From: Kiloniellaceae bacterium
Lineage (GTDB): Bacteria > Pseudomonadota > Alphaproteobacteria > Kiloniellales > J153
DNA: 64,000 nt
NCBI GenBank assembly: GCA_021776135.1
Contig: JAJFGL010000044.1
Span: 1-64,000, forward strand
Direction: 5' to 3'
The notes under the pieces are model-generated. The model was not told where the DNA came from and made no database searches. It was given only the letters and a program-made list of their open reading frames with translations. The position numbers and the translations under genes were made by a program. Positions 1 through 64,000 of the stretch are shown piece after piece (position 1 is the first letter of the stretch; the number at the start of each line of letters is the position of its first letter).

Positions 1-222
1 TAAAGGATGTCTGAAGTTGGGCGTAAAGACGACGTGGTCCGCTAGAAGGCGGGCGTTCAGGGCGTTGGTTCGGCAGGATGTTAAACGGAGACGCTACCTA
101 GCCGCAGGGAATCGCTCCGGGTTTTCCATAATCACTTCCGAATTAGAGGATTCTGCGGTGCGAAGAACTCGTTCGGGCGGGTGGCGCGAAATCAGGCCGG
201 ACAACCAGGGGCTTGAAAGACC
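1..222. other. Window edge without a recognisable gene
   Basis: I see no supported gene here. One open frame of 69 codons runs rightwards from position 17, but its translation is rich in Arg and Ser, shows no domain-like pattern and has no convincing ribosome binding site. The first gene to the right reads leftwards and ends at 223, so this stretch is the 3' flank of that gene plus whatever adjoins it outside the window. Confidence 0.5.
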
Positions 223-1089
223 CTAACCCGCGCCTTCCGCCACCACGGGATTCCGCAACACGCCGATGTTTTCGATTTCGATTTCCAGGGTGTCGCCGGG
301 CTTGAGCCAGACCTGCGGGTCGCGGCCGACGCCGACGCCGGGCGGGGTGCCCGTGGGGATGAGGTCGCCGGGTTCCAGGGTCATGACCTGGGACAGGGCG
401 GAAACGATCTCCGCCGCATCGAAGATCATGTCGGCGGTGGTGCCGTCTTGCAGGGTTTCGCCGTTGAGCCGGGCCATGATGCGCAGGCCCTTGGCCCCCG
501 GCGGCAGCTCATCGGCGGTGACGATCTCCGGGCCCCAGGCGCCCGAGGCGTCGAAGTTCTTGCCCATGGCCCACTGGCTGGATTTGAACTGATAGTCGCG
601 TAGCGTGCCATCGTTGAAACAGGCATAACCGGCGACATGATCCAGAGCGCGGGCCTTGGGAATATGCCGCCCGCCAGCGCCGATGACGATCGCCAATTCA
701 GCCTCGTAATCGAATTGGCTGGAGGCGGCGGGGCAAACCAGGGCCTCGCCATGGCCCACCAGGGAGGTTGCCCAGCGCGGAAACACCACCGGGTATTCGG
801 GTATGGGCATGTTCAATTCGGCGGCGTGGCTACGGTAGTTCAGGCCGATGGCCAGAATTTTCGGCGGCTTGGGAATCGGCGCGCGGAACTTGATATCGCC
901 GGTGGTAAGCACCGCCTCCCCGCCCGCCACCTCGGCCGCCCGCGCCGCCTCGCTCATGAGCCCGGCGGCGAAGATTTCCGGCCAGGTAGCGGGCAGGCCG
1001 GGCGCGGCCTTGGATAGATCGACGATGGACTCGCCGCGCCTAAGGCCGCAAACCGCCCGCCCGTCTTGCAGAAAAGTCACCAGACGCAT
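223..1089 (-). CDS. Fumarylacetoacetate hydrolase (FAH) family protein
   Basis: This is a 288-residue member of the FAH family, cytosolic metal-dependent enzymes that hydrolyse or decarboxylate 2-oxo acids and acylpyruvates. The core begins near residue 77 with ILAIGLNYRSHAAE. The metal ligands are visible as FDYEAELAIVIG (Glu129 and Glu131) and a later Asp in CFNDGTLRD (about 160). The C-terminal loop IPTGTPPGVGVG is typical of acylpyruvase and isomerase/decarboxylase members. It starts at ATG. It lies downstream of the methylmalonate-semialdehyde dehydrogenase gene on the same strand, but a long palindrome separates them, so co-transcription is unclear. The exact substrate cannot be told from sequence; an aromatic ring-cleavage product or an acylpyruvate is most likely. 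Confidence 0.9.
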   Translation of the reverse strand: MRLVTFLQDGRAVCGLRRGESIVDLSKAAPGLPATWPEIFAAGLMSEAARAAEVAGGEAVLTTGDIKFRAPIPKPPKILAIGLNYRSHAAELNMPIPEYPVVFPRWATSLVGHGEALVCPAASSQFDYEAELAIVIGAGGRHIPKARALDHVAGYACFNDGTLRDYQFKSSQWAMGKNFDASGAWGPEIVTADELPPGAKGLRIMARLNGETLQDGTTADMIFDAAEIVSALSQVMTLEPGDLIPTGTPPGVGVGRDPQVWLKPGDTLEIEIENIGVLRNPVVAEGAG

Positions 1090-1124
1090 AAGAACGATTC
1101 CTTAGACATTACGCGGCGGGGCGA

Positions 1125-1229
1125 CCCCCCCACCCTAACCCTCCCCCTCAAGGGGGGAGGGAATAAGAGCGGGAGAGAAGCGTTGCAACTTCCCCCTCCC
1201 CCCTTGAGGGGGAGGGCCGGGGTGGGGGG
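1125..1229. repeat. Long palindromic C/G-run repeat
   Basis: An inverted repeat has arms at about 1125-1161 and 1194-1229. The inner 23 bp pair perfectly (1139-1161 with 1194-1216), and a further C-run/G-run pairing lies outside a short mismatch. The loop is 32 nt. It fills most of the gap between the dehydrogenase stop and the FAH-family gene start. Extragenic palindromes of C-run and G-run blocks are common in alphaproteobacterial genomes. It may act as a transcript-end stabiliser or an attenuator between the two genes. No second copy was seen in the window. Confidence 0.75.
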
Positions 1230-1255
1230 AACCGGCGGTCTCGCCCTCTAGCGCC

Positions 1256-2758
<1,503 letters not shown>

Positions 2759-2992
2759 GCGTTCCCCTTGAATTGTCATACGCGGATTATACGATGACAG
2801 CACATTGCTATGCGCTGGCACCGGCATTTGCCCCGACAATAGACCAGGAAAGAGGGTCACGAAAAGGGCCAGTGCTTGAGGGCGCCGGGCGGCCGGGCGG
2901 CTCATGACGGCGCCCCGTATTCCCAGGCTATGGCTTGCCAAGGCCTGGGGAGGCGCTAGGCTTGGGCCCCTGCCGGAACGGTATTGGTTGGG

Positions 2993-3652
2993 ATGAAAAA
3001 GCTTACCCTAAGTTTCGATAACGGCCCCTCGCCCGAGGCAACCCCTGGGGTTCTCGATTGCTTGCGCGCCCGCGGCATCGAGGCGTCGTTTTTCGTCTCC
3101 GCCAAGGATATCCTGGATGAGGCTTCGCGCGCCCTCGTGCGCCGCACGAAAAACGAGGGCCACCGGATTGGCAATCACACTTATAGCCACGCCGTGATCC
3201 TTGGCGAGACCAGCGATCCCGAGGCCCCGGCGAAGGAAATCGGCGAAGCTCAAAACGTGCTCGGCGGCCTGGGTGAAGCGGACCGCTTGTTCCGGCCCTA
3301 TGGCGGCGGCGGCATCATCGGCCCGACTTTGTTCAGCCGCGGCGCCATCGACTATCTTTGCCAGGGCGGTTATACCTGCGTCCTGTGGAACAGCGTGCCG
3401 CGCGACTGGGAGGACACGGCCGGCTGGCCCGAACGGGCGCTGGACGACATCCGGCGGCTCGATTGGACGCTCATGGTGCTCCACGACATCGCGACCGGCG
3501 CCATGGCTCAGCTGCCTCGCTTCCTCGAACTCCTGGGCCAGGAACAAGAGGAAATTCAGATCGTTCAAGACTTCCCGCCCGGCTGCGTGCCCATTGTCCG
3601 TGGCCGTATTCTCGGCGATCTCGAACCCATGGTTGCCGACCCTCTAGGATAA
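2993..3652 (+). CDS. Polysaccharide deacetylase (NodB-fold) with Asn in motif 1
   Basis: This 219-residue protein has the NodB homology domain of carbohydrate esterase family 4, which removes N- or O-acetyl groups from glycans. Motif 1 reads SFDNGP near residue 8; the catalytic-base Asp is kept, but the second, metal-binding Asp of the usual FDDGP is Asn. Motif 2 is present as GNHTYSH, motif 3 as FRPYG, and motif 5 as LMVLHDI. No signal peptide is visible, so the protein is probably cytosolic, which is unusual for a cell-wall enzyme. The start is ATG 2993 rather than an in-frame TTG three codons upstream. It is convergent with the phosphonate transporter operon. The substrate is unknown and reduced metal binding is possible. 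Confidence 0.85.
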
Positions 3653-3667
3653 CTGCGGCACGCCTAT

Positions 3668-4483
3668 TCAAATAATCGCGTGGCGGACCTTGGCGGAGAC
3701 CCATTCGCTGACCACCACGGCGACCAGGATGGCGATAAGGATCAGAGTGACCTGGGGCCAGGCCAGGATGTTGAGGGAGGAAGATAGCTGCAGGCCGATG
3801 CCCCCGGCCCCAACCAGGCCCAGGACCGTGGATTCCCGGATGTTGATGTCCCAGCGGAACACCGCGATGCCGGCGAAGGCGGGGGCGATCTGGGGCATGA
3901 TGCCGTAGGCCATGACCTGCCAGCGCGAGGCGCCGGTGGCGGAAATGGCCTCGACCTGGGTCTTGTCGATCTCCTCGATCGCCTCGTACAGCAGTTTAGC
4001 GACAAACCCGATGGAACGCAGGCCGATGGCGATGGTCCCCGCCAGGATGCCGGGCCCGATGATGGACACCAGAAGCAAGGCCCAAATGAGCGAGTTGATG
4101 GAGCGCGAGGAGACGATGATGAGGAGCGCGATCGGGCGAATCAGCGTGGCGCTTGGGGTGGTGTTGCGCGCCGCCAGGAAGGCGACCGGCACCGCCATGA
4201 CAATCGCGATGGCGGTGCCCAGGGTGGCGATGTTGAGGGTATCCCAAAGCGGCACCCAGAGCTTGTCGATATAGGACCAGCGCGGCGGGATCATACGCCC
4301 GCCGATGTCGCCGGCGATCCTGGGCACGTCCCAGAAGAAGGCCCAGGTGGTCACGTCGGAGATCTGCTTCCAGCAAAAGAGGAACAAGGCGACGCCGAGC
4401 AGCCAGCCGAACCAGATGCCGAGCTGATGCTTGGTCGTGCGCCTTTGCCAGACCTTGGCGCCCGCTTGCTCGCCGATCGGCAC
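3668..4483 (-). CDS. phnE: Phosphonate-type ABC transporter permease (PhnE family), second copy
   Basis: This 271-residue inner-membrane permease is the last gene of a phnD-phnC-phnE-phnE operon. It shows several hydrophobic spans and the binding-protein-dependent permease signature region GASRWQVMAYGIMPQIAPAF, which contacts the ATPase. The C-terminal GLVGAGGIGLQL motif is typical of PhnE. The GTG start overlaps the stop of the upstream permease by one base (TAGTG), so translation is coupled. The two permeases are diverged copies and probably form a heterodimer, as in other alphaproteobacterial phnCDE1E2 systems. The ligand could be a phosphonate, phosphite or a phosphate ester. Confidence 0.9.
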   Translation of the reverse strand: MPIGEQAGAKVWQRRTTKHQLGIWFGWLLGVALFLFCWKQISDVTTWAFFWDVPRIAGDIGGRMIPPRWSYIDKLWVPLWDTLNIATLGTAIAIVMAVPVAFLAARNTTPSATLIRPIALLIIVSSRSINSLIWALLLVSIIGPGILAGTIAIGLRSIGFVAKLLYEAIEEIDKTQVEAISATGASRWQVMAYGIMPQIAPAFAGIAVFRWDINIRESTVLGLVGAGGIGLQLSSSLNILAWPQVTLILIAILVAVVVSEWVSAKVRHAII

Positions 4484-5301
4484 TACTGCACCCGTGCGCG
4501 GATCAGGCCGGAGGAATACTCCGCGATCATGACGATAACGATGATGGAAATCAAAATCGCGGCCGCGGTATCGAACTCGTAGCGGTCGAAGGCGGTGTTC
4601 AAGGTCGCGCCGATGCCGCCGGCGCCGACCAGGCCGACCACCGCGGATTCGCGGAAATTAATGTCCAGGCGATACAGCGACAAACCGATCAGGCGCGGCA
4701 TGACCTGGGGCTGAACCCCGTAGTTCATAAGCTGCAACCAGCGCGCGCCGCTCGCGCGCACCGCCTCGGCCTGGCCCTTGTCGATATCCTCGATGTCCTC
4801 GGCCAGAAGTTTGGCCAGGAAACCTATGGTCGCGAAGGACAGGGTGATGACCCCGGCCAAGGGTCCGAAGCCGAAGATGGCGACGAAAAAGATCGCGATA
4901 ATGATTTCCTGCAAGCTGCGCGAAACCGCGATGATCGCCCGGCAGAAAAGATAGACCGGCAGGGGCGCGATATTACGCGCGGCGCCGAAGGCGATGGGCA
5001 CGGAGATCGCGATGCCGATTGCGGTGGAGGTCACGGTCATGACCAGGCTTTCGATCAAGCCTTCGCGAATATCGGTCCAACGGGTGGTGAAGTCGGGATT
5101 GGTGAAGGCGATGACGAAGGCCCAGCCCCGGTCGAGCCCTTCGTAAATACGCAGCCAATTAACTTCTAGGGAACCTATGGCAAGGGCGAAATATAACGCC
5201 GCCCCCAGGCCCAGAAACCAACGCAGGCGGGGGCTGGCGATAAGCGGCGGCGGCCGCCATTGCCGGGCCCTTTCACTGGCATCGAAGCCGGTATCGCTCA
5301 T
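4483..5301 (-). CDS. phnE: Phosphonate-type ABC transporter permease (PhnE family), first copy
   Basis: This 272-residue integral membrane protein is the first of two adjacent PhnE-family permeases. It carries the ATPase-contact loop GARWLQLMNYGVQPQVMPRL and the C-terminal VVGLVGAGGIGATL motif seen in its partner. Predicted spans are near residues 35, 85, 125 and 150 and at the C-terminus. I place the start at ATG 5301; a GTG at 5310 is in frame and possible. The gap to the upstream ATPase stop is only about 22 bp, so one operon is expected. Confidence 0.9.
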   Translation of the reverse strand: MSDTGFDASERARQWRPPPLIASPRLRWFLGLGAALYFALAIGSLEVNWLRIYEGLDRGWAFVIAFTNPDFTTRWTDIREGLIESLVMTVTSTAIGIAISVPIAFGAARNIAPLPVYLFCRAIIAVSRSLQEIIIAIFFVAIFGFGPLAGVITLSFATIGFLAKLLAEDIEDIDKGQAEAVRASGARWLQLMNYGVQPQVMPRLIGLSLYRLDINFRESAVVGLVGAGGIGATLNTAFDRYEFDTAAAILISIIVIVMIAEYSSGLIRARVQ

Positions 5302-5323
5302 GGCCGGCACGCGGTGCGGCTCA

Positions 5324-6145
5324 TCACATGGCCGCCAAGGGATCGCCCTCGGTCACGCCATGGCCGGCCGGAGTCTCGTCTGCCTCCTTGTCGCGGGTCG
5401 CGGCCCAGTCTTCCTCGCCGTAGATTTCGGTCAGGACCTCGGGCGTCAGGCCGTCGGGGGGGCCGTCGTAAACGACCTCGCCCAGGCGCAAACCGACGAT
5501 GCGCTGCACGAACATCTGGGCCAGGACGACATCGTGAATATTGATGATCGCGGCCAATTGGCGCTCGGCGCAGAGTTCGCAAATGAGGCGCATGATCTGG
5601 CGCGAAGTCTTGGGGTCCAGGCTCGCGGTCGGTTCGTCGACCAGCAGCAGATCCGGCCCCTGAATCAGCGCCCGGGCGATGCCGACCCGCTGACGCTGGC
5701 CGCCGGACAATTGATCGGCGCGCTTGTCGGCGAATTGTTCCAAGCCAACCCGCTCCAACAGGCGGAACGCCTCGGTCACGATCTCCTGGGGAAAACGCCG
5801 GAAATAGCTGCGCCAGAAACCGACGTAGCCGAGTTGGCCCGAAAGCACGTTCTCCATCACGGTCAGGCGCTCGACCAGGGCGTATTCCTGAAAGATCATG
5901 CCCATGCGCCGCCGGGCCCGGCGCAAGCCGCCGGCGCCCAAGCGGGTCACGTCCTCGCCGTTTAGCTCGATGCGCCCCGAGCTTGGCTCGACCAGGCGGT
6001 TGATGCAGCGGATCAGGGTGGACTTGCCGGCGCCCGAAGGCCCGATCAGGGCCAAGACTTGTCCGGGGGGCACATCGAGATCGACGCCCTTCAAGGCCAT
6101 GTCCCCGGTCTTGTATTTCTTGGTTAGTTTCTCAAGACGCAGCAT
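5324..6145 (-). CDS. phnC: Phosphonate-type ABC transporter ATP-binding protein
   Basis: This 273-residue ATPase powers the adjacent phosphonate-type importer. Walker A is GPSGAGKST (near residue 35), the signature is [15 protein letters not shown] (near 148), and Walker B is [12 protein letters not shown]. The region with [15 protein letters not shown] between the Q-loop and the signature is typical of PhnC. It starts at ATG 6145 and sits between phnD and the two permease genes. A stem-loop at 6192-6230 separates it from phnD. The last ~25 residues form a charged tail. Confidence 0.93.
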
Positions 6146-6191
6146 AACTTCAGCCTCGAAAGCCCGGCAAGCAAGTCTCTAGGCATCGGGT

Positions 6192-6230
6192 CCGCCCGGC
6201 CCACCCCCGCGAAGAGGAGGAACCGGGCGG
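6192..6230 (-). promoter_or_regulatory. Stem-loop between phnD and phnC
   Basis: Perfect 8-bp arms, CCGCCCGG at 6192-6199 and CCGGGCGG at 6223-6230, enclose a 23-nt loop in the 126-bp gap between phnD and phnC. No T-run follows on the transcribed strand. In ABC operons such hairpins often protect the binding-protein mRNA so that the periplasmic subunit is made in excess. That role is inferred here. Confidence 0.55.
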
Positions 6231-6271
6231 CCACGATTTCGTTACCCAAGACTCGCTTTAGCTAATCGCCC

Positions 6272-7276
6272 CTACTTGCACGAATAGGAGACGCCGTTGG
6301 CGGCATCGATCGTGCGGATCACGCCCCAGTGCTCCTGGTAGGTGATCGGGATGAACTTGCCCTCGTTGGATTTCGAGAACTCAACCTTAAGGCTGGACGG
6401 CGACCCGTCCGGCTTGTCCCAAGGGAAGGTGCTGAAGCCTTCCACGACCTTGGCGGCCAGTTCCGGCTTAAGATTATGCGCATGACCGAAACCGGTGGTC
6501 GGGAAGGTTTGCGACTTGTAGATGACCTTGACCTGATCGGCCTTGATCACGTTGCGCTTGATCATGCGCAACTTGACGCTGTTGGCGATCGAGGCGGCGT
6601 CGTAATCCTTGTTCGCCACCCCCAGGATCGAGTTGTCGTGCTTGCCCGAGAAGGTGGTCTGGAAATCGCGGTCGGGGATCATGTCGAACTCGGCCTTGAG
6701 CAATGCCGAAGGCGCCTTAAAACCGGAATTCGATGTCGGCGAGGTAAAGGCCAGGGTCCGGCCCTTGACATCCTCGACCTTCTCGATACCGCTGCCCGGA
6801 TAGGTCAGGATTTCCATTTCATAACCAAAGTTGCCGTCCAGGCTGGCCATAATGGTGAAGGGCACGAAACCGGCGCAGTTGACCGCCAGGGGATTCGATC
6901 CGGTGTTGAAGCCGGCGATGTGGAGGCGGCCGGAACGCATGGCCTCGATCTCCGCCGCATTGGACTGAACCGGGAAAAACTGCACTTTCTTGCCGGTCAC
7001 CTTTTCCATATGGGTCAGAAAATCGGCCCAGGCTTCCTTGTAAACGGCGGGGTCTTCGACCGGCGTATAGGCAAATATCAGGGTGGCGGGATCGGCCCAT
7101 TTGCTGGGGTCGGTGGGCGCATCGGCGACTAGATCGCCGTTGGCGTCGCAATAGCGTTCGTCGAGGGTGCCGCGCGGGCACTCCGCCGCGGAGGCGGCCG
7201 GCGCCGCCGCGAAAGCGAAGCTGGCGAGCGCCAGCCCCAAAAACACCTCACGGCATAGGGGTAACTTGACCGACAT
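6272..7276 (-). CDS. phnD: Phosphonate-type ABC transporter periplasmic binding protein
   Basis: This 334-residue secreted protein is the ligand receptor of the importer. A signal peptide covers about residues 1-30 (hydrophobic LGLALASFAFAAAPAASA followed by cleavage near Ala-Glu). The mature part matches the PhnD family: IFAYTPVEDPA, AGFNTGSNPLAVNCAGFVP and the ligand loop LAFTSPTSNSGFKAPSALL. The ATG is preceded by an AGGGAGGA ribosome site. It is the first gene of the operon, so the promoter should lie in 7277-7467. No C-P lyase genes are in the window, and the ligand is not defined. Confidence 0.92.
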   Translation of the reverse strand: MSVKLPLCREVFLGLALASFAFAAAPAASAAECPRGTLDERYCDANGDLVADAPTDPSKWADPATLIFAYTPVEDPAVYKEAWADFLTHMEKVTGKKVQFFPVQSNAAEIEAMRSGRLHIAGFNTGSNPLAVNCAGFVPFTIMASLDGNFGYEMEILTYPGSGIEKVEDVKGRTLAFTSPTSNSGFKAPSALLKAEFDMIPDRDFQTTFSGKHDNSILGVANKDYDAASIANSVKLRMIKRNVIKADQVKVIYKSQTFPTTGFGHAHNLKPELAAKVVEGFSTFPWDKPDGSPSSLKVEFSKSNEGKFIPITYQEHWGVIRTIDAANGVSYSCK

Positions 7277-7467
7277 GGATATCCTCCCTGGTTGTCCGGT
7301 GCTGGCCCTGGCATTTACGCCTGTGTGTGACCGGCCCGGAGGTCAAAACTCACGTTTCCGGCCTCGCCGGAACTGTTTCATGGGTTTTCTGTAGCATTAT
7401 CCGCCTGTCCCGCCAAGTTTCATGGCCGGGCCGGGGCGCCGCGAAAATGACCCCTGGACGAAGCCGC

Positions 7468-9243
7468 TCAGCTTTCCGGAGACTGGGTTTCGGATTCCGG
7501 CCTCGATGCCTGTTTGTGGCGCTTCAGGAAGGCTTTCAGCGCCGAGTTGATGGTGGGAAAATCGTAGGCGCTCTGCGTTTCGTCTCTCTTTTTCGCCCAC
7601 TCGCCGGAGAAGAATCTGGCCCGGCTTCGCTTAGCGCGCGCCCGCGCGAGCACGATACCTTTCGCCGCCAGTTCCTCATGAAGTTCGTCGATCTTCTGAA
7701 CCGCAGTCAAATCCAATATATTGATCGGGCTGGCATCGATAACGACCCATTCGATGGGGGTCTCGGACGCGGCTATGGCCTCGAGAAGGCGCTGCTTAAA
7801 ATAGTCGATATTGTAGAATAACAAGTCGGATTCGAAGCGGTAAATGATAAGCCCCGGATAGGTCTTCGCGTCGGGATAATCCTGGATGCTGTGAAAACCT
7901 CTTAAACCGCTCCCCTTGGTTCGGCCCAGGATCGCGACCTGAGGCCGGGATCCGACATAAAGCAGCCAGGCGAAGGTCAAAAGGACACTCAAAAAGACAC
8001 CCGGAAGCGCCCCCAGGACAAGTATGCCGAGGGTGGTGCCAAGCGACAGCCCAAGCTCCCGGCGGCTTATGGCGAAGAGATTTCGCAGGGCGGCGAAATC
8101 GAACAAACCGAAGGCCGCGACCATGATGACCACGGCCAGGCCCGCGATGGGTACCCGGCCCAGGGGGCCGGTCAGAAAGAACAGCACCGCGAGCATGGCG
8201 CCGGCGGCGACGATCCCCACCAACTGGCTCTTGCCTCCCGTCGCGTCGTTGACCGCGGTGCGCGAGTCGGCGCCGGTGACGGGGAAACCCTGGGCGAGAC
8301 CGGTGAGAATATTCGCCGCGCCGAAGGCGATCATTTCCTGGTTGGCGTCTATCTCGTAACGGTTACGGCGGGCGAAACTCTTGGCGGTCAGAACCCCGCT
8401 GGTGAAGCTGATCAGCATTACGGCGGCCGCATCGCCGAACAGCTCCCCATAGGTTTGTAAACTAAAAGTCGCGAAATGGACGGTCGGAAGTCCCGCCGGC
8501 ACCTCGCCAAGAACCGCGACGCCTTGATCTTCGAGCCCGAAGACAACAACTGCGGCGATGCCGGTAATCACAACCATCAAGGCCGCGGGAACCCGCGGCG
8601 CGAAGCGGCGCAGCAGGATCAATAAAGTAAGCAGGGCGAGACCGAGAACCAGTGTCGGCAGGTAAGCTTGGTCGAAACGATCGAGCTTATTGAAAAATTC
8701 CAACAGCTTGGGAAAAAATTCACCGGTTTCGCTGGTGTAGCCGAACAGCTTGGAAAATTGCCCGACAATGATGAGTAAAGCGATTCCGTTGAGAAAACCG
8801 ACGAGAATAGGCTGCGACAGGAAATTCGCGATGAAGCCAAGCCGTGCGATACCGCCGACGACAAAGAGAACGCCGGTCATCAATGTCAAAACCACCATGA
8901 GCGCCAGGTACCTCTCGGGATCGCCGCCCGACAAGTGCCCGAGGCTGGCCGCCACCATGATGCAGGTCGCGGCATCGGGGCCGACCATCAGTTGACGGGA
9001 CGATCCGAACAGGGCGTAGGCGAGAAGCGGGAAAATCGACGAATACATACCGACGACAATCGGAACGCCCGCGAGCTCGGCGTAGGCAATGCCGATGGGA
9101 AGCGCTATGGCGGCGACGGACAGCCCGGCTGCGAAATCGTGCGGCAACCACGAGCGATCGTAGCGCGACAGGACTTCAAGGCCCGGCGCGAATTGGCGGA
9201 ACAGCTTCCGAAACTTTCCGGAACGATTGTCGCTGCGGCTCAT
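7468..9243 (-). CDS. SulP-family anion transporter with C-terminal STAS domain
   Basis: This 591-residue transporter belongs to the SulP/SLC26 family of sulfate, bicarbonate and other anion carriers. The N-terminal membrane domain starts after residue 35 with SWLPHDFAAGLSVAAIALP and contains the conserved PIGIAYAELAGV and GSSRQLMVGPDAA regions, with about 12-14 spans ending near residue 415. A cytosolic STAS domain follows (about 435-560) with YRFESDLLFYNIDYF and VVIDASPINILDLTA. The tail is charged. It is transcribed away from the Crp/Fnr regulator at 9440, with 196 bp between the two starts. The transported anion cannot be inferred. Confidence 0.92.
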   Translation of the reverse strand: MSRSDNRSGKFRKLFRQFAPGLEVLSRYDRSWLPHDFAAGLSVAAIALPIGIAYAELAGVPIVVGMYSSIFPLLAYALFGSSRQLMVGPDAATCIMVAASLGHLSGGDPERYLALMVVLTLMTGVLFVVGGIARLGFIANFLSQPILVGFLNGIALLIIVGQFSKLFGYTSETGEFFPKLLEFFNKLDRFDQAYLPTLVLGLALLTLLILLRRFAPRVPAALMVVITGIAAVVVFGLEDQGVAVLGEVPAGLPTVHFATFSLQTYGELFGDAAAVMLISFTSGVLTAKSFARRNRYEIDANQEMIAFGAANILTGLAQGFPVTGADSRTAVNDATGGKSQLVGIVAAGAMLAVLFFLTGPLGRVPIAGLAVVIMVAAFGLFDFAALRNLFAISRRELGLSLGTTLGILVLGALPGVFLSVLLTFAWLLYVGSRPQVAILGRTKGSGLRGFHSIQDYPDAKTYPGLIIYRFESDLLFYNIDYFKQRLLEAIAASETPIEWVVIDASPINILDLTAVQKIDELHEELAAKGIVLARARAKRSRARFFSGEWAKKRDETQSAYDFPTINSALKAFLKRHKQASRPESETQSPES

Positions 9244-9439
9244 GAATAACCTCCAGGCAACAGACAGACCGCGAGGAATTTTGAAAATGGTACTCGATCT
9301 GACAGCTACTGCAAAATATCGCGCAACGGCGCCGCCGGCGGCGGCGGCGGCCGGTTATTAGCCAAGCCGGATCTAAGTCTAGTGTGGGCCGCGTTTCGCG
9401 CGTAAACTGCCGCTATAGCGAGAGTGTGGGAGCTCGGTT

Positions 9440-10138
9440 GTGCAAGATTTCGACGGCAGATCGCTGTCCGGCATCGAAATGTTCGAGGGCCTTGACGAGG
9501 CGGAATGCAGACATCTTGAGGAACGCTGCCAATGGCGCCGTTTCTCCGCCGGGCAAACCATCCTGGAACAGGGCGGCGACAGCAGCGATGTCCTGTTCAT
9601 CGTCCAGGGCGCGGTCAATATCGTCAATTTCTCCCAGACGGGGCGTGAAATCGCCTACGCCAATTTAAGCGCCGGGGAGAGCTTCGGCGAGCTAGCCGCC
9701 ATCGACGGCCAGCCGCGTTCGGCCAGCGTGGTCGCGACCGAGGCGACCCTGGTGGCGGTCCTGCCGGCGGAGCGCTTTCTCGACCTGCTCAAGCACCAAG
9801 CGGCGGTGACCTTCCGCATGTTAACGCGCCTGACCGGCATGGTGCGCAGCGGCGACGTGCGGATCATGGAACTGAGCACCCTGGCCGCGACCCAGCGTGT
9901 CTTTGCCGAACTCTTGCGCATGGCCAAGCCCGACGCGGCGGGCACCGGCTTGTATGTCATTCACCCCCTGCCGCCCCTGCGCGAGGTCGCCAGCCGGGTC
10001 AGCACCACCCGCGAAACCGTGGCCCGCGCCATGAGCCAGCTCTATCCAAGCGGCATCATCCGGCGCAAGGGACGCAGCCTCTACATCATGGACCGCGGTA
10101 AGCTCGAAGACCTGCTGGCGACCATGAAGGCCGGTTAG
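9440..10138 (+). CDS. Crp/Fnr-family transcriptional regulator
   Basis: This 232-residue regulator has a cyclic-nucleotide-binding beta-roll (about residues 15-125, with GQTILEQGGDSSDVLFIVQG and SAGESFGELAAIDGQPRSAS), a long dimer helix and a C-terminal winged helix. The recognition helix reads STTRETVARAMSQL. Its R-E-T-V-x-R core matches the residues with which E. coli CRP reads TGTGA half-sites. There is no FNR-type N-terminal cluster of four Cys. The start is GTG 9440, with GGGAG about 7 bp upstream. It is divergent from the SulP gene and convergent with htpG. A cAMP-like ligand is plausible because the GELA/R-S phosphate-cassette pattern is kept. Confidence 0.9.
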   Translation: MQDFDGRSLSGIEMFEGLDEAECRHLEERCQWRRFSAGQTILEQGGDSSDVLFIVQGAVNIVNFSQTGREIAYANLSAGESFGELAAIDGQPRSASVVATEATLVAVLPAERFLDLLKHQAAVTFRMLTRLTGMVRSGDVRIMELSTLAATQRVFAELLRMAKPDAAGTGLYVIHPLPPLREVASRVSTTRETVARAMSQLYPSGIIRRKGRSLYIMDRGKLEDLLATMKAG

Positions 10139-10148
10139 CGTTAGTGGG

Positions 10149-10166
10149 CGGGGCCGTCAGGCCCCG
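10149..10166. terminator. Short GC hairpin between convergent genes
   Basis: Seven base pairs (C-GGGGCC with GGCCCC-G) enclose the tetraloop GTCA, immediately after the crp/fnr-type gene and overlapping the htpG stop codon. No strong T-run follows on either side, so it is a weak or bidirectional terminator candidate only. Confidence 0.35.
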
Positions 10167-12091
10167 AAACCGCGTTCGACGATGGCGGTTAGGCGGCGGG
10201 CGAAGGCGGCGGGGTCGGGCACGGCCTCGCCCTCCAGAATACGCGCCTGATCGAGCAGCAGCCAGGCCGCGTCGTCGAGGGCCGCCTCGGCGCCGTCATC
10301 GGTCGCCTCCTTGTTCTCCAGGCGTTGGGACAGGCTGCGGATCAAGCTGTGCTTGGGGTTGATTTCCAGCACCCGCTTCGAGGCCGTGTCGATCTGACGG
10401 TGCTGCTTGAGCAGGCGTTCCAGGTGCATGTCCATATCGCCCTCGTCGGCGATCAGACAAACCGGACTGCCGGTCAAGCGCTCGCTCCGGCGCACGTCCT
10501 TGACCGCGTCCTTCAGGGCCAGCTTGAGAAAGGCAACCAGCGTATCCATGCCCGGCGCGGCGGTCTCGGTGTCGGCTTCCGCGTCCTGGTCTTTTTCCTT
10601 GACGTTAAAGCCGCTCAGATCGACGCCGCCGCGGGTTACGGACTTGAAGGCCTTGTCCTTGAAGGACGCGATCGAGGGGATCCAGAACTCATCGACCGGA
10701 TCGCTGAGTAACAGAACCTCGATACCCTTGGCCTCGAAGCCTTCCAGGTGCGGGCTGCGGCGCACCGCGTCCGCGTCTTCGCCGGAAATATAGTAGATTT
10801 CGTCCTGCCCTTCCGCCATGCGTTCCACATAATCGTTCAGGCTGGTCAGCCCATCCGACTTGGTGGAGGCGAAGCGGGCAAGCTCGGTCAAGATTTCGCG
10901 CTGGCCGGCGTCCTCGTAGAGCCCTTCCTTCAAAACCGCACCGAAGTTTTCCCAGAATTTGGCGTAATCCTCAGGCTGTTTATCCGCTTGTTTCTTTAGC
11001 TCCTTTAGCACCCGCTTGGTCACGGCGCCGCGTATCTTGGCCAGGACCGGATGGCTTTGCAGCATCTCGCGGCTGATGTTAAGGGCCAGATCCTCGGTAT
11101 CGATCACGCCGCGCAGGAACCGCAAATAAGGCGGCACCAGGTCCGCGCAATCGTCGGTGATGAAGATGCGCTTTACGTACAGCTTCACGCCGTGACGGCG
11201 TTCCGGCGCGAACAAGTCAAAGGGCTGGGAAGCCGGCACGTAGAGCAGGCCGCTGTATTCGATCGTGCCCTCAACCTTGAAATGAAGGCGCAGCCAGGGA
11301 TCGTCCATGGCGTGGGCGACGTGATGGTAAAACTCCGTGTATTGCTCGTCGGTAACCTCGGACTTCGCCCGCCGCCAAATGGCGGAGGCGCTGTTCAGCA
11401 TGTCCTCTTTTTCGCCCTCCACCATGACCACGGGAATCGCCACATGATCGGAGTAGGTCTTGACGATGCCCCGCAGGCGCGCCGGGTCCAGAAACTCGGC
11501 GGCGTCTTTCTTCATCGACAGCACGATCCGGGTCCCGCGCGCCATATCCAGCGCCTCGGGGTCGGCCGCCGAGATGGTGAAATCGCCCTTGCCGTCGGAA
11601 GTCCAAACCCAAGCATGGTCCTCGCCGGCCTTGCGGCTGGTCACCTCGACTTTGCCGGCGACCATGAAGGCGGAATAGAATCCGACCCCGAATTTGCCGA
11701 TGAGGTTGGCGCCGCCGTTCTTGCTCTTGCCTTTAGCCTTTTCCTCTTTTTGGCTTTCCAGTTCGCTCACAAAGGCGGCGGTGCCGGAACGGGCGATGGT
11801 GCCCAGGTTCCCGATCATCTCGTCCCGGTTCATGCCGATGCCGTTATCGGCGATGGTGAGAGTCTTGGCCTTGCTATCGCTCGCCAGACGGATCTTGAAG
11901 TCGGGATCGCCGGCCAGGAGCTCCGGTTCGGTCAGGGCGGCGTAACGCAGCCGGTCACAGGCGTCGGAGGCATTGGATATCAGCTCGCGAAGAAAGATTT
12001 CCTTGTTCGAATAAAGCGAATTGGCGACGATATCGAGAAGCCGGCTGACTTCAGCCTGAAAGCTTAACTTCTCTTCGGTCTTGGTCTCCAT
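10157..12091 (-). CDS. htpG: Chaperone protein HtpG (Hsp90)
   Basis: This is a cytosolic ATP-dependent Hsp90 homodimer that remodels client proteins. The GHKL ATPase domain has ELISNASDACDRLRYAAL (the catalytic Glu region), ADNGIGMNRDEM and GKFGVGFYSAFMVA. The middle domain has the conserved ISREMLQ and FWENFG segments, and the C-terminus supplies dimerisation. I start at ATG 12091 (METKTEEKLSFQAEV), which aligns best with known HtpG N-termini. ATG 12109, six codons upstream, is possible. It is divergent from pcm with a gap of about 100 bp. Length and domain order are normal. Confidence 0.96.
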   Translation of the reverse strand: METKTEEKLSFQAEVSRLLDIVANSLYSNKEIFLRELISNASDACDRLRYAALTEPELLAGDPDFKIRLASDSKAKTLTIADNGIGMNRDEMIGNLGTIARSGTAAFVSELESQKEEKAKGKSKNGGANLIGKFGVGFYSAFMVAGKVEVTSRKAGEDHAWVWTSDGKGDFTISAADPEALDMARGTRIVLSMKKDAAEFLDPARLRGIVKTYSDHVAIPVVMVEGEKEDMLNSASAIWRRAKSEVTDEQYTEFYHHVAHAMDDPWLRLHFKVEGTIEYSGLLYVPASQPFDLFAPERRHGVKLYVKRIFITDDCADLVPPYLRFLRGVIDTEDLALNISREMLQSHPVLAKIRGAVTKRVLKELKKQADKQPEDYAKFWENFGAVLKEGLYEDAGQREILTELARFASTKSDGLTSLNDYVERMAEGQDEIYYISGEDADAVRRSPHLEGFEAKGIEVLLLSDPVDEFWIPSIASFKDKAFKSVTRGGVDLSGFNVKEKDQDAEADTETAAPGMDTLVAFLKLALKDAVKDVRRSERLTGSPVCLIADEGDMDMHLERLLKQHRQIDTASKRVLEINPKHSLIRSLSQRLENKEATDDGAEAALDDAAWLLLDQARILEGEAVPDPAAFARRLTAIVERGFGA

Positions 12092-12190
12092 GGTCTCTTT
12101 TCCGGACATAAATCGACCCGCTGCTTAGGAATTCGTAAACCGGGTCTGATATGTGGTAATACCGGCGAAACTGCAAGGCCCGGTAAGGAT

Positions 12191-12910
12191 ATGATTGAGG
12201 GCAAGCAAAAACAGGCGGAACGAAAGGCCATGGTCGCCGAAGTCGAGGCGGAGGTGGCCGCGACCTGCGATTACCTGGGCAAGCGCCGCCTCGATTCCAA
12301 GGTCGCCGAGGCCATGGCCAAGGTGCGCCGGCACCGTTTCGTCCCCGCCGTCAACCAGCGCCATGCCTACGAAAACCGGCCACAACCCATCGGCCACGGA
12401 CAAACCATCTCGCAGCCCTACATGGTCGCGATCATGACCGACCTGGCCAAAATCGAGCCCGCTAGCCGGGTGCTGGAGATCGGGACCGGCTGCGGTTACC
12501 AGACCGCCATCCTGGCCGAACTCGCGGATCGGGTCTATTCGATCGAGATCGTGCCCGAACTGGCCAATCCGGCGGCCGCGCGCCTGCGCGACCTGGGCTA
12601 TGCCAACGTCGAAGTCAGGTGCGGCGACGGCGCCCTCGGCTGGGCCGAGCATGCGCCCTTCGACGCCATCATTGTGACCGCCGCCGCCTGGCAGCGCATT
12701 CCGCCGGCCCTGACCGCGCAGCTAGCCCCAGGCGGGCGCCTGGTAATTCCGGTCGATCGCAGCGTCTCGGCCGCGCGCTTTCCCTATCTCGATCAGAACC
12801 AGGAATTGATGCTGGTCACTAAAGACAAGGAGGGCCGTCTTGCCGAACGTAACGTACTGCCGGTTGCTTTTGTCCCGCTGGTCGAGAGAAGCGCCGACCC
12901 AGCTGCCTAG
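12191..12910 (+). CDS. pcm: Protein-L-isoaspartate O-methyltransferase
   Basis: This 239-residue SAM-dependent methyltransferase methylates isoaspartyl residues to start repair of aged proteins. The family signature IGHGQTISQPYMVA is present, followed by SAM motif I VLEIGTGCGYQTA and the acidic SIEIVPEL that binds the ribose. PGGRLVIPV near the C-terminus is also typical. The first 50 residues are charged and helical. It starts with ATG after GGTAAGGAT. About 40 bp separate it from the helicase gene, so they could share a transcript. Confidence 0.94.
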   Translation: MIEGKQKQAERKAMVAEVEAEVAATCDYLGKRRLDSKVAEAMAKVRRHRFVPAVNQRHAYENRPQPIGHGQTISQPYMVAIMTDLAKIEPASRVLEIGTGCGYQTAILAELADRVYSIEIVPELANPAAARLRDLGYANVEVRCGDGALGWAEHAPFDAIIVTAAAWQRIPPALTAQLAPGGRLVIPVDRSVSAARFPYLDQNQELMLVTKDKEGRLAERNVLPVAFVPLVERSADPAA

Positions 12911-12950
12911 GACTTGCGCTACGATCCCGGATCGCTAAGTCTGTAAGGCC

Positions 12951-15446
12951 ATGACTACATTCGCGCGCAGCCGTATCACCGCCGTCCTGGGCCCCACGAA
13001 CACCGGAAAAACCTACCTGGCGATCGAGCGTATGCTGGGTCATGCCAGCGGCATGATCGGGTTTCCCTTGCGGCTTTTAGCGCGCGAGAACTATGACCGG
13101 GTGGTCAAGATCAAGGGCAAGGGCCAGGTCGCGCTGGTCACGGGCGAAGAGAAAATCGCGCCGCCCGGCGCGCGTTATTTCCTATGCACGGTCGAATCCA
13201 TGCCGGTCGGCCGAGCGGTCGAGTTCCTGGCCATCGACGAAATCCAGCTGTGCGCGGACCCGGAACGCGGTCACGTCTTCACCGACCGCCTGCTCCATGC
13301 CCGCGGCACCCAGGAGACCATGTTCATGGGCGCCGACACCCTGCGCGGGGTCCTGCGCCGGCTGGTGCCCGAAGCGGAAACCATCGCGCGGCCCCGCTTC
13401 TCAACCCTCGCCCACAGCGGCGAGCGCAAGCTGTCGCGCCTGCCGCCGCGATCCGCCGTGGTCGCCTTTTCCGCCGCCGAGGTTTACGAAACCGCGGAAA
13501 CCATGCGCCGCCAGCGCGGCGGCGCGGCGATCGTGATGGGGGCGCTGAGCCCGCGCACGCGCCGGGCCCAGGTCGGCATGTTCGAGGCCGGCGAGGTCGA
13601 TTACCTGGTCGCCACCGACGCCATCGGCATGGGCCTGAACTTGAACCTGGAGCATGTGGCCTTCGCCAAGCTCTCGAAATTCGACGGCCGGAACCCACGC
13701 GCCCTCACCGCCCCCGAGATCGCCCAGATCGCGGGCCGCGCCGGGCGCCACATGACCGACGGCAGCTTCGGCACCACCAACGGCGCCGGGCCGCTCGATC
13801 CGGACACGGTCGCGGCGGTAGAGGCGCATCGATTCGCCGCCCACGATAATATTTACTGGCGCGCCCGCGATCTGGACCTGGCTTCGCCGGCTGCGCTTCT
13901 GAAAAGCCTGGAACGCCCGCCGCCCTCGCCCATACTCAGGCGCGCGGTTCAGGGCGACGACCTGCGCGCCTTGAACGCCCTGGCCGGCGACGAAGAGATA
14001 CGCGCCCTGGCGCGCCATCGTGGCGCGGTCGCCCTGCTGTGGGACGTGTGTCAGATACCCGACTTTCAGAAAATTCTCTCCGACCGGCACAGCCGCTTGC
14101 TGGGCCTGATCTATCGCCACCTCATGGCCGGCGAGGGCCGTCTGCCCAGCGATTGGGTGGCGCGGCAAATCGGCCGCATCGCGCGCTGCGATGGCGATAT
14201 CGACGCTCTGGTCGCCCGCATCGCGCAGGTCCGCACCTGGACCTACATTTCGCACCGGCCTGGCTGGCTGAACGATCCGCGCCATTGGCAGGAGCGTACC
14301 CGCGACATCGAAGATAATCTATCGGATGCCCTGCATAGGGGTTTGACCGCGCGCTTCGTTGACCGGCGCGCGGCGGTGCTGGTGCGCTCCCTGCGCGCCG
14401 GCGATCGCATGCTGACAGGAATCGATGCCGACGGCGCGGTCACGGTCGAGGGCGAATTCGTCGGCCGGCTGCACGGGTTTCGCTTCCAAGCCGACGAAGC
14501 GGGCTCGGGCCGGGACGCGCGCGCCCTGCTGACGGCGGCGCGCCACGCGCTTCTCGGAGAAATTCCACGGCGTCTGAGCGCCCTGGAGCAAGCGCCGGCG
14601 GGCGACTTCGCGCTGCTGCCTGACGGCCGCCTGACCTGGCGCGGCGAAGCCGTGGGCGCTCTGGCCGCCGGCGATACCGCCCTGACACCGGCAGCCGAGC
14701 CCCTGAGCAGCGAGTTCTTGGACAGCCGCGCCCGCGAACGCCTCCGCCTGTGCCTGACCGCTTGGTGCCGGCGCCACCTGCGGGCCCGCCTCACCCCCCT
14801 GTACCGGATTGGCGAGGCGGCGGACCAGGACGGTTTCTCGGGCCCCGCGCGGGGCCTGCTGTATCAACTCAGCGAAAACCTCGGCCTGGTGCCACGCGGC
14901 CGGGCCGAGGCGCAGATCGAGGCCCTGGGCAAGACGGAACGCAAGCACCTGGCGGCGCTGGGTGTGCGCCTGGGCCGGACCTGCGTTTACATGCCCGCCT
15001 TGCGCCGTGGCGAGCGTCCGGCCCTGCGCGGCCTCTTATGGTCGCTTCATCGCCAAAGCGCCGCGCCGGAGGCCCCGGCTCACGACTCGAACACCTGCCT
15101 AGCGCCGCCGGGGGTGGACCGGAGTTTCTACCTGGCGATCGGGTGTTGCAGCTTACCCGGACTGGCGATCCGCGCCGAAGCGCTGGAACGCCTGGCCCAG
15201 GATGTTTTCCGCTTAGGCAAGGGTGGCCCCTTCAAAGCCTCGGCCCGGCTCCTGGGCCACGTCGACGGCGACGCGGCGCGCCTGAAAACCGCCCTGGACG
15301 CCCTGGGCCACAGCCTGCAACGCGACGCCGAAGGGTTTCAAGTCTCGCGGCGCCGGAGAAGCGCCAGAAAGGCCCGGACAAGGCCGCTGCGCGACGCCGC
15401 TTCTTCCCCCTTCGACATCCTGCGCAGCCTCATGCCCGGCGAATGA
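12951..15446 (+). CDS. SUV3-like ATP-dependent RNA helicase
   Basis: This 831-residue superfamily 2 helicase resembles mitochondrial SUV3, the helicase partner of RNA degradation machines. Walker A is GPTNTGKTYLA (near residue 15). The Walker B equivalent is IDEIQ near residue 98, rather than DEAD. Motif V reads VATDAIGMGLNL and motif VI QIAGRAGRHM. Residues beyond about 350 form an Arg-rich C-terminal region with no domain I can name, ending in a basic tail. The last codons overlap the next gene by ATGA. A SUV3-like helicase, S4 protein, ferredoxin and CarD in this order recur in alphaproteobacteria, which suggests an RNA-metabolism role. Confidence 0.88.
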   Translation: MTTFARSRITAVLGPTNTGKTYLAIERMLGHASGMIGFPLRLLARENYDRVVKIKGKGQVALVTGEEKIAPPGARYFLCTVESMPVGRAVEFLAIDEIQLCADPERGHVFTDRLLHARGTQETMFMGADTLRGVLRRLVPEAETIARPRFSTLAHSGERKLSRLPPRSAVVAFSAAEVYETAETMRRQRGGAAIVMGALSPRTRRAQVGMFEAGEVDYLVATDAIGMGLNLNLEHVAFAKLSKFDGRNPRALTAPEIAQIAGRAGRHMTDGSFGTTNGAGPLDPDTVAAVEAHRFAAHDNIYWRARDLDLASPAALLKSLERPPPSPILRRAVQGDDLRALNALAGDEEIRALARHRGAVALLWDVCQIPDFQKILSDRHSRLLGLIYRHLMAGEGRLPSDWVARQIGRIARCDGDIDALVARIAQVRTWTYISHRPGWLNDPRHWQERTRDIEDNLSDALHRGLTARFVDRRAAVLVRSLRAGDRMLTGIDADGAVTVEGEFVGRLHGFRFQADEAGSGRDARALLTAARHALLGEIPRRLSALEQAPAGDFALLPDGRLTWRGEAVGALAAGDTALTPAAEPLSSEFLDSRARERLRLCLTAWCRRHLRARLTPLYRIGEAADQDGFSGPARGLLYQLSENLGLVPRGRAEAQIEALGKTERKHLAALGVRLGRTCVYMPALRRGERPALRGLLWSLHRQSAAPEAPAHDSNTCLAPPGVDRSFYLAIGCCSLPGLAIRAEALERLAQDVFRLGKGGPFKASARLLGHVDGDAARLKTALDALGHSLQRDAEGFQVSRRRRSARKARTRPLRDAASSPFDILRSLMPGE

Positions 15447-15826
15447 CAGAAACCTCCCTCCGCCTCGACAAATGGCTTTGGTACGCGCGTTTTTTCAAGA
15501 CCCGCTCCCTGGCGACCGGGCTTTGCAACGCCGGACGCCTGCGCCTCGGCGGCGAGATCGTTTCCAAGGCCCACCGCACGGTCCACCCCGGCGACGTCCT
15601 GACCTTCCCCCAGGGGCGCCAGATTCGGGTCGTGAAGATACTTGCCTTGGCGAGCCGCCGCGGCCCGGCGCCCGAAGCCCAAGCCCTCTACGAGGATCTC
15701 AGCCCGCCCAGCAAGGAAAGCCGCTTGCCGCCCGAGGCCGTCCGCGATGCCGTCCGGGAGCCGGGAACCGGCCGGCCCACCAAGCGCGACCGCCGGGCCC
15801 TGGAAAAGATTCGCGGCGGCGCCTGA
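15443..15826 (+). CDS. S4-domain RNA-binding protein (HslR-like)
   Basis: This 127-residue protein has an S4 RNA-binding fold in its first 65 residues (SLRLDKWLWYARFFKTRSLA, RLGGEIVSKAHRTVHPGD), as in heat-shock protein 15 (HslR), which binds stalled 50S subunits. A long upstream extension of the frame is antisense-like coding inside the helicase gene and is not used. The ATG at 15443 overlaps the helicase stop by four bases, showing translational coupling. The C-terminal third is basic and low-complexity. Confidence 0.9.
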   Translation: MTETSLRLDKWLWYARFFKTRSLATGLCNAGRLRLGGEIVSKAHRTVHPGDVLTFPQGRQIRVVKILALASRRGPAPEAQALYEDLSPPSKESRLPPEAVRDAVREPGTGRPTKRDRRALEKIRGGA

Positions 15827-16230
15827 TTCTACGGATCGCCCCCGGCTCACACCATATCTAGGGGTATTTTCGGCGGTGGGGACAATTTATGCCCGCTGGG
15901 TCCGCGAAATTAACGTGGCGTTAACCAAGCCGGTGCCACGATCCGCCCGTGATCGAAACACCCTAATCGCGCGTCCGCGGATGCCAAACGGAGGGAAGTG
16001 AATAGCCCGATGGTCAGCCCTTACCTCAAACGGCCGCTCCGCCCCCTCGATCAAGTCTTGGCGGCCCGGTGCGAGACCATGAACCAAGCGGCGGTGGAAA
16101 CACCGCCCAAAAGCCTCGATACGGAACCGGGCACGCGGCGCCAAGCCAGCCCGCCCGATAGCCTGACAAACACCCGGCGCGCGGCTTAAATAGGCACATT
16201 CCGCCCAGGGTTGCGCCCCGGCGAAGGGCC
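15827..16230. other. 404-bp stretch without a firm gene
   Basis: No well-supported gene lies here. The first 150 bp contain AT-richer patches around 15880-15935, including two GTTAA/TTAAC-like elements that could be promoter DNA. The second half holds a 63-codon open frame described separately. No terminator with a T-run is visible downstream of the S4 gene. Confidence 0.5.
15998..16189 (+). CDS. Possible small hypothetical protein (weak)
   Basis: An open frame of 63 codons starts at GTG 15998 or, four codons in, at ATG 16010. A strong GGAGGGAA lies at 15990-15997, but it is too close to the GTG and too far from the ATG to settle the start. The N-terminus (SPYLKRPLRPLDQVLAARC) looks like short alphaproteobacterial proteins that begin with YLxRPLRSLxEV. 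The remainder is Pro/Thr-rich and undistinguished. It could be real, but composition alone could also produce it. Confidence 0.35.
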   Translation: MNSPMVSPYLKRPLRPLDQVLAARCETMNQAAVETPPKSLDTEPGTRRQASPPDSLTNTRRAA

Positions 16231-16722
16231 GTGATAGGCAAGGCCGTGCTTGATCGCATCAAGGCCTTTGTCAATTCATGGGAATCCGGCGCCGCGGGCG
16301 GGGCCGACGCCGGCGCGCGCGCGCACGAGGAGTATCGGATCGCGGCCGCGGCTCTGCTGGTTGAAGCGGCCCAGATGGATGAGACCTTCGACGATAACGA
16401 ACGCGCCACGATTCTAAACCTCCTAACCGGCCGCTTCGCCCTCACGGCCCAAGAGGGCCAGGATCTGCTTGGCGCCGCCGAAGAAAAAGTCGCCCAATCC
16501 AGTCAGCTCTTCGGTTTCACCAAGGCTATCAAGGACGCTTTCACCGGCGCGCAGCGCATCGAACTCCTGGAGATGCTCTGGGAAGTGGCCTATAGCGACG
16601 GCGAGTTGCACGATTATGAAGCCAGCCTGATCCGCCGCGTGACCGGTCTGCTGCACGTCAGCGACCGCGATAGCGGCGCGGCGCGTAAGCGGGCCTTGGA
16701 AAAACTGGGTCTTAAGACATAA
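16231..16722 (+). CDS. TerB-like (tellurite-resistance family) protein
   Basis: This 163-residue mostly helical protein matches the TerB/YebE-like fold. The key features are the acidic AAQMDETFDDNERATI near residue 48 and VAYSDGELHDYEASLIRR near residue 127, paired Asp/Glu motifs that bind metal ions in TerB. There is no signal peptide. The start is GTG 16231, or a second GTG at 16246. It lies between the S4 gene and fdxA on the same strand. Despite the family name, a role in tellurite resistance is not implied without the other ter genes; the cellular role is unknown. Confidence 0.8.
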   Translation: MIGKAVLDRIKAFVNSWESGAAGGADAGARAHEEYRIAAAALLVEAAQMDETFDDNERATILNLLTGRFALTAQEGQDLLGAAEEKVAQSSQLFGFTKAIKDAFTGAQRIELLEMLWEVAYSDGELHDYEASLIRRVTGLLHVSDRDSGAARKRALEKLGLKT

Positions 16723-16742
16723 TCCGATACAGGTGTTTTTGA

Positions 16743-16760
16743 CCGCCCCCACCAGGGCGG
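16743..16760 (+). promoter_or_regulatory. Stem-loop before fdxA
   Basis: A perfect 6-bp stem (CCGCCC with GGGCGG) and a 6-nt loop lie in the 57-bp gap between the TerB-like gene and fdxA, just before the AGGAGA ribosome site. It could end the upstream message or protect the fdxA mRNA end; there is no T-run. Confidence 0.4.
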
Positions 16761-16779
16761 CAGCAGGAGAAACGAAGCC

Positions 16780-17118
16780 ATGACCTACGTCGTTACCGAG
16801 GCCTGTATCCGTTGCAAGTACATGGACTGCATTGAGGTGTGCCCGGTGGATTGCTTCTATGAGGGCGCCAACATGCTGGTGATCCACCCGGACGAGTGCA
16901 TCGATTGCGGGGTCTGCGAGCCGGAGTGCCCACCCGAGGCGATCATCCCCGACACCGACCCGGTGGCCGAATCCTGGCTGGAACCGAACCGCGAGTACAG
17001 CGAGAAATGGCCCAACATTACCCGCAAGGGAACCCCGCCCGAAGATTCCGAGACCTATAAGGACATGGCCGGGAAATACGAAAAATTCTTCGATCCCGGT
17101 CCCGGTAAAGGCGAATAA
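16780..17118 (+). CDS. fdxA: Seven-iron ferredoxin FdxA
   Basis: This 112-residue soluble electron carrier binds one 3Fe-4S and one 4Fe-4S cluster. The first Cys group is at 9, 12, 17, 21 and 25 ([15 protein letters not shown]) and the second in [13 protein letters not shown] around residues 40-50. The loop VDCFYEG and the long C-terminal extension are typical of FdxA of Azotobacter and rhizobial type. An AGGAGA ribosome site precedes ATG. A strong terminator follows at 17231. It is placed between the TerB-like gene and carD, a common alphaproteobacterial neighbourhood. Confidence 0.95.
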
Positions 17119-17230
17119 ATCCAGGCCGTAACGGTAAATACCCCCTGGCTCCGCCGCCGCCGCCCTTGAAAATTCGTGGAAATCGGGGTATATGTAACCA
17201 GTTAGCCAGCAACATCGCCGGGAGCGATTT

Positions 17231-17266
17231 AGGTGCCGTAAGAATTTGCGGCGCCTCGATTTTTTT
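17231..17266 (+). terminator. Rho-independent terminator after fdxA
   Basis: An 8-bp stem (AGGTGCCG at 17231-17238 with CGGCGCCT at 17249-17256, one G-T pair), a 10-nt loop and a run of seven T at 17260-17266 make a textbook intrinsic terminator about 110 bp past the fdxA stop. It separates fdxA from carD, so carD must have its own promoter in 17267-17349. Confidence 0.85.
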
Positions 17267-17349
17267 GACGATCCCTGGCGCCATGCCAAGATGCGAAGCT
17301 GTAGAAACCGCTGGCGCGCACTGGCCAAGAAGGAACCGGTTGATAGCCT

Positions 17350-17880
17350 ATGACCAAGAAAAAAGCGACTAAGGAACAAAAAGCGGCCAAGGAAGCGGGC
17401 TTCGAAGTCGGCGACTTCGTTGTCTACCCCACCCATGGCGTCGGCCGGGTCGAGGGCGTGGAAAGTATGGAAATATCCAGCCAAACCCTAAGCCTGATTA
17501 TAATTAATTTTGAAAAGGACCGCATGACCTTGCGCGTCCCCATCGATAAGGCGGAGGAATCGGGCCTGCGTAAGCTTTCCAGCCGCAAACTGATGGATTC
17601 CGCCCTGGCGACCCTGAAAGGGCGCGTCCGCGTGAAGCGGACCATGTGGAGCCGCCGGGCGCAGGAATACGACGCCAAGATCAATTCCGGGGATCCAGTT
17701 CTCATCGCCGAAGTGGTGCGGGATCTGTTTCGCGGCGCCGATCAGCCCGATCAATCCTATAGCGAACGGCAGATGTATCAGGCGGCGCTCGAACGCCTGT
17801 CGCGTGAGTTGGCGGCGGTCGAGAAAATTGACGAGGAAAAAGCCGCCGTTAAGCTAGAAGAAATTCTCACGGCAGCCTAA
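17350..17880 (+). CDS. carD: CarD family transcriptional regulator
   Basis: This 176-residue protein binds RNA polymerase beta and stabilises the open promoter complex. The N-terminal RNAP-interaction domain has FEVGDFVVYPTHGVGRVEGVE (Tudor-like). The helical C-terminal DNA-binding part has MWSRRAQEYDAKINSGDP and YSERQMYQAALERLSREL. A Lys-rich N-terminus precedes the domain. It starts with ATG and is followed after 13 bp by the PPP-fold protein gene on the same strand, so both are probably made from one mRNA. Confidence 0.94.
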   Translation: MTKKKATKEQKAAKEAGFEVGDFVVYPTHGVGRVEGVESMEISSQTLSLIIINFEKDRMTLRVPIDKAEESGLRKLSSRKLMDSALATLKGRVRVKRTMWSRRAQEYDAKINSGDPVLIAEVVRDLFRGADQPDQSYSERQMYQAALERLSRELAAVEKIDEEKAAVKLEEILTAA

Positions 17881-17893
17881 ACTCACCGCCGCC

Positions 17894-18694
17894 ATGACGG
17901 ATCGGCAAAAATTCGCGGTTCTGCGCGCCGCCCGCCGGGTTTGGGCGATTGGCGCCATTCATGCCGATGTCGAGCGGCTTAAGCGGCTGCACGCGCGCTT
18001 GTGGCCCAAGCTCGAGTTGTGCGACCGCATCGTCTATACGGGCAACATGATCGGGCGCGCGCCCCAGGCCCGCGAAACCCTCGACGCGATTCTTAATTTC
18101 CGCCTGCACACCCTGGCGCGGCCGCACAGCGAGGCCGACGACGTAATCTATTTGCGCGGCAGCCAGGAAGAGATGTGGCAAAAGCTGTTGCAGCTTCAAT
18201 TCGCCACCGACCCGCGCGGGGTTCTGGAATGGATGCTGGACCAAGGCGTCGGCGCAACGCTGGAATCCTATGGCGTCCCGGTGGCGGACGCCCTGCGCGA
18301 AGCGGCCTCGGGCACGGTATCCTTGACCCGCTGGACCGGCAGGCTGCGCCAAGCGATCTATGCGCAATCCGGCCACCACCAGATCATGGCCGCCCTGCGC
18401 CGCGCGGCCTATACCGAGGAAGGCACCCTGCTGTTCGTCAATGCCGGCCTCGATCCCAGGCGCCCGCTCGAGACCCAAAGCGACAGCTTTTGGTGGTGCA
18501 GCGCGGACTTCGCGGCGATTTCGGAAGCCTACGGCGGGTTCAAGCGCGTGGTGCGCGGCACCGACCCCAGTCACGGCGGCTACCAGGAAACCGAACACAC
18601 CCTGACCGTCGACGGCGGCTGCGGCTTCGACGGCCAGCTCATGGCCGCCTGCCTAAGCCAGGAAGGCGAAGTTCTCGACGTCGTCGAAGCCTAG
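17894..18694 (+). CDS. Metallophosphoesterase-fold protein lacking most metal ligands (pseudophosphatase)
   Basis: This 266-residue protein keeps the layout of bacterial PPP-family Ser/Thr phosphatases but has lost most metal ligands. The GDxHG motif reads GAIHA (20-24), GDxxDRG reads GNMIGRA (50-56), GNHE reads GSQE (89-92), FVHAG reads FVNAG (181-185), and the last His motif reads RGTDP (221-225). Only His23 of the usual metal set remains. Spacing between motifs and the hydrophobic core are intact and the frame is open, which argues for a conserved non-catalytic protein rather than decay. It is probably co-transcribed with carD. A binding or regulatory role is inferred; the partner is unknown. 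Confidence 0.75.
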   Translation: MTDRQKFAVLRAARRVWAIGAIHADVERLKRLHARLWPKLELCDRIVYTGNMIGRAPQARETLDAILNFRLHTLARPHSEADDVIYLRGSQEEMWQKLLQLQFATDPRGVLEWMLDQGVGATLESYGVPVADALREAASGTVSLTRWTGRLRQAIYAQSGHHQIMAALRRAAYTEEGTLLFVNAGLDPRRPLETQSDSFWWCSADFAAISEAYGGFKRVVRGTDPSHGGYQETEHTLTVDGGCGFDGQLMAACLSQEGEVLDVVEA

Positions 18695-18729
18695 TATACT
18701 TTCCCGCCATCTGAAGGAAGGGGCGCCGC

Positions 18730-19458
18730 ATGGGCGGTCCATGGAATAAGGAGCCAAGGCGCCCGGCGTCCGGGCGCCGTTGGATTGCATGGCTGGCGCT
18801 GGTTCTCGGCGTCACGGCGCTGGCCGCATTTCTGGTCTGGCGGTTTCCCGGCGCCCTCTACTCGGACTACGAGTGGGCGCGGCTGGTTTACTTGGTGGTG
18901 CTGCTCGTCCTGGTGTCGAGTGCGCTCCTGGCGCGCGGCAAGTTAAGGCTCAAGGGCGCCGCCAATGCGGCGGCTCTGTGGCTGGCCATCCTTGCGGTCC
19001 TGACGCTCGGCTATAGCTACCGCCAGGAGCTTGGCGCCATCGGCGGCCGAGTTCTAGGCGAATTCCTGCCCCACCGCGGCACCTTGGCCAGCGGCGAAAT
19101 CCGCTTCCCCGCCGGCCGCGACGGTCACTTCCGGATCGAGGCCTTGGTCAACGGCACGCCGGTGCGTTTCCTTGTCGATACCGGGGCCAGCGGTATCGTT
19201 CTGAGCCCCGCGGACGCCAGCCGAATTGGCTTCAACCCTGAAAGTCTCAGCTTCACGGGCTTCGCGGAAACCGCGAATGGAACCGTGCGCACGGCGCCGG
19301 TGCGCCTGGGCAGCCTCGAGATCGGCCCGATTCGCTTGACCGGCCTGACGGCCTCGGTCAATCGGGCGGCGATGCGCGGCTCGCTGCTGGGCATGAGTTT
19401 TCTAGAGCGCCTGGAGTCCTTCGAGGTCCGCGACGGTAGGCTGATTCTGCGCCCGTAG
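18730..19458 (+). CDS. Membrane-anchored retropepsin-like aspartic protease
   Basis: This 242-residue protein has three hydrophobic segments (about 18-38, 50-68 and 80-95) followed by a clan AA retropepsin domain. The catalytic motif is FLVDTGASGIVLS with Asp150, and the C-terminal LLGMSFLERL completes the single-domain pepsin half. Such proteins work as homodimers in the periplasm or at the inner membrane. It matches the TIGR02281-type clan AA proteases widespread in proteobacteria. It starts at ATG after GAAGGGGCGCC. It follows the pseudophosphatase gene by 35 bp and is convergent with the M48 protease. The substrate is unknown. Confidence 0.88.
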   Translation: MGGPWNKEPRRPASGRRWIAWLALVLGVTALAAFLVWRFPGALYSDYEWARLVYLVVLLVLVSSALLARGKLRLKGAANAAALWLAILAVLTLGYSYRQELGAIGGRVLGEFLPHRGTLASGEIRFPAGRDGHFRIEALVNGTPVRFLVDTGASGIVLSPADASRIGFNPESLSFTGFAETANGTVRTAPVRLGSLEIGPIRLTGLTASVNRAAMRGSLLGMSFLERLESFEVRDGRLILRP

Positions 19459-19474
19459 CCGCCAGCGAAGACGC

Positions 19475-20941
19475 CTACTCCGCGACGATCTTGACTTTCT
19501 GGCCTAGCCGCAGCTTGGCGTCCGGCCCCAGGCCGTTAAGTACCTGGAGACGTTGCCGTGCATAATTTTCAAAGGGCGCGCGCGCGGCCAGGGATTGCCA
19601 GGTCTCGCCGCCGCGCACCTTATGAATGCGCAGGCGCAAGGGCTTGATCGCCGCCGCCTCGTCCTTAGTCAGTTTGCGGAAGCTATAGGTCGTCTTGCGC
19701 AAACCCTCGGCCAAGGCCGCGCTCGATTCCGGGCGGATGACGAACAACATGCGATAGACGGTCTTGGCATCGTAGCGGATGGCGATCAGGCGTACGTCGC
19801 GCGGCCCGTGTTTCGTCTTCGCGTTTTTCCGCCCGGTCGCCGCCGCCATGCCGTTAATCTCAATCGCCTCGACATCGCGTAGCACCACCCCCTTGGCCCA
19901 GACCTGGGTCAGATAGGCAGTCATGGCCATCTTACCGCCCGACTTGGCGCGATCGAAGATAATCGCCGCCTCTTCCGGCCCGCGCGCGACCACGGCGCGG
20001 GGGCTGTTGGCGAGTTGAAACTTGGGCGGCACCTCGAAGGCGAAGCCGAGCTCGCCATGGAGGAACTTACGCCCGCGCACGATGCCCTGGTCCGGGTTGT
20101 CGCCATACAACATGGCGTCGATCTTGCTCAGATAGATGCCGCGCGCGCGCATGGGGTTCTTCACCGTCTTAATGCCGGCCTCGCCCATGGCCGCCTTGAC
20201 CCGGTCGGCGGTGCGCGGATGGGTCTGCATGATATTGAAGTCGTCGGCCTTACCCTCCCGGCCCGCCATGACAGCCGCCAAGCGGCTATCGGCCAAGAGG
20301 TTCTCCAAGAAGGTCGCCATGGCCGTGGGATCGTATCCGGCCCGCGCCAGGTAGCGGATGCCCAGCAGGTCGGCCTCGTGCTCCTGCTCGCGTGAAAAGC
20401 TTTTCAAGGCGATCCCGCCGATCGTCCCGGCGGCGTTCGCGGCCGCGTTGCCGAAAACGATGCCAAGACCCACTTGCGCGATACGGGCGGCCGTCGCCTG
20501 ACCGTAGCGTTCAGCGCTGTGACGGGCGGTGACGTGGCCTATTTCGTGGGCCAGAACCCCGGCCAATTCCGCTTCGTCGTCGGCCAGGGCCAAGAGGCCC
20601 CGGGTGACATAAACGTAGCCGCCCGGCAGGGCGAAAGCATTGACCACCGGCGTATCCAGGATCGTGAAGGTAAATTTCAAGTCGGGGGATTCAGAGGTTC
20701 GCGCCAGCAAGCCGCCGACGCTGCGGGCATAGGCATTGAGCGCGGGATTATCGTAAGCGCCGCCGAATTGGGGGACGATTTTTTCGTGCTCCCTGGCGCC
20801 GAGGGCGGCCTCGTCCTGGGCCGACATACCGCCGGTGAAAAAGGCGCGCCCGGTTCCCGGCGCGGTCTCGCACCCGGCCAAGACGGCGCCGAACGCCACT
20901 AAAGCCAAAACCGATGCCGCGTGCTTTAATCTCCCTATCAT
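19475..20941 (-). CDS. M48-family metalloprotease lipoprotein with C-terminal LysM-like region
   Basis: This 488-residue periplasmic Zn protease is BepA/YfgC-like and probably acts in outer-membrane protein quality control. The N-terminus is a lipoprotein signal ending at the lipobox VLAGC (Cys23). The catalytic motif HEIGHVTARH lies near residue 135 and the downstream Glu ligand in EQEHEADLLGI. Residues about 270-420 form a domain I do not recognise. The final ~50 residues (HKVRGGETWQSLA, LRLGQKVKIV) resemble a LysM peptidoglycan-binding repeat. The start overlaps the stop of the upstream nuclease gene by ATGA. Confidence 0.9.
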   Translation of the reverse strand: MIGRLKHAASVLALVAFGAVLAGCETAPGTGRAFFTGGMSAQDEAALGAREHEKIVPQFGGAYDNPALNAYARSVGGLLARTSESPDLKFTFTILDTPVVNAFALPGGYVYVTRGLLALADDEAELAGVLAHEIGHVTARHSAERYGQATAARIAQVGLGIVFGNAAANAAGTIGGIALKSFSREQEHEADLLGIRYLARAGYDPTAMATFLENLLADSRLAAVMAGREGKADDFNIMQTHPRTADRVKAAMGEAGIKTVKNPMRARGIYLSKIDAMLYGDNPDQGIVRGRKFLHGELGFAFEVPPKFQLANSPRAVVARGPEEAAIIFDRAKSGGKMAMTAYLTQVWAKGVVLRDVEAIEINGMAAATGRKNAKTKHGPRDVRLIAIRYDAKTVYRMLFVIRPESSAALAEGLRKTTYSFRKLTKDEAAAIKPLRLRIHKVRGGETWQSLAARAPFENYARQRLQVLNGLGPDAKLRLGQKVKIVAE

Positions 20942-21738
20942 GGGCCGATCGCCTCTAGCTGTTCGGGATGGGTTACCTCGATCATGGGTCCGTTATAAGA
21001 CTTTAACCAGCCGCGCGCGCGGACATTCCGATCCCGGTATGTCTCGAATTGAATATTTTCGGCTTCGAAGACCCGGCGCACTTTGGATGAGAGGGTGATT
21101 GTGAAATCTTCTCGCCAATCCTCGCCGAAGTTGAGATAGACACGCCCGCGCACCACCGCGACATCGCGCACCCGGCCCTCGACCAGCTCGAACCCGCCGA
21201 TGCGGCCCGCGGCTTCCCCGGGCGTGCGCACGGCGTAGAAGGGATGGGCCCAGATGCCGCGCCGCGCGGTGCGCGCCGCGCCTTCGAGCGCCAGCATCTC
21301 GGGCACCAGGGCACGGTTGTCGGCGAAGCTATAGACCCGCGCCATGCCCTGGCTCAGCAATTGGCCCTGGATCCAGCCGCCTTCGGCATCGAACAACTGC
21401 GCCAAGGCCCGGCCGTGGCGGTCGATGCGCGTGCCGCCATGGGCCAGGGTCAAGTTCCGGCCCAGGGTCAAGGCCGACAAGGCAAGCTTTGCCTCCCGCG
21501 CCAAGGGCCAAGCCTTGAAACCGGCCCGTCCCAGGGGCAGTTTGGGCGCTTGAATGCCGACCAAGCGGACTTGGCGGCCATCGTCAAGCACCAGGGTATC
21601 GCCATCGACGATCTCAACCGCCCTGGCCAGGCCGCCATCCTTAAGCCCGGCGGGAAGGGACGCGCCCTGGCCCGCGGCCGGAATCGCCACCGCGAAAACC
21701 AGGAGCGCCAGCGTGAATTTACATGACCGAATCCGCAT
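20938..21738 (-). CDS. Secreted thermonuclease-family (SNase) nuclease
   Basis: This 266-residue protein carries a staphylococcal-nuclease-like OB-fold. A signal peptide covers roughly residues 1-25 (RSCKFTLALLVFAVAIPAAGQGA). The core signature VDGDTLVLDDGRQVRLVGIQAPK lies at about 44-66, split here as IVDGDTLVLDDG and VRLVGIQAP. A Glu within AREAKLAL and an Arg in DRHGRALAQL sit at expected places. The frame is open to 21891, but I choose ATG 21738 because it begins the signal peptide. It is divergent from proline iminopeptidase and coupled to the M48 protease gene. A secreted or periplasmic nuclease is inferred. Confidence 0.85.
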   Translation of the reverse strand: MRIRSCKFTLALLVFAVAIPAAGQGASLPAGLKDGGLARAVEIVDGDTLVLDDGRQVRLVGIQAPKLPLGRAGFKAWPLAREAKLALSALTLGRNLTLAHGGTRIDRHGRALAQLFDAEGGWIQGQLLSQGMARVYSFADNRALVPEMLALEGAARTARRGIWAHPFYAVRTPGEAAGRIGGFELVEGRVRDVAVVRGRVYLNFGEDWREDFTITLSSKVRRVFEAENIQFETYRDRNVRARGWLKSYNGPMIEVTHPEQLEAIGP

Positions 21739-21787
21739 GGGATATAGACTACCCCGATTGACCGAGCCGCGCATACGAGACCAGCCC

Positions 21788-22738
21788 ATGCCTGAACACG
21801 AGTTATTCCCCCCGATCGAGCCATTCGAGACCGGCCGCATGGCGCGCGGGGAGCCGCATGTCATATATTGGGAAGTCTCGGGTAATCCCAAGGGCGCCCC
21901 GGTGGTCTTCCTGCACGGGGGTCCGGGCGCCGGCGCCGGGCCCGATCATCGCCGGTTTTTCGACCCCGCCCACTACCGGATCGTGATTTTCGATCAGCGC
22001 GGGGCCGGGCGCTCGACTCCCCTGGGCGAGATCGCCAACAACACGACCCAGGATCTGATCGGCGATATCGAAGCCCTGCGCGAACATCTGGGCGTGGAGT
22101 CCTGGCTGGTTTTCGGCGGCTCCTGGGGCTCGACCCTGGCGCTGGCCTATGCCCAGGCCCAGCCGGCGCGGGTTTCCGGCCTGATCCTGCGCGGCATCTT
22201 CCTGTGCAGCCGCGAGGAGATCGACTGGTTCCTCTATGGCATGCGATGGATATTTCCCGAATCCTGGCGGCGCTTGACCGATCCGGTTCCCGAGGCCGAG
22301 CGCGGCGACCTTCTGAGCGCCTATCACCGGCGCTTGACCGACCCCGACCCGGCGGTGCACATGCCCGCCGCCCGGACTTGGAGCACTTACGAGGGCGCGT
22401 GCTGCACTCTGCTGCCCAGCCCCGATACGGTGGCGTCCTTCGCCCGCGACACCATGGCCCTGGGCCTGGCGCGGATCGAGGCCCACTACTTCAGCAACCG
22501 TATATTCATGGAAGACGGGCAACTCTTGCGCGATATCGAGCGGATTCGCGGAATCCCCTGCGTCATCGTTCAAGGCCGTTACGATATCGTCTGCCCGCTT
22601 GCCACGGCGGACTCTCTGCATCATGCTTGGCCGGAGGCCGACTACATCATCGTGCCCGACGCCGGGCATTCGGCCATGGAACCGGGAATCCGGCGGGCGC
22701 TGGTCGCGGCCACGGAAAAATTCAAGGCTCATGCCTAA
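21788..22738 (+). CDS. pip: Proline iminopeptidase
   Basis: This 316-residue alpha/beta hydrolase releases N-terminal proline from peptides. The oxyanion loop HGGPGAGAGPDH is followed by FDQRGAGRSTP and the nucleophile elbow VFGGSWGSTLALAYA. The catalytic His is in VPDAGHSAMEPG near the C-terminus. The open frame extends upstream to 21554, but that part is antisense to the nuclease gene; ATG 21788 starts the family-typical length. It could be co-transcribed with the PagL-like gene 46 bp downstream, although no functional link is obvious. Confidence 0.93.
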   Translation: MPEHELFPPIEPFETGRMARGEPHVIYWEVSGNPKGAPVVFLHGGPGAGAGPDHRRFFDPAHYRIVIFDQRGAGRSTPLGEIANNTTQDLIGDIEALREHLGVESWLVFGGSWGSTLALAYAQAQPARVSGLILRGIFLCSREEIDWFLYGMRWIFPESWRRLTDPVPEAERGDLLSAYHRRLTDPDPAVHMPAARTWSTYEGACCTLLPSPDTVASFARDTMALGLARIEAHYFSNRIFMEDGQLLRDIERIRGIPCVIVQGRYDIVCPLATADSLHHAWPEADYIIVPDAGHSAMEPGIRRALVAATEKFKAHA

Positions 22739-22784
22739 GACTCGCGCCTAAGATTCGCGCCACGACTACGCTGGGGGAAGCGGA

Positions 22785-23291
22785 ATGAAGTTTTTATACT
22801 TGGCCCTGATATCGGCCGTTCTCCTGGCCACCCCGGCGCGCGCGGAACCGGGCGCCGATATTGGAAACCTGGTATTGAGCCTGGGTTATTCCGATTTCGA
22901 CCAGGGCAACAACGACGCCGCGAATTTCCGCCTCGACTACCGCCACGATGAAGGCTTGTACTTCCTCAAACCCTGGATCGGTATCGAGGCGACCAACGAA
23001 GGCGCGGTCTGGGGCGGCGCCGGCTTGTATGCCGATCTGCCGCTCTACGACCGGGTGTACCTGACCGCCAGCACCGGCATCGGCGGCTACAGCCAGGGCG
23101 GCGGCAAGGACCTGGGCCACACCCTGGAATTCCGCTCCACGGGCGAGGTGAGCTTCCGCTTCGACAACGGCGTGCGCCTGGGCGTGTCCATCAGCCACAT
23201 CTCCAACGCCAGCATCGGCGACATCAACCCAGGCGTAAACATCCTCAGCGCCGTCTACATGGTCCCCCTAGGCAACCTGATCCCAGATTGA
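22785..23291 (+). CDS. PagL-like lipid A 3-O-deacylase (acyloxyacyl hydrolase family)
   Basis: This 168-residue outer-membrane beta-barrel protein resembles PagL, which removes the 3-O acyl chain from lipid A. A signal peptide ends at ARA (about residue 20). Alternating hydrophobic strands follow, with several aromatic girdle residues. The catalytic His-Ser pair is recognisable in SISHISNASIGDINPGVN near residue 143, which matches PagL's HxSNA...NPG motif. The start is ATG 22785 after GGGGGAAGCGG. The length fits PagL (about 170 with signal). The overall family is diverse, so the exact bond cut is inferred. Confidence 0.82.
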   Translation: MKFLYLALISAVLLATPARAEPGADIGNLVLSLGYSDFDQGNNDAANFRLDYRHDEGLYFLKPWIGIEATNEGAVWGGAGLYADLPLYDRVYLTASTGIGGYSQGGGKDLGHTLEFRSTGEVSFRFDNGVRLGVSISHISNASIGDINPGVNILSAVYMVPLGNLIPD

Positions 23292-23300
23292 GGAGGAGGC

Positions 23301-23377
23301 GTCCCCGTAGCTCAGTCGGATAGAGCGACAGATTCCTAATCTGTAGGCCGCAGGTTCGAATCCTGCCGGGGACACCA
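23301..23377 (+). tRNA. tRNA-Arg(CCT)
   Basis: This 77-nt cloverleaf has a 7-bp acceptor stem (GTCCCCG with CGGGGAC), D arm GCTC...GAGC, anticodon stem ACAGA/TCTGT with loop TTCCTAA (anticodon CCT at 23335-23337), T arm GCAGG-TTCGAAT-CCTGC, discriminator A and an encoded CCA. It reads AGG codons. It stands alone between the PagL-like gene and phnN; no integrase gene is next to it. Confidence 0.97.
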
Positions 23378-23396
23378 GTTACGTGAAAATCTTCGC

Positions 23397-23957
23397 TCAC
23401 GCGGCGGCGGCGCGCAGGCCTTGCAGGATGCGCAGGAATTCCTCGACCGCATGGGCCGGGTCACGGTCGTTCATGAGGGCGATGACGTCGGGCCCCTTTA
23501 GGTCGAAGGCCGCCGCCCGGGACAGCCTTCCCGCGGCCTCGGCGTGGGTTTCGCGGCCACGCGCGGCCAGGCGGCGGTGCAGCGCGGCCTCGGGCGCGCT
23601 CACATGAACGATCGCCAAGTTGGCGTAGCGCGCCCGCGCCTCGGCGACGATGCCGCGCGAGGCATTGACCACCACGATGCGCCCGGCGGCGAGGCTATCC
23701 TCGATCCCGCGCGGGACGCCGTAGCCGAGATTGTGGGCCCGCCAGGACAGCGCGTAAGCCCCCTGGGTTTGGCGTTCGGCGAAGTAGGCCTCGGAGACCG
23801 CGATGTGATGCTCGGCGCGGTCGCCGGCGGGCCGGGTGATCTCGCGCTGGGGAAAGACATAGCGGTCTTGCCCGGCCAAGGCCGTCCGGGCGTGCCGGAT
23901 CATGGTATCCTTGCCGGCGCCCGAAGGCCCGACAACCAGGGTCAAGATTCCCAACAC
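23397..23957 (-). CDS. phnN: Ribose 1,5-bisphosphate phosphokinase (PhnN)
   Basis: This 186-residue P-loop kinase converts ribose 1,5-bisphosphate to PRPP, the last step of C-P lyase phosphonate breakdown. The P-loop is VVGPSGAGKDTMI, followed by FPQREITRP (PhnN-type substrate loop), LSWRAHNLGYGVP and VVNASRGIVAEAR. It resembles guanylate kinases but has the GAGKD variant typical of PhnN. I use GTG 23957, with AGGGAG upstream; the frame is open to a TTG at 23987. It is an orphan here: no C-P lyase genes are adjacent, and the phn transporter is 16 kb away. It ends close to the tRNA. Confidence 0.88.
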   Translation of the reverse strand: MLGILTLVVGPSGAGKDTMIRHARTALAGQDRYVFPQREITRPAGDRAEHHIAVSEAYFAERQTQGAYALSWRAHNLGYGVPRGIEDSLAAGRIVVVNASRGIVAEARARYANLAIVHVSAPEAALHRRLAARGRETHAEAAGRLSRAAAFDLKGPDVIALMNDRDPAHAVEEFLRILQGLRAAAA

Positions 23958-24040
23958 GGTCCAAACCGCTCCCTTGGCGCGGCCCAAGGGCCGCCAATCG
24001 CGCTAAGATCTAGCGCCCGCGCGGTGAATAAATCGTGACT

Positions 24041-24715
24041 TTATCGGGTTTTTTCGGTAGCGGCGGCGCCCGTGACCAGGGTCCATTCGACCAGACGGCG
24101 CAAGACCTTGCCCAGGGCCTCGTCGAAGGCCGCGATAACCGCGGGCATCGAATCCGACTGGGCCGGCACCCGGGCCTCGAAGGTGGCCGAGCCGATAATG
24201 GCGCGGCGCGGCTGCTGCACCAGGCGCGCGGCCAAGACCACATGACCGCGCGGCGGGCCGCCATTGAAGTATTCGATCTGAAACTCCCGCAGCTCCGTCC
24301 TCAAGATAAAGTCGGCGCGCAAGCCCACCACATCGCGCCCGACCGCGACGATGCGATCCGAATTCTCGAAAGATTCGATCATCAGGGTCTGGATCATCTG
24401 CGGCAGGCGGTCCGACCATTCCGCCCGGGCATAGTATTCGATCTGCAGGCGCGCGCGCTGCAAGGCGATGCGCGTGGTATCGATCCCGGCGTTGGCCCGG
24501 GGCGCATCCAAAACCAGTTGCCAATCGACGCGCGGCAAGTCGTCGTCAAAGGTGCTTTTGGGCGACAGGCGGTATAGTTCCGCCGGCGGCCCCTGGCCCG
24601 GAACCGGCAACTGGCACGCCGCCAAGCCCGCCAAGGGGGCGGCCAGGACCAGCTTCAGAGCCCGCCGGCGCAACGGCAGGAAACCGCTTGGAGAAATCAG
24701 GTCACCTTGTTTCAT
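24041..24715 (-). CDS. ABC-transport auxiliary lipoprotein (PqiC/DUF330 family)
   Basis: This 224-residue lipoprotein is the last gene of the mla-type operon. The signal has an RRR stretch, a hydrophobic core and the lipobox LAGLAAC. The mature region contains YRLSPKSTF and WQLVLDAPRANAG, features of the PqiC/DUF330 family of outer-membrane partners of MCE transporters. The ATG at 24715 overlaps the MCE gene stop by 14 bp. It probably anchors or gates the periplasmic MCE tunnel at the outer membrane. Confidence 0.85.
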   Translation of the reverse strand: MKQGDLISPSGFLPLRRRALKLVLAAPLAGLAACQLPVPGQGPPAELYRLSPKSTFDDDLPRVDWQLVLDAPRANAGIDTTRIALQRARLQIEYYARAEWSDRLPQMIQTLMIESFENSDRIVAVGRDVVGLRADFILRTELREFQIEYFNGGPPRGHVVLAARLVQQPRRAIIGSATFEARVPAQSDSMPAVIAAFDEALGKVLRRLVEWTLVTGAAATEKTR

Positions 24716-25730
24716 AACCCTGTTGCCGGTTGCCAAAGAAAAAACGGGCCGGGTCGCGTTCGATATCCGTGGTCACCCGGTTAAGCGCGACCACGAGGTC
24801 GCGCATTTCAATAAGCAGGACGGAGAGTTCGGACAAGCCGGTCGAGGTGAAATCGCGAATCCCCTCCCGGTTCTCGTTGACCAGTTCCTTCACTTCGCCG
24901 CTCAAGTCCGTGAAGCTTTTCGCGGTCCCGCGTAAATCCGCGATCAGGGCGAGCGCGTCCGCCGCCGTGGCGGTGACGGAACGATCGATACCCACCGCCA
25001 TGAGATCGACCGAGGTCAAGGTGCCATCCAGTTTTTGCACCAGCTTGGATCCGTCCGTCTTCAAGGTCTCGGCCATGTCCTCCAGGGCGCTGGCGGTGCC
25101 GCGCAGGTGCGCCATGGTGGCGCCGGCATCGGCGATCAGGTTTCCGATGTCGTCCTTGCGTTCGGCCAGGGTATCGGTGAAGCCGCGCGTGTTGGCGAGG
25201 ATGGCGCCAAATTCCGCCCGGTTGCCGTCGTTCAAAATATCGTTCGCCCGCGCCAGCAGAAGATTGACTTTTTGGACCAATTCCGGCGCCCCCTCCAAGA
25301 CCAGCTGGAGGGTGGAGGGACGCGAGGCGATGACCGGGCGGCGCTGCCCCTTCAATAATTTCAAGGGCGGCGAGCCGACCGTGGTTTCGCCGAGCAGGAC
25401 ATACAACCCGCCGGTCAAACCTACTATTTCCATAGTCGCGACGGTGTCGCCGCTAACCGGCGTTTGCGATTCGACCTCGATGGTCACCGTGACCCGGTCG
25501 GGACGCGCGGCATTCAGCCTTACGTCGATCACCTCGCCCACGCCGACCCCGCGGTAGCGCACGGGCGACCCGACCGCCAGACCGGTGACCGAACCTTGGT
25601 AATGAATATCGTAGCGCGCAAATTGCACGTCGAACTGAAACTTAGCCAGCCATAGCACAAAAGCGACCAGCCCGACCGCGATCGCGATAACGAAGCCGCC
25701 AACCAAGAGATAGTTCGCCCTGGTTTCCAT
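24702..25730 (-). CDS. MlaD-family MCE substrate-binding protein
   Basis: This 342-residue periplasmic protein has one N-terminal membrane anchor (about 8-28), then an MCE domain (about 38-120, with YDIHYQGSVTGLAVGSPVRYRG and VGLTGGLYVLL). A long helical tail follows to residue 320 with heptad-like spacing, expected to form the hydrophobic needle or collar of the hexamer. It shuttles phospholipid or another lipid between membranes. ATG 25730 follows the ATPase gene by 3 bp. Confidence 0.92.
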   Translation of the reverse strand: METRANYLLVGGFVIAIAVGLVAFVLWLAKFQFDVQFARYDIHYQGSVTGLAVGSPVRYRGVGVGEVIDVRLNAARPDRVTVTIEVESQTPVSGDTVATMEIVGLTGGLYVLLGETTVGSPPLKLLKGQRRPVIASRPSTLQLVLEGAPELVQKVNLLLARANDILNDGNRAEFGAILANTRGFTDTLAERKDDIGNLIADAGATMAHLRGTASALEDMAETLKTDGSKLVQKLDGTLTSVDLMAVGIDRSVTATAADALALIADLRGTAKSFTDLSGEVKELVNENREGIRDFTSTGLSELSVLLIEMRDLVVALNRVTTDIERDPARFFFGNRQQGYETR

Positions 25731-25733
25731 ATC

Positions 25734-26534
25734 TCAGTCTATACTCTCTAAACGAACCGCGGTGTTCGCGGCGGCGCGGCCGCGCGGTCCGTTGAAATAA
25801 TCTTGGATCCAGGGGTCCGGTTCACGCAACAAAGCCTCGATGGTGCCAAGCTTAACACGTTTGCCGGTCAAAACCGCAACCCGGTCGCAGATGGCGTAAA
25901 GGCTGTCGAGATCGTGGGTAATCATAACCACGGTCAGGCCAAGCGCGCGTTGCAGTTGCCCGATCAAGTCATCGAAACGCGACGCGCCGATGGGATCCAG
26001 CCCCGCCGTCGGTTCGTCCAGAAACAGGATTTCCGGGTCCAAGGCCAGGGCCCGGGCCAGACCGGCGCGCTTTCGCATACCGCCGGAAAGTTCGGAAGGA
26101 TACTTATTGGCGGCTTCCGGCGGCAGGCCGGCCAGGGCCAGCTTGATGCCGACCAGATCGCGGCGCAGAGCGTGACTCAGGTTACTATGTTCCTTCAAGG
26201 GTACTTCGACGTTCTGCGCCACGGTCAGGGAACTGAACAGCGCGCCGTCCTGAAACAGAAGACCCCAGCGCCGCTGCAAGGCGCGCCACCCGGCATCGTC
26301 CAGCGCGGCGGTATCCTGGCCGAAGACCTCGATCCGGCCCGAGGCGGGGCGCATGAGCCCGACAATCTCGCGCAAGAGGACGGACTTACCCGTGCCGGAG
26401 CCACCGACTATCCCGATAACCTCGCGCGCCCTGATATCGAGATCGAGATTCTCATGGATAACCTGGGCGCCGAAGCGGGTGGTCAAATCCCTGATCCGGA
26501 TGATCGGCGGGTCGCGGTCGCGGTGCGGGTCCAT
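25734..26534 (-). CDS. MlaF-type lipid ABC transporter ATP-binding protein
   Basis: This 266-residue ATPase has Walker A GGSGTGKSVLL, signature LSGGMRKRAGLARAL and Walker B ILFLDEPTAGLDP. The GGMRKR variant and the GLLFQDGALFSSLTVAQNV loop are typical of MlaF/Ttg2A. It begins at ATG 26534, 6 bp after the permease stop, and is followed within 3 bp by the MCE gene. It powers lipid movement through the adjacent permease. Confidence 0.93.
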   Translation of the reverse strand: MDPHRDRDPPIIRIRDLTTRFGAQVIHENLDLDIRAREVIGIVGGSGTGKSVLLREIVGLMRPASGRIEVFGQDTAALDDAGWRALQRRWGLLFQDGALFSSLTVAQNVEVPLKEHSNLSHALRRDLVGIKLALAGLPPEAANKYPSELSGGMRKRAGLARALALDPEILFLDEPTAGLDPIGASRFDDLIGQLQRALGLTVVMITHDLDSLYAICDRVAVLTGKRVKLGTIEALLREPDPWIQDYFNGPRGRAAANTAVRLESID

Positions 26535-26540
26535 GGCCGG

Positions 26541-27674
26541 CTAAATTTTCAAATACGAGAACATGATCGAGAACATGGCGTCGAGCACGATAACCAGGAA
26601 CACGCCCTCGACCACGGCGCGGGTGGTCTGCCGGCCGACCGATTCGGCGCTGCGCGAGACTTTCAAACCTTCGTAGCAACCGACCAGGGCGATAATGAAA
26701 CCGAAGATAGGCGCCTTGAGTATGCCGATCCAGAACGACCACAGGGAGACCGCTTCGCTGAGTTGCCGGGCAAAGCGCACGAAGGAAATATCCAGTACCG
26801 CGGTGGCCATGACCGCGCCGCCCAGCAAGCCCATGATGTCGGCATAGAAGGTCAGCAAGGGCATGGCCACGACCAGCGCCAAGACCCGCGGCGCGACCAG
26901 AACCTCCATGGGATCGAGCCCGATGGCGCGCATGGCGTCGACTTCCTCGTTCACGGTCATGGTGCCGATTTGCGCGGTGAAGGCGGAGCCGGAGCGCCCC
27001 GCGACCATGATCGCGGTCAGCAGTATAGCCATCTCGCGCAGAACTCCGACGGCGACCAGGTTGACGGTGAATATCTGAGCCCCGAAACGCGCCAATTGGT
27101 CGGCGCCCTGATACGCCAACACGACGCCGATCAGGAACGAGATCAAGCCCACGATGGGCAGGGCGTTCAGGCCGGTCTGCTCCAATTGGCTGAACAGGGC
27201 GGTCCAGCGCAAACGCCACGGCCTGACCGCCAAGCGAAACAGGATGACCACCGTGTGGCCCAGGAAGTTGGTTAGATCCCGCGCCTCGCGCCCAACGAAG
27301 AAGGTCGCCGCGCCGAGCCGTACGATCACCGCGATCAGGGCATTTTCCGGCGCCGGCGCCGGCAGGCCGGGGCTATCGGTCTTGGCCACGGTCTCGATCA
27401 AGCCGGCGGTCGCCGCGCTGGCGCCGATGATGTCGGCCTCCAGGCCCAGGGCGCGGAAATGCTTGACCGTCTTGATCACCAGCCACGCGCCGGCGGTATC
27501 CATTGCCTCGACCGCGGCCATGTCCAACTCGACCCGGCGCGCATCGCCGTGCGGCGTGGCGCCGAGCGCCTCGGCCTGGGCGCCGATTCGCTGCGTGATC
27601 CAGGGGCCGCCAAGCGCCAGCAAGAGCGTGCCGGCATGCTCCTTGGCCTCGACCCAGGGAGTTTCGCTGGGCAC
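26541..27674 (-). CDS. MlaE-family lipid ABC permease with N-terminal STAS domain
   Basis: This 377-residue inner-membrane permease has an N-terminal STAS-like domain of about 100 residues (VELDMAAVEAMDTAGAWLVIK) joined to the MlaE core (FVGREARDLTNFLGHTVVI, GRSGSAFTAQIGTMTVNEEVDAMRAIG, LVAPRVLALVVAMP). In E. coli the STAS protein MlaB is separate; here it is fused. I start at GTG 27674 because GGAGG lies 8 bp upstream; the frame is open to 27752. The stop of the upstream osmC-type gene is only 2 bp away, so translation is coupled. Confidence 0.92.
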   Translation of the reverse strand: MPSETPWVEAKEHAGTLLLALGGPWITQRIGAQAEALGATPHGDARRVELDMAAVEAMDTAGAWLVIKTVKHFRALGLEADIIGASAATAGLIETVAKTDSPGLPAPAPENALIAVIVRLGAATFFVGREARDLTNFLGHTVVILFRLAVRPWRLRWTALFSQLEQTGLNALPIVGLISFLIGVVLAYQGADQLARFGAQIFTVNLVAVGVLREMAILLTAIMVAGRSGSAFTAQIGTMTVNEEVDAMRAIGLDPMEVLVAPRVLALVVAMPLLTFYADIMGLLGGAVMATAVLDISFVRFARQLSEAVSLWSFWIGILKAPIFGFIIALVGCYEGLKVSRSAESVGRQTTRAVVEGVFLVIVLDAMFSIMFSYLKI

Positions 27675-27676
27675 GC

Positions 27677-28156
27677 TCAAGCCTCCGCTTCGGCCTCGAC
27701 CACTTGCGGGTCGTTTTCGACCGGAAAATTGACCGAGTTGGCGATGAAACACTGGGCGTGCGCGTTCCGGTGCAGGGCGCGGGCCTTGGCCAGGTCGCCG
27801 CCGGGGGCGATGGCCACGCGCGGGCGCAGGGTGACCCCGGTAAAACGGCCGCCGCCGCCGGAAAGAACCATGACCCCGCTTGCCTCGTCGCTGTACGACA
27901 GAACCTCGATTCTAGCGCGCGCGCACTCGGCGAGATAGGTCAACATGTGACAGGACGAAAGCGCGGCCACCAGAAGATCTTCCGGGTTGTGCAGGGCCGG
28001 GTCGCCCTTGAACAGCGGATCGGCGCTGCCTGTCAGGGGCGGCTTGCCGGGAATCTCGACCGAGTAATCGCGCGAATAGCCCGCGTAATCGCGTACCGGT
28101 CCCTTGGCGCCGCCCGTCCAAGTTAAGCGCGCCGTGTAGCGATGTTCCTTGGCCAT
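27677..28156 (-). CDS. OsmC-family peroxiredoxin-like protein
   Basis: This 159-residue protein is an OsmC/Ohr-fold thiol peroxidase candidate. The peroxidatic Cys lies in LLVAALSSCHMLTYL (near residue 68) and the resolving Cys in HAQCFIANSVNFP near the C-terminus, the usual two-Cys arrangement. The N-terminal YTARLTWTGG strand pattern also fits. It is the first gene of the mla-type operon (2 bp before the permease start). A role in detoxifying lipid or organic peroxides together with the lipid transporter is an inference from this coupling. Confidence 0.9.
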   Translation of the reverse strand: MAKEHRYTARLTWTGGAKGPVRDYAGYSRDYSVEIPGKPPLTGSADPLFKGDPALHNPEDLLVAALSSCHMLTYLAECARARIEVLSYSDEASGVMVLSGGGGRFTGVTLRPRVAIAPGGDLAKARALHRNAHAQCFIANSVNFPVENDPQVVEAEAEA

Positions 28157-28201
28157 CCCGCCCCCCTTGCCGTTAACGGCGGAGTGTAGCCTGGAGACGG
28201 G

Positions 28202-28570
28202 TCAGGGGGAAATGCTTGGTCCGCCACCCCAATATCGAAGCGCGCCGGCAAGTTCGGTGGCATGGGCCCGCGCGGCGGCGGCGCCCCGGTCCGGCCCGTC
28301 GTAGCGGCCAAGTTCGGCCAGCACATGAAAAAAGCCGCGTCCAGGCAGATTATCGCCGCTTCGGCTGACCGCCAGCGCGGCGATCAGGGGGCGGCCGGCG
28401 GCGTGGTCCTCGCGCATCGAGGCTTCTAGCGCGAGAGTCAGTTTGCGGATGATCTGGGGCCCGGCGACCTGAACCAGGGCCGCCAAGTCACGGTAGGAAA
28501 CGGTATGCCCGGCGCGGGCAAGCGGCAGGAGCGCGGCGCGCACGGCCTCGGTTAGGGAAGGATCCGTCAT
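28202..28570 (-). CDS. Conserved hypothetical protein
   Basis: This 122-residue protein has a helical N-terminus (LTEAVRAALLPLARAGHTVSYRDLAALVQV) that looks like a small helix-turn-helix or winged-helix start, followed by GPQIIRKLTLALEASMREDH and the distinctive RPLIAALAVSRSGDNLPGRGFF. I recall similar short proteins in other proteobacteria, without known function. No signal peptide or membrane span is present. It lies upstream of the osmC/mla operon on the same strand, with a 45-bp gap. Confidence 0.65.
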   Translation of the reverse strand: MTDPSLTEAVRAALLPLARAGHTVSYRDLAALVQVAGPQIIRKLTLALEASMREDHAAGRPLIAALAVSRSGDNLPGRGFFHVLAELGRYDGPDRGAAAARAHATELAGALRYWGGGPSISP

Positions 28571-28602
28571 GGGCGCAAGATAGTCCCGCGCCGGACGGTG
28601 CG

Positions 28603-28616
28603 AAAAGGATCCTTTT
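28603..28616. repeat. 14-bp palindrome downstream of the dehalogenase gene
   Basis: AAAAGGATCCTTTT is a perfect palindrome in the 101-bp gap between the dehalogenase gene and the hypothetical gene at 28202. It has no loop and only a short T-run, so it is not a standard terminator. Confidence 0.3.
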
Positions 28617-28671
28617 TGCGACAGTTTTGCCTATATTCGATTGTGCGTCAGCTGGCGCTAGAATCAGTATC

Positions 28672-29556
28672 TCATCCCAGTTTGAAGAATCGGATCAAGG
28701 CGTCCGCCGTCTCATCCGGAACTTCCTCTGGTAAAAAATGCCCAGCTGGCAGCGAGATTCCTTCAACGTCAGTCGCCTTTTCACGCCAGGTGCCTGGAAC
28801 ATCATAAAGTTTGCCGACCAACCCCTTCGCGCCCCATAGGGCAAGGACCGGCATCTCCAGCTGTTTCTCCCTGTCCTCTTCGTCGTGAACAAGATCGATC
28901 GAAGCTGCCGCACGATAGTCCTCGCATGTCGCCGCAATACAGGCCGCGTCACTGAAGCATCGGATATATTCGGCTACTGCATCATCGGTAAAAGCTGCAG
29001 AATTGCCCTTGTTCCATGCAGCGAGCTTGCTGCGCAAATAAAATCCCGGATCAGCGCCAATGAGTTTTTCAGGCAGTGGCGACGGCTGAATGAGAAAGAA
29101 CCAGTGATAGTACCCCGTGGCAAATTCCCGATCGGTCCGCGCATACATGGTCGCTGTCGGCGCGATGTCGAGTACGGCAAGGCGTTCGACGGCGTCGGGA
29201 TGATCAAGACCAAGGCGATGCGCCACACGGGCGCCCCGATCATGACCTGCCAAACAAAACCGGTTGAATCCCAAGAGAGACATCATCTCAACCTGATCAG
29301 CGGCCATGGCGCGCTTAGAATAGGTTTCGTGGTTGTCGCACGAGACGGGCTTGTCGGAATCGCCATACCCGCGCAAATCGCTGACAATGACAGTAAATCC
29401 AGCCGCCACGAGTTGCGGCGCAACCTTGTGCCAACAAATGTGAGTCTGCGGATATCCATGGAGAAGCAGTACCGGCGGGCCACTGCCAGCCATGCGGGCA
29501 CGAAGTTCTACGCCATCAGATACCTTAATTCGCTGATCAGTGAACCCTTCGAACAC
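28672..29556 (-). CDS. Fluoroacetate/haloacetate dehalogenase-like alpha/beta hydrolase
   Basis: This 294-residue hydrolase matches haloacetate dehalogenases, which displace fluoride or chloride from haloacetates through an aspartyl ester. Numbered from MFEGF, it has the nucleophile Asp106 with carboxylate-binding Arg107 and Arg110 (AGHDRGARVAHRL), halide-pocket His151 and Trp152 (YYHWFFLIQP) and Tyr214 (CEDYRAAASID), and catalytic His273 (LPAGHFLPEE). The PEKLIGADP segment also matches. I start at GTG 29556, which aligns with the family N-terminus MFEGF; GTG 29571 is in frame. The gene is visibly AT-richer than both neighbours, suggesting transfer. Exact substrate range is not proven. Confidence 0.86.
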   Translation of the reverse strand: MFEGFTDQRIKVSDGVELRARMAGSGPPVLLLHGYPQTHICWHKVAPQLVAAGFTVIVSDLRGYGDSDKPVSCDNHETYSKRAMAADQVEMMSLLGFNRFCLAGHDRGARVAHRLGLDHPDAVERLAVLDIAPTATMYARTDREFATGYYHWFFLIQPSPLPEKLIGADPGFYLRSKLAAWNKGNSAAFTDDAVAEYIRCFSDAACIAATCEDYRAAASIDLVHDEEDREKQLEMPVLALWGAKGLVGKLYDVPGTWREKATDVEGISLPAGHFLPEEVPDETADALIRFFKLG

Positions 29557-29678
29557 GCTTCCCGACTCCACTTACCTTATAATTTCTTCCATAGACGCGA
29601 GCTTCTCACAATATGTCACTTTACCACATTTGGCTCCAAACACAGAAATTTACTAATGTGGGTGTCGCAAAAACCATC

Positions 29679-29810
29679 CTAAAAATCGGTGATCAGAGGC
29701 AGGGTCAGAACTAGGAGGAAAGGAAATGCGAACATGCCGCCAACGAGAAAAGCCAGGCAATCGTAAACGTACAGGGTGTTCTTTTTGGGGCGGTAAATTC
29801 GCTTTGCCAT
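29679..29810 (-). CDS. 43-residue single-span membrane protein, copy A
   Basis: This small gene has an ATG with a strong upstream AGAGGAAAGG (8-nt spacing). The protein starts MAK, has a basic N-terminus to residue 10, then Asp17, and one hydrophobic span from about 18 to 40, ending in Phe43. It aligns without gaps to the protein at 30832-30963: the same length and 16 of 43 identical residues (M1, A2, K3, D17, L19, A20, G24, A28, P30, F31, L33, V34, L35, P38, I40, F43). Basic residues before the span suggest the N-terminus stays in the cytoplasm. I do not recognise the family. Its promoter carries two CRP-like boxes. Confidence 0.8.
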   Translation of the reverse strand: MAKRIYRPKKNTLYVYDCLAFLVGGMFAFPFLLVLTLPLITDF

Positions 29811-29869
29811 GATCTAAACCTTTCCTCTGCGGGGCGCTGGGCCCTTGGGTTCGTGTTTCGCTTGCTATG

Positions 29870-29875
29870 ATCATA
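29870..29875 (-). promoter_or_regulatory. -10-like hexamer of small gene A
   Basis: TATGAT on the minus strand (five of six consensus bases) starts 34.5 bp from the centre of the nearer CRP-like box and 16 nt after the CGTGAG element. That would place transcription about 50 nt before the start codon. There is no good -35, as expected for an activator-dependent promoter. Confidence 0.5.
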
Positions 29876-29891
29876 GTTAAGCGCAGATGGC

Positions 29892-29897
29892 CTCACG
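29892..29897 (-). promoter_or_regulatory. Conserved CGTGAG element of small gene A
   Basis: CTCACG on the plus strand (CGTGAG on the coding strand) lies four bases from the nearer CRP-like box. The same hexamer lies at exactly the same offset at 31031-31036 before the paralogous gene. It occupies the -35 position without matching the consensus. Confidence 0.5.
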
Positions 29898-29901
29898 CGG
29901 C

Positions 29902-29917
29902 TGTGATGGCGGTCACG
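29902..29917. promoter_or_regulatory. CRP-like box, proximal, small gene A
   Basis: TGTGATGGCGGTCACG fits TGTGA-N6-TCACA with one mismatch. Its centre at 29909.5 is about 46 bp upstream of the inferred transcription start of the gene at 29679-29810. Confidence 0.65.
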
Positions 29918-29932
29918 GGAATGCCGGACTAG

Positions 29933-29950
29933 GTGTGACCGGGGTCACAC
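29933..29950. promoter_or_regulatory. CRP-like box, distal, small gene A
   Basis: A perfect 18-bp inverted repeat, GTGTGACC-GG-GGTCACAC, contains the full CRP consensus TGTGA-N6-TCACA. Its centre at 29941.5 is exactly 32 bp from the proximal box. Confidence 0.7.
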
Positions 29951-30013
29951 AAACGGCCCTTTAAGGCCTCGGAAGGGGAAGCTAGCGGGCTTTTCGGCGT
30001 GCTTAGAGCAGAA

Positions 30014-30655
30014 TCACGCCAGGATGCGCGCCGAATCGATCAATTCGACCCCGGCCCCGGCCATGGCGCTTTTGGCGGCTTTGAGCGAGTTATCCAGGTC
30101 GATGGCGCGGCAGGCGTCCTCGATTACCAAGGCGCCGAACCCCTCGCGCACGGCGTCGACGGCCGAAAAATGGACGCAGAAATCGGCCGCCAGGCCGGCC
30201 AGGAACACGCGCTCGAAGCCGCGCGTCCGCAGATATCCGGTCAGGCCGGTGGGAGTCGTGCGGTCATTTTCGAAAAACGCCGAATAGGAATCGATTTCGG
30301 GCCGGAAGCCCTTGCGGACGATCAACTCGCCCCGGGCCGTATCGAGATCCTTGTGAAAATCCGCGCCCGGCGTGCCCTGAACGCAATGATCCGGCCACAG
30401 GGTTTGCGCGCCGTATGCCATCTCCAGAGTCTCGAAGGGCGCGCGCCCCCCATGGCTGGAGGCAAAGGACCGATGCCCCGCCGGATGCCAGTCCTGGGTC
30501 AAGATCACATGGGCGAAACGCGCCGCCAGACGGTTGATGAGCGGGACCACCGCATCGCCCTGGGGCACGGCCAGGCCGCCGCCGGGGCAAAAATCGTTTT
30601 GGATATCGATCAGAAGCAAGACATCCGATTGCTTGGGGACTATGAGGTCAGCCAT
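30014..30655 (-). CDS. pncA: Nicotinamidase (isochorismatase-like)
   Basis: This 213-residue cytosolic amidase converts nicotinamide to nicotinate in NAD salvage. The catalytic Asp is in LLIDIQNDFCPGG (near residue 17), the metal motif is TQDWHPAGHRSF, the Lys is in IVRKGFRPEIDSYSAF, and the nucleophilic Cys is in AGLAADFCVHFSAVDA. The FCPGG and SYSAF stretches distinguish PncA from other isochorismatase-like hydrolases. It sits between the two small membrane protein genes, on the same strand. Its nicotinate product would be a possible substrate of the locus at 44631-57526, but nothing else links them. Confidence 0.93.
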   Translation of the reverse strand: MADLIVPKQSDVLLLIDIQNDFCPGGGLAVPQGDAVVPLINRLAARFAHVILTQDWHPAGHRSFASSHGGRAPFETLEMAYGAQTLWPDHCVQGTPGADFHKDLDTARGELIVRKGFRPEIDSYSAFFENDRTTPTGLTGYLRTRGFERVFLAGLAADFCVHFSAVDAVREGFGALVIEDACRAIDLDNSLKAAKSAMAGAGVELIDSARILA

Positions 30656-30738
30656 GGCAGTTCCCGCGTTTCAGTCCGCCTGGGAAGCGGCGGCGGCCAG
30701 GCAAAGGCTGCCACAGGTACGCCGCGGCGCAAAACCCC

Positions 30739-30774
30739 AAAAAAAGGGCGTGGCCCCGTTATGGAGACCACGCC
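30739..30774 (-). terminator. Rho-independent terminator after small gene B
   Basis: On the minus strand a 7-bp stem (GGCGTGG at 30774-30768 with CCACGCC at 30753-30747), a 14-nt loop and a run of seven T (30745-30739) form an intrinsic terminator about 58 bp past the stop of the small gene at 30832. It isolates that gene from pncA. Confidence 0.8.
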
Positions 30775-30831
30775 AAGTTGGTCGGGAGGAAGCGAATCGG
30801 CGGAAAACCGTCAATTCGCGAGGGCGGAAGC

Positions 30832-30963
30832 CTAAAATCCCGCGATAAAGGGGGAAACCAAGACCAGGGCGAAGGGCGCGGCGATGATGGTGCCTGCCAC
30901 GACCGCCAGGACGTCGAGGGTGAAAATCGAGCTATCGCGCAAAAAATTGGAATGCTTTGCCAT
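30832..30963 (-). CDS. 43-residue single-span membrane protein, copy B
   Basis: This second small gene has ATG preceded by GGGAG at 9-nt spacing. The protein is 43 residues, starts MAK, has a polar N-terminus to about residue 16, Asp17, then a hydrophobic span (about 18-40) with the shared PF-x-LVL core at 30-35, Pro38 and a final Phe43. It is a paralogue of the protein at 29679-29810, with no gaps and equal length. Its own terminator follows and its own two-box promoter precedes, so it is an independent transcription unit. The function is unknown; size and topology suggest a subunit or regulator of a membrane complex. Confidence 0.8.
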   Translation of the reverse strand: MAKHSNFLRDSSIFTLDVLAVVAGTIIAAPFALVLVSPFIAGF

Positions 30964-31008
30964 GAAAATTTTCTCCCGCTTCGTGGGGCGCTAGTCCCCG
31001 TGCTCATG

Positions 31009-31014
31009 ACTAGA
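31009..31014 (-). promoter_or_regulatory. -10-like hexamer of small gene B
   Basis: TCTAGT on the minus strand (four of six consensus bases) lies 34.5 bp from the proximal CRP-like box centre, the same distance as TATGAT in the paralogous promoter. It is weak on its own and supported mainly by the shared geometry. Confidence 0.4.
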
Positions 31015-31030
31015 ACTTGGCCGTGAAAGG

Positions 31031-31036
31031 CTCACG
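31031..31036 (-). promoter_or_regulatory. Conserved CGTGAG element of small gene B
   Basis: CTCACG on the plus strand lies four bases from the proximal CRP-like box, exactly as at 29892-29897. It also forms the right half of a shorter inverted repeat, CGTGA-N5-TCACG, at 31022-31036. Confidence 0.5.
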
Positions 31037-31040
31037 AGAA

Positions 31041-31056
31041 AGTGACGCGCGTCACA
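31041..31056. promoter_or_regulatory. CRP-like box, proximal, small gene B
   Basis: AGTGACGCGCGTCACA fits TGTGA-N6-TCACA with one mismatch and contains the perfect palindrome GTGACGCGCGTCAC. Its centre is at 31048.5. Confidence 0.65.
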
Positions 31057-31072
31057 AAACCGCGTGCGGGCG

Positions 31073-31088
31073 CGTGACGGAGGTCACA
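31073..31088. promoter_or_regulatory. CRP-like box, distal, small gene B
   Basis: CGTGACGGAGGTCACA fits TGTGA-N6-TCACA with one mismatch. Its centre at 31080.5 is exactly 32 bp from the proximal box, the same spacing as before small gene A. Confidence 0.65.
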
Positions 31089-31097
31089 CCGGAGCCG

Positions 31098-31138
31098 GTT
31101 TACTTCTGGGAGAGGGCCAGTTTACTTCTGGGAGAGGG
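31098..31138. repeat. Two-copy 22-bp tandem repeat
   Basis: The 19-base unit GTTTACTTCTGGGAGAGGG occurs at 31098-31116 and 31120-31138, giving a 22-bp period. It lies between the distal CRP-like box and the end of the DUF1223 gene. A recent slippage or duplication is likely. Confidence 0.75.
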
Positions 31139-31159
31139 AGAGAGGGTGCGGACCCCGTA

Positions 31160-31912
31160 CTATTGGGTCAGGTTATCCAGCCGCATCAGGCCGGCGCCGA
31201 TAATCGGGCCATTGCGGCCTTGCTGCACAAGAACGGCGCAACCGAAATTACCCCGCGCCACGGCGTCATCCAGATTAAGCGGGATCTCCAGGCGCTGGCC
31301 CATCCAGGTTCCCAGACGCTCCAAACGCCGCACGACATTGACATTGCGGATCCTGAGGCCCGCGTTCTCGCCGCGTTTCACCTGGGTATCGTGACCTTCA
31401 TCGAAGATCGCGAGCCAAATCGTCGCCCCGCGATCGGGGGCGTGACCTTGGGATATGACGACCTTGCCGCCATCGCCAGATACGAAATCCACGGCGACGG
31501 GCTTGGGGCGTTCAAGCGACGCATCAAGCTTCGCCAGGACTTCGTTGCGGCGGGAACCGACAATATTGTAACGGCCGTCGATGACCATTTGCGGCGTGTA
31601 GATATAGCGCAGACCCAAGGTCTCGGCGTAGGCGCGCTGCCGCTCGGTGTTTCGCGGGCTGCCGTAGGGGTCTTTCCAGCCGATGTAGTCCCAGTAGTCC
31701 ACATGCAGCGATAAGGCGATCACGTCGGCGCGTTCGGCCAGCTCTTCAAGCAGGGCATCGGCGGGCGGGCAGGAACTGCACCCCTGAGAGGTAAAGAGCT
31801 CGACCACGACCGCTTGGTGGCCGCCGGTCTCCGCCCGGCCGGGAGTGGCGGCTAGCGCGGCGCAAAATAGAACCGCCAGGGCCAAGCCGCCAAGATGAAA
31901 CCTTCTAATCAT
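31160..31912 (-). CDS. DUF1223 thioredoxin-like periplasmic protein
   Basis: This 250-residue secreted protein has a signal peptide (about 1-27, ending near GRAET) and a thioredoxin-like N-terminal half with VVELFTSQGCSSCPPADALL, whose CSSC is the redox-type CxxC motif. The conserved VIALSLHVDYWDYIGWKDPYG and YTPQMVIDGRYNIVGS segments define the DUF1223 family. A C-terminal half of beta-strands follows. Periplasmic thiol chemistry is likely, but no substrate is known. It is on the same strand as small gene B but separated by that gene's promoter. Confidence 0.88.
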   Translation of the reverse strand: MIRRFHLGGLALAVLFCAALAATPGRAETGGHQAVVVELFTSQGCSSCPPADALLEELAERADVIALSLHVDYWDYIGWKDPYGSPRNTERQRAYAETLGLRYIYTPQMVIDGRYNIVGSRRNEVLAKLDASLERPKPVAVDFVSGDGGKVVISQGHAPDRGATIWLAIFDEGHDTQVKRGENAGLRIRNVNVVRRLERLGTWMGQRLEIPLNLDDAVARGNFGCAVLVQQGRNGPIIGAGLMRLDNLTQ

Positions 31913-32038
31913 GGCTGGACGATACGAGGCCTCGCGGTCACAAGCGAATCACGTTCGGGTGAGAGGGAAGTCTTGCTTAAATAACTGAAAACATTATGAA
32001 TAGATCGTTAATTCGCAATCAATCCAGAAAGACCCCGG

Positions 32039-32650
32039 ATGATCTATCTCCTGCGCCACGGTCAGACGGTTTGGAACCGCGAAGGCCGGAATCAAGGTCA
32101 GCGCGATTCGCCCCTGACCCGCCGGGGCATCGCCGAGGCCGAGGCCATGGGCCGGCGCCTGCGCGCGGAAATCGGCGATCCGCGCCCCTGGGCGGTGGTT
32201 TCCAGCCCCCTGGGCCGCGCCTGGCAAAGCGCCGCCATTGTCTCGGAGATTCTGGACCTGGACCCATACGCGATTGAACACGATGTCCGCCTGGCGGAAA
32301 TAGGCTTCGGCGCCTGGGAGGGGCGCAGTTTCGAGCAGATAGAAACGGAGCAACCCGGCGTCTTGGCCGAACGCGCGGCCGATAAATGGCGGTTTCGCTC
32401 GCCGGGCGGGGAAAGCTACGCCGATTTGAGCGCCCGCGCCGGGGCGTGGTTATCCAGCGTGCCGGAGTGGGCGAAACTCATCGTGGTCTGCCATGGCGGC
32501 ACCGGGCGGGCGCTACGCGGGTGCTACGCGCAGCTAAGCAAGGAGGTCACCATGTGCCTGGAGAATCCTCAAGATGAGCTCTACCGCTTGCACGACAGCC
32601 GTTTCGAGGTTCTGAAAACCGGTTACACGGACACCACGGCCGCCCTATGA
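32039..32650 (+). CDS. Histidine phosphatase (phosphoglycerate mutase-like) family protein
   Basis: This 203-residue enzyme has the phosphohistidine motif YLLRHGQTVWNREGR (His7), a catalytic Arg in VVSSPLGRAWQSA, the conserved LAEIGFGAWEGRSF and the second His in VVCHGGTGRALRG. The set fits broad-specificity phosphatases of the PhoE/CobC type as well as dephosphorylating mutases. It starts at ATG 32039. The end overlaps the DMT transporter gene by four bases (ATGA), so they are co-translated. The substrate is undetermined. Confidence 0.88.
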   Translation: MIYLLRHGQTVWNREGRNQGQRDSPLTRRGIAEAEAMGRRLRAEIGDPRPWAVVSSPLGRAWQSAAIVSEILDLDPYAIEHDVRLAEIGFGAWEGRSFEQIETEQPGVLAERAADKWRFRSPGGESYADLSARAGAWLSSVPEWAKLIVVCHGGTGRALRGCYAQLSKEVTMCLENPQDELYRLHDSRFEVLKTGYTDTTAAL

Positions 32651-33555
32651 ATGCCGCGCTCTATGCCTTGACGATATTCAGCTGGGGGACGAGCTGGCTG
32701 GCGGTGAAGCTTCATCTAGGCGTGGTCGCGCCCGAGGTGTCGCTGTTTTACCGCTTCGCCCTGGCCGCCGTCATTACCGCCGGCCTGTGTTTCGCCCTGC
32801 GCAAGCCCATGCGCTTTTCCACCCGCGACCATCTATTCATGGCCATGCAGGGGATATTCCTGTTTTCGGCCAATTTCTTCCTGATCTACCTGGGGATGCA
32901 GTATTTGACCTCGGGTTTGGCGGCGGTGGTTTTTTCCACGGTCATCGTCATGAATATCTTCGGCAGCGCGGTGCTGTTCCGCGCCCGGGTGGAGCCGCGC
33001 AGCCTGCTCGGCGCCGCCTGCGGCTTATGCGGCCTGGGCCTGGTTTTCTGGCCCGAGATCGCCGCCTTCGACCTGAACGCGCAAGGGACCCAGGGCCTGC
33101 TTTTGAGCCTTGCCGGCACCGTTTTCGCGGCCTGCGGAATGCTGACCTCAGCCTGGAACCAGGCCCGCCGGGCCCTGCCCGTGTTCCAAACCAATGCCTA
33201 TGGCATGGCCTACGGCGCCGCCTTCACGGCATTCTTATGCCTGCTGCGCGGCCGTTCCTTCGATTTCGATCCGGCGCCGTTGTATGTCGGATCTCTGCTC
33301 CATTTGGCGATATTCTCGAGCGTCCTGGGTTTTTGGAGTTACCTGACCCTGGTCGGGCGCATCGGCGCCGGGCGCGCGGCCTATGTAACCGCTCTTTTTC
33401 CCCTGCTCGCGCTCGCGCTGTCCACGGTCTTCGAGAGTTATGCCTGGAGCGCCGGAGCCGCCGCCGGAATCGGCTTGATCCTGCTTGGCAACATCGCGAT
33501 CCTGGCCAAGACTAAGACCAAAGCTGGCCAAACCGCGCCCAAGCGCATTACTTGA
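32647..33555 (+). CDS. DMT-superfamily (EamA) transporter
   Basis: This 302-residue inner-membrane protein has ten predicted spans formed by two EamA repeats. The N-terminal repeat begins YALTIFSWGTSWLAVKLHLG and the second includes YVTALFPLLALALSTVFESYAW, both characteristic of RhaT/EamA metabolite exporters. The start overlaps the phosphatase stop. The PLP enzyme gene follows after 10 bp, so export of an amino acid-like compound is possible but unproven. Confidence 0.88.
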   Translation: MNAALYALTIFSWGTSWLAVKLHLGVVAPEVSLFYRFALAAVITAGLCFALRKPMRFSTRDHLFMAMQGIFLFSANFFLIYLGMQYLTSGLAAVVFSTVIVMNIFGSAVLFRARVEPRSLLGAACGLCGLGLVFWPEIAAFDLNAQGTQGLLLSLAGTVFAACGMLTSAWNQARRALPVFQTNAYGMAYGAAFTAFLCLLRGRSFDFDPAPLYVGSLLHLAIFSSVLGFWSYLTLVGRIGAGRAAYVTALFPLLALALSTVFESYAWSAGAAAGIGLILLGNIAILAKTKTKAGQTAPKRIT

Positions 33556-33565
33556 GAGAAGCGTC

Positions 33566-34615
33566 ATGGCAAACCTGAATAATCCGGCGAAACCGGCTCT
33601 GTTGGACCGGCTAACCGAATTTCCCAGGCTTACCCTGACCCAAGCGCCGACGCCGATCGAGCCCCTGCCCCGCCTCGGCGCCGATTTGGGGATCGAGCTG
33701 TTCGTGAAACGCGACGACATGACCGGGCTGGCCATGGGTGGCAACAAGGCGCGCCAGCTGGAGTTCTATTTCGGCGCCGCCCAGGCGGCCAAGGCAGATA
33801 CCATCCTGATTACCGGCGCGGTGCAGTCCAACTTCATCCGCATGGCCGCCGCCGCCGCAGCGCGCCTGGGCATGGCCGCCCATGTACAACTGGAAGACCG
33901 GGTGCCGGGCATGGGCGCGGACTACGCGCGATCCGGCAATGTCTTGCTCTTGGATATCCTGGGCGCCAAGATTCACACCTACCCCCACGGCGAAGACGAA
34001 GCCGGGGCGGACGCCCGGCTGCACCACATGGCGGCGGAACTTCGCGCCCAGGGTCGCCGGCCTTATGTGATACCCCTGGCGCCCAACCACCCGCCCCTTG
34101 GCGCGCTCGGCTATGTCGTCGCGGCCCAGGAAATATCGGACCAAATGGCGGCGGCGGAACGGGACTTCGACTGCGTTGTCGTCGCCTCCGGTAGCGGCCT
34201 GACCCATGGCGGGCTCCTGTTCGGCCTGCGTGCCTGTGGCCGCACCATGGCGGTTCAAGGTATCTGCGTGCGCCGCCCGGAGGCTGCGCAAAGGCCGCGG
34301 ATCGCGGCCAAGTGTCAGGAAATCGCGGACCTGCTTGGGGTCGCGTCCCCGGTGACGGCGGCGGATATCCAGCTCGACGATGAGGCGCTGGCGCCCGGAT
34401 ACGGCCGGCCCAGCGCCGCCGTCAAGCACGCGATACGCCTGACCGCCGCGCGCGAAGGCTTGCTGCTCGACCCGGTCTATACCGGCAAGGTCATGGCCGG
34501 CTTGATCGTGCTTGCCAGAGGCGGCGCCTGGAAAAAAGGGGCGCGTGTTTTGTTTATCCACACCGGCGGAACCCCGGCCCTCTTCGCCTATGGCGAAGAA
34601 CTGCGCGGCGAATAA
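33566..34615 (+). CDS. PLP-dependent D-cysteine desulfhydrase / ACC deaminase family enzyme
   Basis: This 349-residue fold-type II PLP enzyme has TPIEPLPRLGADLGIELFVKRDD near the N-terminus and the PLP Lys in AMGGNKARQLEF. A Ser/Asn loop follows in GAVQSNFIRMAAAAA, a site that positions the substrate carboxylate. The family covers D-cysteine desulfhydrase, L-cysteate sulfo-lyase and ACC deaminase; I cannot separate them by eye. The start is ATG 33566 with GAGAGAAG upstream. It is in tandem with the exporter gene and convergent with the peptide ABC transporter. Confidence 0.82.
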   Translation: MANLNNPAKPALLDRLTEFPRLTLTQAPTPIEPLPRLGADLGIELFVKRDDMTGLAMGGNKARQLEFYFGAAQAAKADTILITGAVQSNFIRMAAAAAARLGMAAHVQLEDRVPGMGADYARSGNVLLLDILGAKIHTYPHGEDEAGADARLHHMAAELRAQGRRPYVIPLAPNHPPLGALGYVVAAQEISDQMAAAERDFDCVVVASGSGLTHGGLLFGLRACGRTMAVQGICVRRPEAAQRPRIAAKCQEIADLLGVASPVTAADIQLDDEALAPGYGRPSAAVKHAIRLTAAREGLLLDPVYTGKVMAGLIVLARGGAWKKGARVLFIHTGGTPALFAYGEELRGE

Positions 34616-34621
34616 GCGGGC

Positions 34622-35668
34622 TTAGGCTTTCCCGGTTTCCGGAATCCGGTTTTCCTCGACCGCGTGGCACGCGACTTGACCGCCGGTTCTAGGCAAGGAT
34701 TTCGGCACCTCGCTCCGGCACCGGTCGTTGGCGAAGGGGCAGCGCGGATGGAAGTGGCAACCGCTGGGCGGGTGAATCGGGCTGGGAACTTCGCCGGCCA
34801 CCGCCTGACGCGGGCGGCCGGACATATCCAGGTCCGGAATCGCATCGAGCAACATGCGGGTATAGGGATGCTGCGGATTATGAAATAAGGCCTCCGCCGG
34901 CGCCCACTCGACCAAGCGGCCCAGGTACATGACCCCGACATAATCGGAGATGTGATAAACAACCGCCAGGTCGTGACTGATAAAAAGATAAGTCAGAGAT
35001 AATTCGCGCTGCAAATCCTTCATCAGATTCAAGATCTGCGCCTGCACCGAAACGTCCAGGGCGCTGGTCGGTTCGTCGCAAACCAAAAACTCAGGGTTGC
35101 TGGCCAGAGCCCGGGCGATCGAGATGCGCTGACGCTGACCGCCGGAGAATTCATGCGGGAACTTCTCGCCATCGCGCGGCGAGAGACGGACTAATTCCAG
35201 AAGTTCGCCAACCCGGTGCAAAACCTCGCGGCCGTCCTCGATTATGCGGTGGGTGCGGATCGGCTCGGCGACGATATCGGCCACGCGCCAGCGCGGATTG
35301 AGGCTGGCGAAAGGATCCTGAAAGATCATTTGCATGCGCCGGCGCACCGGCTCCATCGCCTTGCGCGTGGTCAGGCCGGCCATGTCCTGGCCGTCGAATT
35401 CGACATGCCCTTTCGTGGGCTCGTAAAGCCCCACGATCAGGCGCGCGACCGTGGATTTACCACACCCGGACTCCCCTACCAGGCTAAATGTCTTGCCGGT
35501 TTCGATCTCGAAGTCGATGCCATCCACGGCCCGCAGGATCGAGCGTCCGGCGCCTTGAAGCGCCCGCGTGACGAAGGGCGGCGAGACATCGAAATATTTC
35601 GCCAAGCCGCGCGCGCGTAGCAACGGCACTCCGTCATGCGATGGTCTTCTTTGCACCGCTTCAGCCAT
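34622..35668 (-). CDS. Peptide ABC transporter ATP-binding protein (DppF/OppF type)
   Basis: This 348-residue ATPase has Walker A GESGCGKSTVARL, signature FSGGQRQRISIARAL and Walker B FLVCDEPTSALDVS. The C-terminal oligopeptide extension (about 255-330) ends with the Cys set CHFHPRCPFANDRC, typical of this family and associated with a 4Fe-4S cluster in some members. It is the last gene of the operon and overlaps the DppD-type gene by 8 bp. Confidence 0.93.
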   Translation of the reverse strand: MAEAVQRRPSHDGVPLLRARGLAKYFDVSPPFVTRALQGAGRSILRAVDGIDFEIETGKTFSLVGESGCGKSTVARLIVGLYEPTKGHVEFDGQDMAGLTTRKAMEPVRRRMQMIFQDPFASLNPRWRVADIVAEPIRTHRIIEDGREVLHRVGELLELVRLSPRDGEKFPHEFSGGQRQRISIARALASNPEFLVCDEPTSALDVSVQAQILNLMKDLQRELSLTYLFISHDLAVVYHISDYVGVMYLGRLVEWAPAEALFHNPQHPYTRMLLDAIPDLDMSGRPRQAVAGEVPSPIHPPSGCHFHPRCPFANDRCRSEVPKSLPRTGGQVACHAVEENRIPETGKA

Positions 35669-36665
35669 GGCTGCCGGTCCGCTCCATGGTTTTATCGTAA
35701 AGCCAGCAAGAAATTTGTGAGCTATCCACCGGCGTGAGGTCCGGCCGCTCCACCATGCAACGCGCGAAAACCTTGGGGCAGCGCGGATTGAAGGCGCAGC
35801 CGTTGGGTATCTCGGTCAGGCGCGGCATGGTGCCCTCGATCTGGACCAAACGCTCGGTCGCGTGCGCCAGTTTCGGGATCGACCCCATCAGGCCATGGGT
35901 ATAAGGATGCTTGGCGTTCTTGATGACTTGGCCGACCGGGCCGATTTCGGCCAAGCGTCCGGCATACATGACCGCGACCCGGTTCGCCGTCTCCGCGATG
36001 ACGCCCATGTCGTGGGTTATCAGCATGACCGCCGCGCCATGGTCGCGGCACAGGCGCTTTAGCAAATCGATGATCTGGGCCTGAATCGATACATCCAAGG
36101 CGGTCGTCGGCTCGTCGGCGATTATCAGCTTTGGATTGACACAGAGCGCCAGCGCTATCACCACCCGCTGTCGCATGCCGCCGGAAAACTGATGCGGATA
36201 CTGGTTAATGCGTATCTTGGGCGAGGGGATACCGACCTCACCCAATAAATCGATCGCGCGTTGCTGCGCGGCCGACTCGCTCATATCGGTGTGGGTGCGT
36301 ATCGTCTCCACCAGCTGACTGCCGACCGAGTACAGAGGATTGAGGCTGGTCAGGGGGTCCTGAAATACCATGCCGATTTCGCGGCCGCGCACCTGACGCA
36401 TTTTTTCGTAGGGCAAATTGTCGATACGCCGGCCGGCCAGATAAACCTCGCCGCCGGCAATCCGCCCGGGCGGTTCCAGCAAGCCGATGATCGATGCCCC
36501 GGTCAGGGATTTGCCGGCGCCTGATTCCCCGACCACGCCCAGAACCTCGCCCTCGGCGATATCAAAAGATACGTCATCAACCGCCACCAGGGTGCCGCGG
36601 CGGGTCGGAAACTCGATCCGCAGGTTCTTGACCTCGAGCAGCGGCGGTTGCGTTGAGGCGGCCAT
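35661..36665 (-). CDS. Peptide ABC transporter ATP-binding protein (DppD/OppD type)
   Basis: This 334-residue ATPase has Walker A GESGAGKSLTGAS, signature FSGGMRQRVVIALAL and Walker [15 protein letters not shown], with the Cys-containing C-terminal CAFNPRCPKVFARC. The frame continues to 36770 inside the permease gene; ATG 36665 overlaps the permease stop by one base (TGATG) and gives the usual length. It pairs with the DppF-type subunit as a heterodimer. Confidence 0.93.
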   Translation of the reverse strand: MAASTQPPLLEVKNLRIEFPTRRGTLVAVDDVSFDIAEGEVLGVVGESGAGKSLTGASIIGLLEPPGRIAGGEVYLAGRRIDNLPYEKMRQVRGREIGMVFQDPLTSLNPLYSVGSQLVETIRTHTDMSESAAQQRAIDLLGEVGIPSPKIRINQYPHQFSGGMRQRVVIALALCVNPKLIIADEPTTALDVSIQAQIIDLLKRLCRDHGAAVMLITHDMGVIAETANRVAVMYAGRLAEIGPVGQVIKNAKHPYTHGLMGSIPKLAHATERLVQIEGTMPRLTEIPNGCAFNPRCPKVFARCMVERPDLTPVDSSQISCWLYDKTMERTGSHG

Positions 36666-37645
36666 CAGCGCAGCTTCGGATTCAAGGCGTCGCGCAACCA
36701 GTCGCCCAAAAGGTTGACGGCCAAGACCAGGATAACCAGCGCCAGGCTTGGAAAAATCGTCATCCACCATTCGCCGGAGAAAATGTACTGCTGGCCTATT
36801 CGAATCAGCGTGCCGAGCGAGGGCCGGGTGACCGGGAGCCCGACGCCAAGAAACGACAGGGTTGCCTCGGTCAGGACCGCAATGGCGAGACTCAAGGTGC
36901 CGATCACCAAGACCGGCCCGGTCACGTTGGGCAAAACGTGACGGAACATGATGAGCGCCGGATGCACGCCGATCACCTTGGCCGCCTGGACGTATTCCTT
37001 GTTCTTTTCAACCAGGGTCGAGCCACGCACCGTGCGCGCGAAGTTCACCCATTGCGAGGCCGCGATGGCAATGATGAGGACATAGATTTTCATTTCATCA
37101 TGTAAGGCTCGCGGCATGAGGCCCCCGGCAATGCCGTCGATAAGAAGCGCGATCAGGATCGACGGAAACGTCAACTGCACATCGGCGATGCGCATGATAA
37201 AGCTATCCAGCTTACCACCCGCATAGCCACTGACGAGACCCAAGAACGTACCGGTTACCGCCGCTAGAATCACCGAGGCGAATCCGACCTCAAGAGATAC
37301 TTTCAGGCCGAAAATGATGGCCGAAAGGATGTCGCGGCCCTGATCGTCGGTGCCCAGTAAAAATTGCGCCACGCCCTCGGTCCCAAAATCGTCCGTGAAG
37401 CCGTAGGGGGGAAAGCGCGCGTTCATGAGATTCAAGGTCGATACGTCATCGGTATTATGGGGCGCGATCCAGGGCGCGAAGACGGCGAGAATCAACAGCA
37501 CCATGGTGACCGCGAATGAGATCATGGCGACCGGCGAGTTGCGGAAGGAGTAAAAAACGTCGCCATCGAAAAAACGATGCACGCTGTCGGCGGCGCGGCG
37601 CGGCAGGGATGGGGCCAGAGCCCGATGATCGATGTCTGCTGCCAT
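36665..37645 (-). CDS. Peptide ABC transporter permease (DppC/OppC type)
   Basis: This 326-residue permease has an N-terminal span (VAMISFAVTMVLLILAVFAPW), a periplasmic loop with FLLGTDDQGRDILSAIIFG, and the family-defining transmembrane block. The EAA loop YVQAAKVIGVHPALIMFRHVL contacts the ATPases. It starts at ATG 37645, four bases past the upstream permease stop; ATG 37669 overlaps that gene and is possible. The product joins the DppB-type protein to form the channel. Confidence 0.92.
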   Translation of the reverse strand: MAADIDHRALAPSLPRRAADSVHRFFDGDVFYSFRNSPVAMISFAVTMVLLILAVFAPWIAPHNTDDVSTLNLMNARFPPYGFTDDFGTEGVAQFLLGTDDQGRDILSAIIFGLKVSLEVGFASVILAAVTGTFLGLVSGYAGGKLDSFIMRIADVQLTFPSILIALLIDGIAGGLMPRALHDEMKIYVLIIAIAASQWVNFARTVRGSTLVEKNKEYVQAAKVIGVHPALIMFRHVLPNVTGPVLVIGTLSLAIAVLTEATLSFLGVGLPVTRPSLGTLIRIGQQYIFSGEWWMTIFPSLALVILVLAVNLLGDWLRDALNPKLR

Positions 37646-37649
37646 GATA

Positions 37650-38633
37650 CTAGTGCCCCGCGCCGACATGTTCGGATCGCAGGCGCGGATCGACGGCGTA
37701 GTAAAGCAAATCGACCGTCAAGTTGATGATCACAAAAAACAAGGCCATCAGAACCAGATAGCTGGACATCACCGGGATATCGACAAACTGGATACCTTGG
37801 AGAAAGAGAAGCCCCATGCCCGGCCAGGCGAAGACCGTCTCGGTAATGATGGAAAAGGCCAGCAGAGAACCGATCTGAAGTCCCATGATCGTTATCACCG
37901 GCACCAAGGTATTCTTCAGCGCGTGGCCGTAGTTGATGGCGCGGTCCCGCAACCCCCTGGCGCGCGCGAACTTGATATAATCGGTGCGCAGAACTTCCAG
38001 CATCTCGGCGCGCACCAGGCGCATGATCAAGGTCAACTGAAACAGAGCCAGGGTCGTCGCCGGCATAATGATATGCGACCACCCCTGCGCGGTCATCAAG
38101 CTCGTCTTCCACACGCCCAGGTCGACCACCCCCCCGCGCCCGAAGGTCGGCAACCAGCCAAGCCAAACGCCGAATGCCAGGATCATCAAGATACCGATAA
38201 CGAAGGTCGGCAGGGATATCCCGACCAGAGAGATAGTTAAGAAGCCGCGGCTGAGCCAGGAGTTGCGGTGCAAGCCCGTATAAACACCCATGGGCACGCC
38301 GATCAACAAGGCCATCAGGGCTGAAACCGCAACCAATTCCATGGTCGCCGGCATACGCTCGGCAATCAATTCCTGCACCGGCTTACCCATGCGGTAAGAC
38401 AGTCCGAACTCACCCTGTACGGCGTTCATGACGTAGTGAGCGAATTGCACGGGAATTGTGTCGTTGAGGCCCAGACGCTCGCGCAGGGCATCGCGCTGTT
38501 CAGTCGTGGCCTCCTGGCCCACCATGTTGTTGACCGGATCGCCGACGAACTGAAACATCGTGAAAGAGATCAACGCCACGACGAACATGACGACGATGGC
38601 CTGAAACAAACGCTGAACGATAAAGGCTAACAT
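37650..38633 (-). CDS. Peptide ABC transporter permease (DppB/OppB type)
   Basis: This 327-residue permease begins with the typical MLAFIVQRLFQAIVVMFVVAL span. It has the large periplasmic loop with LGLNDTIPVQFAHYVM and the EAA loop YIKFARARGLRDRAINYGHAL, and ends with VDLLYYAVDPRLR. I start at ATG 38633; an in-frame TTG at 38651 is less likely. The binding-protein gene lies just upstream (stop at 38708). Confidence 0.92.
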   Translation of the reverse strand: MLAFIVQRLFQAIVVMFVVALISFTMFQFVGDPVNNMVGQEATTEQRDALRERLGLNDTIPVQFAHYVMNAVQGEFGLSYRMGKPVQELIAERMPATMELVAVSALMALLIGVPMGVYTGLHRNSWLSRGFLTISLVGISLPTFVIGILMILAFGVWLGWLPTFGRGGVVDLGVWKTSLMTAQGWSHIIMPATTLALFQLTLIMRLVRAEMLEVLRTDYIKFARARGLRDRAINYGHALKNTLVPVITIMGLQIGSLLAFSIITETVFAWPGMGLLFLQGIQFVDIPVMSSYLVLMALFFVIINLTVDLLYYAVDPRLRSEHVGAGH

Positions 38634-38707
38634 TACTGGAGAATCGCCCAAAAAATGAACGGCGGCCCGCGATATACTACACGGGCCGCCGAGTGAAGCT
38701 TAGGTTA

Positions 38708-40306
38708 TCACTTCATTACAACGTAACGAAGATCCACATCGTTGAAGGGCCGCTGCCAGACCTTCGCCACCGTGTCGGAGCGGTTGCCCCAAGCCAGGGC
38801 CTGCTGATGCAGCGGTATATGACCGACATCGTCCTGATGGATTTTGAAGGCCTTGGCGATCAAGGAGTTGCGCTTTGCCTCGTCGACCTCTGTCACGATC
38901 TGTCCGGTCAGCTTCTCGACTTCCGGATTCGTGTAACGCCCGGAATTCCAGGTGCCATGGCCGGCGCCGTCCATGGTCATGAGATTCTGGAGCGGATTGT
39001 AGGCGTCGTAGGAACCAGGGGTCCAACCCAGCATGTAGAAGCTGGTATTGTTGCCTTCCGGCTTGCCGATCTTGTTGAAATGCAGTGACTTCGTTTGGGC
39101 GTTCAAGGTCACCTTGATCCCAACACGCTCGAGCATCGGAACGATCGAGGTGCAGATTGCTTCGTCGTTGACGTAGCGGTCGTTGGGGCAATCGAAAGTA
39201 ATCGGAAATCCATTGCCATAGCCCGCCTCGGCAAGAAGTTTCTTAGACATCTCGGGATCGAAGGCGTAAGGCGTGTTCATGGCTTCATCGAAACCGTTGA
39301 TACCCGGCGCGATCATCAGGCCGGTCGGCGTCGAGGCGCCGCGCATAACGACACGCTGAATAGCCTTGGTGTTAATGGCATGGGCGAAAGCCTTACGGAC
39401 GCGGACGTCCAAGAAGGGGTTCTTGCCCGTACCCGGCATATCCAAAAGTTCATCGCGCCATTGGTCGAAGCCCAGGAAAATGGTGCGTAATTCCGCGCCC
39501 TGCAGAACCGTGACGTTCGGATCGCCGTTGAGACGCGGCACATCTTGTAGCGGCACCGGGTACATAAGGTCGATCTCACCCGACAACAGCGCGGCCACGC
39601 GGGTCGCGTTATTGGGGATCGGCGTGAAGATCGCCTTGGTGATATTGGTTTCGAGGTTGGCCTTGTCCCAATACTTATCGAAGGGCTCAAGCACGATCCG
39701 GTTGTCTTGGACCCATTCAACCAGCTTGAAGGGGCCGGTGCCGTTGGCATTCAGATTGGCGAAATTGGTCGCCCCGGACACGTCCAAAACCTGGGTCGCG
39801 TCGTTCGCTTCCATGTATTCTTTATCGACAATGTAGAAGAGCGGCATGTTCAGAAGCAGGATCGGGTCCGGCCCCTTGGTGATGACTTCGACCGTCAAGT
39901 CATCGATCTTTTTCATTTCCTTAATCGAGGACAGTGCAAAAGCCATGCTCGAGGCTTCTTGCGATTGACGCTTGAATGAATAGATCACGTCATCGGCGTT
40001 GAAGGTATTGCCGTTGTGGAAGGTCACGCCGCTACGCAGGTTAAAACGCCAAGTTGTTTCGTTGATGTTCTTCCATGACGTCGCCAGATCCGGAACCAAA
40101 GACAGATCGGGCTTGCGGTGAATCAGCCGGCCATAAAGGTTCGCCTTCATGGTATTGGTCGGGCCCTCGTTGTTCGCTTGAGGGTCCAGTCCCAGGATGT
40201 CGCCGGTGGTCGCGTAACGGAAGGTTTTCGCGCTTGCGTCAACACCGGTTGACAGGACAGCCGCGATCGCGGCCGCCAGCACAGGAATAGTTCTCTTCAA
40301 TTTCAT
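38708..40306 (-). CDS. Peptide ABC transporter substrate-binding protein (family 5)
   Basis: This 532-residue periplasmic protein has a signal peptide of about 25 residues (LAAAIAAVLSTGVDASA) and the family 5 pattern TTWRFNLRSGVTFHNGNTFNADDVIYSF. The binding cleft region NRIVLEPFDKYW and the C-terminal SLIAKAFKIHQDDVGHIPLH are also typical. An AGGGAG ribosome site precedes ATG. It is the first gene of the dpp-type operon, so the promoter should lie in 40307-40551. The ligand may be a peptide, opine or another oligo-compound. Confidence 0.92.
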   Translation of the reverse strand: MKLKRTIPVLAAAIAAVLSTGVDASAKTFRYATTGDILGLDPQANNEGPTNTMKANLYGRLIHRKPDLSLVPDLATSWKNINETTWRFNLRSGVTFHNGNTFNADDVIYSFKRQSQEASSMAFALSSIKEMKKIDDLTVEVITKGPDPILLLNMPLFYIVDKEYMEANDATQVLDVSGATNFANLNANGTGPFKLVEWVQDNRIVLEPFDKYWDKANLETNITKAIFTPIPNNATRVAALLSGEIDLMYPVPLQDVPRLNGDPNVTVLQGAELRTIFLGFDQWRDELLDMPGTGKNPFLDVRVRKAFAHAINTKAIQRVVMRGASTPTGLMIAPGINGFDEAMNTPYAFDPEMSKKLLAEAGYGNGFPITFDCPNDRYVNDEAICTSIVPMLERVGIKVTLNAQTKSLHFNKIGKPEGNNTSFYMLGWTPGSYDAYNPLQNLMTMDGAGHGTWNSGRYTNPEVEKLTGQIVTEVDEAKRNSLIAKAFKIHQDDVGHIPLHQQALAWGNRSDTVAKVWQRPFNDVDLRYVVMK

Positions 40307-40551
40307 GGGTAACTCCCTAGATTTTGGCCCGTTAGACCAGGAGGTTGGACTGCCTAGTCAATACCTCGGCCTTGCAATCCGGTGACATTCTTGGCCACCG
40401 TTGGCCATACCCTAAAAGGAAGCCAGCCACTGCGCAAGGCGGTGCGGCGGGACCTCGGAGAACGGCCCGGCGGCGGCCCCGGCCAGAATGGCCCCCAATA
40501 AAAAGGCGTGCTTGATTCGAGGCTGGCGCGCCCGCTATTGATGAGCGGGCC

Positions 40552-41592
40552 ATGACTGGGGAGTGTATCAAAACCGTGCCGCGACACGCCGCAGAAACCA
40601 CGGATTCCCAGGATCTCAGGCTACTTTCGCTCAGTCTGCGTCCCGGCGACTACCTTAACGCCCTCTGGGACCGGCCCTGGCGCCCCTTAGGGGCGGTCCT
40701 GCACGGCGATTTCGAACCGCCGGAACGCGCCTGGCCCCAGGCTTGCAGCCCGTTTCGCCCACTTGACGGCCTTAACCGCGCCGAGGTGTTTTTAACCCCG
40801 GATCCCGCGCGCCGTCTGCCGCATCCGCTTTTTTCGGTCAGCGCCACCCAAGACCTGCTTTTCGCCACCTATACGGACCCTGGCGTGGCGCCCATGGCGG
40901 CCCAGGCCGAGACAATCTACGACGAGCTCCTGAGCTTGGTGGAAAACGCGGGTTTTCCGCACCTTATACGGATCTGGCACGGGATTCCGCGTATCCACGA
41001 CGAGGAAGACGGCCTGGAGCGATACCGGCAGTTCAACGCGGGCCGAACCAGGGCCTTCGCCCGTCACGGATCCGGCCCGCCCAGCCGGTTTCCCGCCGCC
41101 AGCGTCCTTGGCGCGGGACAGGGCGGTATCCATCTCTTCGCCTTGGCGGCTAAGGCGCCGGGTCTCACCGTCGAAAACCCAAACCAGGTCAGCGCCTACC
41201 GCTACCCACCAATCCATGGGCCGAGCAGTCCCTCCTTCTCCCGCGCCCTGGTCAGCGGCGCGGCCGGGCAAAACCTGCTGTTTCTATCGGGAACCGCCAG
41301 CATCACCGGCCATGAAACGCGCCATGAGGGCCAATTCGAGGCCCAGGTCCAGCAAACTCTCGACAATCTCGACGCGCTTATCGAAAGAGCCAGCGAAGCC
41401 TCCGGCACGAAATTCGTCATGAAGGCTGGCAAAGCGCGCCTACGCGCCTATGTCCGCGAACGCGGCGACTATGAGGCCGCGCGCGCCTGCGTGGAGGCGC
41501 GGCTGGGGCACGAGATCGAGGTGCTTTATTTGCAGGCCGACATCTGCCGCCGGAATTTATTGTTCGAAATGGACGGCATGATAGCCCCATGA
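40552..41592 (+). CDS. Chorismatase-family (FkbO/Hyg5/XanB2-like) protein
   Basis: This 346-residue protein matches chorismatases, which hydrolyse chorismate to dihydroxycyclohexadiene carboxylate or to 3- or 4-hydroxybenzoate. Diagnostic segments are LIRIWHGIPRIHDEEDGLER (about 138-157), YRQFNAGR (158-165), NQVSAYRYPPIHGPSSPSFS (about 211-230) and LFLSGTASITGHETRHEG (about 243-260). It starts with ATG and overlaps the following oxidoreductase gene by ATGA. Since no ubiC is in the window, supply of 4-hydroxybenzoate for ubiquinone is one possible role. A pigment or secondary-metabolite role is the alternative. Confidence 0.8.
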   Translation: MTGECIKTVPRHAAETTDSQDLRLLSLSLRPGDYLNALWDRPWRPLGAVLHGDFEPPERAWPQACSPFRPLDGLNRAEVFLTPDPARRLPHPLFSVSATQDLLFATYTDPGVAPMAAQAETIYDELLSLVENAGFPHLIRIWHGIPRIHDEEDGLERYRQFNAGRTRAFARHGSGPPSRFPAASVLGAGQGGIHLFALAAKAPGLTVENPNQVSAYRYPPIHGPSSPSFSRALVSGAAGQNLLFLSGTASITGHETRHEGQFEAQVQQTLDNLDALIERASEASGTKFVMKAGKARLRAYVRERGDYEAARACVEARLGHEIEVLYLQADICRRNLLFEMDGMIAP

Positions 41593-42548
41593 CCCTGCCC
41601 AAAATCCTGCGCGGCCTTTCCCTGCCCGCCGTTGGCGCGCCCATGTTTCTCATCTCCAACCCGGATCTAGTGATCGCCCAGTGCACGGCGGGTATCGTGG
41701 GCGCCTTCCCGGCCCTGAACGCGCGTCCGCAAGAGGAACTAGAGGCTTGGCTGAAAACCATTACCGAAGCGCTCGACCGCCACAACCAAGCCCATCCCGA
41801 TACGCCGGCGGCCCCTTATGCGGTTAATCAGATCGTCCACAAAACCAACCCGCGCTTGATGCACGACCTGGATGTTTGCGTTAAGTACAAGGTACCTATC
41901 CTCATCACCTCCCTCGGCGCGCGGGTGGAGGTGAATCAGGCCGCCCATTCCTATGGCGGCCTGACCTTGCACGATGTCATCGATAACCGCTACGCGCGCA
42001 AGGCAATCGAAAAGGGCGCGGACGGCCTGATCGCGGTCGCCGCCGGCGCCGGCGGCCACGCCGGGACGACCTCACCCATGGCGCTCATACAGGAAATACG
42101 CGCTTGGTTCGAAGGACCGCTGCTGCTGTCCGGGGCCATCGCCACCGGCGGCGCGATCCTGGCGGCGCAAGCCATGGGCGCGGACCTGGCCTACATCGGC
42201 TCCGCCTTCGTCGCCACACAGGAAGCCCGCGCGTCCGCGGCCTATAAACAGACGATCGTGGAAAGCACAGCCGCCGATATTATCTACACGAAATTTTTCA
42301 CCGGCGTCCCCGGTAACTATCTGAAGCCCTCGATCGCCGCGGCCGGGCTGGACCCCGATAATCTGCCGCCAAGCGATACTGCGAAGATGGATTTCGCGGG
42401 CGGCAGTTCGAAACCCAAAACCTGGAAGGACGTTTGGGGCTCGGGCCAGGGAATCGGCGTCATCGAAGACATCGTGAGCGCCGCCGAAAGAATCGCGCGA
42501 TTCCGTGCGGAATACGACGCGGCGCGGGCGCGCCTGGGCATTAAGTGA
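41589..42548 (+). CDS. Nitronate monooxygenase / NAD(P)H-dependent flavin oxidoreductase family protein
   Basis: This 319-residue TIM-barrel flavoprotein belongs to the 2-nitropropane dioxygenase family. It shows LPAVGAPMFLISNPDLVIA at the N-terminus, the FMN phosphate loop VAAGAGGHAGTTSP, GAIATGGAILAAQAMGADL, and the conserved GSAFVATQEA. The family oxidises nitronates or acts as an NADH:quinone reductase. The gene is translationally coupled to the chorismatase (four-base overlap), suggesting an aromatic or quinone connection, which is an inference. Confidence 0.85.
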   Translation: MTLPKILRGLSLPAVGAPMFLISNPDLVIAQCTAGIVGAFPALNARPQEELEAWLKTITEALDRHNQAHPDTPAAPYAVNQIVHKTNPRLMHDLDVCVKYKVPILITSLGARVEVNQAAHSYGGLTLHDVIDNRYARKAIEKGADGLIAVAAGAGGHAGTTSPMALIQEIRAWFEGPLLLSGAIATGGAILAAQAMGADLAYIGSAFVATQEARASAAYKQTIVESTAADIIYTKFFTGVPGNYLKPSIAAAGLDPDNLPPSDTAKMDFAGGSSKPKTWKDVWGSGQGIGVIEDIVSAAERIARFRAEYDAARARLGIK

Positions 42549-42688
42549 ATCGCCAACGCTCGACGTAACGGCCGCCGTAGAGATCCCAATTCGCCGCCAC
42601 CTTGGGCCCGTGGGCGGTCTTGCCGGACATGGCATAGACGTAGTTGGCGAAGCCCCAGGCCAGGACGCCGCCATGAGGAGTCGATGTC

Positions 42689-44535
42689 ATGACGAAAGAG
42701 ACGCAGAGCGGCGGCATCCGCGTAAGGGACGATATCTGGATACCAGTGTCCGGCGGCCGGCGGTTGGCGGCGCGGCTGTGGCTTCCGGACCATGCCGAAA
42801 GCAATCCCGTACCGGCGATTCTGGAATACCTGCCCTATCGCCGCCGCGACGGCACGGCGGCACGGGACGAGACCACCTACCCGGTGTTCCGCCGCGCCGG
42901 ATATGCCGGCGTGCGCGTGGATTTGGCCGGCAGCGGCGATTCGGACGGTCTCCTGGACGACGAATACAACGAGGATGAATTGCGCCTGGGCGAAGAAGTC
43001 ATTGCCTGGATCGCGGCCCAAGACTGGTGTTCGGGCGCGGTCGGTATGATCGGTATATCCTGGGGCGGCTTCAACGGCCTGCAAATCGCCATGCGCCGAC
43101 CCAAGGCCCTGAAGGCCATTGCGACCGTCTGCTCGACCGCCGACCGCTACGCCGACGACATTCATTACATGGGCGGCTGTCTGCTGCTCGACAATTTTAC
43201 CTGGGGCGCGCAGATGACGGCCTACATGACCCGCCCGCCCGACCCGGACATACGCGGCGATTGGCGCCAGACTTGGATGGCACGCCTGGAAAGCCTGCCA
43301 TTCCTTGCCGCTATGTGGTTACGCCACCCGCGCCGGGACAGCTATTGGAAACATGGCTCGGTGTGCGAGGATTGGGCGGCCATCGACTGCCCGGTCCTGG
43401 CCATAGGCGGCTGGGCCGATGCCTATTCCAACGCCCCCGCCGACCTAATCGAACATCTCACCGCCCCCGCTAAAGCGCTGGTCGGCCCGTGGGAGCATAA
43501 ATATCCCCACCTGGCGCGCATTGGACCGGCGGCCGATTTCCACGGCGAGGTCCTGCGCTGGTTCGACCGCTGGCTGAAGGGGGAGCGGAACGGCGCCGAG
43601 GACATGCCGGCCTACCGCGCCTACATCCAAGACCACGGCGTTCCCAATACCGCCTATGGCCCCCGATCCGGCCGTTGGATCGCGGAGGCAACATGGCCCG
43701 CAGCCGGGATCGCCGCGCGCTCTCTCTGTGCTTCGATACGGCGCCGCTTGAGCAGGCGATCGAAATACTGGGAGCCGTGGACGTCGAGCTGAGTTTTTCC
43801 GCCGATAAACCGCAAGCGCTCCTGGTTCTGCGGCTCAACGATGTGGCGCCCGATGGCTCTTCGGCGCGGGTCACCTACCGGCCCATGAATTTAGCGCACC
43901 GCGATAGTCACGAGACGCCCACGGCATTGGAGCCGGGCCGGCAATACCGTGTAAAGCTGCGCCTGAACCATGCTGGCCACCGCTTCGCGCAAGGCCATAG
44001 AATCCGTCTCGCGCTCTCGACCTCTTATTGGCCGATTGTCTGGCCTAGCCCGGAAGCCGCTAAAGTCACACTTCACCTTGAGGATTGCCGCGTCATTCTA
44101 CCCTACCGCGAGACAACGCACGGCCAAGGCCATGCAGCGCCCGCGCCGCCGCGCGGCGTCCCATTTCCGGCGTCCGAAGTCTTGCGCAAGCGCACTAGCA
44201 AGACTGAACGCCAGGTCCTCGTCGACGGCACCCACACCTTACGCACCTTCGACGATTTCGGCGCCAACCGCGACCCGCATCACGGCCTGGAATCGGGGTC
44301 GAGCGTCGAACAGGTTTTTTCGATCCATCCCGAGGACCCCCTGTCCGCCCGCGCCGAGGCGCGCTGGCATTTCACCCTAGGCCGGGGCGCATGGCGCACG
44401 CGCATAGAGTCCGAAAACGCCATGACCTCGACAGCCCAGGATTTTCTCCTTACGCGCCGGGTTAGAGCTTATGAAGGCGAAGACCTGGCCTTCGAGCGCG
44501 CCTGGCGCGAAGAAATTCCGCGCGATTGCATGTGA
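42689..44535 (+). pseudogene. CocE/NonD-family hydrolase split by a frame break
   Basis: Two frames together make one X-Pro dipeptidyl-peptidase/CocE-type esterase. The first (from 42689, closing at 43792) has the hydrolase domain with IGISWGGFNGLQIA (Ser nucleophile), the Asp in IGGWADAYS and the His in VGPWEHKYPH. The second (from about 43690 to 44535, shifted by one frame) has the jelly-roll C-terminal domain: SLCFDTAPL, LRLNDVAPDGSSARVTY and LALSTSYWPIVWPSPE. At the junction the usual linker of some 40-50 residues after RWIAEATWP appears to be missing, so a deletion with frame change is likely. A GAGGAG site precedes ATG. Either a true pseudogene or an assembly error is possible. Confidence 0.75.
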
Positions 44536-44630
44536 CGGCGGGTGCCTGGTTTCAGGGTAGAAATAGCTGGATTTAGAGCCCCGCCGGGCACTAACATATT
44601 GCGGAACATAAAAAAATGGGAGGTTAGGTC

Positions 44631-45950
44631 ATGGCTGACAAGGTGAAATCAAAGCGAATTCGTCCCTCGAGTGGCATATCGCGGCGCCGGGCCCTGGCCG
44701 GCCTGGGGGCCGCGGCCGCCGGCGGGGCGGCCTTGAGCGCCCTGCCCGGTTTCGTGCGTTACGCGCAAGCGCAATCGTCGGCGCCGATCAAGATCGGTTT
44801 CCAGGTCCACCGCACGGGCATCGGCGCCGCTTACGGGCGTTGGTACGCCCGCACGACCCAAGCGGCGACGCAAGTCATCAACGAAGCCGGCGGCATCAAC
44901 GGACGCCCGGTCGAAATCATCGCCGAAGACGATGGCACCGACCCCAAGCGCGGCGCCGAGGTGATCGAGAAGTTCGCGACCCAGCATGGCGCGGACGTGG
45001 CCTACGGCACCTTGTTCAGCCATGTGGTAATCGGGTCCGCGCCCCGCGCCGGGGAATTGAAGATTCCCTATTTCGTGGTCAGCGAAGGCCATCATGTCGC
45101 CTCCGGCATGTTGAACCGCTACACCCTGCAACCCGGCATCACGGATGTGAAAAGCCAGGTGCAATCCATGGCGCCCTGGGTAGCCTCTAATCTGGGTAAG
45201 AAGGTGACCATGATCTACCCGGACTTCGCCTTCGGCCACAATCACCGGGACTATTTCTCGGCCGCCATGGCGGCCCAGGGCGGCGAGGTCATCGGCAAGA
45301 TCGCGATTCCCCCGACCGAGTCTTCGTATTTCAAATACTTCCCCAAGATCCCGCGCGGCACCGAAGTTCTGTACCACGTCATGGTCGGCCCCGGGGTGCT
45401 GACCTTCGTCAAGGAAATGGGCGAATTCTTCGGCGCCAAGGGTCCGCGAATTTTCGGCTTCATAGACTCTCTGGAAGCGGTGAACATCGCCAGCCCCGGA
45501 CTGGAATTCCTGGAAGGCAGTTATTTCTGGGAAGGTCATCCGCGCCATGCCCAAGCGAGTTCAGGCAAGTTCGATGCCTTCTACCGCGCCAAGGTCGGCG
45601 TGGACGCGAACGGCGCCAGCCTCGACGATCCCAAGGACATCGCCACCTACTCGCACATGTTCGGCTGCTGGGAAACCCTGCACACCATCAAGCGGGGGAT
45701 GGAATCGGCCGGATACCGGGGGCCGGGGGACCGCGCCAAGCTGATCGAAGCGGTGGAAGACATTAAGGCCATGGAAGAAAGCCAGGCCCATCCCCAAGGC
45801 GCGAAAATCTTCAACGGCAAGACTCATCAGGTGTTCGGACACCAGTTCATATCGCAAGTCGGCGGCGGCAAGTTGAACGTGGTTCATAAGACCGCCATAG
45901 AGGAGGGATTTTACAAAGACGAAGTCGATTACACCAAGCAACCGCTTTAG
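44631..45950 (+). CDS. LivK-type ABC transporter substrate-binding protein (Tat signal)
   Basis: This 439-residue periplasmic binding protein has a twin-arginine signal (SRRRALAGLGAAAAGG, cleavage after about AQA near residue 47). The mature domain is a type I periplasmic fold: IKIGFQVHRTGIGAAYGRWYA, INEAGGINGRPVEIIAEDDG and FGHNHRDYFSAAM. The branched-chain amino acid receptor family also binds amides, ureas and aromatic acids. It starts at ATG after GGGAGGTTAGG and heads a six-gene operon ending in the enamidase-like gene. Export through Tat suggests folding before transport. Confidence 0.91.
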   Translation: MADKVKSKRIRPSSGISRRRALAGLGAAAAGGAALSALPGFVRYAQAQSSAPIKIGFQVHRTGIGAAYGRWYARTTQAATQVINEAGGINGRPVEIIAEDDGTDPKRGAEVIEKFATQHGADVAYGTLFSHVVIGSAPRAGELKIPYFVVSEGHHVASGMLNRYTLQPGITDVKSQVQSMAPWVASNLGKKVTMIYPDFAFGHNHRDYFSAAMAAQGGEVIGKIAIPPTESSYFKYFPKIPRGTEVLYHVMVGPGVLTFVKEMGEFFGAKGPRIFGFIDSLEAVNIASPGLEFLEGSYFWEGHPRHAQASSGKFDAFYRAKVGVDANGASLDDPKDIATYSHMFGCWETLHTIKRGMESAGYRGPGDRAKLIEAVEDIKAMEESQAHPQGAKIFNGKTHQVFGHQFISQVGGGKLNVVHKTAIEEGFYKDEVDYTKQPL

Positions 45951-45968
45951 GTAGACGGGCTTCCGGTC

Positions 45969-46850
45969 TTGGATTTTGGCCCCCACTTACTGCTCGCCTC
46001 GCTTGAAGGCGCCGTCGGCGCGGCAGTCCTGGCGCTGACCGCTCTGGGACTGTCCCTCGTGTTCGGCGTCATGCGGATCGTCAACGTCGCCCATGGCGCG
46101 TTTTTCATGCTGGGCGCCATCGTCGCGTGGTGGGTCGCGGACGCGCTGGACGCCGGTTCCGCGCTCAACTTTCTGGCCGCCTTGATTATCGCCCCCTTGG
46201 CCGCCGGCGCCGTGGCCTTGGTGGCGGAACGCACGATTCTGCGGCGCTTGAACTACAATCCCGAAAGCACCATCGTCGCCACCATCGGCCTGTTGTATGT
46301 GATCGAGCAGGTCGCCCTCATGACCTACGGCCCCGATGCCAGGCCGGTGGAAGCGCCTTGGGATTTCCGCGTTCAACTGCCTTGGTTCGGATATTCCGGT
46401 TACAAGCTCATGGTTATCGCGGCGTCCATCGCCGTCATGCTCGCGGTTTGGTGGGGACTGACCCGGACCCGGATCGGCCTGATGATGCGCGCGACCCAGT
46501 TCGACCGCGAAACCGCGCGCGCCTTCGCCATACCGGTCGATAAAGTTTACGGCGGCGTCTTCGCTTTCGGCGCCATGTTGGCGGCCCTGGGCGCGGTTCT
46601 GGTGGTGCCCATACAACAGGCGCACTACCTCATGGGCAACGATCCGCTGTTGCTGTCCTTTATCGTTGTCATCGTCGGCGGTCTGGGCAGTCTGAGGGGA
46701 ACCGTTCTCGCCGCGGTCATCATCGGGATGAGCGACGGTATAATCTCAGTCTTCTTCACGCCGACCCTAGCCAAGATCATCGCCACCCTCGTCGTCGCCA
46801 TGATACTAGTCATACGGCCGAAGGGTTTATTCGGCACCCAATCGGCATGA
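45969..46850 (+). CDS. LivH-type ABC permease
   Basis: This 293-residue inner-membrane permease has the typical GLSLVFGVMRIVNVAHGAFFMLG motif early on and the EAA-like loop TRIGLMMRATQFDRETARAF. Its C-terminal GGLGSLRGTVLAAVIIG is also characteristic. The start is TTG 45969, and the length fits the family. It follows the binding-protein gene by 18 bp and overlaps the LivM-type gene by ATGA. Confidence 0.91.
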   Translation: MDFGPHLLLASLEGAVGAAVLALTALGLSLVFGVMRIVNVAHGAFFMLGAIVAWWVADALDAGSALNFLAALIIAPLAAGAVALVAERTILRRLNYNPESTIVATIGLLYVIEQVALMTYGPDARPVEAPWDFRVQLPWFGYSGYKLMVIAASIAVMLAVWWGLTRTRIGLMMRATQFDRETARAFAIPVDKVYGGVFAFGAMLAALGAVLVVPIQQAHYLMGNDPLLLSFIVVIVGGLGSLRGTVLAAVIIGMSDGIISVFFTPTLAKIIATLVVAMILVIRPKGLFGTQSA

Positions 46851-47797
46851 GCCGGGGTTCTTTCAACAAGGCGGCGGCGCTGCATCTAAGTGCGGTCGGC
46901 GTTCTCTTCGCGCTTCATTTCATACTGCCCGACTATCATCACGGGAACCTCGCACGGATCATGGTCTTGGCGAGCTTCGCCATGGCTTACAATATTTCCT
47001 TCGGTTACACGGGTCTCTTGAGCCTGGGCCATGCCATGTTTTTCGCCGCCGGGCTCTACACGGCCGGGCTCATGGCGCAATTCGCCGGCCTGGGCGCGGC
47101 GGGGGGAATTATCTTAGGTCTTGCCGCGGGTTTTGCCTTGGCGGTCGCGGTCGGGTGCCTGGCGTTACGCACCACGGGCGTCGCTTTCATGATCGTCACG
47201 TTGATGTTCGCCCAGGCGGCGTTTCTGACTATTTTCTATTTCGGGGAATACACGCGCGGAGACGAGGGGTTTATAATCCCGAGCCTCCAGCGCCATCTGT
47301 TCGGGCTGTCCCTGGCCGAACCGGCGGTCCGCTATTTCGTGGCCCTGACTTTGTTCGCTCTCTGCGTGGCCGTTAGCTATGGGGTTGCCCGCTCGTCCCT
47401 GGGCCGGGTCTTCGCCGCCATCCGCGAGAATGAGGAACGGACCAGGATGCTTGGCTACAACGTCTTTCTCTACAAGCTGGCGGCCTTGGCCATCTCGGGC
47501 GCCATGGCCGGCGCCGCCGGCGCCGCTTACGGCTTGCTCTTCGGCTATGTCGGTTCGACCTTCGCCTCGATCCAGTATTCCATATTTCCGCTTCTTTGGG
47601 TTTTGATGGGCGGCGCCGCCACGGTCCTGGGGCCGTTTGCCGGCACCTTGCTGATGTTTTACCTGGTGGATATCAGCAGCGCCTTCACCACCGCCAACAT
47701 GTTGATCGTCGGCCTGGCGCTGATCGGGCTGATCCTATTCTTTCCCAAGGGAATTCTTGGGACCCTTCGCGAACGGGTAGCGCCATGGCTGCCGTGA
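46847..47797 (+). CDS. LivM-type ABC permease
   Basis: This 316-residue permease begins at ATG overlapping the LivH-type stop. It shows ISFGYTGLLSLGHAMFFAAG, the EAA loop GRVFAAIRENEERTRMLGYN and the C-terminal LLWVLMGGAATVLGPFAGT of the LivM family. It forms the channel with the LivH-type protein. Its end overlaps the LivG-type gene by 13 bp. Confidence 0.91.
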   Translation: MSRGSFNKAAALHLSAVGVLFALHFILPDYHHGNLARIMVLASFAMAYNISFGYTGLLSLGHAMFFAAGLYTAGLMAQFAGLGAAGGIILGLAAGFALAVAVGCLALRTTGVAFMIVTLMFAQAAFLTIFYFGEYTRGDEGFIIPSLQRHLFGLSLAEPAVRYFVALTLFALCVAVSYGVARSSLGRVFAAIRENEERTRMLGYNVFLYKLAALAISGAMAGAAGAAYGLLFGYVGSTFASIQYSIFPLLWVLMGGAATVLGPFAGTLLMFYLVDISSAFTTANMLIVGLALIGLILFFPKGILGTLRERVAPWLP

Positions 47798-48519
47798 CAC
47801 TGTTGTCCACTGAGAATCTATCGAAAAGCTTCGGCGGCCTGCGGGCCGTGGACGGGGTGAACTTCGCGTTTCCGGCGGGTGAGATTCGGGCGCTGATCGG
47901 TCCCAACGGCGCCGGCAAAACAACCTTCGTCAATCTTCTATCGGGGCGACTTCCACCGAGCGCCGGGCGGGTCTTCTTCAACGGCGAGGATGTCACGCGG
48001 CTGCCCGCCTACGCCCGGGTCAACCGCGGCATCGCTTACACCTTCCAGATCACCAGCATTTTCGCCGCCATGACGGTCTTGGATAATGTCGGGCTATCCG
48101 CCCAGCGGCGGCTGTCGAAAGGGTCCTTCGGCCCGGACCCGGATACGCTGGAACACGCGGCCTTAAGCGCCCTTGAGCGGGTTGGGCTAAGCAAGCGGCG
48201 GAACGATATCGCGGGCAACCTGAGTTACGGGCATCAGCGGCTGCTGGAAGTCGCCATGGGATTGGGTCTGGAGCCTAAACTTCTGATCCTCGACGAACCC
48301 ACCCAGGGCCTTGCCGACGAAGAGATCGCGGCCTTCGTTTCCCTGGTGCGCGACATCGCGCGCGAGGCCTCGGTCCTGCTGATCGAACACAACATGGACG
48401 TGGTCATGGAGCTGGCCGAGACCATCACGGTGCTGGATCGCGGCTGCATACTGGCGCAAGGCACGCCGGAGGAAATCCGCCGCGACGAGGCGGTCAAACG
48501 CGCCTATCTGGGTACATGA
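47785..48519 (+). CDS. LivG-type ABC ATP-binding protein
   Basis: This 244-residue ATPase has Walker A GPNGAGKTTFVNLLSG, the signature NLSYGHQRLLEVAMGL and Walker B LLILDEPTQGLAD. The LSYGxQR signature is the LivG form. ATG 47785 is used because an upstream extension of the frame belongs to LivM coding DNA. It overlaps both neighbours in the operon. Confidence 0.92.
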   Translation: MAAVTLLSTENLSKSFGGLRAVDGVNFAFPAGEIRALIGPNGAGKTTFVNLLSGRLPPSAGRVFFNGEDVTRLPAYARVNRGIAYTFQITSIFAAMTVLDNVGLSAQRRLSKGSFGPDPDTLEHAALSALERVGLSKRRNDIAGNLSYGHQRLLEVAMGLGLEPKLLILDEPTQGLADEEIAAFVSLVRDIAREASVLLIEHNMDVVMELAETITVLDRGCILAQGTPEEIRRDEAVKRAYLGT

Positions 48520-49220
48520 TGCTGAAGGTCGAAAACATAAACTGCTTTTACGGCCGCACCCAGGTGTTGCGGGATTTCTCTCTTTTCGCCGAGGCCGGCC
48601 AGGTTCTCTGTGTCATGGGGCGTAACGGCGCCGGCAAGACCACGGCGCTGAAATCCATCATGGGCCTGGTCCGGCCGCGCGGCGGGCGGGTGACCATCGG
48701 CGGCACCGATATCGCCCCGCTTCAGGCCGAGGAAGCGCCCCGGCATGGGATCGGTTACGTTCCCCAGGGGCGGCGGCTTTTCTCCGAGCTAAGCGTGGCG
48801 GACAATATCGAGATCGGCCTCATGGCGCGGGGATCGGGCAGGCAAGTTCGCGAAAGCGTCCTGGATTTTTTTCCGGTACTGAGGGAGCGGCTCTCTCAAC
48901 GAGCCGGCACTTTATCCGGCGGTGAGCAGCAAATGCTGGCCATAGCGCGGGCCCTGTGCTTGGAGCCCTCGGTCCTGCTGCTGGATGAGCCGACCGAAGG
49001 GCTCATGCCGGCCATGATCGCGCGCATACGCGACGTAGTGCTAGTCTTGAAAAACCGGGGCGTCGCCGTGATCCTGGTCGAGCAGCGCGTGGAGGCGGTC
49101 CTGCAGATCGCCGACCGGGTTCTGTTCGTGGAAAACGGCCGTAGCCGCGAGACGCTCAAGGCCGATGAATTGCGTAAGTCGCCGGAAATGCTTGCCCGTT
49201 ACCTGGGCGTTGGCGCCTGA
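48516..49220 (+). CDS. LivF-type ABC ATP-binding protein
   Basis: This 234-residue ATPase has Walker A GRNGAGKTTALKSIMG, YVPQGRRLFSELSVADNI (LivF-specific), signature LSGGEQQMLAIARAL and Walker B LLLDEPTEGLMP. It pairs with the LivG-type protein. The four-base overlap upstream and a 30-bp gap to the enamidase-like gene keep all six in one transcription unit. Confidence 0.92.
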   Translation: MMLKVENINCFYGRTQVLRDFSLFAEAGQVLCVMGRNGAGKTTALKSIMGLVRPRGGRVTIGGTDIAPLQAEEAPRHGIGYVPQGRRLFSELSVADNIEIGLMARGSGRQVRESVLDFFPVLRERLSQRAGTLSGGEQQMLAIARALCLEPSVLLLDEPTEGLMPAMIARIRDVVLVLKNRGVAVILVEQRVEAVLQIADRVLFVENGRSRETLKADELRKSPEMLARYLGVGA

Positions 49221-49250
49221 CGGATTAACGAAAAACCGAGGAGGTTTCTT

Positions 49251-50423
49251 GTGGAATCGACGCACAAACTGGTCATAAAGAATATCGGCTTGATCCTATC
49301 CGGGGCGCTGGAACAGCCGATCCTCGATGGCGATACCCTGGTGGCCATCGGCGGCAAGATCGCCGGGATCGGTTACGCCAAGGATCTCGATACCGGCAAC
49401 CCGGATACCCTGATCGACGCCAAGGGGGCCGCCCTGTCGCCGGGCCTGATCGACAGCCATGTCCATCCCGTGATCGGCGATTACACGCCGCGCCAACAGC
49501 AGATAGGCTGGATCGATTCCTGCCTTCACGGCGGCGTCACCACCATGATCTCGGCGGGCGAGGTGCATCTTCCGGGACGGCCGAAAGACATCGTCGGATT
49601 GAAGGCCATGGCCATCGCCTCCCAGCGCTGGTACGAGAATTTCCGTCCCTCCGGGGTCAAGGTTCACGCCGGCGCGCCGGTTATCGAGGAGGGCATGGAG
49701 GAACAGGACTTCAAGGACCTGGCCGAGGCGGGGGTGACCTTGCTGGGCGAGGTCGGACTCGGTTCGGTCAAGGCCGGCGATAAGGCCAAGCGCATGGTCG
49801 CCTGGGCACGCAAGTACGGCATCCAGTCCACCATTCATACCGGCGGGCCGTCGATTCCCGGCTCCGGCCTAATCGACAAGGATGTGGTGCTTGAGGCGGA
49901 CGCCGACATCATCGGCCACATTAACGGCGGCCACACCGCCCTGCCCGACGATCAGATCGTGTGCCTGTGCGAAAGCTGCAAGCGCGGTATCGAAATCGTC
50001 CACAACGGCAACGAGCGCGCGGCCCTGCTGGCCATGCGCACGGCCTTCGAATTGGATCAATCGGAGCGGGTAATCCTGGGCACCGACGCGCCCGCCGGGT
50101 CGGGCGTGCAGCCGCTCGGCATCCTGCGCATGATCGCCATGTTGTCGTCCCTCGGCGATATTCCGGCGGAGATCGCCTTTTGCTTCGCCACCGGCAATAC
50201 CGCGCGTATGCGTGGGCTAGATTGCGGCTTGATAGAGGCCGGAAAATCCGCCGACTTTATCCTTATCGATACCGCCCAGCACGCGCCGGGAAAGGACATG
50301 TTGGACTCGATCCATCAAGGCAACCTGCCCGGTGTAGGCATGACCGTGATCGACGGCGTCATCCGCTCCGCGCGCTCACGCAATACGCCACCCGCGACAA
50401 GGCTGCCGGAGCAGATTATTTAG
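49251..50423 (+). CDS. Enamidase-like amidohydrolase
   Basis: This 390-residue metal-dependent amidohydrolase closely resembles enamidase of Eubacterium barkeri, which opens 1,4,5,6-tetrahydro-6-oxonicotinate to 2-formylglutarate. Metal ligands are in LIDSHVHPVIGDY, STIHTGGPSIPGSG, DIIGHINGGHTALP and LGTDAPAGSGVQPLGILR. The C-terminal SRNTPPATRLPEQI matches the enamidase C-terminus I recall. It starts at GTG with AGGAGG seven bases upstream. It closes the liv-type operon and meets the convergent hydroxylase operon tail to tail (stops overlap by four bases). Confidence 0.85.
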   Translation: MESTHKLVIKNIGLILSGALEQPILDGDTLVAIGGKIAGIGYAKDLDTGNPDTLIDAKGAALSPGLIDSHVHPVIGDYTPRQQQIGWIDSCLHGGVTTMISAGEVHLPGRPKDIVGLKAMAIASQRWYENFRPSGVKVHAGAPVIEEGMEEQDFKDLAEAGVTLLGEVGLGSVKAGDKAKRMVAWARKYGIQSTIHTGGPSIPGSGLIDKDVVLEADADIIGHINGGHTALPDDQIVCLCESCKRGIEIVHNGNERAALLAMRTAFELDQSERVILGTDAPAGSGVQPLGILRMIAMLSSLGDIPAEIAFCFATGNTARMRGLDCGLIEAGKSADFILIDTAQHAPGKDMLDSIHQGNLPGVGMTVIDGVIRSARSRNTPPATRLPEQII

Positions 50424-51007
50424 CGCAGACCGTCCTTGCCTTCGGCCTCTTCGGCTTTGAGGCCGCCGACACGGGGCAAGGGGCGGCCCGAATCCGTGAC
50501 GCAAATCGCCACCATGATCTCCTTGGCGCGCGGCGCGTCGTTGATACGCACCTCCATGCCGTCGAAGTGCGAGCGCACATAGGCCGCGTCTTTGTGACCC
50601 AGGGGCACGTCGAGGGGCTGACCCATGGAACCCATTTTCTTCGACGAGGGCACCAGGGCGGCGCCTTTCTCCACCGCCGCGCGCAAGGGCTTACCCAGGC
50701 GCGGGTGCAAGATCGCGGCCGCGTGTTCCAGTTCGCCGTCCTCGCCGACCATGGCCGCCTTGCCGTAACTCTCAGCTTGATGGGGCTCGATCCCAAGTGC
50801 CTCGACGCAGCGCCGCCCCAGCACGCCGCCAAGCTCCTCGCCCATGGCCATGAGATCCTCCAGGTCTTCCTGGTAGCGGCCCGCGAAAGGATTCTCGATT
50901 ACCGCGACGGCCGCCGCCCGGCGTGTGGGCGGCGAGATATCCTTGCCGATTTCCTTGTGGGTTTCTTCCACAAGGGTAACGATCTTGCGGATTTTCATGC
51001 GCGTCAT
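50420..51007 (-). CDS. Amino acid synthesis family protein (DUF1185), copy 1
   Basis: This 195-residue protein belongs to PF06684 (DUF1185), whose first structure (BB2672) showed a variant chorismate-mutase-like fold. Conserved blocks are AVIENPFAGRYQEDL, SYGKAAMVGEDGELEHAAA, AAYVRSHFDGMEVRINDAPR and EIMVAI. It has no signal peptide. The ATG overlaps the stop of the second DUF1185 gene by four bases. It is the last gene of the six-gene operon. The biochemical function of the family is unknown. Confidence 0.85.
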   Translation of the reverse strand: MTRMKIRKIVTLVEETHKEIGKDISPPTRRAAAVAVIENPFAGRYQEDLEDLMAMGEELGGVLGRRCVEALGIEPHQAESYGKAAMVGEDGELEHAAAILHPRLGKPLRAAVEKGAALVPSSKKMGSMGQPLDVPLGHKDAAYVRSHFDGMEVRINDAPRAKEIMVAICVTDSGRPLPRVGGLKAEEAEGKDGLR

Positions 51008-51588
51008 CTCAATCCGTCCTCTCCTTTTATTTCGCTCGCCTTCAATCCGCCGGCGCGGGCGTGTATGCGCGCACCCGTGGTCATGACCAGGGCGACCAGC
51101 ATTTCATTTTTTCGCGGCGCGTCGTTGATGCCGACCTCGATCGCATCGAAGTGCGAGCGGACATAGGAGGCGTTGGCATGGGTCACGGGAATGTCGAGGC
51201 GGGTTCCGGGCCCGCCGAGCTTTTTCGTTGAGGCGACAATGGCCTTGGAGTTCGGGATCAGTTCGCGCATGGAATACCCGCCCGGCGCGTGCCAGAGGGC
51301 GGCGTGTTCCAGCTCGCCCGCCTCCCCCACTATGGCGCCCTTGCCGTAACCCTCGACAAACGAAGCATCGCCGCCGAGGGCATCGATCAAGTCTTGGGCA
51401 ATCTTGAGGCCGAGAGGTTTTAGATCGTCGATAAACCCAACGATATCCTCGACATAGTGCCCGGCGAAGGGATTTTCGATCACGGTGCAAATGGCGCCGC
51501 GCCGCAAGGGAACGAAGGCCACGGGACCGCCCTCGTGGAAAATCTCGTCCAAGACTATAACGGATTTTCTGATCTTTACTTCAGGCAT
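51004..51588 (-). CDS. Amino acid synthesis family protein (DUF1185), copy 2
   Basis: This 194-residue paralogue of the neighbouring DUF1185 protein shares VIENPFAGHYVEDI, GYGKGAIVGEAGELEHAA and ASYVRSHFDAIEVGINDAPR. I choose ATG 51588 (MPEVKIRKSV), which overlaps the UPF0280 stop by eight bases and gives a length almost equal to the paralogue; the frame is open to 51654. Tandem paralogues of equal size with coupled translation suggest a hetero-oligomer. Confidence 0.85.
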   Translation of the reverse strand: MPEVKIRKSVIVLDEIFHEGGPVAFVPLRRGAICTVIENPFAGHYVEDIVGFIDDLKPLGLKIAQDLIDALGGDASFVEGYGKGAIVGEAGELEHAALWHAPGGYSMRELIPNSKAIVASTKKLGGPGTRLDIPVTHANASYVRSHFDAIEVGINDAPRKNEMLVALVMTTGARIHARAGGLKASEIKGEDGLR

Positions 51589-52438
51589 GAACCAGGCTCT
51601 TCGTTGCTGTTCGCTCAAGGCTTCGGCTTTGACCTTGTACGTATAACGACGCATCCACGATCAGGCCATGGCGGTGCATGACTTGCGCCACCTTTAGCCC
51701 CCGTTCGAGCGCCGCCGCTTTCTCACCGTCGTTAAGGACACCCACCTCGACGGTCACCAGCCTATCGCCCAGATCGCTATCGGGCGCAAGCTCCCGCGCG
51801 GGCTGTCTGCGAACCGGGGCTGGACCGGGAAGGGTCACCGCATTGGCGATCAAGGTCGCCGCCGCGTCCGCCGCCGCCGCGCTGAGCGCCAGCACGCTGA
51901 CCGCATCGGCGATGCCGAGGGAATGACTGCGCCCCCGCCAACCGCTGGTCGCGATCCCGCGCACCTTATCCGCGCTTGAAATCTCGATCTTCGCCATGTG
52001 CGGGGCGCCGGCGGCGAAGGTCTCGCCCGGCGCCAGATACAAGGCAATATCGCCGCCGTTATTCACATAGGCCCGGCGCAGGTTCCGGCCCCGACAAAGG
52101 GCCGCCAAAACATGATCGGCGACGGCGCCCGCGACCGCCGCCATGGGGGTCACGAAATCCCCGTCGTGAGGGGAAACCGCGCGCAGCATCCGGCCGGCCA
52201 CCGCGCCGGCAGGTGCGCTTTTTATCTTATAGAGCGGCGTTCTAAGTAGCGGCAATTCCGAAACCAGGTCTTCCAGGACCGGCCGGAAGGCGTCTTGCGC
52301 CTGATCGTAGGCCGCCGTGACTTCCGCGGCATCCCCGACTGCTTCGACGATCAAATCGATGGGCCCATGCTGCAGGTGAAGCCGGCGCCCGTCCGGGAGC
52401 CAAGCCGCTTGCGGGCCGGAGCCGCGAAAAACACTCAT
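51581..52438 (-). CDS. UPF0280 (ApbE-fold-like) family protein
   Basis: This 285-residue protein is of the UPF0280 family. It shows the ApbE-like elements RRAYVNNGGDIALYL (near residue 125), IATSGWRGRSHSLGIADAVSV (about 165-185) and ADAAATLIANAVTLPG, which in ApbE bind FAD and Mg during flavin transfer. No lipoprotein signal is present, so it is cytosolic. The start overlaps the 6-hydroxynicotinate-reductase-like gene by four bases. A flavin-related role in maturing neighbouring enzymes is an inference from fold and position. Confidence 0.82.
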   Translation of the reverse strand: MSVFRGSGPQAAWLPDGRRLHLQHGPIDLIVEAVGDAAEVTAAYDQAQDAFRPVLEDLVSELPLLRTPLYKIKSAPAGAVAGRMLRAVSPHDGDFVTPMAAVAGAVADHVLAALCRGRNLRRAYVNNGGDIALYLAPGETFAAGAPHMAKIEISSADKVRGIATSGWRGRSHSLGIADAVSVLALSAAAADAAATLIANAVTLPGPAPVRRQPARELAPDSDLGDRLVTVEVGVLNDGEKAAALERGLKVAQVMHRHGLIVDASLYVQGQSRSLERTATKSLVHA

Positions 52439-53958
52439 GTATCGTCCTCCGGGCCGGACCAGCCGTAGTTTCCGGGCCGGGTCGGCCAGGGGCTATCGCG
52501 GTTTTGGCGAACCTGCACTTGCCCCCTCAGAACATGATCGTTCTGCGGCCCGGTCACGCCCTTGGCCGCTTCCTCCAAGGTCACCACATGATCCATGTGG
52601 CCGCCAAGGGCTTTGTAGTCCGCGCGCCGCATGGTGAATTCTATGGGGGCGACCAGGGCGGGGGTCGGCACGTAGCCGAAGGCGTTCTCCGGCATGAGAG
52701 TCACATCGGCCATGACGGTGATCCCGCCGCCCGGCCAGACATAGGCCGGCGCCCCGCCGCAGGTGATGTGGATGAGCGCCTGTTTCACCGAACGGGTCAG
52801 CTTGACCGGATTTTCGGTCACCCCGGCGCGCAAGGAGCCCCCCGCGCCGCCCATGAAGAGAACCGAACAAAGCGCCGGCTCGCAATTCTCCTCGATCCGC
52901 GCGATCGACGGCAGCAGGCGGTCCGGCATGGCCATTTTTTGGGGGTTCAGCCCCGCGTCCAACTCAAAATACGCGAACTGTTCCCCGGTGGTCGAGACCA
53001 TGAGCAGGGAGAGGCCGGGGCGCGCGGTCTTGGCATCGAAATTTTCCAGGATCGACAAGGGATCGTCTATGTCGGTGCCGCCCCAGCCGGTCCCCGGCTC
53101 CGCGACCTGAAAATAGCGGCCCGGCGTGGACCGCCGCCCCTTGACCCTGATGCCGCTTGCCGGCCAGCCAATGACCTTTCCGGCCTGATGTTCCGACACC
53201 ACCCCGGTAATGTGATCGTCAACCACAACCACCTCGTCGACCAGGCCCCGCCATTGTGAGGCGAACATGCCGATGGTCGCCGAGCCGCAGCCGACCCGCA
53301 TGCGTTGTTCCTCGACATCGTTGATGACCGGCGCCTTGCCGGCCTCGACAACGACCGTCGAGCCTTCGTCGACGGTTAGGGTAACCGGCTTCCGGTTGCA
53401 CAGGTCCATGAGCGTCTTGCAGGTGACGCGGCCTTCCTTCTTGCCGCCGCCGGTCAGGTGATGCACGCCGCCGATCGACAGCATCTGGGAGCCGTATTCG
53501 CCGGTCGTCACATGACCGACAGGCTCGCCCTCCACGCGGACCAGGTTCCGCTCCGGCCCCAGGTGCCGGTCGGTATCGATTTTCACCTTGGCGCCGCAGT
53601 AGCTGAAAATTCCCTCGGTCACCACGGTGATCATGTCGATGCCCTCGACCTCGCAGGAGACGATGAAGGGCGCCGGTTTGTAGTCCGGATAGGTCGTGCC
53701 GGCGCCGATGGCGGTGACGAAGGCCGTGCCCGGTGTGACCAGTTCCCCATCCCATTCCCGGCCCGTGTCAAGAAACGGCACCAGCTTGCCGCCGCCTTCC
53801 TGGCGCCGTTCGATGAGGACCAGGGGATCGACTCGAATAAGCTGCCCGTCTTCGTTGGCGTAGCGGTCGCAGGCGCCCGCGCGCCCCGGCGCGATGTAGC
53901 ACATCACCGGACAGGCGTCGCAGCGGATCTTATCGGGCTTGGGCTTTTCCTCGCTCAT
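52435..53958 (-). CDS. 6-hydroxynicotinate reductase-like iron-sulfur protein
   Basis: This 507-residue protein matches the 6-hydroxynicotinate reductase family of anaerobic nicotinate breakdown, in which ferredoxin-derived electrons reduce the pyridone ring. An N-terminal Cys-rich motif IRCDACPVMCYIAPGRAGAC (about 11-30) is a likely Fe-S site. Other blocks are TYPDYKPAPFIVSCEVEGID, EGIFSYCGAKVKIDTDRHLG and GGTDIDDPLSI. Both ends overlap neighbouring genes by four bases. The real electron donor and ring substrate in this organism are unknown. Confidence 0.83.
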   Translation of the reverse strand: MSEEKPKPDKIRCDACPVMCYIAPGRAGACDRYANEDGQLIRVDPLVLIERRQEGGGKLVPFLDTGREWDGELVTPGTAFVTAIGAGTTYPDYKPAPFIVSCEVEGIDMITVVTEGIFSYCGAKVKIDTDRHLGPERNLVRVEGEPVGHVTTGEYGSQMLSIGGVHHLTGGGKKEGRVTCKTLMDLCNRKPVTLTVDEGSTVVVEAGKAPVINDVEEQRMRVGCGSATIGMFASQWRGLVDEVVVVDDHITGVVSEHQAGKVIGWPASGIRVKGRRSTPGRYFQVAEPGTGWGGTDIDDPLSILENFDAKTARPGLSLLMVSTTGEQFAYFELDAGLNPQKMAMPDRLLPSIARIEENCEPALCSVLFMGGAGGSLRAGVTENPVKLTRSVKQALIHITCGGAPAYVWPGGGITVMADVTLMPENAFGYVPTPALVAPIEFTMRRADYKALGGHMDHVVTLEEAAKGVTGPQNDHVLRGQVQVRQNRDSPWPTRPGNYGWSGPEDDT

Positions 53959-56708
53959 GGCTTTCTCGCCTTGATGGCGGCATGAATTTTATCCGGCGTG
54001 GCGGGCAGATCGCGGATCCAGGCGCCGGTCGCGTCATGGATCGCGTTCAAAATCGCGGGCGCCGTGGGAATTAGAACATGCTCGCCCAGGCCTTTCGCGC
54101 CGTATGGCCCCTCGCCGTCCGGCACCTCGATTATAATGTTTTCCACCGCCGGCACATCGCCGAAGGTCGGTATCAGGTAATCGTGCAGGTTCTCGGTGCG
54201 GCCGGGAATGTAGTTTTCCATCAAGGCCATGCCGATGCCCTGGGCCGAGCCGCCTTCGATCTGGCCTTCGATCAGCACCGGGTTGATGGCCCGGCCGACA
54301 TCGTGTGCCGTCACCAGCCGTTCGAGCTTGACCGTTCCCAAGGCCATATCGACGCTCAAGACCATGATCTGCGCCCCGTAGCCATAGACGGCATAGGGAA
54401 TGCCTTGGCCGTCCTCGTCCAGGGGCTTGGTTGGGGGGTCGTAAGTTTCCTCGCCCCGGAACACGTAACCGAATTCGTCGCACTCCAAGCGCGATAAATC
54501 TATGGCCGTGGTGGCGGCGCCTTCAACCAGTTCTAAAAGACCGGGCTTGAAGACGATCTTAGCGGCGCTTGACACATTGGCGTGGCGAAGAATTTTGTGG
54601 CGCAAGGCTTCGCCGGAAAGCTTGGCCGCCGAGCCGCTGACATAGGTTTGCCGCGATGCCGAGGTCTTGCCGCCGTCCGGCGTCAGGTCCGTGTCGGCGC
54701 CGAGCAGGTCGAGACCGTGGACCGGCACGCCCAGGGCATCGGCGGCGATTTGGGCGATCGCCGTATTCGCGCCCTGGCCGATATCCACGGCGCCTTGATG
54801 CAGAACAACCCGGCCATGGGGCGTCACGCCAATGCGGATGGTCGAGGGATTGGGCAGGGAGGTGTTGCCGCAGCCGTACCAGCACGAGGCGATCCCGACG
54901 CCGCGCCGCAGGCCCGCGGCCTTGCTATTCTGGTTGAAGGCTTCCGCCTCTCCCAAGGCACGGTCCCAGGCCGGTTTCAGAGCTTCCAGGCAGGCGGTTA
55001 TCCCTACGCCCTTGGCCATGACTTGCCCGGTCACTGTCGCTTGGCCGTCGGTCAGGGCGTTACGCAATCGAAATTCCAGGCGGTCGATCCCAGCCATGAT
55101 GGCCAGGACATCGTAGAGGCATTCCTGGGCTATGGCGGCCTGGGGCACGCCGAAGCCCCGGAAGGCGCCCGCCGGCGGGCCATTGGTGTGAACCGCCACG
55201 CTACGCGCGGCATAGTTGGGTGTGAAGTAAGGGCCGGAGGCGTGAACCGGCACCCGGTTAGCCACGGTCGGACCCCAGGAGGCGTAAGCGCCGGTGTTGA
55301 AAACCCCGTCGATTTCGAAGGCCGTTATGCGCCCGGTCCCATCGCAGCCGATCTTCGCGGTTATCTCGCTCGGGTGCCGCTTGGTCGTCGATTGCATGGA
55401 CTCCCGGCGGCTGTAGGTAAGGGCCGCCGGGCGTTTCAAATGCCAAGCCGCCATGGCTATATAGGGCTGCAAGGAGATATCGAGCTTGGACCCGAAGCCA
55501 CCGCCGCACGCTAGGGGCACGATGCGGACCTGCGCGACATCCAGGGCCATGATGTCCGCCATGGCCTCACGGTCCATATAGGGCGCCTGGGTCGGAGTAT
55601 GAATTTCGATTCGCTCCCCCACCCGGCGCGCGAAGCCGGCCTCGGGCTCGATGTAGGCGTGCTCGATAAAGGGGGTGGTGAAACGGCCCTCGGCGATATG
55701 CGCGGCTTGCGCGAAACCGGCGCCGAGATCGCCGCGCGCCACATGGCCGCGTATCAGGATATTCCCCGCGCGGCCGGGGTGCAGGCGCGGGGCGCCTTCG
55801 GCCTGGGCTTCGGCCGGGGTTAAAACCGGCGGCAAGACATCCCAAGCAACCGGAAAGCGGTCCAGGTCCAGCGCCTTCATGGCATCGGCTTCCCCGGCGA
55901 TGGCGGCCACCGCCTCGCCGCGATAGCGGGCCGTTTTATCGGCGAAGACGGGCTGATCCGCATAGGGCGGTATCACACCGAAACAGTTCCGCCCGGCGAT
56001 ATCCGCCGCGGTGAAGACCGCCAGGATACCGGGATGGGACGCGGCAAAGCCGTCAAGATCGCCGAAAGAAAATGCGGCATGAGGGTGCGGACTGCGTACC
56101 ACCCGCACCGTAACCGCGTCTTGGGGCATGACGTCGGCGCCGAAGACCTCCGTCCCGGCGGCCTTGGGGCCGCCGTCCAAGCGGCGGATCGATGCGCCGA
56201 CACCGGCGCCCGCCGGGGCCAAAACGCGGCTGCCGTTAAAACCGGGGGCCCGCACGACCGCATCGACAATCTTGCGGTATCCCGTGCAGCGGCATAGCAC
56301 GCCGCCCAAGGCACCGGCGACTTCGCCCCGGCTTGGCTGGGCGTTTCGCGCCAGCAGTGCGGCGGCGGCGATCAGCATCCCCGGCGTGCAGATGCCGCAT
56401 TGGGCCGCGCCGGCATGCAGAAACGATTCCTGCAAGCGCGACAGCACGCCGTTTTCATTCAGGCCTTCGACCGTGGTGATTTTCGTGCCCTGCGCCTGGG
56501 CGGCGGGAACCAGGCACGCGCAGCAAGGCTCACCGTCGATCAGCACCGTGCAGGCGCCGCAGTCGCCGGCGTCGCATCCGACCTTGGTGCCGGTCTGTCC
56601 CAGATCGTCCCTTAACATGGACGACAAGCGGCCGCGGGGATCGGCGACGGCAGTCACCGGCGCGCCGTTCAGCTCGAAACTTATTTTAAACGGCGTCACG
56701 CCAAACAA
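53955..56708 (-). CDS. Fused 2Fe-2S / molybdopterin hydroxylase (xanthine dehydrogenase family)
   Basis: This 917-residue protein joins the small iron-sulfur subunit to the molybdopterin subunit. Residues about 5-80 form the plant-type 2Fe-2S domain (CDAGDCGACTVLIDGEPCCAC) and about 95-150 the second 2Fe-2S domain (AAQCGICTPGML, LCRCTGYRKIVD). The Mo-binding part runs from about 165, with ACGGGFGSKLDI, GAFRGFGVPQAA, GQGANTAIAQIAA and the catalytic-Glu loop GAKGLGEHVLIPTAPAI. It hydroxylates an aromatic N-heterocycle with water as oxygen source; nicotinate C6 is the likely type. It overlaps the FAD subunit gene by 13 bp. Confidence 0.9.
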   Translation of the reverse strand: MFGVTPFKISFELNGAPVTAVADPRGRLSSMLRDDLGQTGTKVGCDAGDCGACTVLIDGEPCCACLVPAAQAQGTKITTVEGLNENGVLSRLQESFLHAGAAQCGICTPGMLIAAAALLARNAQPSRGEVAGALGGVLCRCTGYRKIVDAVVRAPGFNGSRVLAPAGAGVGASIRRLDGGPKAAGTEVFGADVMPQDAVTVRVVRSPHPHAAFSFGDLDGFAASHPGILAVFTAADIAGRNCFGVIPPYADQPVFADKTARYRGEAVAAIAGEADAMKALDLDRFPVAWDVLPPVLTPAEAQAEGAPRLHPGRAGNILIRGHVARGDLGAGFAQAAHIAEGRFTTPFIEHAYIEPEAGFARRVGERIEIHTPTQAPYMDREAMADIMALDVAQVRIVPLACGGGFGSKLDISLQPYIAMAAWHLKRPAALTYSRRESMQSTTKRHPSEITAKIGCDGTGRITAFEIDGVFNTGAYASWGPTVANRVPVHASGPYFTPNYAARSVAVHTNGPPAGAFRGFGVPQAAIAQECLYDVLAIMAGIDRLEFRLRNALTDGQATVTGQVMAKGVGITACLEALKPAWDRALGEAEAFNQNSKAAGLRRGVGIASCWYGCGNTSLPNPSTIRIGVTPHGRVVLHQGAVDIGQGANTAIAQIAADALGVPVHGLDLLGADTDLTPDGGKTSASRQTYVSGSAAKLSGEALRHKILRHANVSSAAKIVFKPGLLELVEGAATTAIDLSRLECDEFGYVFRGEETYDPPTKPLDEDGQGIPYAVYGYGAQIMVLSVDMALGTVKLERLVTAHDVGRAINPVLIEGQIEGGSAQGIGMALMENYIPGRTENLHDYLIPTFGDVPAVENIIIEVPDGEGPYGAKGLGEHVLIPTAPAILNAIHDATGAWIRDLPATPDKIHAAIKARKP

Positions 56709-57526
56709 CCGGCAATCGCGCGCCGAGCCAACTCGGCAGCCGCTTCCCTGCGGTAGGCGGCCGAGGCGCGCACATCGTCCAGGGGCGATAGACGATCGAA
56801 ATGCGCGGGCTCTACCGCCTGGGCCAAGGTCTCATCCAGATGCTTACCGATCAGCGTCTTCTCCAATTCCGGCAAGCGCAGAGCCACTTCGGAGCAGGCG
56901 CCGACCGAAACCTGCGCGCACGACACCTTGTTATCGGCCCCGGTTTCGATACGGGCCGCCACCATGGCAATGGAAATGACCAGGTAGCGCCGGGAACCCA
57001 ACTTAACGAAATTCGACCGACCTTGCGCGGACGCGGCTGGGACCGTGATCCCGGTCACGATCTCGTCCGGGCGCAGGGCGGTCACGCGATTGCCTAGGAT
57101 AAAATCAGCCAGGGGGATTTGACGCCTGCCCCGTGAGGATGCCGCCTCCACCGCCGCATCGAGAACCAACAAGGGCGGCACTCCATCGGCGGCCGGCGAG
57201 GCATTGCAGATATTACCCGCGACCGTGGCCCGGTTTTGTATTTGCACCGAGCCGACTTCGCGCGCGGCCTGCTTCAGGGCATGAAAGGCGGGCGGCAAAT
57301 CGGCGGCGATCGCATCGCTCCAGGTTGTCAGCGCACCGATGCGCCAACACCCCTCTTCGCGCCGAATACCGCGCAAGGACTCAAGCGCCGAAAGGTCAAG
57401 AACCGGCGCGGTGGGCGCCCGCTCACCCAGGGCGGGATAGAAATCGGTGCCGCCCGCGAGGACCGTCCAGCGGTCCTCCGCCAAGAGCGATAGCGCCGCA
57501 TCCAGCGTCGTCGGCCTCTCATACAT
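56696..57526 (-). CDS. FAD-binding subunit of molybdenum hydroxylase
   Basis: This 276-residue protein is the flavin subunit (CoxM/XdhB type). The FAD pyrophosphate loop is TVLAGGTDFYPAL and the second site is NRATVAGNICNASPAADGVPPLLVLDA. The C-terminal CO dehydrogenase flavoprotein domain begins about residue 170. It begins at ATG 57526 and is the first gene of the six-gene operon. The 78 bp before it hold short repeats of CAGTA but no clear promoter. Confidence 0.9.
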   Translation of the reverse strand: MYERPTTLDAALSLLAEDRWTVLAGGTDFYPALGERAPTAPVLDLSALESLRGIRREEGCWRIGALTTWSDAIAADLPPAFHALKQAAREVGSVQIQNRATVAGNICNASPAADGVPPLLVLDAAVEAASSRGRRQIPLADFILGNRVTALRPDEIVTGITVPAASAQGRSNFVKLGSRRYLVISIAMVAARIETGADNKVSCAQVSVGACSEVALRLPELEKTLIGKHLDETLAQAVEPAHFDRLSPLDDVRASAAYRREAAAELARRAIAGCLA

Positions 57527-57604
57527 TCAGTATATTCCTGCCTATCCAGCCTAAGCATTCGAAATTTGCCTAGCTATGACAAGCAGTACTTTCAGTACGT
57601 TTTT

Positions 57605-59974
57605 CTAGATTTTGACCGAACGCAAGCGAAGCGCGTTACCGACCACCGATACGGACGACAGGCTCATGGCCGCGGCCGCGAAAATCGGCGAGATCAGTAT
57701 GCCGAAGACCGGGAACAGGATACCGGCGGCGACCGGAACCCCGGCGGCATTATAAACCAGGGCGAAAAACAGGTTCTGTTTGATATTGCGCATGGTCGCG
57801 CGGGATAGCTTCCGCGCCCGGACAATGCCGTTGAGATCGCCTTTCACCAGCGTAAATCCCGCGCTTTCGATCGCCACGTCGGCGCCGGTCCCCATGGCGA
57901 TACCGACATCCGCCTGGGCCAAGGCGGGCGCGTCGTTAACGCCGTCGCCCGCCATGGCGACCTTGCGCCCTCGATCCTGTAGCTCCTTGACCAGGCGGGC
58001 CTTGTCCTGGGGCATCACATCGGCGCGGATTTCGTCGATGCCAAGCCGCCCCGCGACCGCCTTGGCCGTGCGCTCGTTATCGCCGGTCGCCATGATGATG
58101 CGAAACCCTTGTGCGTGCAGGGCTTTGAGCGCGTCCAGGGCCGTCTCCTTGACCGGATCGGCAACGGCGATAAGACCGGCGATTTTGGATTCGACAATGA
58201 CGAACATGACCGTCTCGCCCGCATCGCGCCGGGCGTTGGCGGTCCCGGATAGCCCGCCGCCGTCGAGGCCCATGTCCGCCAGCAACTTTGCATTGCCCAG
58301 GGCCACGGCCTTACCCTCGACCATGCCGGTCACACCTTTACCGGTGACAGCCTCGAAGTCCTGTGTCTGGGCCAAGACGATTCCGCGCGCCTCGGCGCCA
58401 CTGACGATCGCTTCGGCGAGCGGATGTTCCGAGCCCCGCTCCAGACTTGCGGCCAAACGCAAGACCTCGGCCTCGTCATGGCCGGCCTCGGGCAGAACCG
58501 CGGCCAGTTCCGGCTTGCCGAGGGTCAGGGTGCCGGTTTTATCGACGATCAAGGTATCGACCTTGGCGAAGCGCTCCAGCGCCTCGGCGTTCTTGATCAG
58601 CACCCCCGCCTGCGCGCCCCGGCCGGTCGCGGTCATGATCGACATGGGGGTCGCCAGGCCCAGGGCGCAGGGACAGGCGATGATCAGGACCGAAACCGCC
58701 GCGACCAGACCGTAGGCGAGCGCCGGGTCCGGGCCCCAGAGCGCCCAAACAATAAAGGCCAGGGCCGCGATTCCGATCACCGCCGGCACGAACAAACCGG
58801 CCACGGAATCGGCGAGCCTTTGGATCGGCGCGCGGCTGCGTTGCGCGCTCGCGACCATCTCGACAATTTGGCTGAGCACGGTGTCGGCGCCGACTCGCTT
58901 GGCCTCCATCACCAGACTGCCGGTGCCGTTGATGGTGGCGCCGGTTATCTTGTCGCCCTTGACCTTTTCGACCGGGATCGGTTCGCCGGAAATCATGGAT
59001 TCATCGATCGAGGAGCGCCCTTCGGTCACCACCCCGTCAACAGGAACCTTATCGCCGGGACGTACCCGCAGGCGGTCGCCGGGCTTGACATCCTCAAGCG
59101 GAATTTCCTCTTCCCGTCCGTCTTCGCGGATAACCCGCGCGGTTTTCGCGGCCAGGCCGAGAAGCGCGCGGATCGCCGCGCCGGTGCGTTCGCGCGCGCC
59201 TAGCTCCATCAATTGGCCGAGCAATACCAGGACCACGATCACCGCGCCGGCTTCGAAATAAACACCGACGTTGCCTTGCGCATCCCGGAAACCGGCTGGA
59301 AAAATCCCCGGTGCCAGAACGGCAACGACACTGAAGGAAAACGCCGCGCCGACACCCATGGCGATAAGGGTGAACATGTTCAAGTTACCGCTGATGACGG
59401 ACTTAACGCCGCGCACGAAAAACGGCCAACCGGCCCAGAGAATAACCGGCGTGCCCAGAACAAGCTCGATCCAGTTCGCCGTCCGCCCGCCGAAGATATC
59501 CCGAATAAATCCGAGCCCGATTAAGGGCCCCATGGTCAGCACCAGTATCGGGACCGTCAGCACGGCGCCGACCAGGAAACGCCGCTTGAAATCGACGAAT
59601 TCCGGGTTCGGTCCCTCATCGGCGGCCGGTATCCCCATGGGCTCCAGCGCCATGCCGCAGATTGGGCAGTCTTCCAGCTTGTCACGCACGATTTCCGGGT
59701 GCATGGGACAGGTGTATGTCGTGCCCTTGGGCTGGTTCTTGGCCTGTTCCTTGTGGGCGCCGGTGAGGAAATGCACGGGGTCGGCGGCGAACTTGTCGCA
59801 ACACCTTTGCGCGCAAAAAAGATAGGTCTCGCCCTCATGCTCCCAGCTAGGCTTACCCTGGCCCAGGGTCACCGTCATGCCGCAAACCGGATCCTTGACC
59901 GTCCCGGAGCCGAGAGGATCGCTGGCTAGGCCATGACTCTGGCCGCCGCAAGTATGCGGGTCGATATTTTCCAT
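57605..59974 (-). CDS. Heavy-metal (copper-type) P1B ATPase with YHS domain
   Basis: This 789-residue membrane pump exports Cu(I) or a similar cation. The N-terminus holds a YHS metal domain ([12 protein letters not shown]...[11 protein letters not shown], about 27-70) and a second heavy-metal module YTCPMHPEI...[10 protein letters not shown] (about 87-112) instead of the usual GMxCxxC domain. The core has eight spans, the ion motif [11 protein letters not shown] (near residue 435), phosphorylation motif DKTGTLTLG (near 476), HP in [10 protein letters not shown], and [11 protein letters not shown] His-rich start precedes the YHS domain. No copper regulator is adjacent. Confidence 0.94.
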
Positions 59975-60054
59975 GGGTTTGCCCTAGCGTCGGTATCTCA
60001 AAGACCGATGAGCTATAGGGCTTCCAGCAGCTGGAACGTCAAGGTGTCTTGGTT

Positions 60055-60270
60055 TTAACCACCGTCGCCAAGCCCGCGCCTCTGGTGTTCGTCCATGGCC
60101 AGCACCATCAGAGCCAAATTGGCTTTTGTGGTATTCGATTGCCCGGCTGTTATCCGGCCGTCCTTCCACAACACTGAAACGGCGACCGCATCGATATCTT
60201 CAAGATTGTCCAGTCCGGACGAGAAAATCTCGGCGACCGTGGTGCCATGAAGGCTTTGGATGTCCGTCAT
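60055..60270 (-). CDS. Small conserved-looking hypothetical protein
   Basis: This 71-residue acidic protein has no membrane span or signal. The central VSVLWKDGRITAGQSNTTKANLALMVLAMDEHQRR, shown here as VLWKDGRITAGQS and NLALMVLAMDEHQ, looks like a small alpha-beta domain. I start at ATG 60270 because GGGAG and AGGA lie just upstream; the frame is open to 60318. It lies between the sulfatase-type gene and the copper pump on the same strand. I do not recognise the family. Confidence 0.6.
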   Translation of the reverse strand: MTDIQSLHGTTVAEIFSSGLDNLEDIDAVAVSVLWKDGRITAGQSNTTKANLALMVLAMDEHQRRGLGDGG

Positions 60271-60341
60271 TCCTGTACTCCCTGGTAATGTCCCGGTGCG
60301 GCCCAAAGCCAGCATCATGCGCCAGGATTATGCCAATTTTT

Positions 60342-61895
60342 TTACCAGCGCGGCCCGCTGTGCTCGACGGGCCCGGCCGGCGTAAGCACGGTATTGGTCA
60401 GGCGGCGTTCGTCGTGGTTCATACGCCAGGACAGCATCTTACCCGCGTATTCGAGGACCAGATCCCGGTAATCCGGATCGTCAATCAAATTGGTGAACTC
60501 CATGGGATCCTGCTCCAGGTCGAAGAAGAGCGGCGGCAGGGACGTGAAGTGCACATATTTATAACGCTCGCCCCGGATCACGTTCATGGCGCATTGGTCC
60601 GGGGTGAGGCCAAGGGCCGATTCGTATTTCCGTTCGACGACATCGCGGAAGTCGTATTCCCAATGGGCCTCCTGCCGCCAAGCCTCCGGATCCGCGCCGC
60701 GGGCGAAGGGCAGTAGAGACAGACCGTCGCACTGGTTCGGAACCTCGAGGCCGAGCCAATCCAGGATGCTCGGCATAACGTCCACGTTTTCCGTAAAGGC
60801 CTCGATCCGGCGCCCGGGCACGGCCTTGTCAGTGGGATCGCGCAGGATCAGTGGAATGTGGAAAGATTGATCGAAGTAACCGTACTTGCCGAACAACCAG
60901 TGATCGCCCAGTTGCTCGCCATGATCCGAGGTAAAAACGATCAGCGTCCGCTCGTACTGCCCCTCGGCCTTGAGAAAGTCGATCAAGCGCCCGATCTGGG
61001 CGTCCACTTCGGTCATCATGGCGTAGTAGGTGGCGCGCACCTGACGCAACTCGGTTTCCGTGAATTTCAGGCTGTCGCCGGTGGTCAAGCCAAACGAGGC
61101 CCCGGTGCCTTCCTGGTTGAACAGGTACTGATAAAGCCAGGGGTGCTGCTTGGCCTCCTGCTCGGGACTTGCCGCGCGCGCGGGGAAGGGAACCTCGGCG
61201 GGATCGTAGAGATCGTGATAGGGCTCGGGCACGATAAAATTCGGGTGCGGCGCCAGGTAGGACATGTGGACGAACCAGGGACGGTCGTGACGCACCGAGA
61301 TATACTTGATCGCCTCGCCGGTCAGGAACGCGGTGTTGCTGTCCTCGGCCTTGTATAGGGCCGGCGCGTAGGTGGGGCCCCTCTCCGCCGCACCGGGGAA
61401 ATTCTCCTTGGGTTGGAACACGCCTTTGTGGCCCGGCGGGATATCGTAGCCTTTGTGGCGCAAATCGGCGAGCCAGGATAGCTGGTCGTCCTTGAGCAAG
61501 ACGACCGGCGTCATGCCCGCCAACAATCCCTCATAGCCGCGAACAGCGGGATCCTCGGGGTGATGCAAGCGCGGGTCCGCGCTAACGTCGGTATAGCCGA
61601 ACAGGGCCGGCTCGTGGCCCGCCTTGCGGGCCTCCAGCGCCACGTTGGTGTGGCGCGCGTCGAGCGGCGTGCCGTTCACCACCGAGCGGTGGTTCTGCAG
61701 ATACATACCGGTGTAGAGCGAGGCCCGGCCCGGCCCGCAGGGCGTGGCCTGGGAGTAATGGCGGGAGAAGAGGGTGCCATCCGCGGCGAGGCGGTCGAGG
61801 TTGGGGGTCTTAACGCAAGGGTGGCCGAGGGCCGAAAGGCAATCCCCCCGCCACTGATCCGCCGTTATGAAGAGAACATTTAAAGGTGCGCCCAT
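60342..61895 (-). CDS. Phosphonate monoester hydrolase-like sulfatase family enzyme
   Basis: This 517-residue alkaline-phosphatase-superfamily hydrolase has the formylglycine signature CGPGR (Cys53, Arg57; C-x-P-x-R) and metal ligands in ITADQWRGD (Asp13) and IVFTSDHGEQLGDH. The C-terminal half, with HWEYDFRDVV, RGERYKYVHFTSLPPLFFDL and EFTNLIDDP, is very like the Rhizobium phosphonate monoester hydrolase. Such enzymes cleave phosphonate monoesters, phosphodiesters and sulfates. No signal peptide is seen. It starts at ATG 61895. The Cys would need a formylglycine-generating enzyme, which is not in the window. Confidence 0.85.
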   Translation of the reverse strand: MGAPLNVLFITADQWRGDCLSALGHPCVKTPNLDRLAADGTLFSRHYSQATPCGPGRASLYTGMYLQNHRSVVNGTPLDARHTNVALEARKAGHEPALFGYTDVSADPRLHHPEDPAVRGYEGLLAGMTPVVLLKDDQLSWLADLRHKGYDIPPGHKGVFQPKENFPGAAERGPTYAPALYKAEDSNTAFLTGEAIKYISVRHDRPWFVHMSYLAPHPNFIVPEPYHDLYDPAEVPFPARAASPEQEAKQHPWLYQYLFNQEGTGASFGLTTGDSLKFTETELRQVRATYYAMMTEVDAQIGRLIDFLKAEGQYERTLIVFTSDHGEQLGDHWLFGKYGYFDQSFHIPLILRDPTDKAVPGRRIEAFTENVDVMPSILDWLGLEVPNQCDGLSLLPFARGADPEAWRQEAHWEYDFRDVVERKYESALGLTPDQCAMNVIRGERYKYVHFTSLPPLFFDLEQDPMEFTNLIDDPDYRDLVLEYAGKMLSWRMNHDERRLTNTVLTPAGPVEHSGPRW

Positions 61896-61971
61896 AGCTC
61901 ACTCCCGGTCGATTCACTATCTATGCCTACCTTGCGGGTAGGACATGGCATCAATAGCGGATTCGTTCCTG

Positions 61972-62967
61972 CTAAAGGCTTAATTCTTCGGAGAAATGAC
62001 AGGCGGCGAAGTGGTCCTCGTCGAATTCGCGCCATTCCGGGCTTTCCACCTTGCAGCGGTCCCGCGCATAGGGGCAGCGGGTATGGAATTTACAGCCAGG
62101 GGGCGGGTTGATCGGGCTCGGGATTTCACCCTCCAGCTTGATCGCCGTTTTTTCCGCGTCCGGGTCGAGGTGGGGAATGGCCGAAAGCAAGGTCTTGGTA
62201 TAGGGGTGGCGCGTGTTGGCGAACAATTTCTTGGTCGGCGCGCTCTCGACGATCTGGCCCAGATACATGACCGCCACATGATCGCACGTGTGGGCCACCA
62301 CGGAGAGGTCGTGGGAGATGAAAAGAAACGTCAGTCCCAAATCCTTCTGGAGAGAATTCAGAAGGTTGAGAATATCCGCCTGGATCGAAACATCCAAAGC
62401 GGCGACGCACTCATCGGCGACCAGGAAACGCGGTTTGCATACCAGCGCCCGGGCGATGGAGATACGCTGGCGCTGACCGCCGGAGAAGGCATGAGGAAAG
62501 CGTCTCAAGTGCTCGATGTTTATGCGGCACATGGCGGCAATCTCACGGACCCGCTCGTCGGTTTCTTCCCGCGAGGAGGTAATTTTCATCACTTCCAGGG
62601 GTTCGGCGATGATATCCCGCACGGTCATTCTTGGGCTAAGCGCGGCATAGGGATCTTGAAAGATAAGCTGGCAACGCTTGCGGTATTCTTTTAGATCGGC
62701 TTTCGATATATCGCGCAAATCGAAGTCGATCCCATTTTCCGTGTATTGGACGTGGCCGCTGGTCAGCGGGACTGCCTTGAGCAAGGCCCGGCCCAGGGTC
62801 GTCTTACCGGACCCGGATTCGCCCACCAGGCCAAAGAACGTGCCAGGCGCGATATCGATCGATACCCGGTCCACGGCATGAACGAAGCGCTTTTGTCCGA
62901 AGCCAGCCCCGCCGATCGGAAAGTGAACCGAGAGGTCGTGGACGGATATCAGGGGCTCGCCGGTCAT
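61972..62967 (-). CDS. Peptide ABC transporter ATP-binding protein (OppF type), second system
   Basis: This 331-residue ATPase has Walker A GESGSGKTTLGRALL, signature FSGGQRQRISIARAL and Walker B FLVADECVAALDVS, where the usual DEPT(S/T)ALD is DECVAALD. The C-terminal Cys set is CKFHTRCPYARDRC. The Pro-to-Cys change after the catalytic Glu is unusual but should not stop ATP hydrolysis. It overlaps the OppD-type gene by ATGA. The sulfatase-type gene begins 77 bp downstream on the same strand. Confidence 0.9.
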   Translation of the reverse strand: MTGEPLISVHDLSVHFPIGGAGFGQKRFVHAVDRVSIDIAPGTFFGLVGESGSGKTTLGRALLKAVPLTSGHVQYTENGIDFDLRDISKADLKEYRKRCQLIFQDPYAALSPRMTVRDIIAEPLEVMKITSSREETDERVREIAAMCRINIEHLRRFPHAFSGGQRQRISIARALVCKPRFLVADECVAALDVSIQADILNLLNSLQKDLGLTFLFISHDLSVVAHTCDHVAVMYLGQIVESAPTKKLFANTRHPYTKTLLSAIPHLDPDAEKTAIKLEGEIPSPINPPPGCKFHTRCPYARDRCKVESPEWREFDEDHFAACHFSEELSL

Positions 62968-63971
62968 GCCGATGTCACCATGGACGGTTCTGCGGCAAGG
63001 CAGGAAACGCTGTGCCCATCCCCCAGGTCGGTAATTTCAGGAATAATCGTGTTGCAGCGTCCGGCGATAATTTCGGGACAGCGGGTATGAAACACGCAGC
63101 CCGCCGGGCGCTCCAAGGGGCTTGGAATATCGCCGGCGACCGGGGTCAGTGGCGCACCGAGATCGTCGAGATCCGGCAGGGCTTTCAGAAGACCCTTGGT
63201 ATAGGGATGCTTCGGCGCCCGGATGATCTGACGCACGGACCCGGTCTCGACGATCTTGCCCAGGTACATGACGGCGACCCGGTCGGCGGTCTGCGCGATA
63301 ACGCCCAAATCGTGAGTGATGAGCAAAACTGCCATGCCGAATTCCGCTATGAGGTCCTTCATCAGGTCCAAAACCTGGGCCTGGATGGTCACGTCGAGCG
63401 CGGTCGTCGGTTCATCCGCGATCAGAAGTTTCGGCTGGGTCGACAGGGCCATGGCGATCATGGCGCGTTGGCGCATGCCGCCCGACAACTCAAAGGCATA
63501 TTGATTGAAACGCGCTTTCGCATCGGAAATGCCGACACGGTTAAGCATGTCGATGGACAGTTCGCGGGCTTCACGCTTGTTCATGGAGCCGTGCAGTAAG
63601 AGTTGCTCGACCATCTGGTCGCCGATAGTGATCGCCGGCGCGAAGCTGGCCATGGGTTCCTGAAAGATCATGGAAATGGCGCCGCCGCGGATCGCCATCA
63701 TATCGCGCTGCTCTTTGGCCGAGAGGACATCGATATCACGGTCTTCGTTGTGCAAGACGATTTTACTATCGCCGCCATAGGTTGTGTTGCCCGCATTGAG
63801 CAACATCAGCGACTTGGCGGTGACCGACTTACCAGACCCCGATTCACCCACGAGACCGAGTATCTCACCTTGTTTCAACTCGAAAGAAACCGCATCGACG
63901 GCGGTAACCATCCCCTCATCGGTTTTGAATTTGACCGTGAGATTGTCGACCGAAAGAAGGGAGCGGCTCAT
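62964..63971 (-). CDS. Peptide ABC transporter ATP-binding protein (OppD type), second system
   Basis: This 335-residue ATPase has Walker [16 protein letters not shown], signature [15 protein letters not shown] and Walker [15 protein letters not shown], with [15 protein letters not shown] near the C-terminus. It begins at ATG 63971 (TTG 63977 is in frame). It is one of at least three genes of an importer that continues beyond the window. Confidence 0.92.
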
Positions 63972-63973
63972 GC

Positions 63974-64000
63974 TCAATGCCCCGAGTAGGGATCGGCGGC
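63974..64000 (-). CDS. C-terminal end of an upstream ABC permease gene (partial)
   Basis: Reading leftwards from the window edge, eight codons (AADPYSGH) and a TGA stop at 63976-63974 precede the OppD-type start. The position directly before opp ATPase genes suggests the end of an OppC/DppC-type permease, but eight residues are too few to prove it. Confidence 0.4.
   Translation of the reverse strand, partial: AADPYSGH

Follow-up and report, generated by a model that had tools for sequence, protein, structure and literature searches.

The comparison of a 64,000-nucleotide stretch of Kiloniellaceae DNA (contig JAJFGL010000044.1; hereafter ‘the window’) with its relatives suggests that two small genes, A and B, which are paralogues, are controlled by the same CRP-type activator, probably the protein encoded at 9440–10138, and that both are transcribed from class II promoters at which a second activator dimer would be bound upstream. 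We regard this explanation, which is derived from sequence comparison, as likely. It builds on the pairs of CRP-type boxes in front of both genes, the positions and 32-bp spacings of which had been described in the initial annotation of this DNA as two TGTGA-N6-TCACA-like boxes each, and could be confirmed:

29679–29810, minus strand: small gene A, encoding a predicted membrane protein of 43 aa with one helix; uncorrected pN/pS 0.32–0.45 against the orthologues in three sister species
30832–30963, minus strand: small gene B, encoding a predicted membrane protein of 43 aa with one helix; uncorrected pN/pS 0.25–0.44 against the orthologues in three sister species
29902–29917, minus strand: proximal CRP-type box of gene A, exact GTGA-N6-TCAC; predicted centre at −41.5; most homologues in other families have likewise retained a box upstream
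29934–29949, minus strand: distal CRP-type box of gene A, exact GTGA-N6-TCAC; the pair at 32 bp is kept in the relatives G001, G002 and G003; predicted centre at −73.5
31041–31056, minus strand: proximal CRP-type box of gene B, exact GTGA-N6-TCAC; predicted centre at −41.5
31073–31088, minus strand: distal CRP-type box of gene B, exact GTGA-N6-TCAC; predicted centre at −73.5

With centres at 29909.5 and 29941.5 for gene A and at 31048.5 and 31080.5 for gene B, the boxes of each pair are 32 bp apart, which places the second box on the same face of the DNA at a distance of whole helical turns, a feature of tandem (class III) promoters. All four boxes deviate from TGTGA-N6-TCACA at no or one position, and the hexamer CTCACG does lie four bases from the proximal 16-mer at both genes. 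The description of one distal box as a ‘perfect 18-bp palindrome’ has to be corrected: the distal box of gene A (29933–29950, GTGTGACCGGGGTCACAC) is palindromic at 16 of 18 positions, the symmetry being broken by the central GG. Since a loose scan of the window for TGTGA-N6-TCACA with two mismatches allowed revealed no enrichment (10 sites found, 10.0 expected), it is the exact cores and their pairing that carry the weight: the window contains five exact GTGA-N6-TCAC cores, four of which are the boxes of genes A and B. Across the 3.96-Mb draft genome, the stricter core GTGAYN4RTCAC occurs 34 times, compared with 4 occurrences of the pattern read backwards, and the genome-wide scan for paired boxes that had been proposed located two exact cores with a gap of 8–37 bp at three places (none for the control), two of these being the promoters of A and B. 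The list of further boxes in this genome, which mixes coding and intergenic sites, may be read as a set of leads to other candidate targets.

Genes A and B comprise 43 codons each and are 37% identical to each other. Uncorrected pN/pS values of 0.25–0.60, obtained in 12 comparisons with the orthologues of A and B in three sister species, speak for the small reading frames being constrained proteins, and the AlphaFold2 model of the gene B product (8 sequences; mean pLDDT 81.8, pTM 0.44) consists of one helix spanning residues 3–40. The products of A and B are predicted to be single-helix peptides that probably sit in the membrane. Five alignment columns are invariant among 15 homologues (D17, A20, P30, F31 and P38). 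No Pfam family was matched by the 15 small-protein members, and the search of NCBIfam returned two families, matched by one member each with E-values of 0.13 and 0.15, that is, no better than chance. Two further features belong to the locus:

30747–30774, minus strand: terminator-like site behind gene B, an 11-pair stem followed by C and seven T
30014–30655, minus strand: nicotinamidase-like gene of pncA type (213 aa), located between the two small genes; motif DxQNDFCPGGxL

The terminator-like site would, if the start predicted below is right, define an mRNA of ∼270 nt for gene B; the gene at 30014–30655 is presumably nicotinamidase-like, judging from its motif. A GGGG-loop-CCCC hairpin in the 5′ UTR, seemingly conserved in 11 sequences, was dismissed upon inspection by eye, its pairs being mostly unvaried G-C and its register shifting.

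An alignment search across 61 genomes of the order yielded 21 matches to the small genes in 14 genomes, and for 17 of the 21 an exact GTGA-N6-TCAC core is present upstream, with its centre ∼65–135 bp before the assigned start codon; such counts are not independent of each other, because the sequences are related. Two of the 21 matches (L014 and L044) have no box upstream, which counts against our explanation, and L042 and L043 exhibit two exact cores that are built differently and separated by 62 bp; G045 and G049, the genomes of these loci, contain no regulator orthologue at 1e-30. In the wider search of the class, 5 of 385 genomes were matched, our own included, and among the six matches outside our own genome three have an exact core, one has two imperfect cores and two have none. 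An alignment search with a four-row query matched three metagenome-assembled genomes (Kiloniellaceae bacterium OFTM138, OFTM28 and OFTM296).

A scan of the 61 order genomes for strict-core pairs with a gap of 8–37 bp identified 12 places, nine at a spacing of 32 bp and three at 33 bp, and the reversed control pattern yielded no pair in these genomes. Of the nine 32-bp pairs, eight precede A and B in the four species of this genus, and the ninth is located behind the crp orthologue of G033; the box-bearing small genes of other families have one box each, counting exact cores. The conservation that was to be expected of functional boxes was thus found, in the form of 32-bp pairs at A and B in three sister species and of a box before most homologues elsewhere, and the proposal that the spacing is not accidental and corresponds to about three helical turns between the bound dimers is supported by its conservation in four species and two paralogues. 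The genus also contains a further box pair before a stretch of ∼400 nt without an open reading frame, and none of six loci searched against Rfam at gathering thresholds, the ncRNA-like locus L020 included, was matched. The other 384 genomes of the class contain 25 places with pairs, distributed over 18 genomes; seven are spaced at 32 bp (five in G067 and one each in G182 and G370) and the others at 23 to 49 bp. The 32-bp pairs examined in G067, G182 and G370 precede other genes, which counts against the specificity of the spacing.

One regulator gene stands out by its protein sequence and by the gene order in relatives:

9440–10138, plus strand: regulator of the CRP/FNR family with 232 aa and the recognition helix STTRETVARAM, proposed here as the cognate activator

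With 43.6 bits (cut-off 27), the protein of 9440–10138 is one of six in the genome that score above the Pfam threshold for HTH_Crp_2, and among the six it is the only one with an R-E-xxx-R recognition helix, four of the others exhibiting the FNR-like E-xx-S-R and one R-Q-xxx-K. Its R, E and R align with R180, E181 and R185 of E. coli K-12 CRP. In the same alignment the residues of the nucleotide pocket (E. coli CRP numbering) are partly kept (E72, R82 and S83) and partly not (T127 and S128), and it is the loss of the latter two that makes the ligand uncertain; a cyclic nucleotide is plausible, because eleven cyclase domains (PF00211) score above the cut-off in the genome. The gene lies between open reading frames that resemble a SulP transporter and HtpG, and no box that would point to autoregulation was found in front of it when 9150–9560 was scanned with as many as two mismatches allowed in the core. 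At E ≤ 1e-30, 33 of the 61 genomes of the order contain a relative of the regulator. All 11 order genomes that harbour one of the 17 box-bearing small genes contain an orthologue with at least 56% identity; seven further order genomes contain such an orthologue (again at least 56%) and no recognised small gene, which counts against our explanation.

The gene order in relatives links the two. In five of them (G007, G020, G026, G029 and G036), the small gene is located at most ∼400 bp behind the regulator orthologue, on the same strand and with a box in between, and it is because of this arrangement that the protein of 9440–10138 is the likely activator. The crp gene is ∼20 kb away from the small genes on the same contig in G000 and G001, and on a different contig from the small gene in the draft genomes G002, G003, G004 and G033. 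In G007, crp is followed by the small gene and then by the nicotinamidase-like gene; in G008, crp is followed by a box and the nicotinamidase-like gene; in the genus of the window, the nicotinamidase-like gene stands between gene B and gene A. A box behind crp is likewise present in G008, G058, G022 and G015, and a pair in G033, with no small gene of the A/B family recognised there. In total, a box lies within 150 bp behind the crp stop codon at no fewer than 9 of the 25 loci examined (of 30), a lower bound, since no frame was available for L109, L117 and L129 and the wrong frame for L116 and L118–L120; in G036 the box follows at ∼280 bp.

There are two competing readings of the −10 element. 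The initial annotation had located −10-like hexamers 34.5 bp from the proximal box centre, and the following elements are compared here:

29875–29880, minus strand: TTAACT, the −10 hexamer favoured here for gene A, at a distance of 29.5 bp from the centre of the proximal box
29870–29875, minus strand: previously proposed −10 of gene A, TATGAT, 34.5 bp from the proximal box centre
29868, minus strand: predicted transcription start of gene A, at the proximal centre plus 41.5 bp downstream
31014–31019, minus strand: CAAGTT, the −10 hexamer favoured here for gene B, at a distance of 29.5 bp from the centre of the proximal box
31009–31014, minus strand: previously proposed −10 of gene B, TCTAGT, 34.5 bp from the proximal box centre
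31007, minus strand: predicted transcription start of gene B, from the same geometry

Gene A fits the distance of 29.5 bp exactly; for gene B, CCAAGT, one base upstream of CAAGTT, is closer to its orthologues. For scoring against TAxxxT, with a maximum of 3, a total of 23 promoters were aligned by their proximal boxes, 20 belonging to small genes and three to the locus with 33-bp spacing. The alignment leaves out the near-identical copy L011 (G026), the boxless L014 and, as weak or odd matches, three loci of the order (L042, L043 and L044) and two of the class (L055 and L057). The mean match is highest at 29.5 bp (1.96 of 3), and a second, lower maximum is located at 34.5 bp (1.35). When the small-gene promoters are taken alone (n = 20), it is 1.8 at 29.5 bp versus 1.4 at 34.5 bp, and none of 2000 shuffles, which preserve base composition only, reached 1.8 at any offset; the score at 34.5 bp (1.4 of 3, n = 20) likewise exceeds the shuffles, which counts against our explanation. 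The result is similar for a reduced set (n = 10; 2.0 at 29.5 bp, 1.5 at 34.5 bp; 0 of 2000 shuffles) and for the promoters from outside the genus (n = 10; 1.7 versus 1.3; 0 of 1000 shuffles). The two promoters of G364 have overlapping boxes, and the downstream, imperfect box was used initially, a choice favouring 29.5 bp; with the upstream boxes the values become 1.6 versus 1.35 (n = 20; 0 of 1000 shuffles), and after removal of both promoters 1.72 versus 1.5 (n = 18; 0 of 1000 shuffles), or 1.88 versus 1.75 in the reduced set (n = 8). Within the genus alone (n = 8) the two offsets tie at 1.75 (reached in 18 of 1000 shuffles). Five promoters located behind crp genes, with scores of 2, 2, 2, 2 and 3 at 29.5 bp versus 0, 0, 0, 1 and 2 at 34.5 bp, constitute a second set that is not blind, since the 29.5-bp hexamer had already been marked before scoring. 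At the 32-bp pairs in front of other genes, the hexamer at 29.5 bp reaches no more than 0–1 of 3 for G067 and G182; for G370, one orientation gives a score of 2.

Hence, the distance of 29.5 bp is favoured overall, as far as the comparison of sequences goes. The hexamers described earlier are indeed present at 34.5 bp, and rank second as −10 elements in the overall comparison. For genes A and B the two hexamers overlap and conservation in the genus does not separate them; because both offsets tie there, the earlier hexamers stay candidates for these two genes. With a hexamer at 29.5 bp, the proximal box would be centred at −41.5, from where CRP activates class II promoters in E. coli, and the distal one at −73.5. 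No sigma-70 consensus promoter was found in 29500–31200.

Based on the evidence collected so far, we propose that the regulator of 9440–10138, when loaded with its ligand (probably a cyclic nucleotide), would bind the proximal box as a dimer, most likely at −41.5, and would recruit RNA polymerase in class II manner to a poor −10 element that is not accompanied by a consensus −35. A second dimer at −73.5, three turns upstream on the same face of the DNA, might contribute extra contacts and thus sharpen the response. The output would be short mRNAs, each encoding one 43-residue single-helix peptide that is probably located in the membrane, and, because its gene neighbours the regulator gene in some relatives, the peptide may represent the output, possibly also a feedback partner, of the regulator. 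Regarding the shared, activator-dependent control that had been suggested for both genes, the shared part is borne out by the conservation in four species and two paralogues, and activation is to be read as a proposal.

Several alternatives have to be weighed against this explanation. It is rather unlikely that the boxes are sites of the regulator with the −10 located at 34.5 bp, which would put the dimers at about −46.5 and −78.5, a non-classical arrangement that might entail repression or another contact with the polymerase. TATGAT of gene A matches the −10 consensus at five of six positions, and 34.5 bp represents the second peak over all promoters (1.35–1.4 of 3) and ties with 29.5 bp in the eight promoters of the genus; 29.5 bp is ahead, however, in every set reaching beyond the genus and in the five crp-linked promoters, and TAAATT or TAAGTT stands exactly at 29.5 bp in all three promoters of the locus with 33-bp spacing. 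A still smaller probability attaches to the view that the boxes are bound by a different member of the CRP/FNR family or by a regulator from outside it, and that the tie to 9440–10138 reflects no more than old synteny. The genome does encode six CRP/FNR proteins, and palindromes of such kind need not be those of one protein, but the other five are devoid of R-E-xxx-R, and the small gene follows the regulator gene in five relatives, with a box behind it also in G008, G058, G022 and G015 and the pair in G033.

Improbable to a similar, if slightly greater, degree is the idea that the boxes serve as operators by which A and B are repressed, or that the transcripts matter as RNA, with the open reading frames being secondary. 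For E. coli CRP, the position −41.5 is an activating one, and there is no sigma-70 consensus promoter present that could need repression. That the box behind crp is followed by a terminator-like hairpin sequence and no open reading frame of the A/B family in G022 and G015, and that a box pair precedes the ORF-free stretch of ∼400 nt in the genus, is what one would expect of an RNA, but the reading frames of A and B are constrained (uncorrected pN/pS 0.25–0.60 in 12 comparisons). Finally, a duplication that gave rise to the paralogues A and B may have copied the promoter as well, and one could attribute the paired boxes to a functionless local duplication or to chance. This appears extremely improbable: despite an identity of only 37% between the genes, both have the same spacing, as they do in four species, and the reversed pattern yields no pair in any of 61 genomes, so that conservation contradicts such a reading.

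Our preferred explanation, a class II promoter with a second dimer upstream, has counterparts in class II and tandem CRP promoters, both of which are well known. With the class II promoters of E. coli, the likeness comprises (i) the TGTGA-N6-TCACA box, (ii) the start of the −10 at 29.5 bp from its centre, in the reading favoured here, and (iii) the lack of a consensus −35; the differences are that the system belongs to another class of bacteria, that the regulator is distant, and that a second box is located three turns upstream. With tandem (class III) promoters, it shares the second CRP-type box upstream on the same DNA face, whereas the spacing of 32 bp is here fixed in two paralogues and four species, and synergy between the dimers is our proposal. 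CgrA of Rhodospirillum centenum, a cGMP receptor of the CRP family, is reported to footprint TGTGA-N6-TCACA and to activate the small ORF RC1_3784 (PMC4681086), and likewise represents an alphaproteobacterial CRP-family protein that acts on this motif to activate a small ORF. The comparison by gene neighbourhood reveals a difference: cgrA clusters with gcyB and gcyC, whereas the regulator gene of the window lies between SulP-like and HtpG-like ORFs, with no gcyB/gcyC cluster apparent next to it. The promoter logic is thus of a known kind, and the module of crp and small protein was not found described: a search of Pfam, NCBIfam and, to a limited extent, the literature yielded no description of the peptide family or of its link to the regulator gene.

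It is tempting to speculate, and we do so tentatively, considering it doubtful in this full form, that Alphaproteobacteria possess a module in which a CRP-type cyclic-nucleotide receptor drives, from its own box, a membrane peptide of 38–43 residues that feeds back on the signal, e.g., by binding a membrane-bound nucleotide cyclase or phosphodiesterase, and that a small RNA fills the slot behind crp in part of the group. The analysis turns an anonymous pair of boxes into a testable module with a candidate regulator, two predicted sets of start sites and a peptide family absent from Pfam and NCBIfam. Small membrane proteins under the control of one global regulator are easily missed by annotation, and the A/B family can be found by its promoter as well as by its sequence. 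If confirmed, the promoters of A and B would demonstrate that a tandem CRP-type geometry, with the dimers separated by three helical turns, has been kept in a lineage far from E. coli.

Gene B, one of the two 43-codon small genes, has a direct repeat immediately upstream of its distal box, and the window also contains a further CRP-type core:

31098-31116 and 31120-31138, two identical 19-bp copies of GTTTACTTCTGGGAGAGGG in direct orientation, spaced by 22 bp
57045-57058, fifth exact GTGA-N6-TCAC core of the window

In two related genomes (L058 in G002 and L007 in G004), the small gene is separated from the nicotinamidase-like gene by a gene that we take to resemble extradiol dioxygenases; this intervening gene is absent from the corresponding place in the window. 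Longer relatives of the small protein, comprising 67 residues with a similar C-terminal helix, are encoded at L042 (G049) and L043 (G045), and two GTGA-N6-TCAC cores spaced by 62 bp are found upstream.

Box pairs are likewise present elsewhere in the class. Genome G067, from outside the order, exhibits five pairs (L159-L163), all spaced by exactly 32 bp, several of which precede ORFs with, as judged by eye, signal-peptide-like starts; a good -10 hexamer at 29.5 bp from the proximal box centre was not found for these five. Three pairs in G369 (L166-L168) are spaced by 42-43 bp, that is, four turns.

At three loci (L121 in G022, L127 in G015 and L106 in G008), the crp orthologue is followed by a box and then by a short sequence with terminator-like hairpins, recognized by eye, and an ORF of the small-gene family is absent behind the regulator gene. 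Small RNAs may possibly occupy this slot instead of the small gene.

In the own genome, the box-binding regulator might possibly have additional targets at L094, L073 and L075. This set comprises a 66-residue ORF that is preceded by TGTGACCGCCATCACA and has TATATT at 29.5 bp, as well as two genes, presumably CBS-domain-like, that carry a box ∼110 bp upstream.

A slightly wider box pair recurs in three genomes:

G000:C46:44329-44375 (L020), 33-bp box pair of the own genome
L098, 33-bp box pair in G003
L099, 33-bp box pair in G001

The hexamer at 29.5 bp reads TAAATT or TAAGTT, and downstream follows a conserved stretch of ∼400 nt with a terminator-like hairpin at its 3' end, adjoined by a small gene assumed to be YqaE/Pmp3-like. 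No conserved ORF was seen in this stretch at the three loci, and an Rfam search with L020 at the gathering threshold yielded no match. The stretch is a candidate non-coding RNA, which would belong to the same regulon as the small genes.
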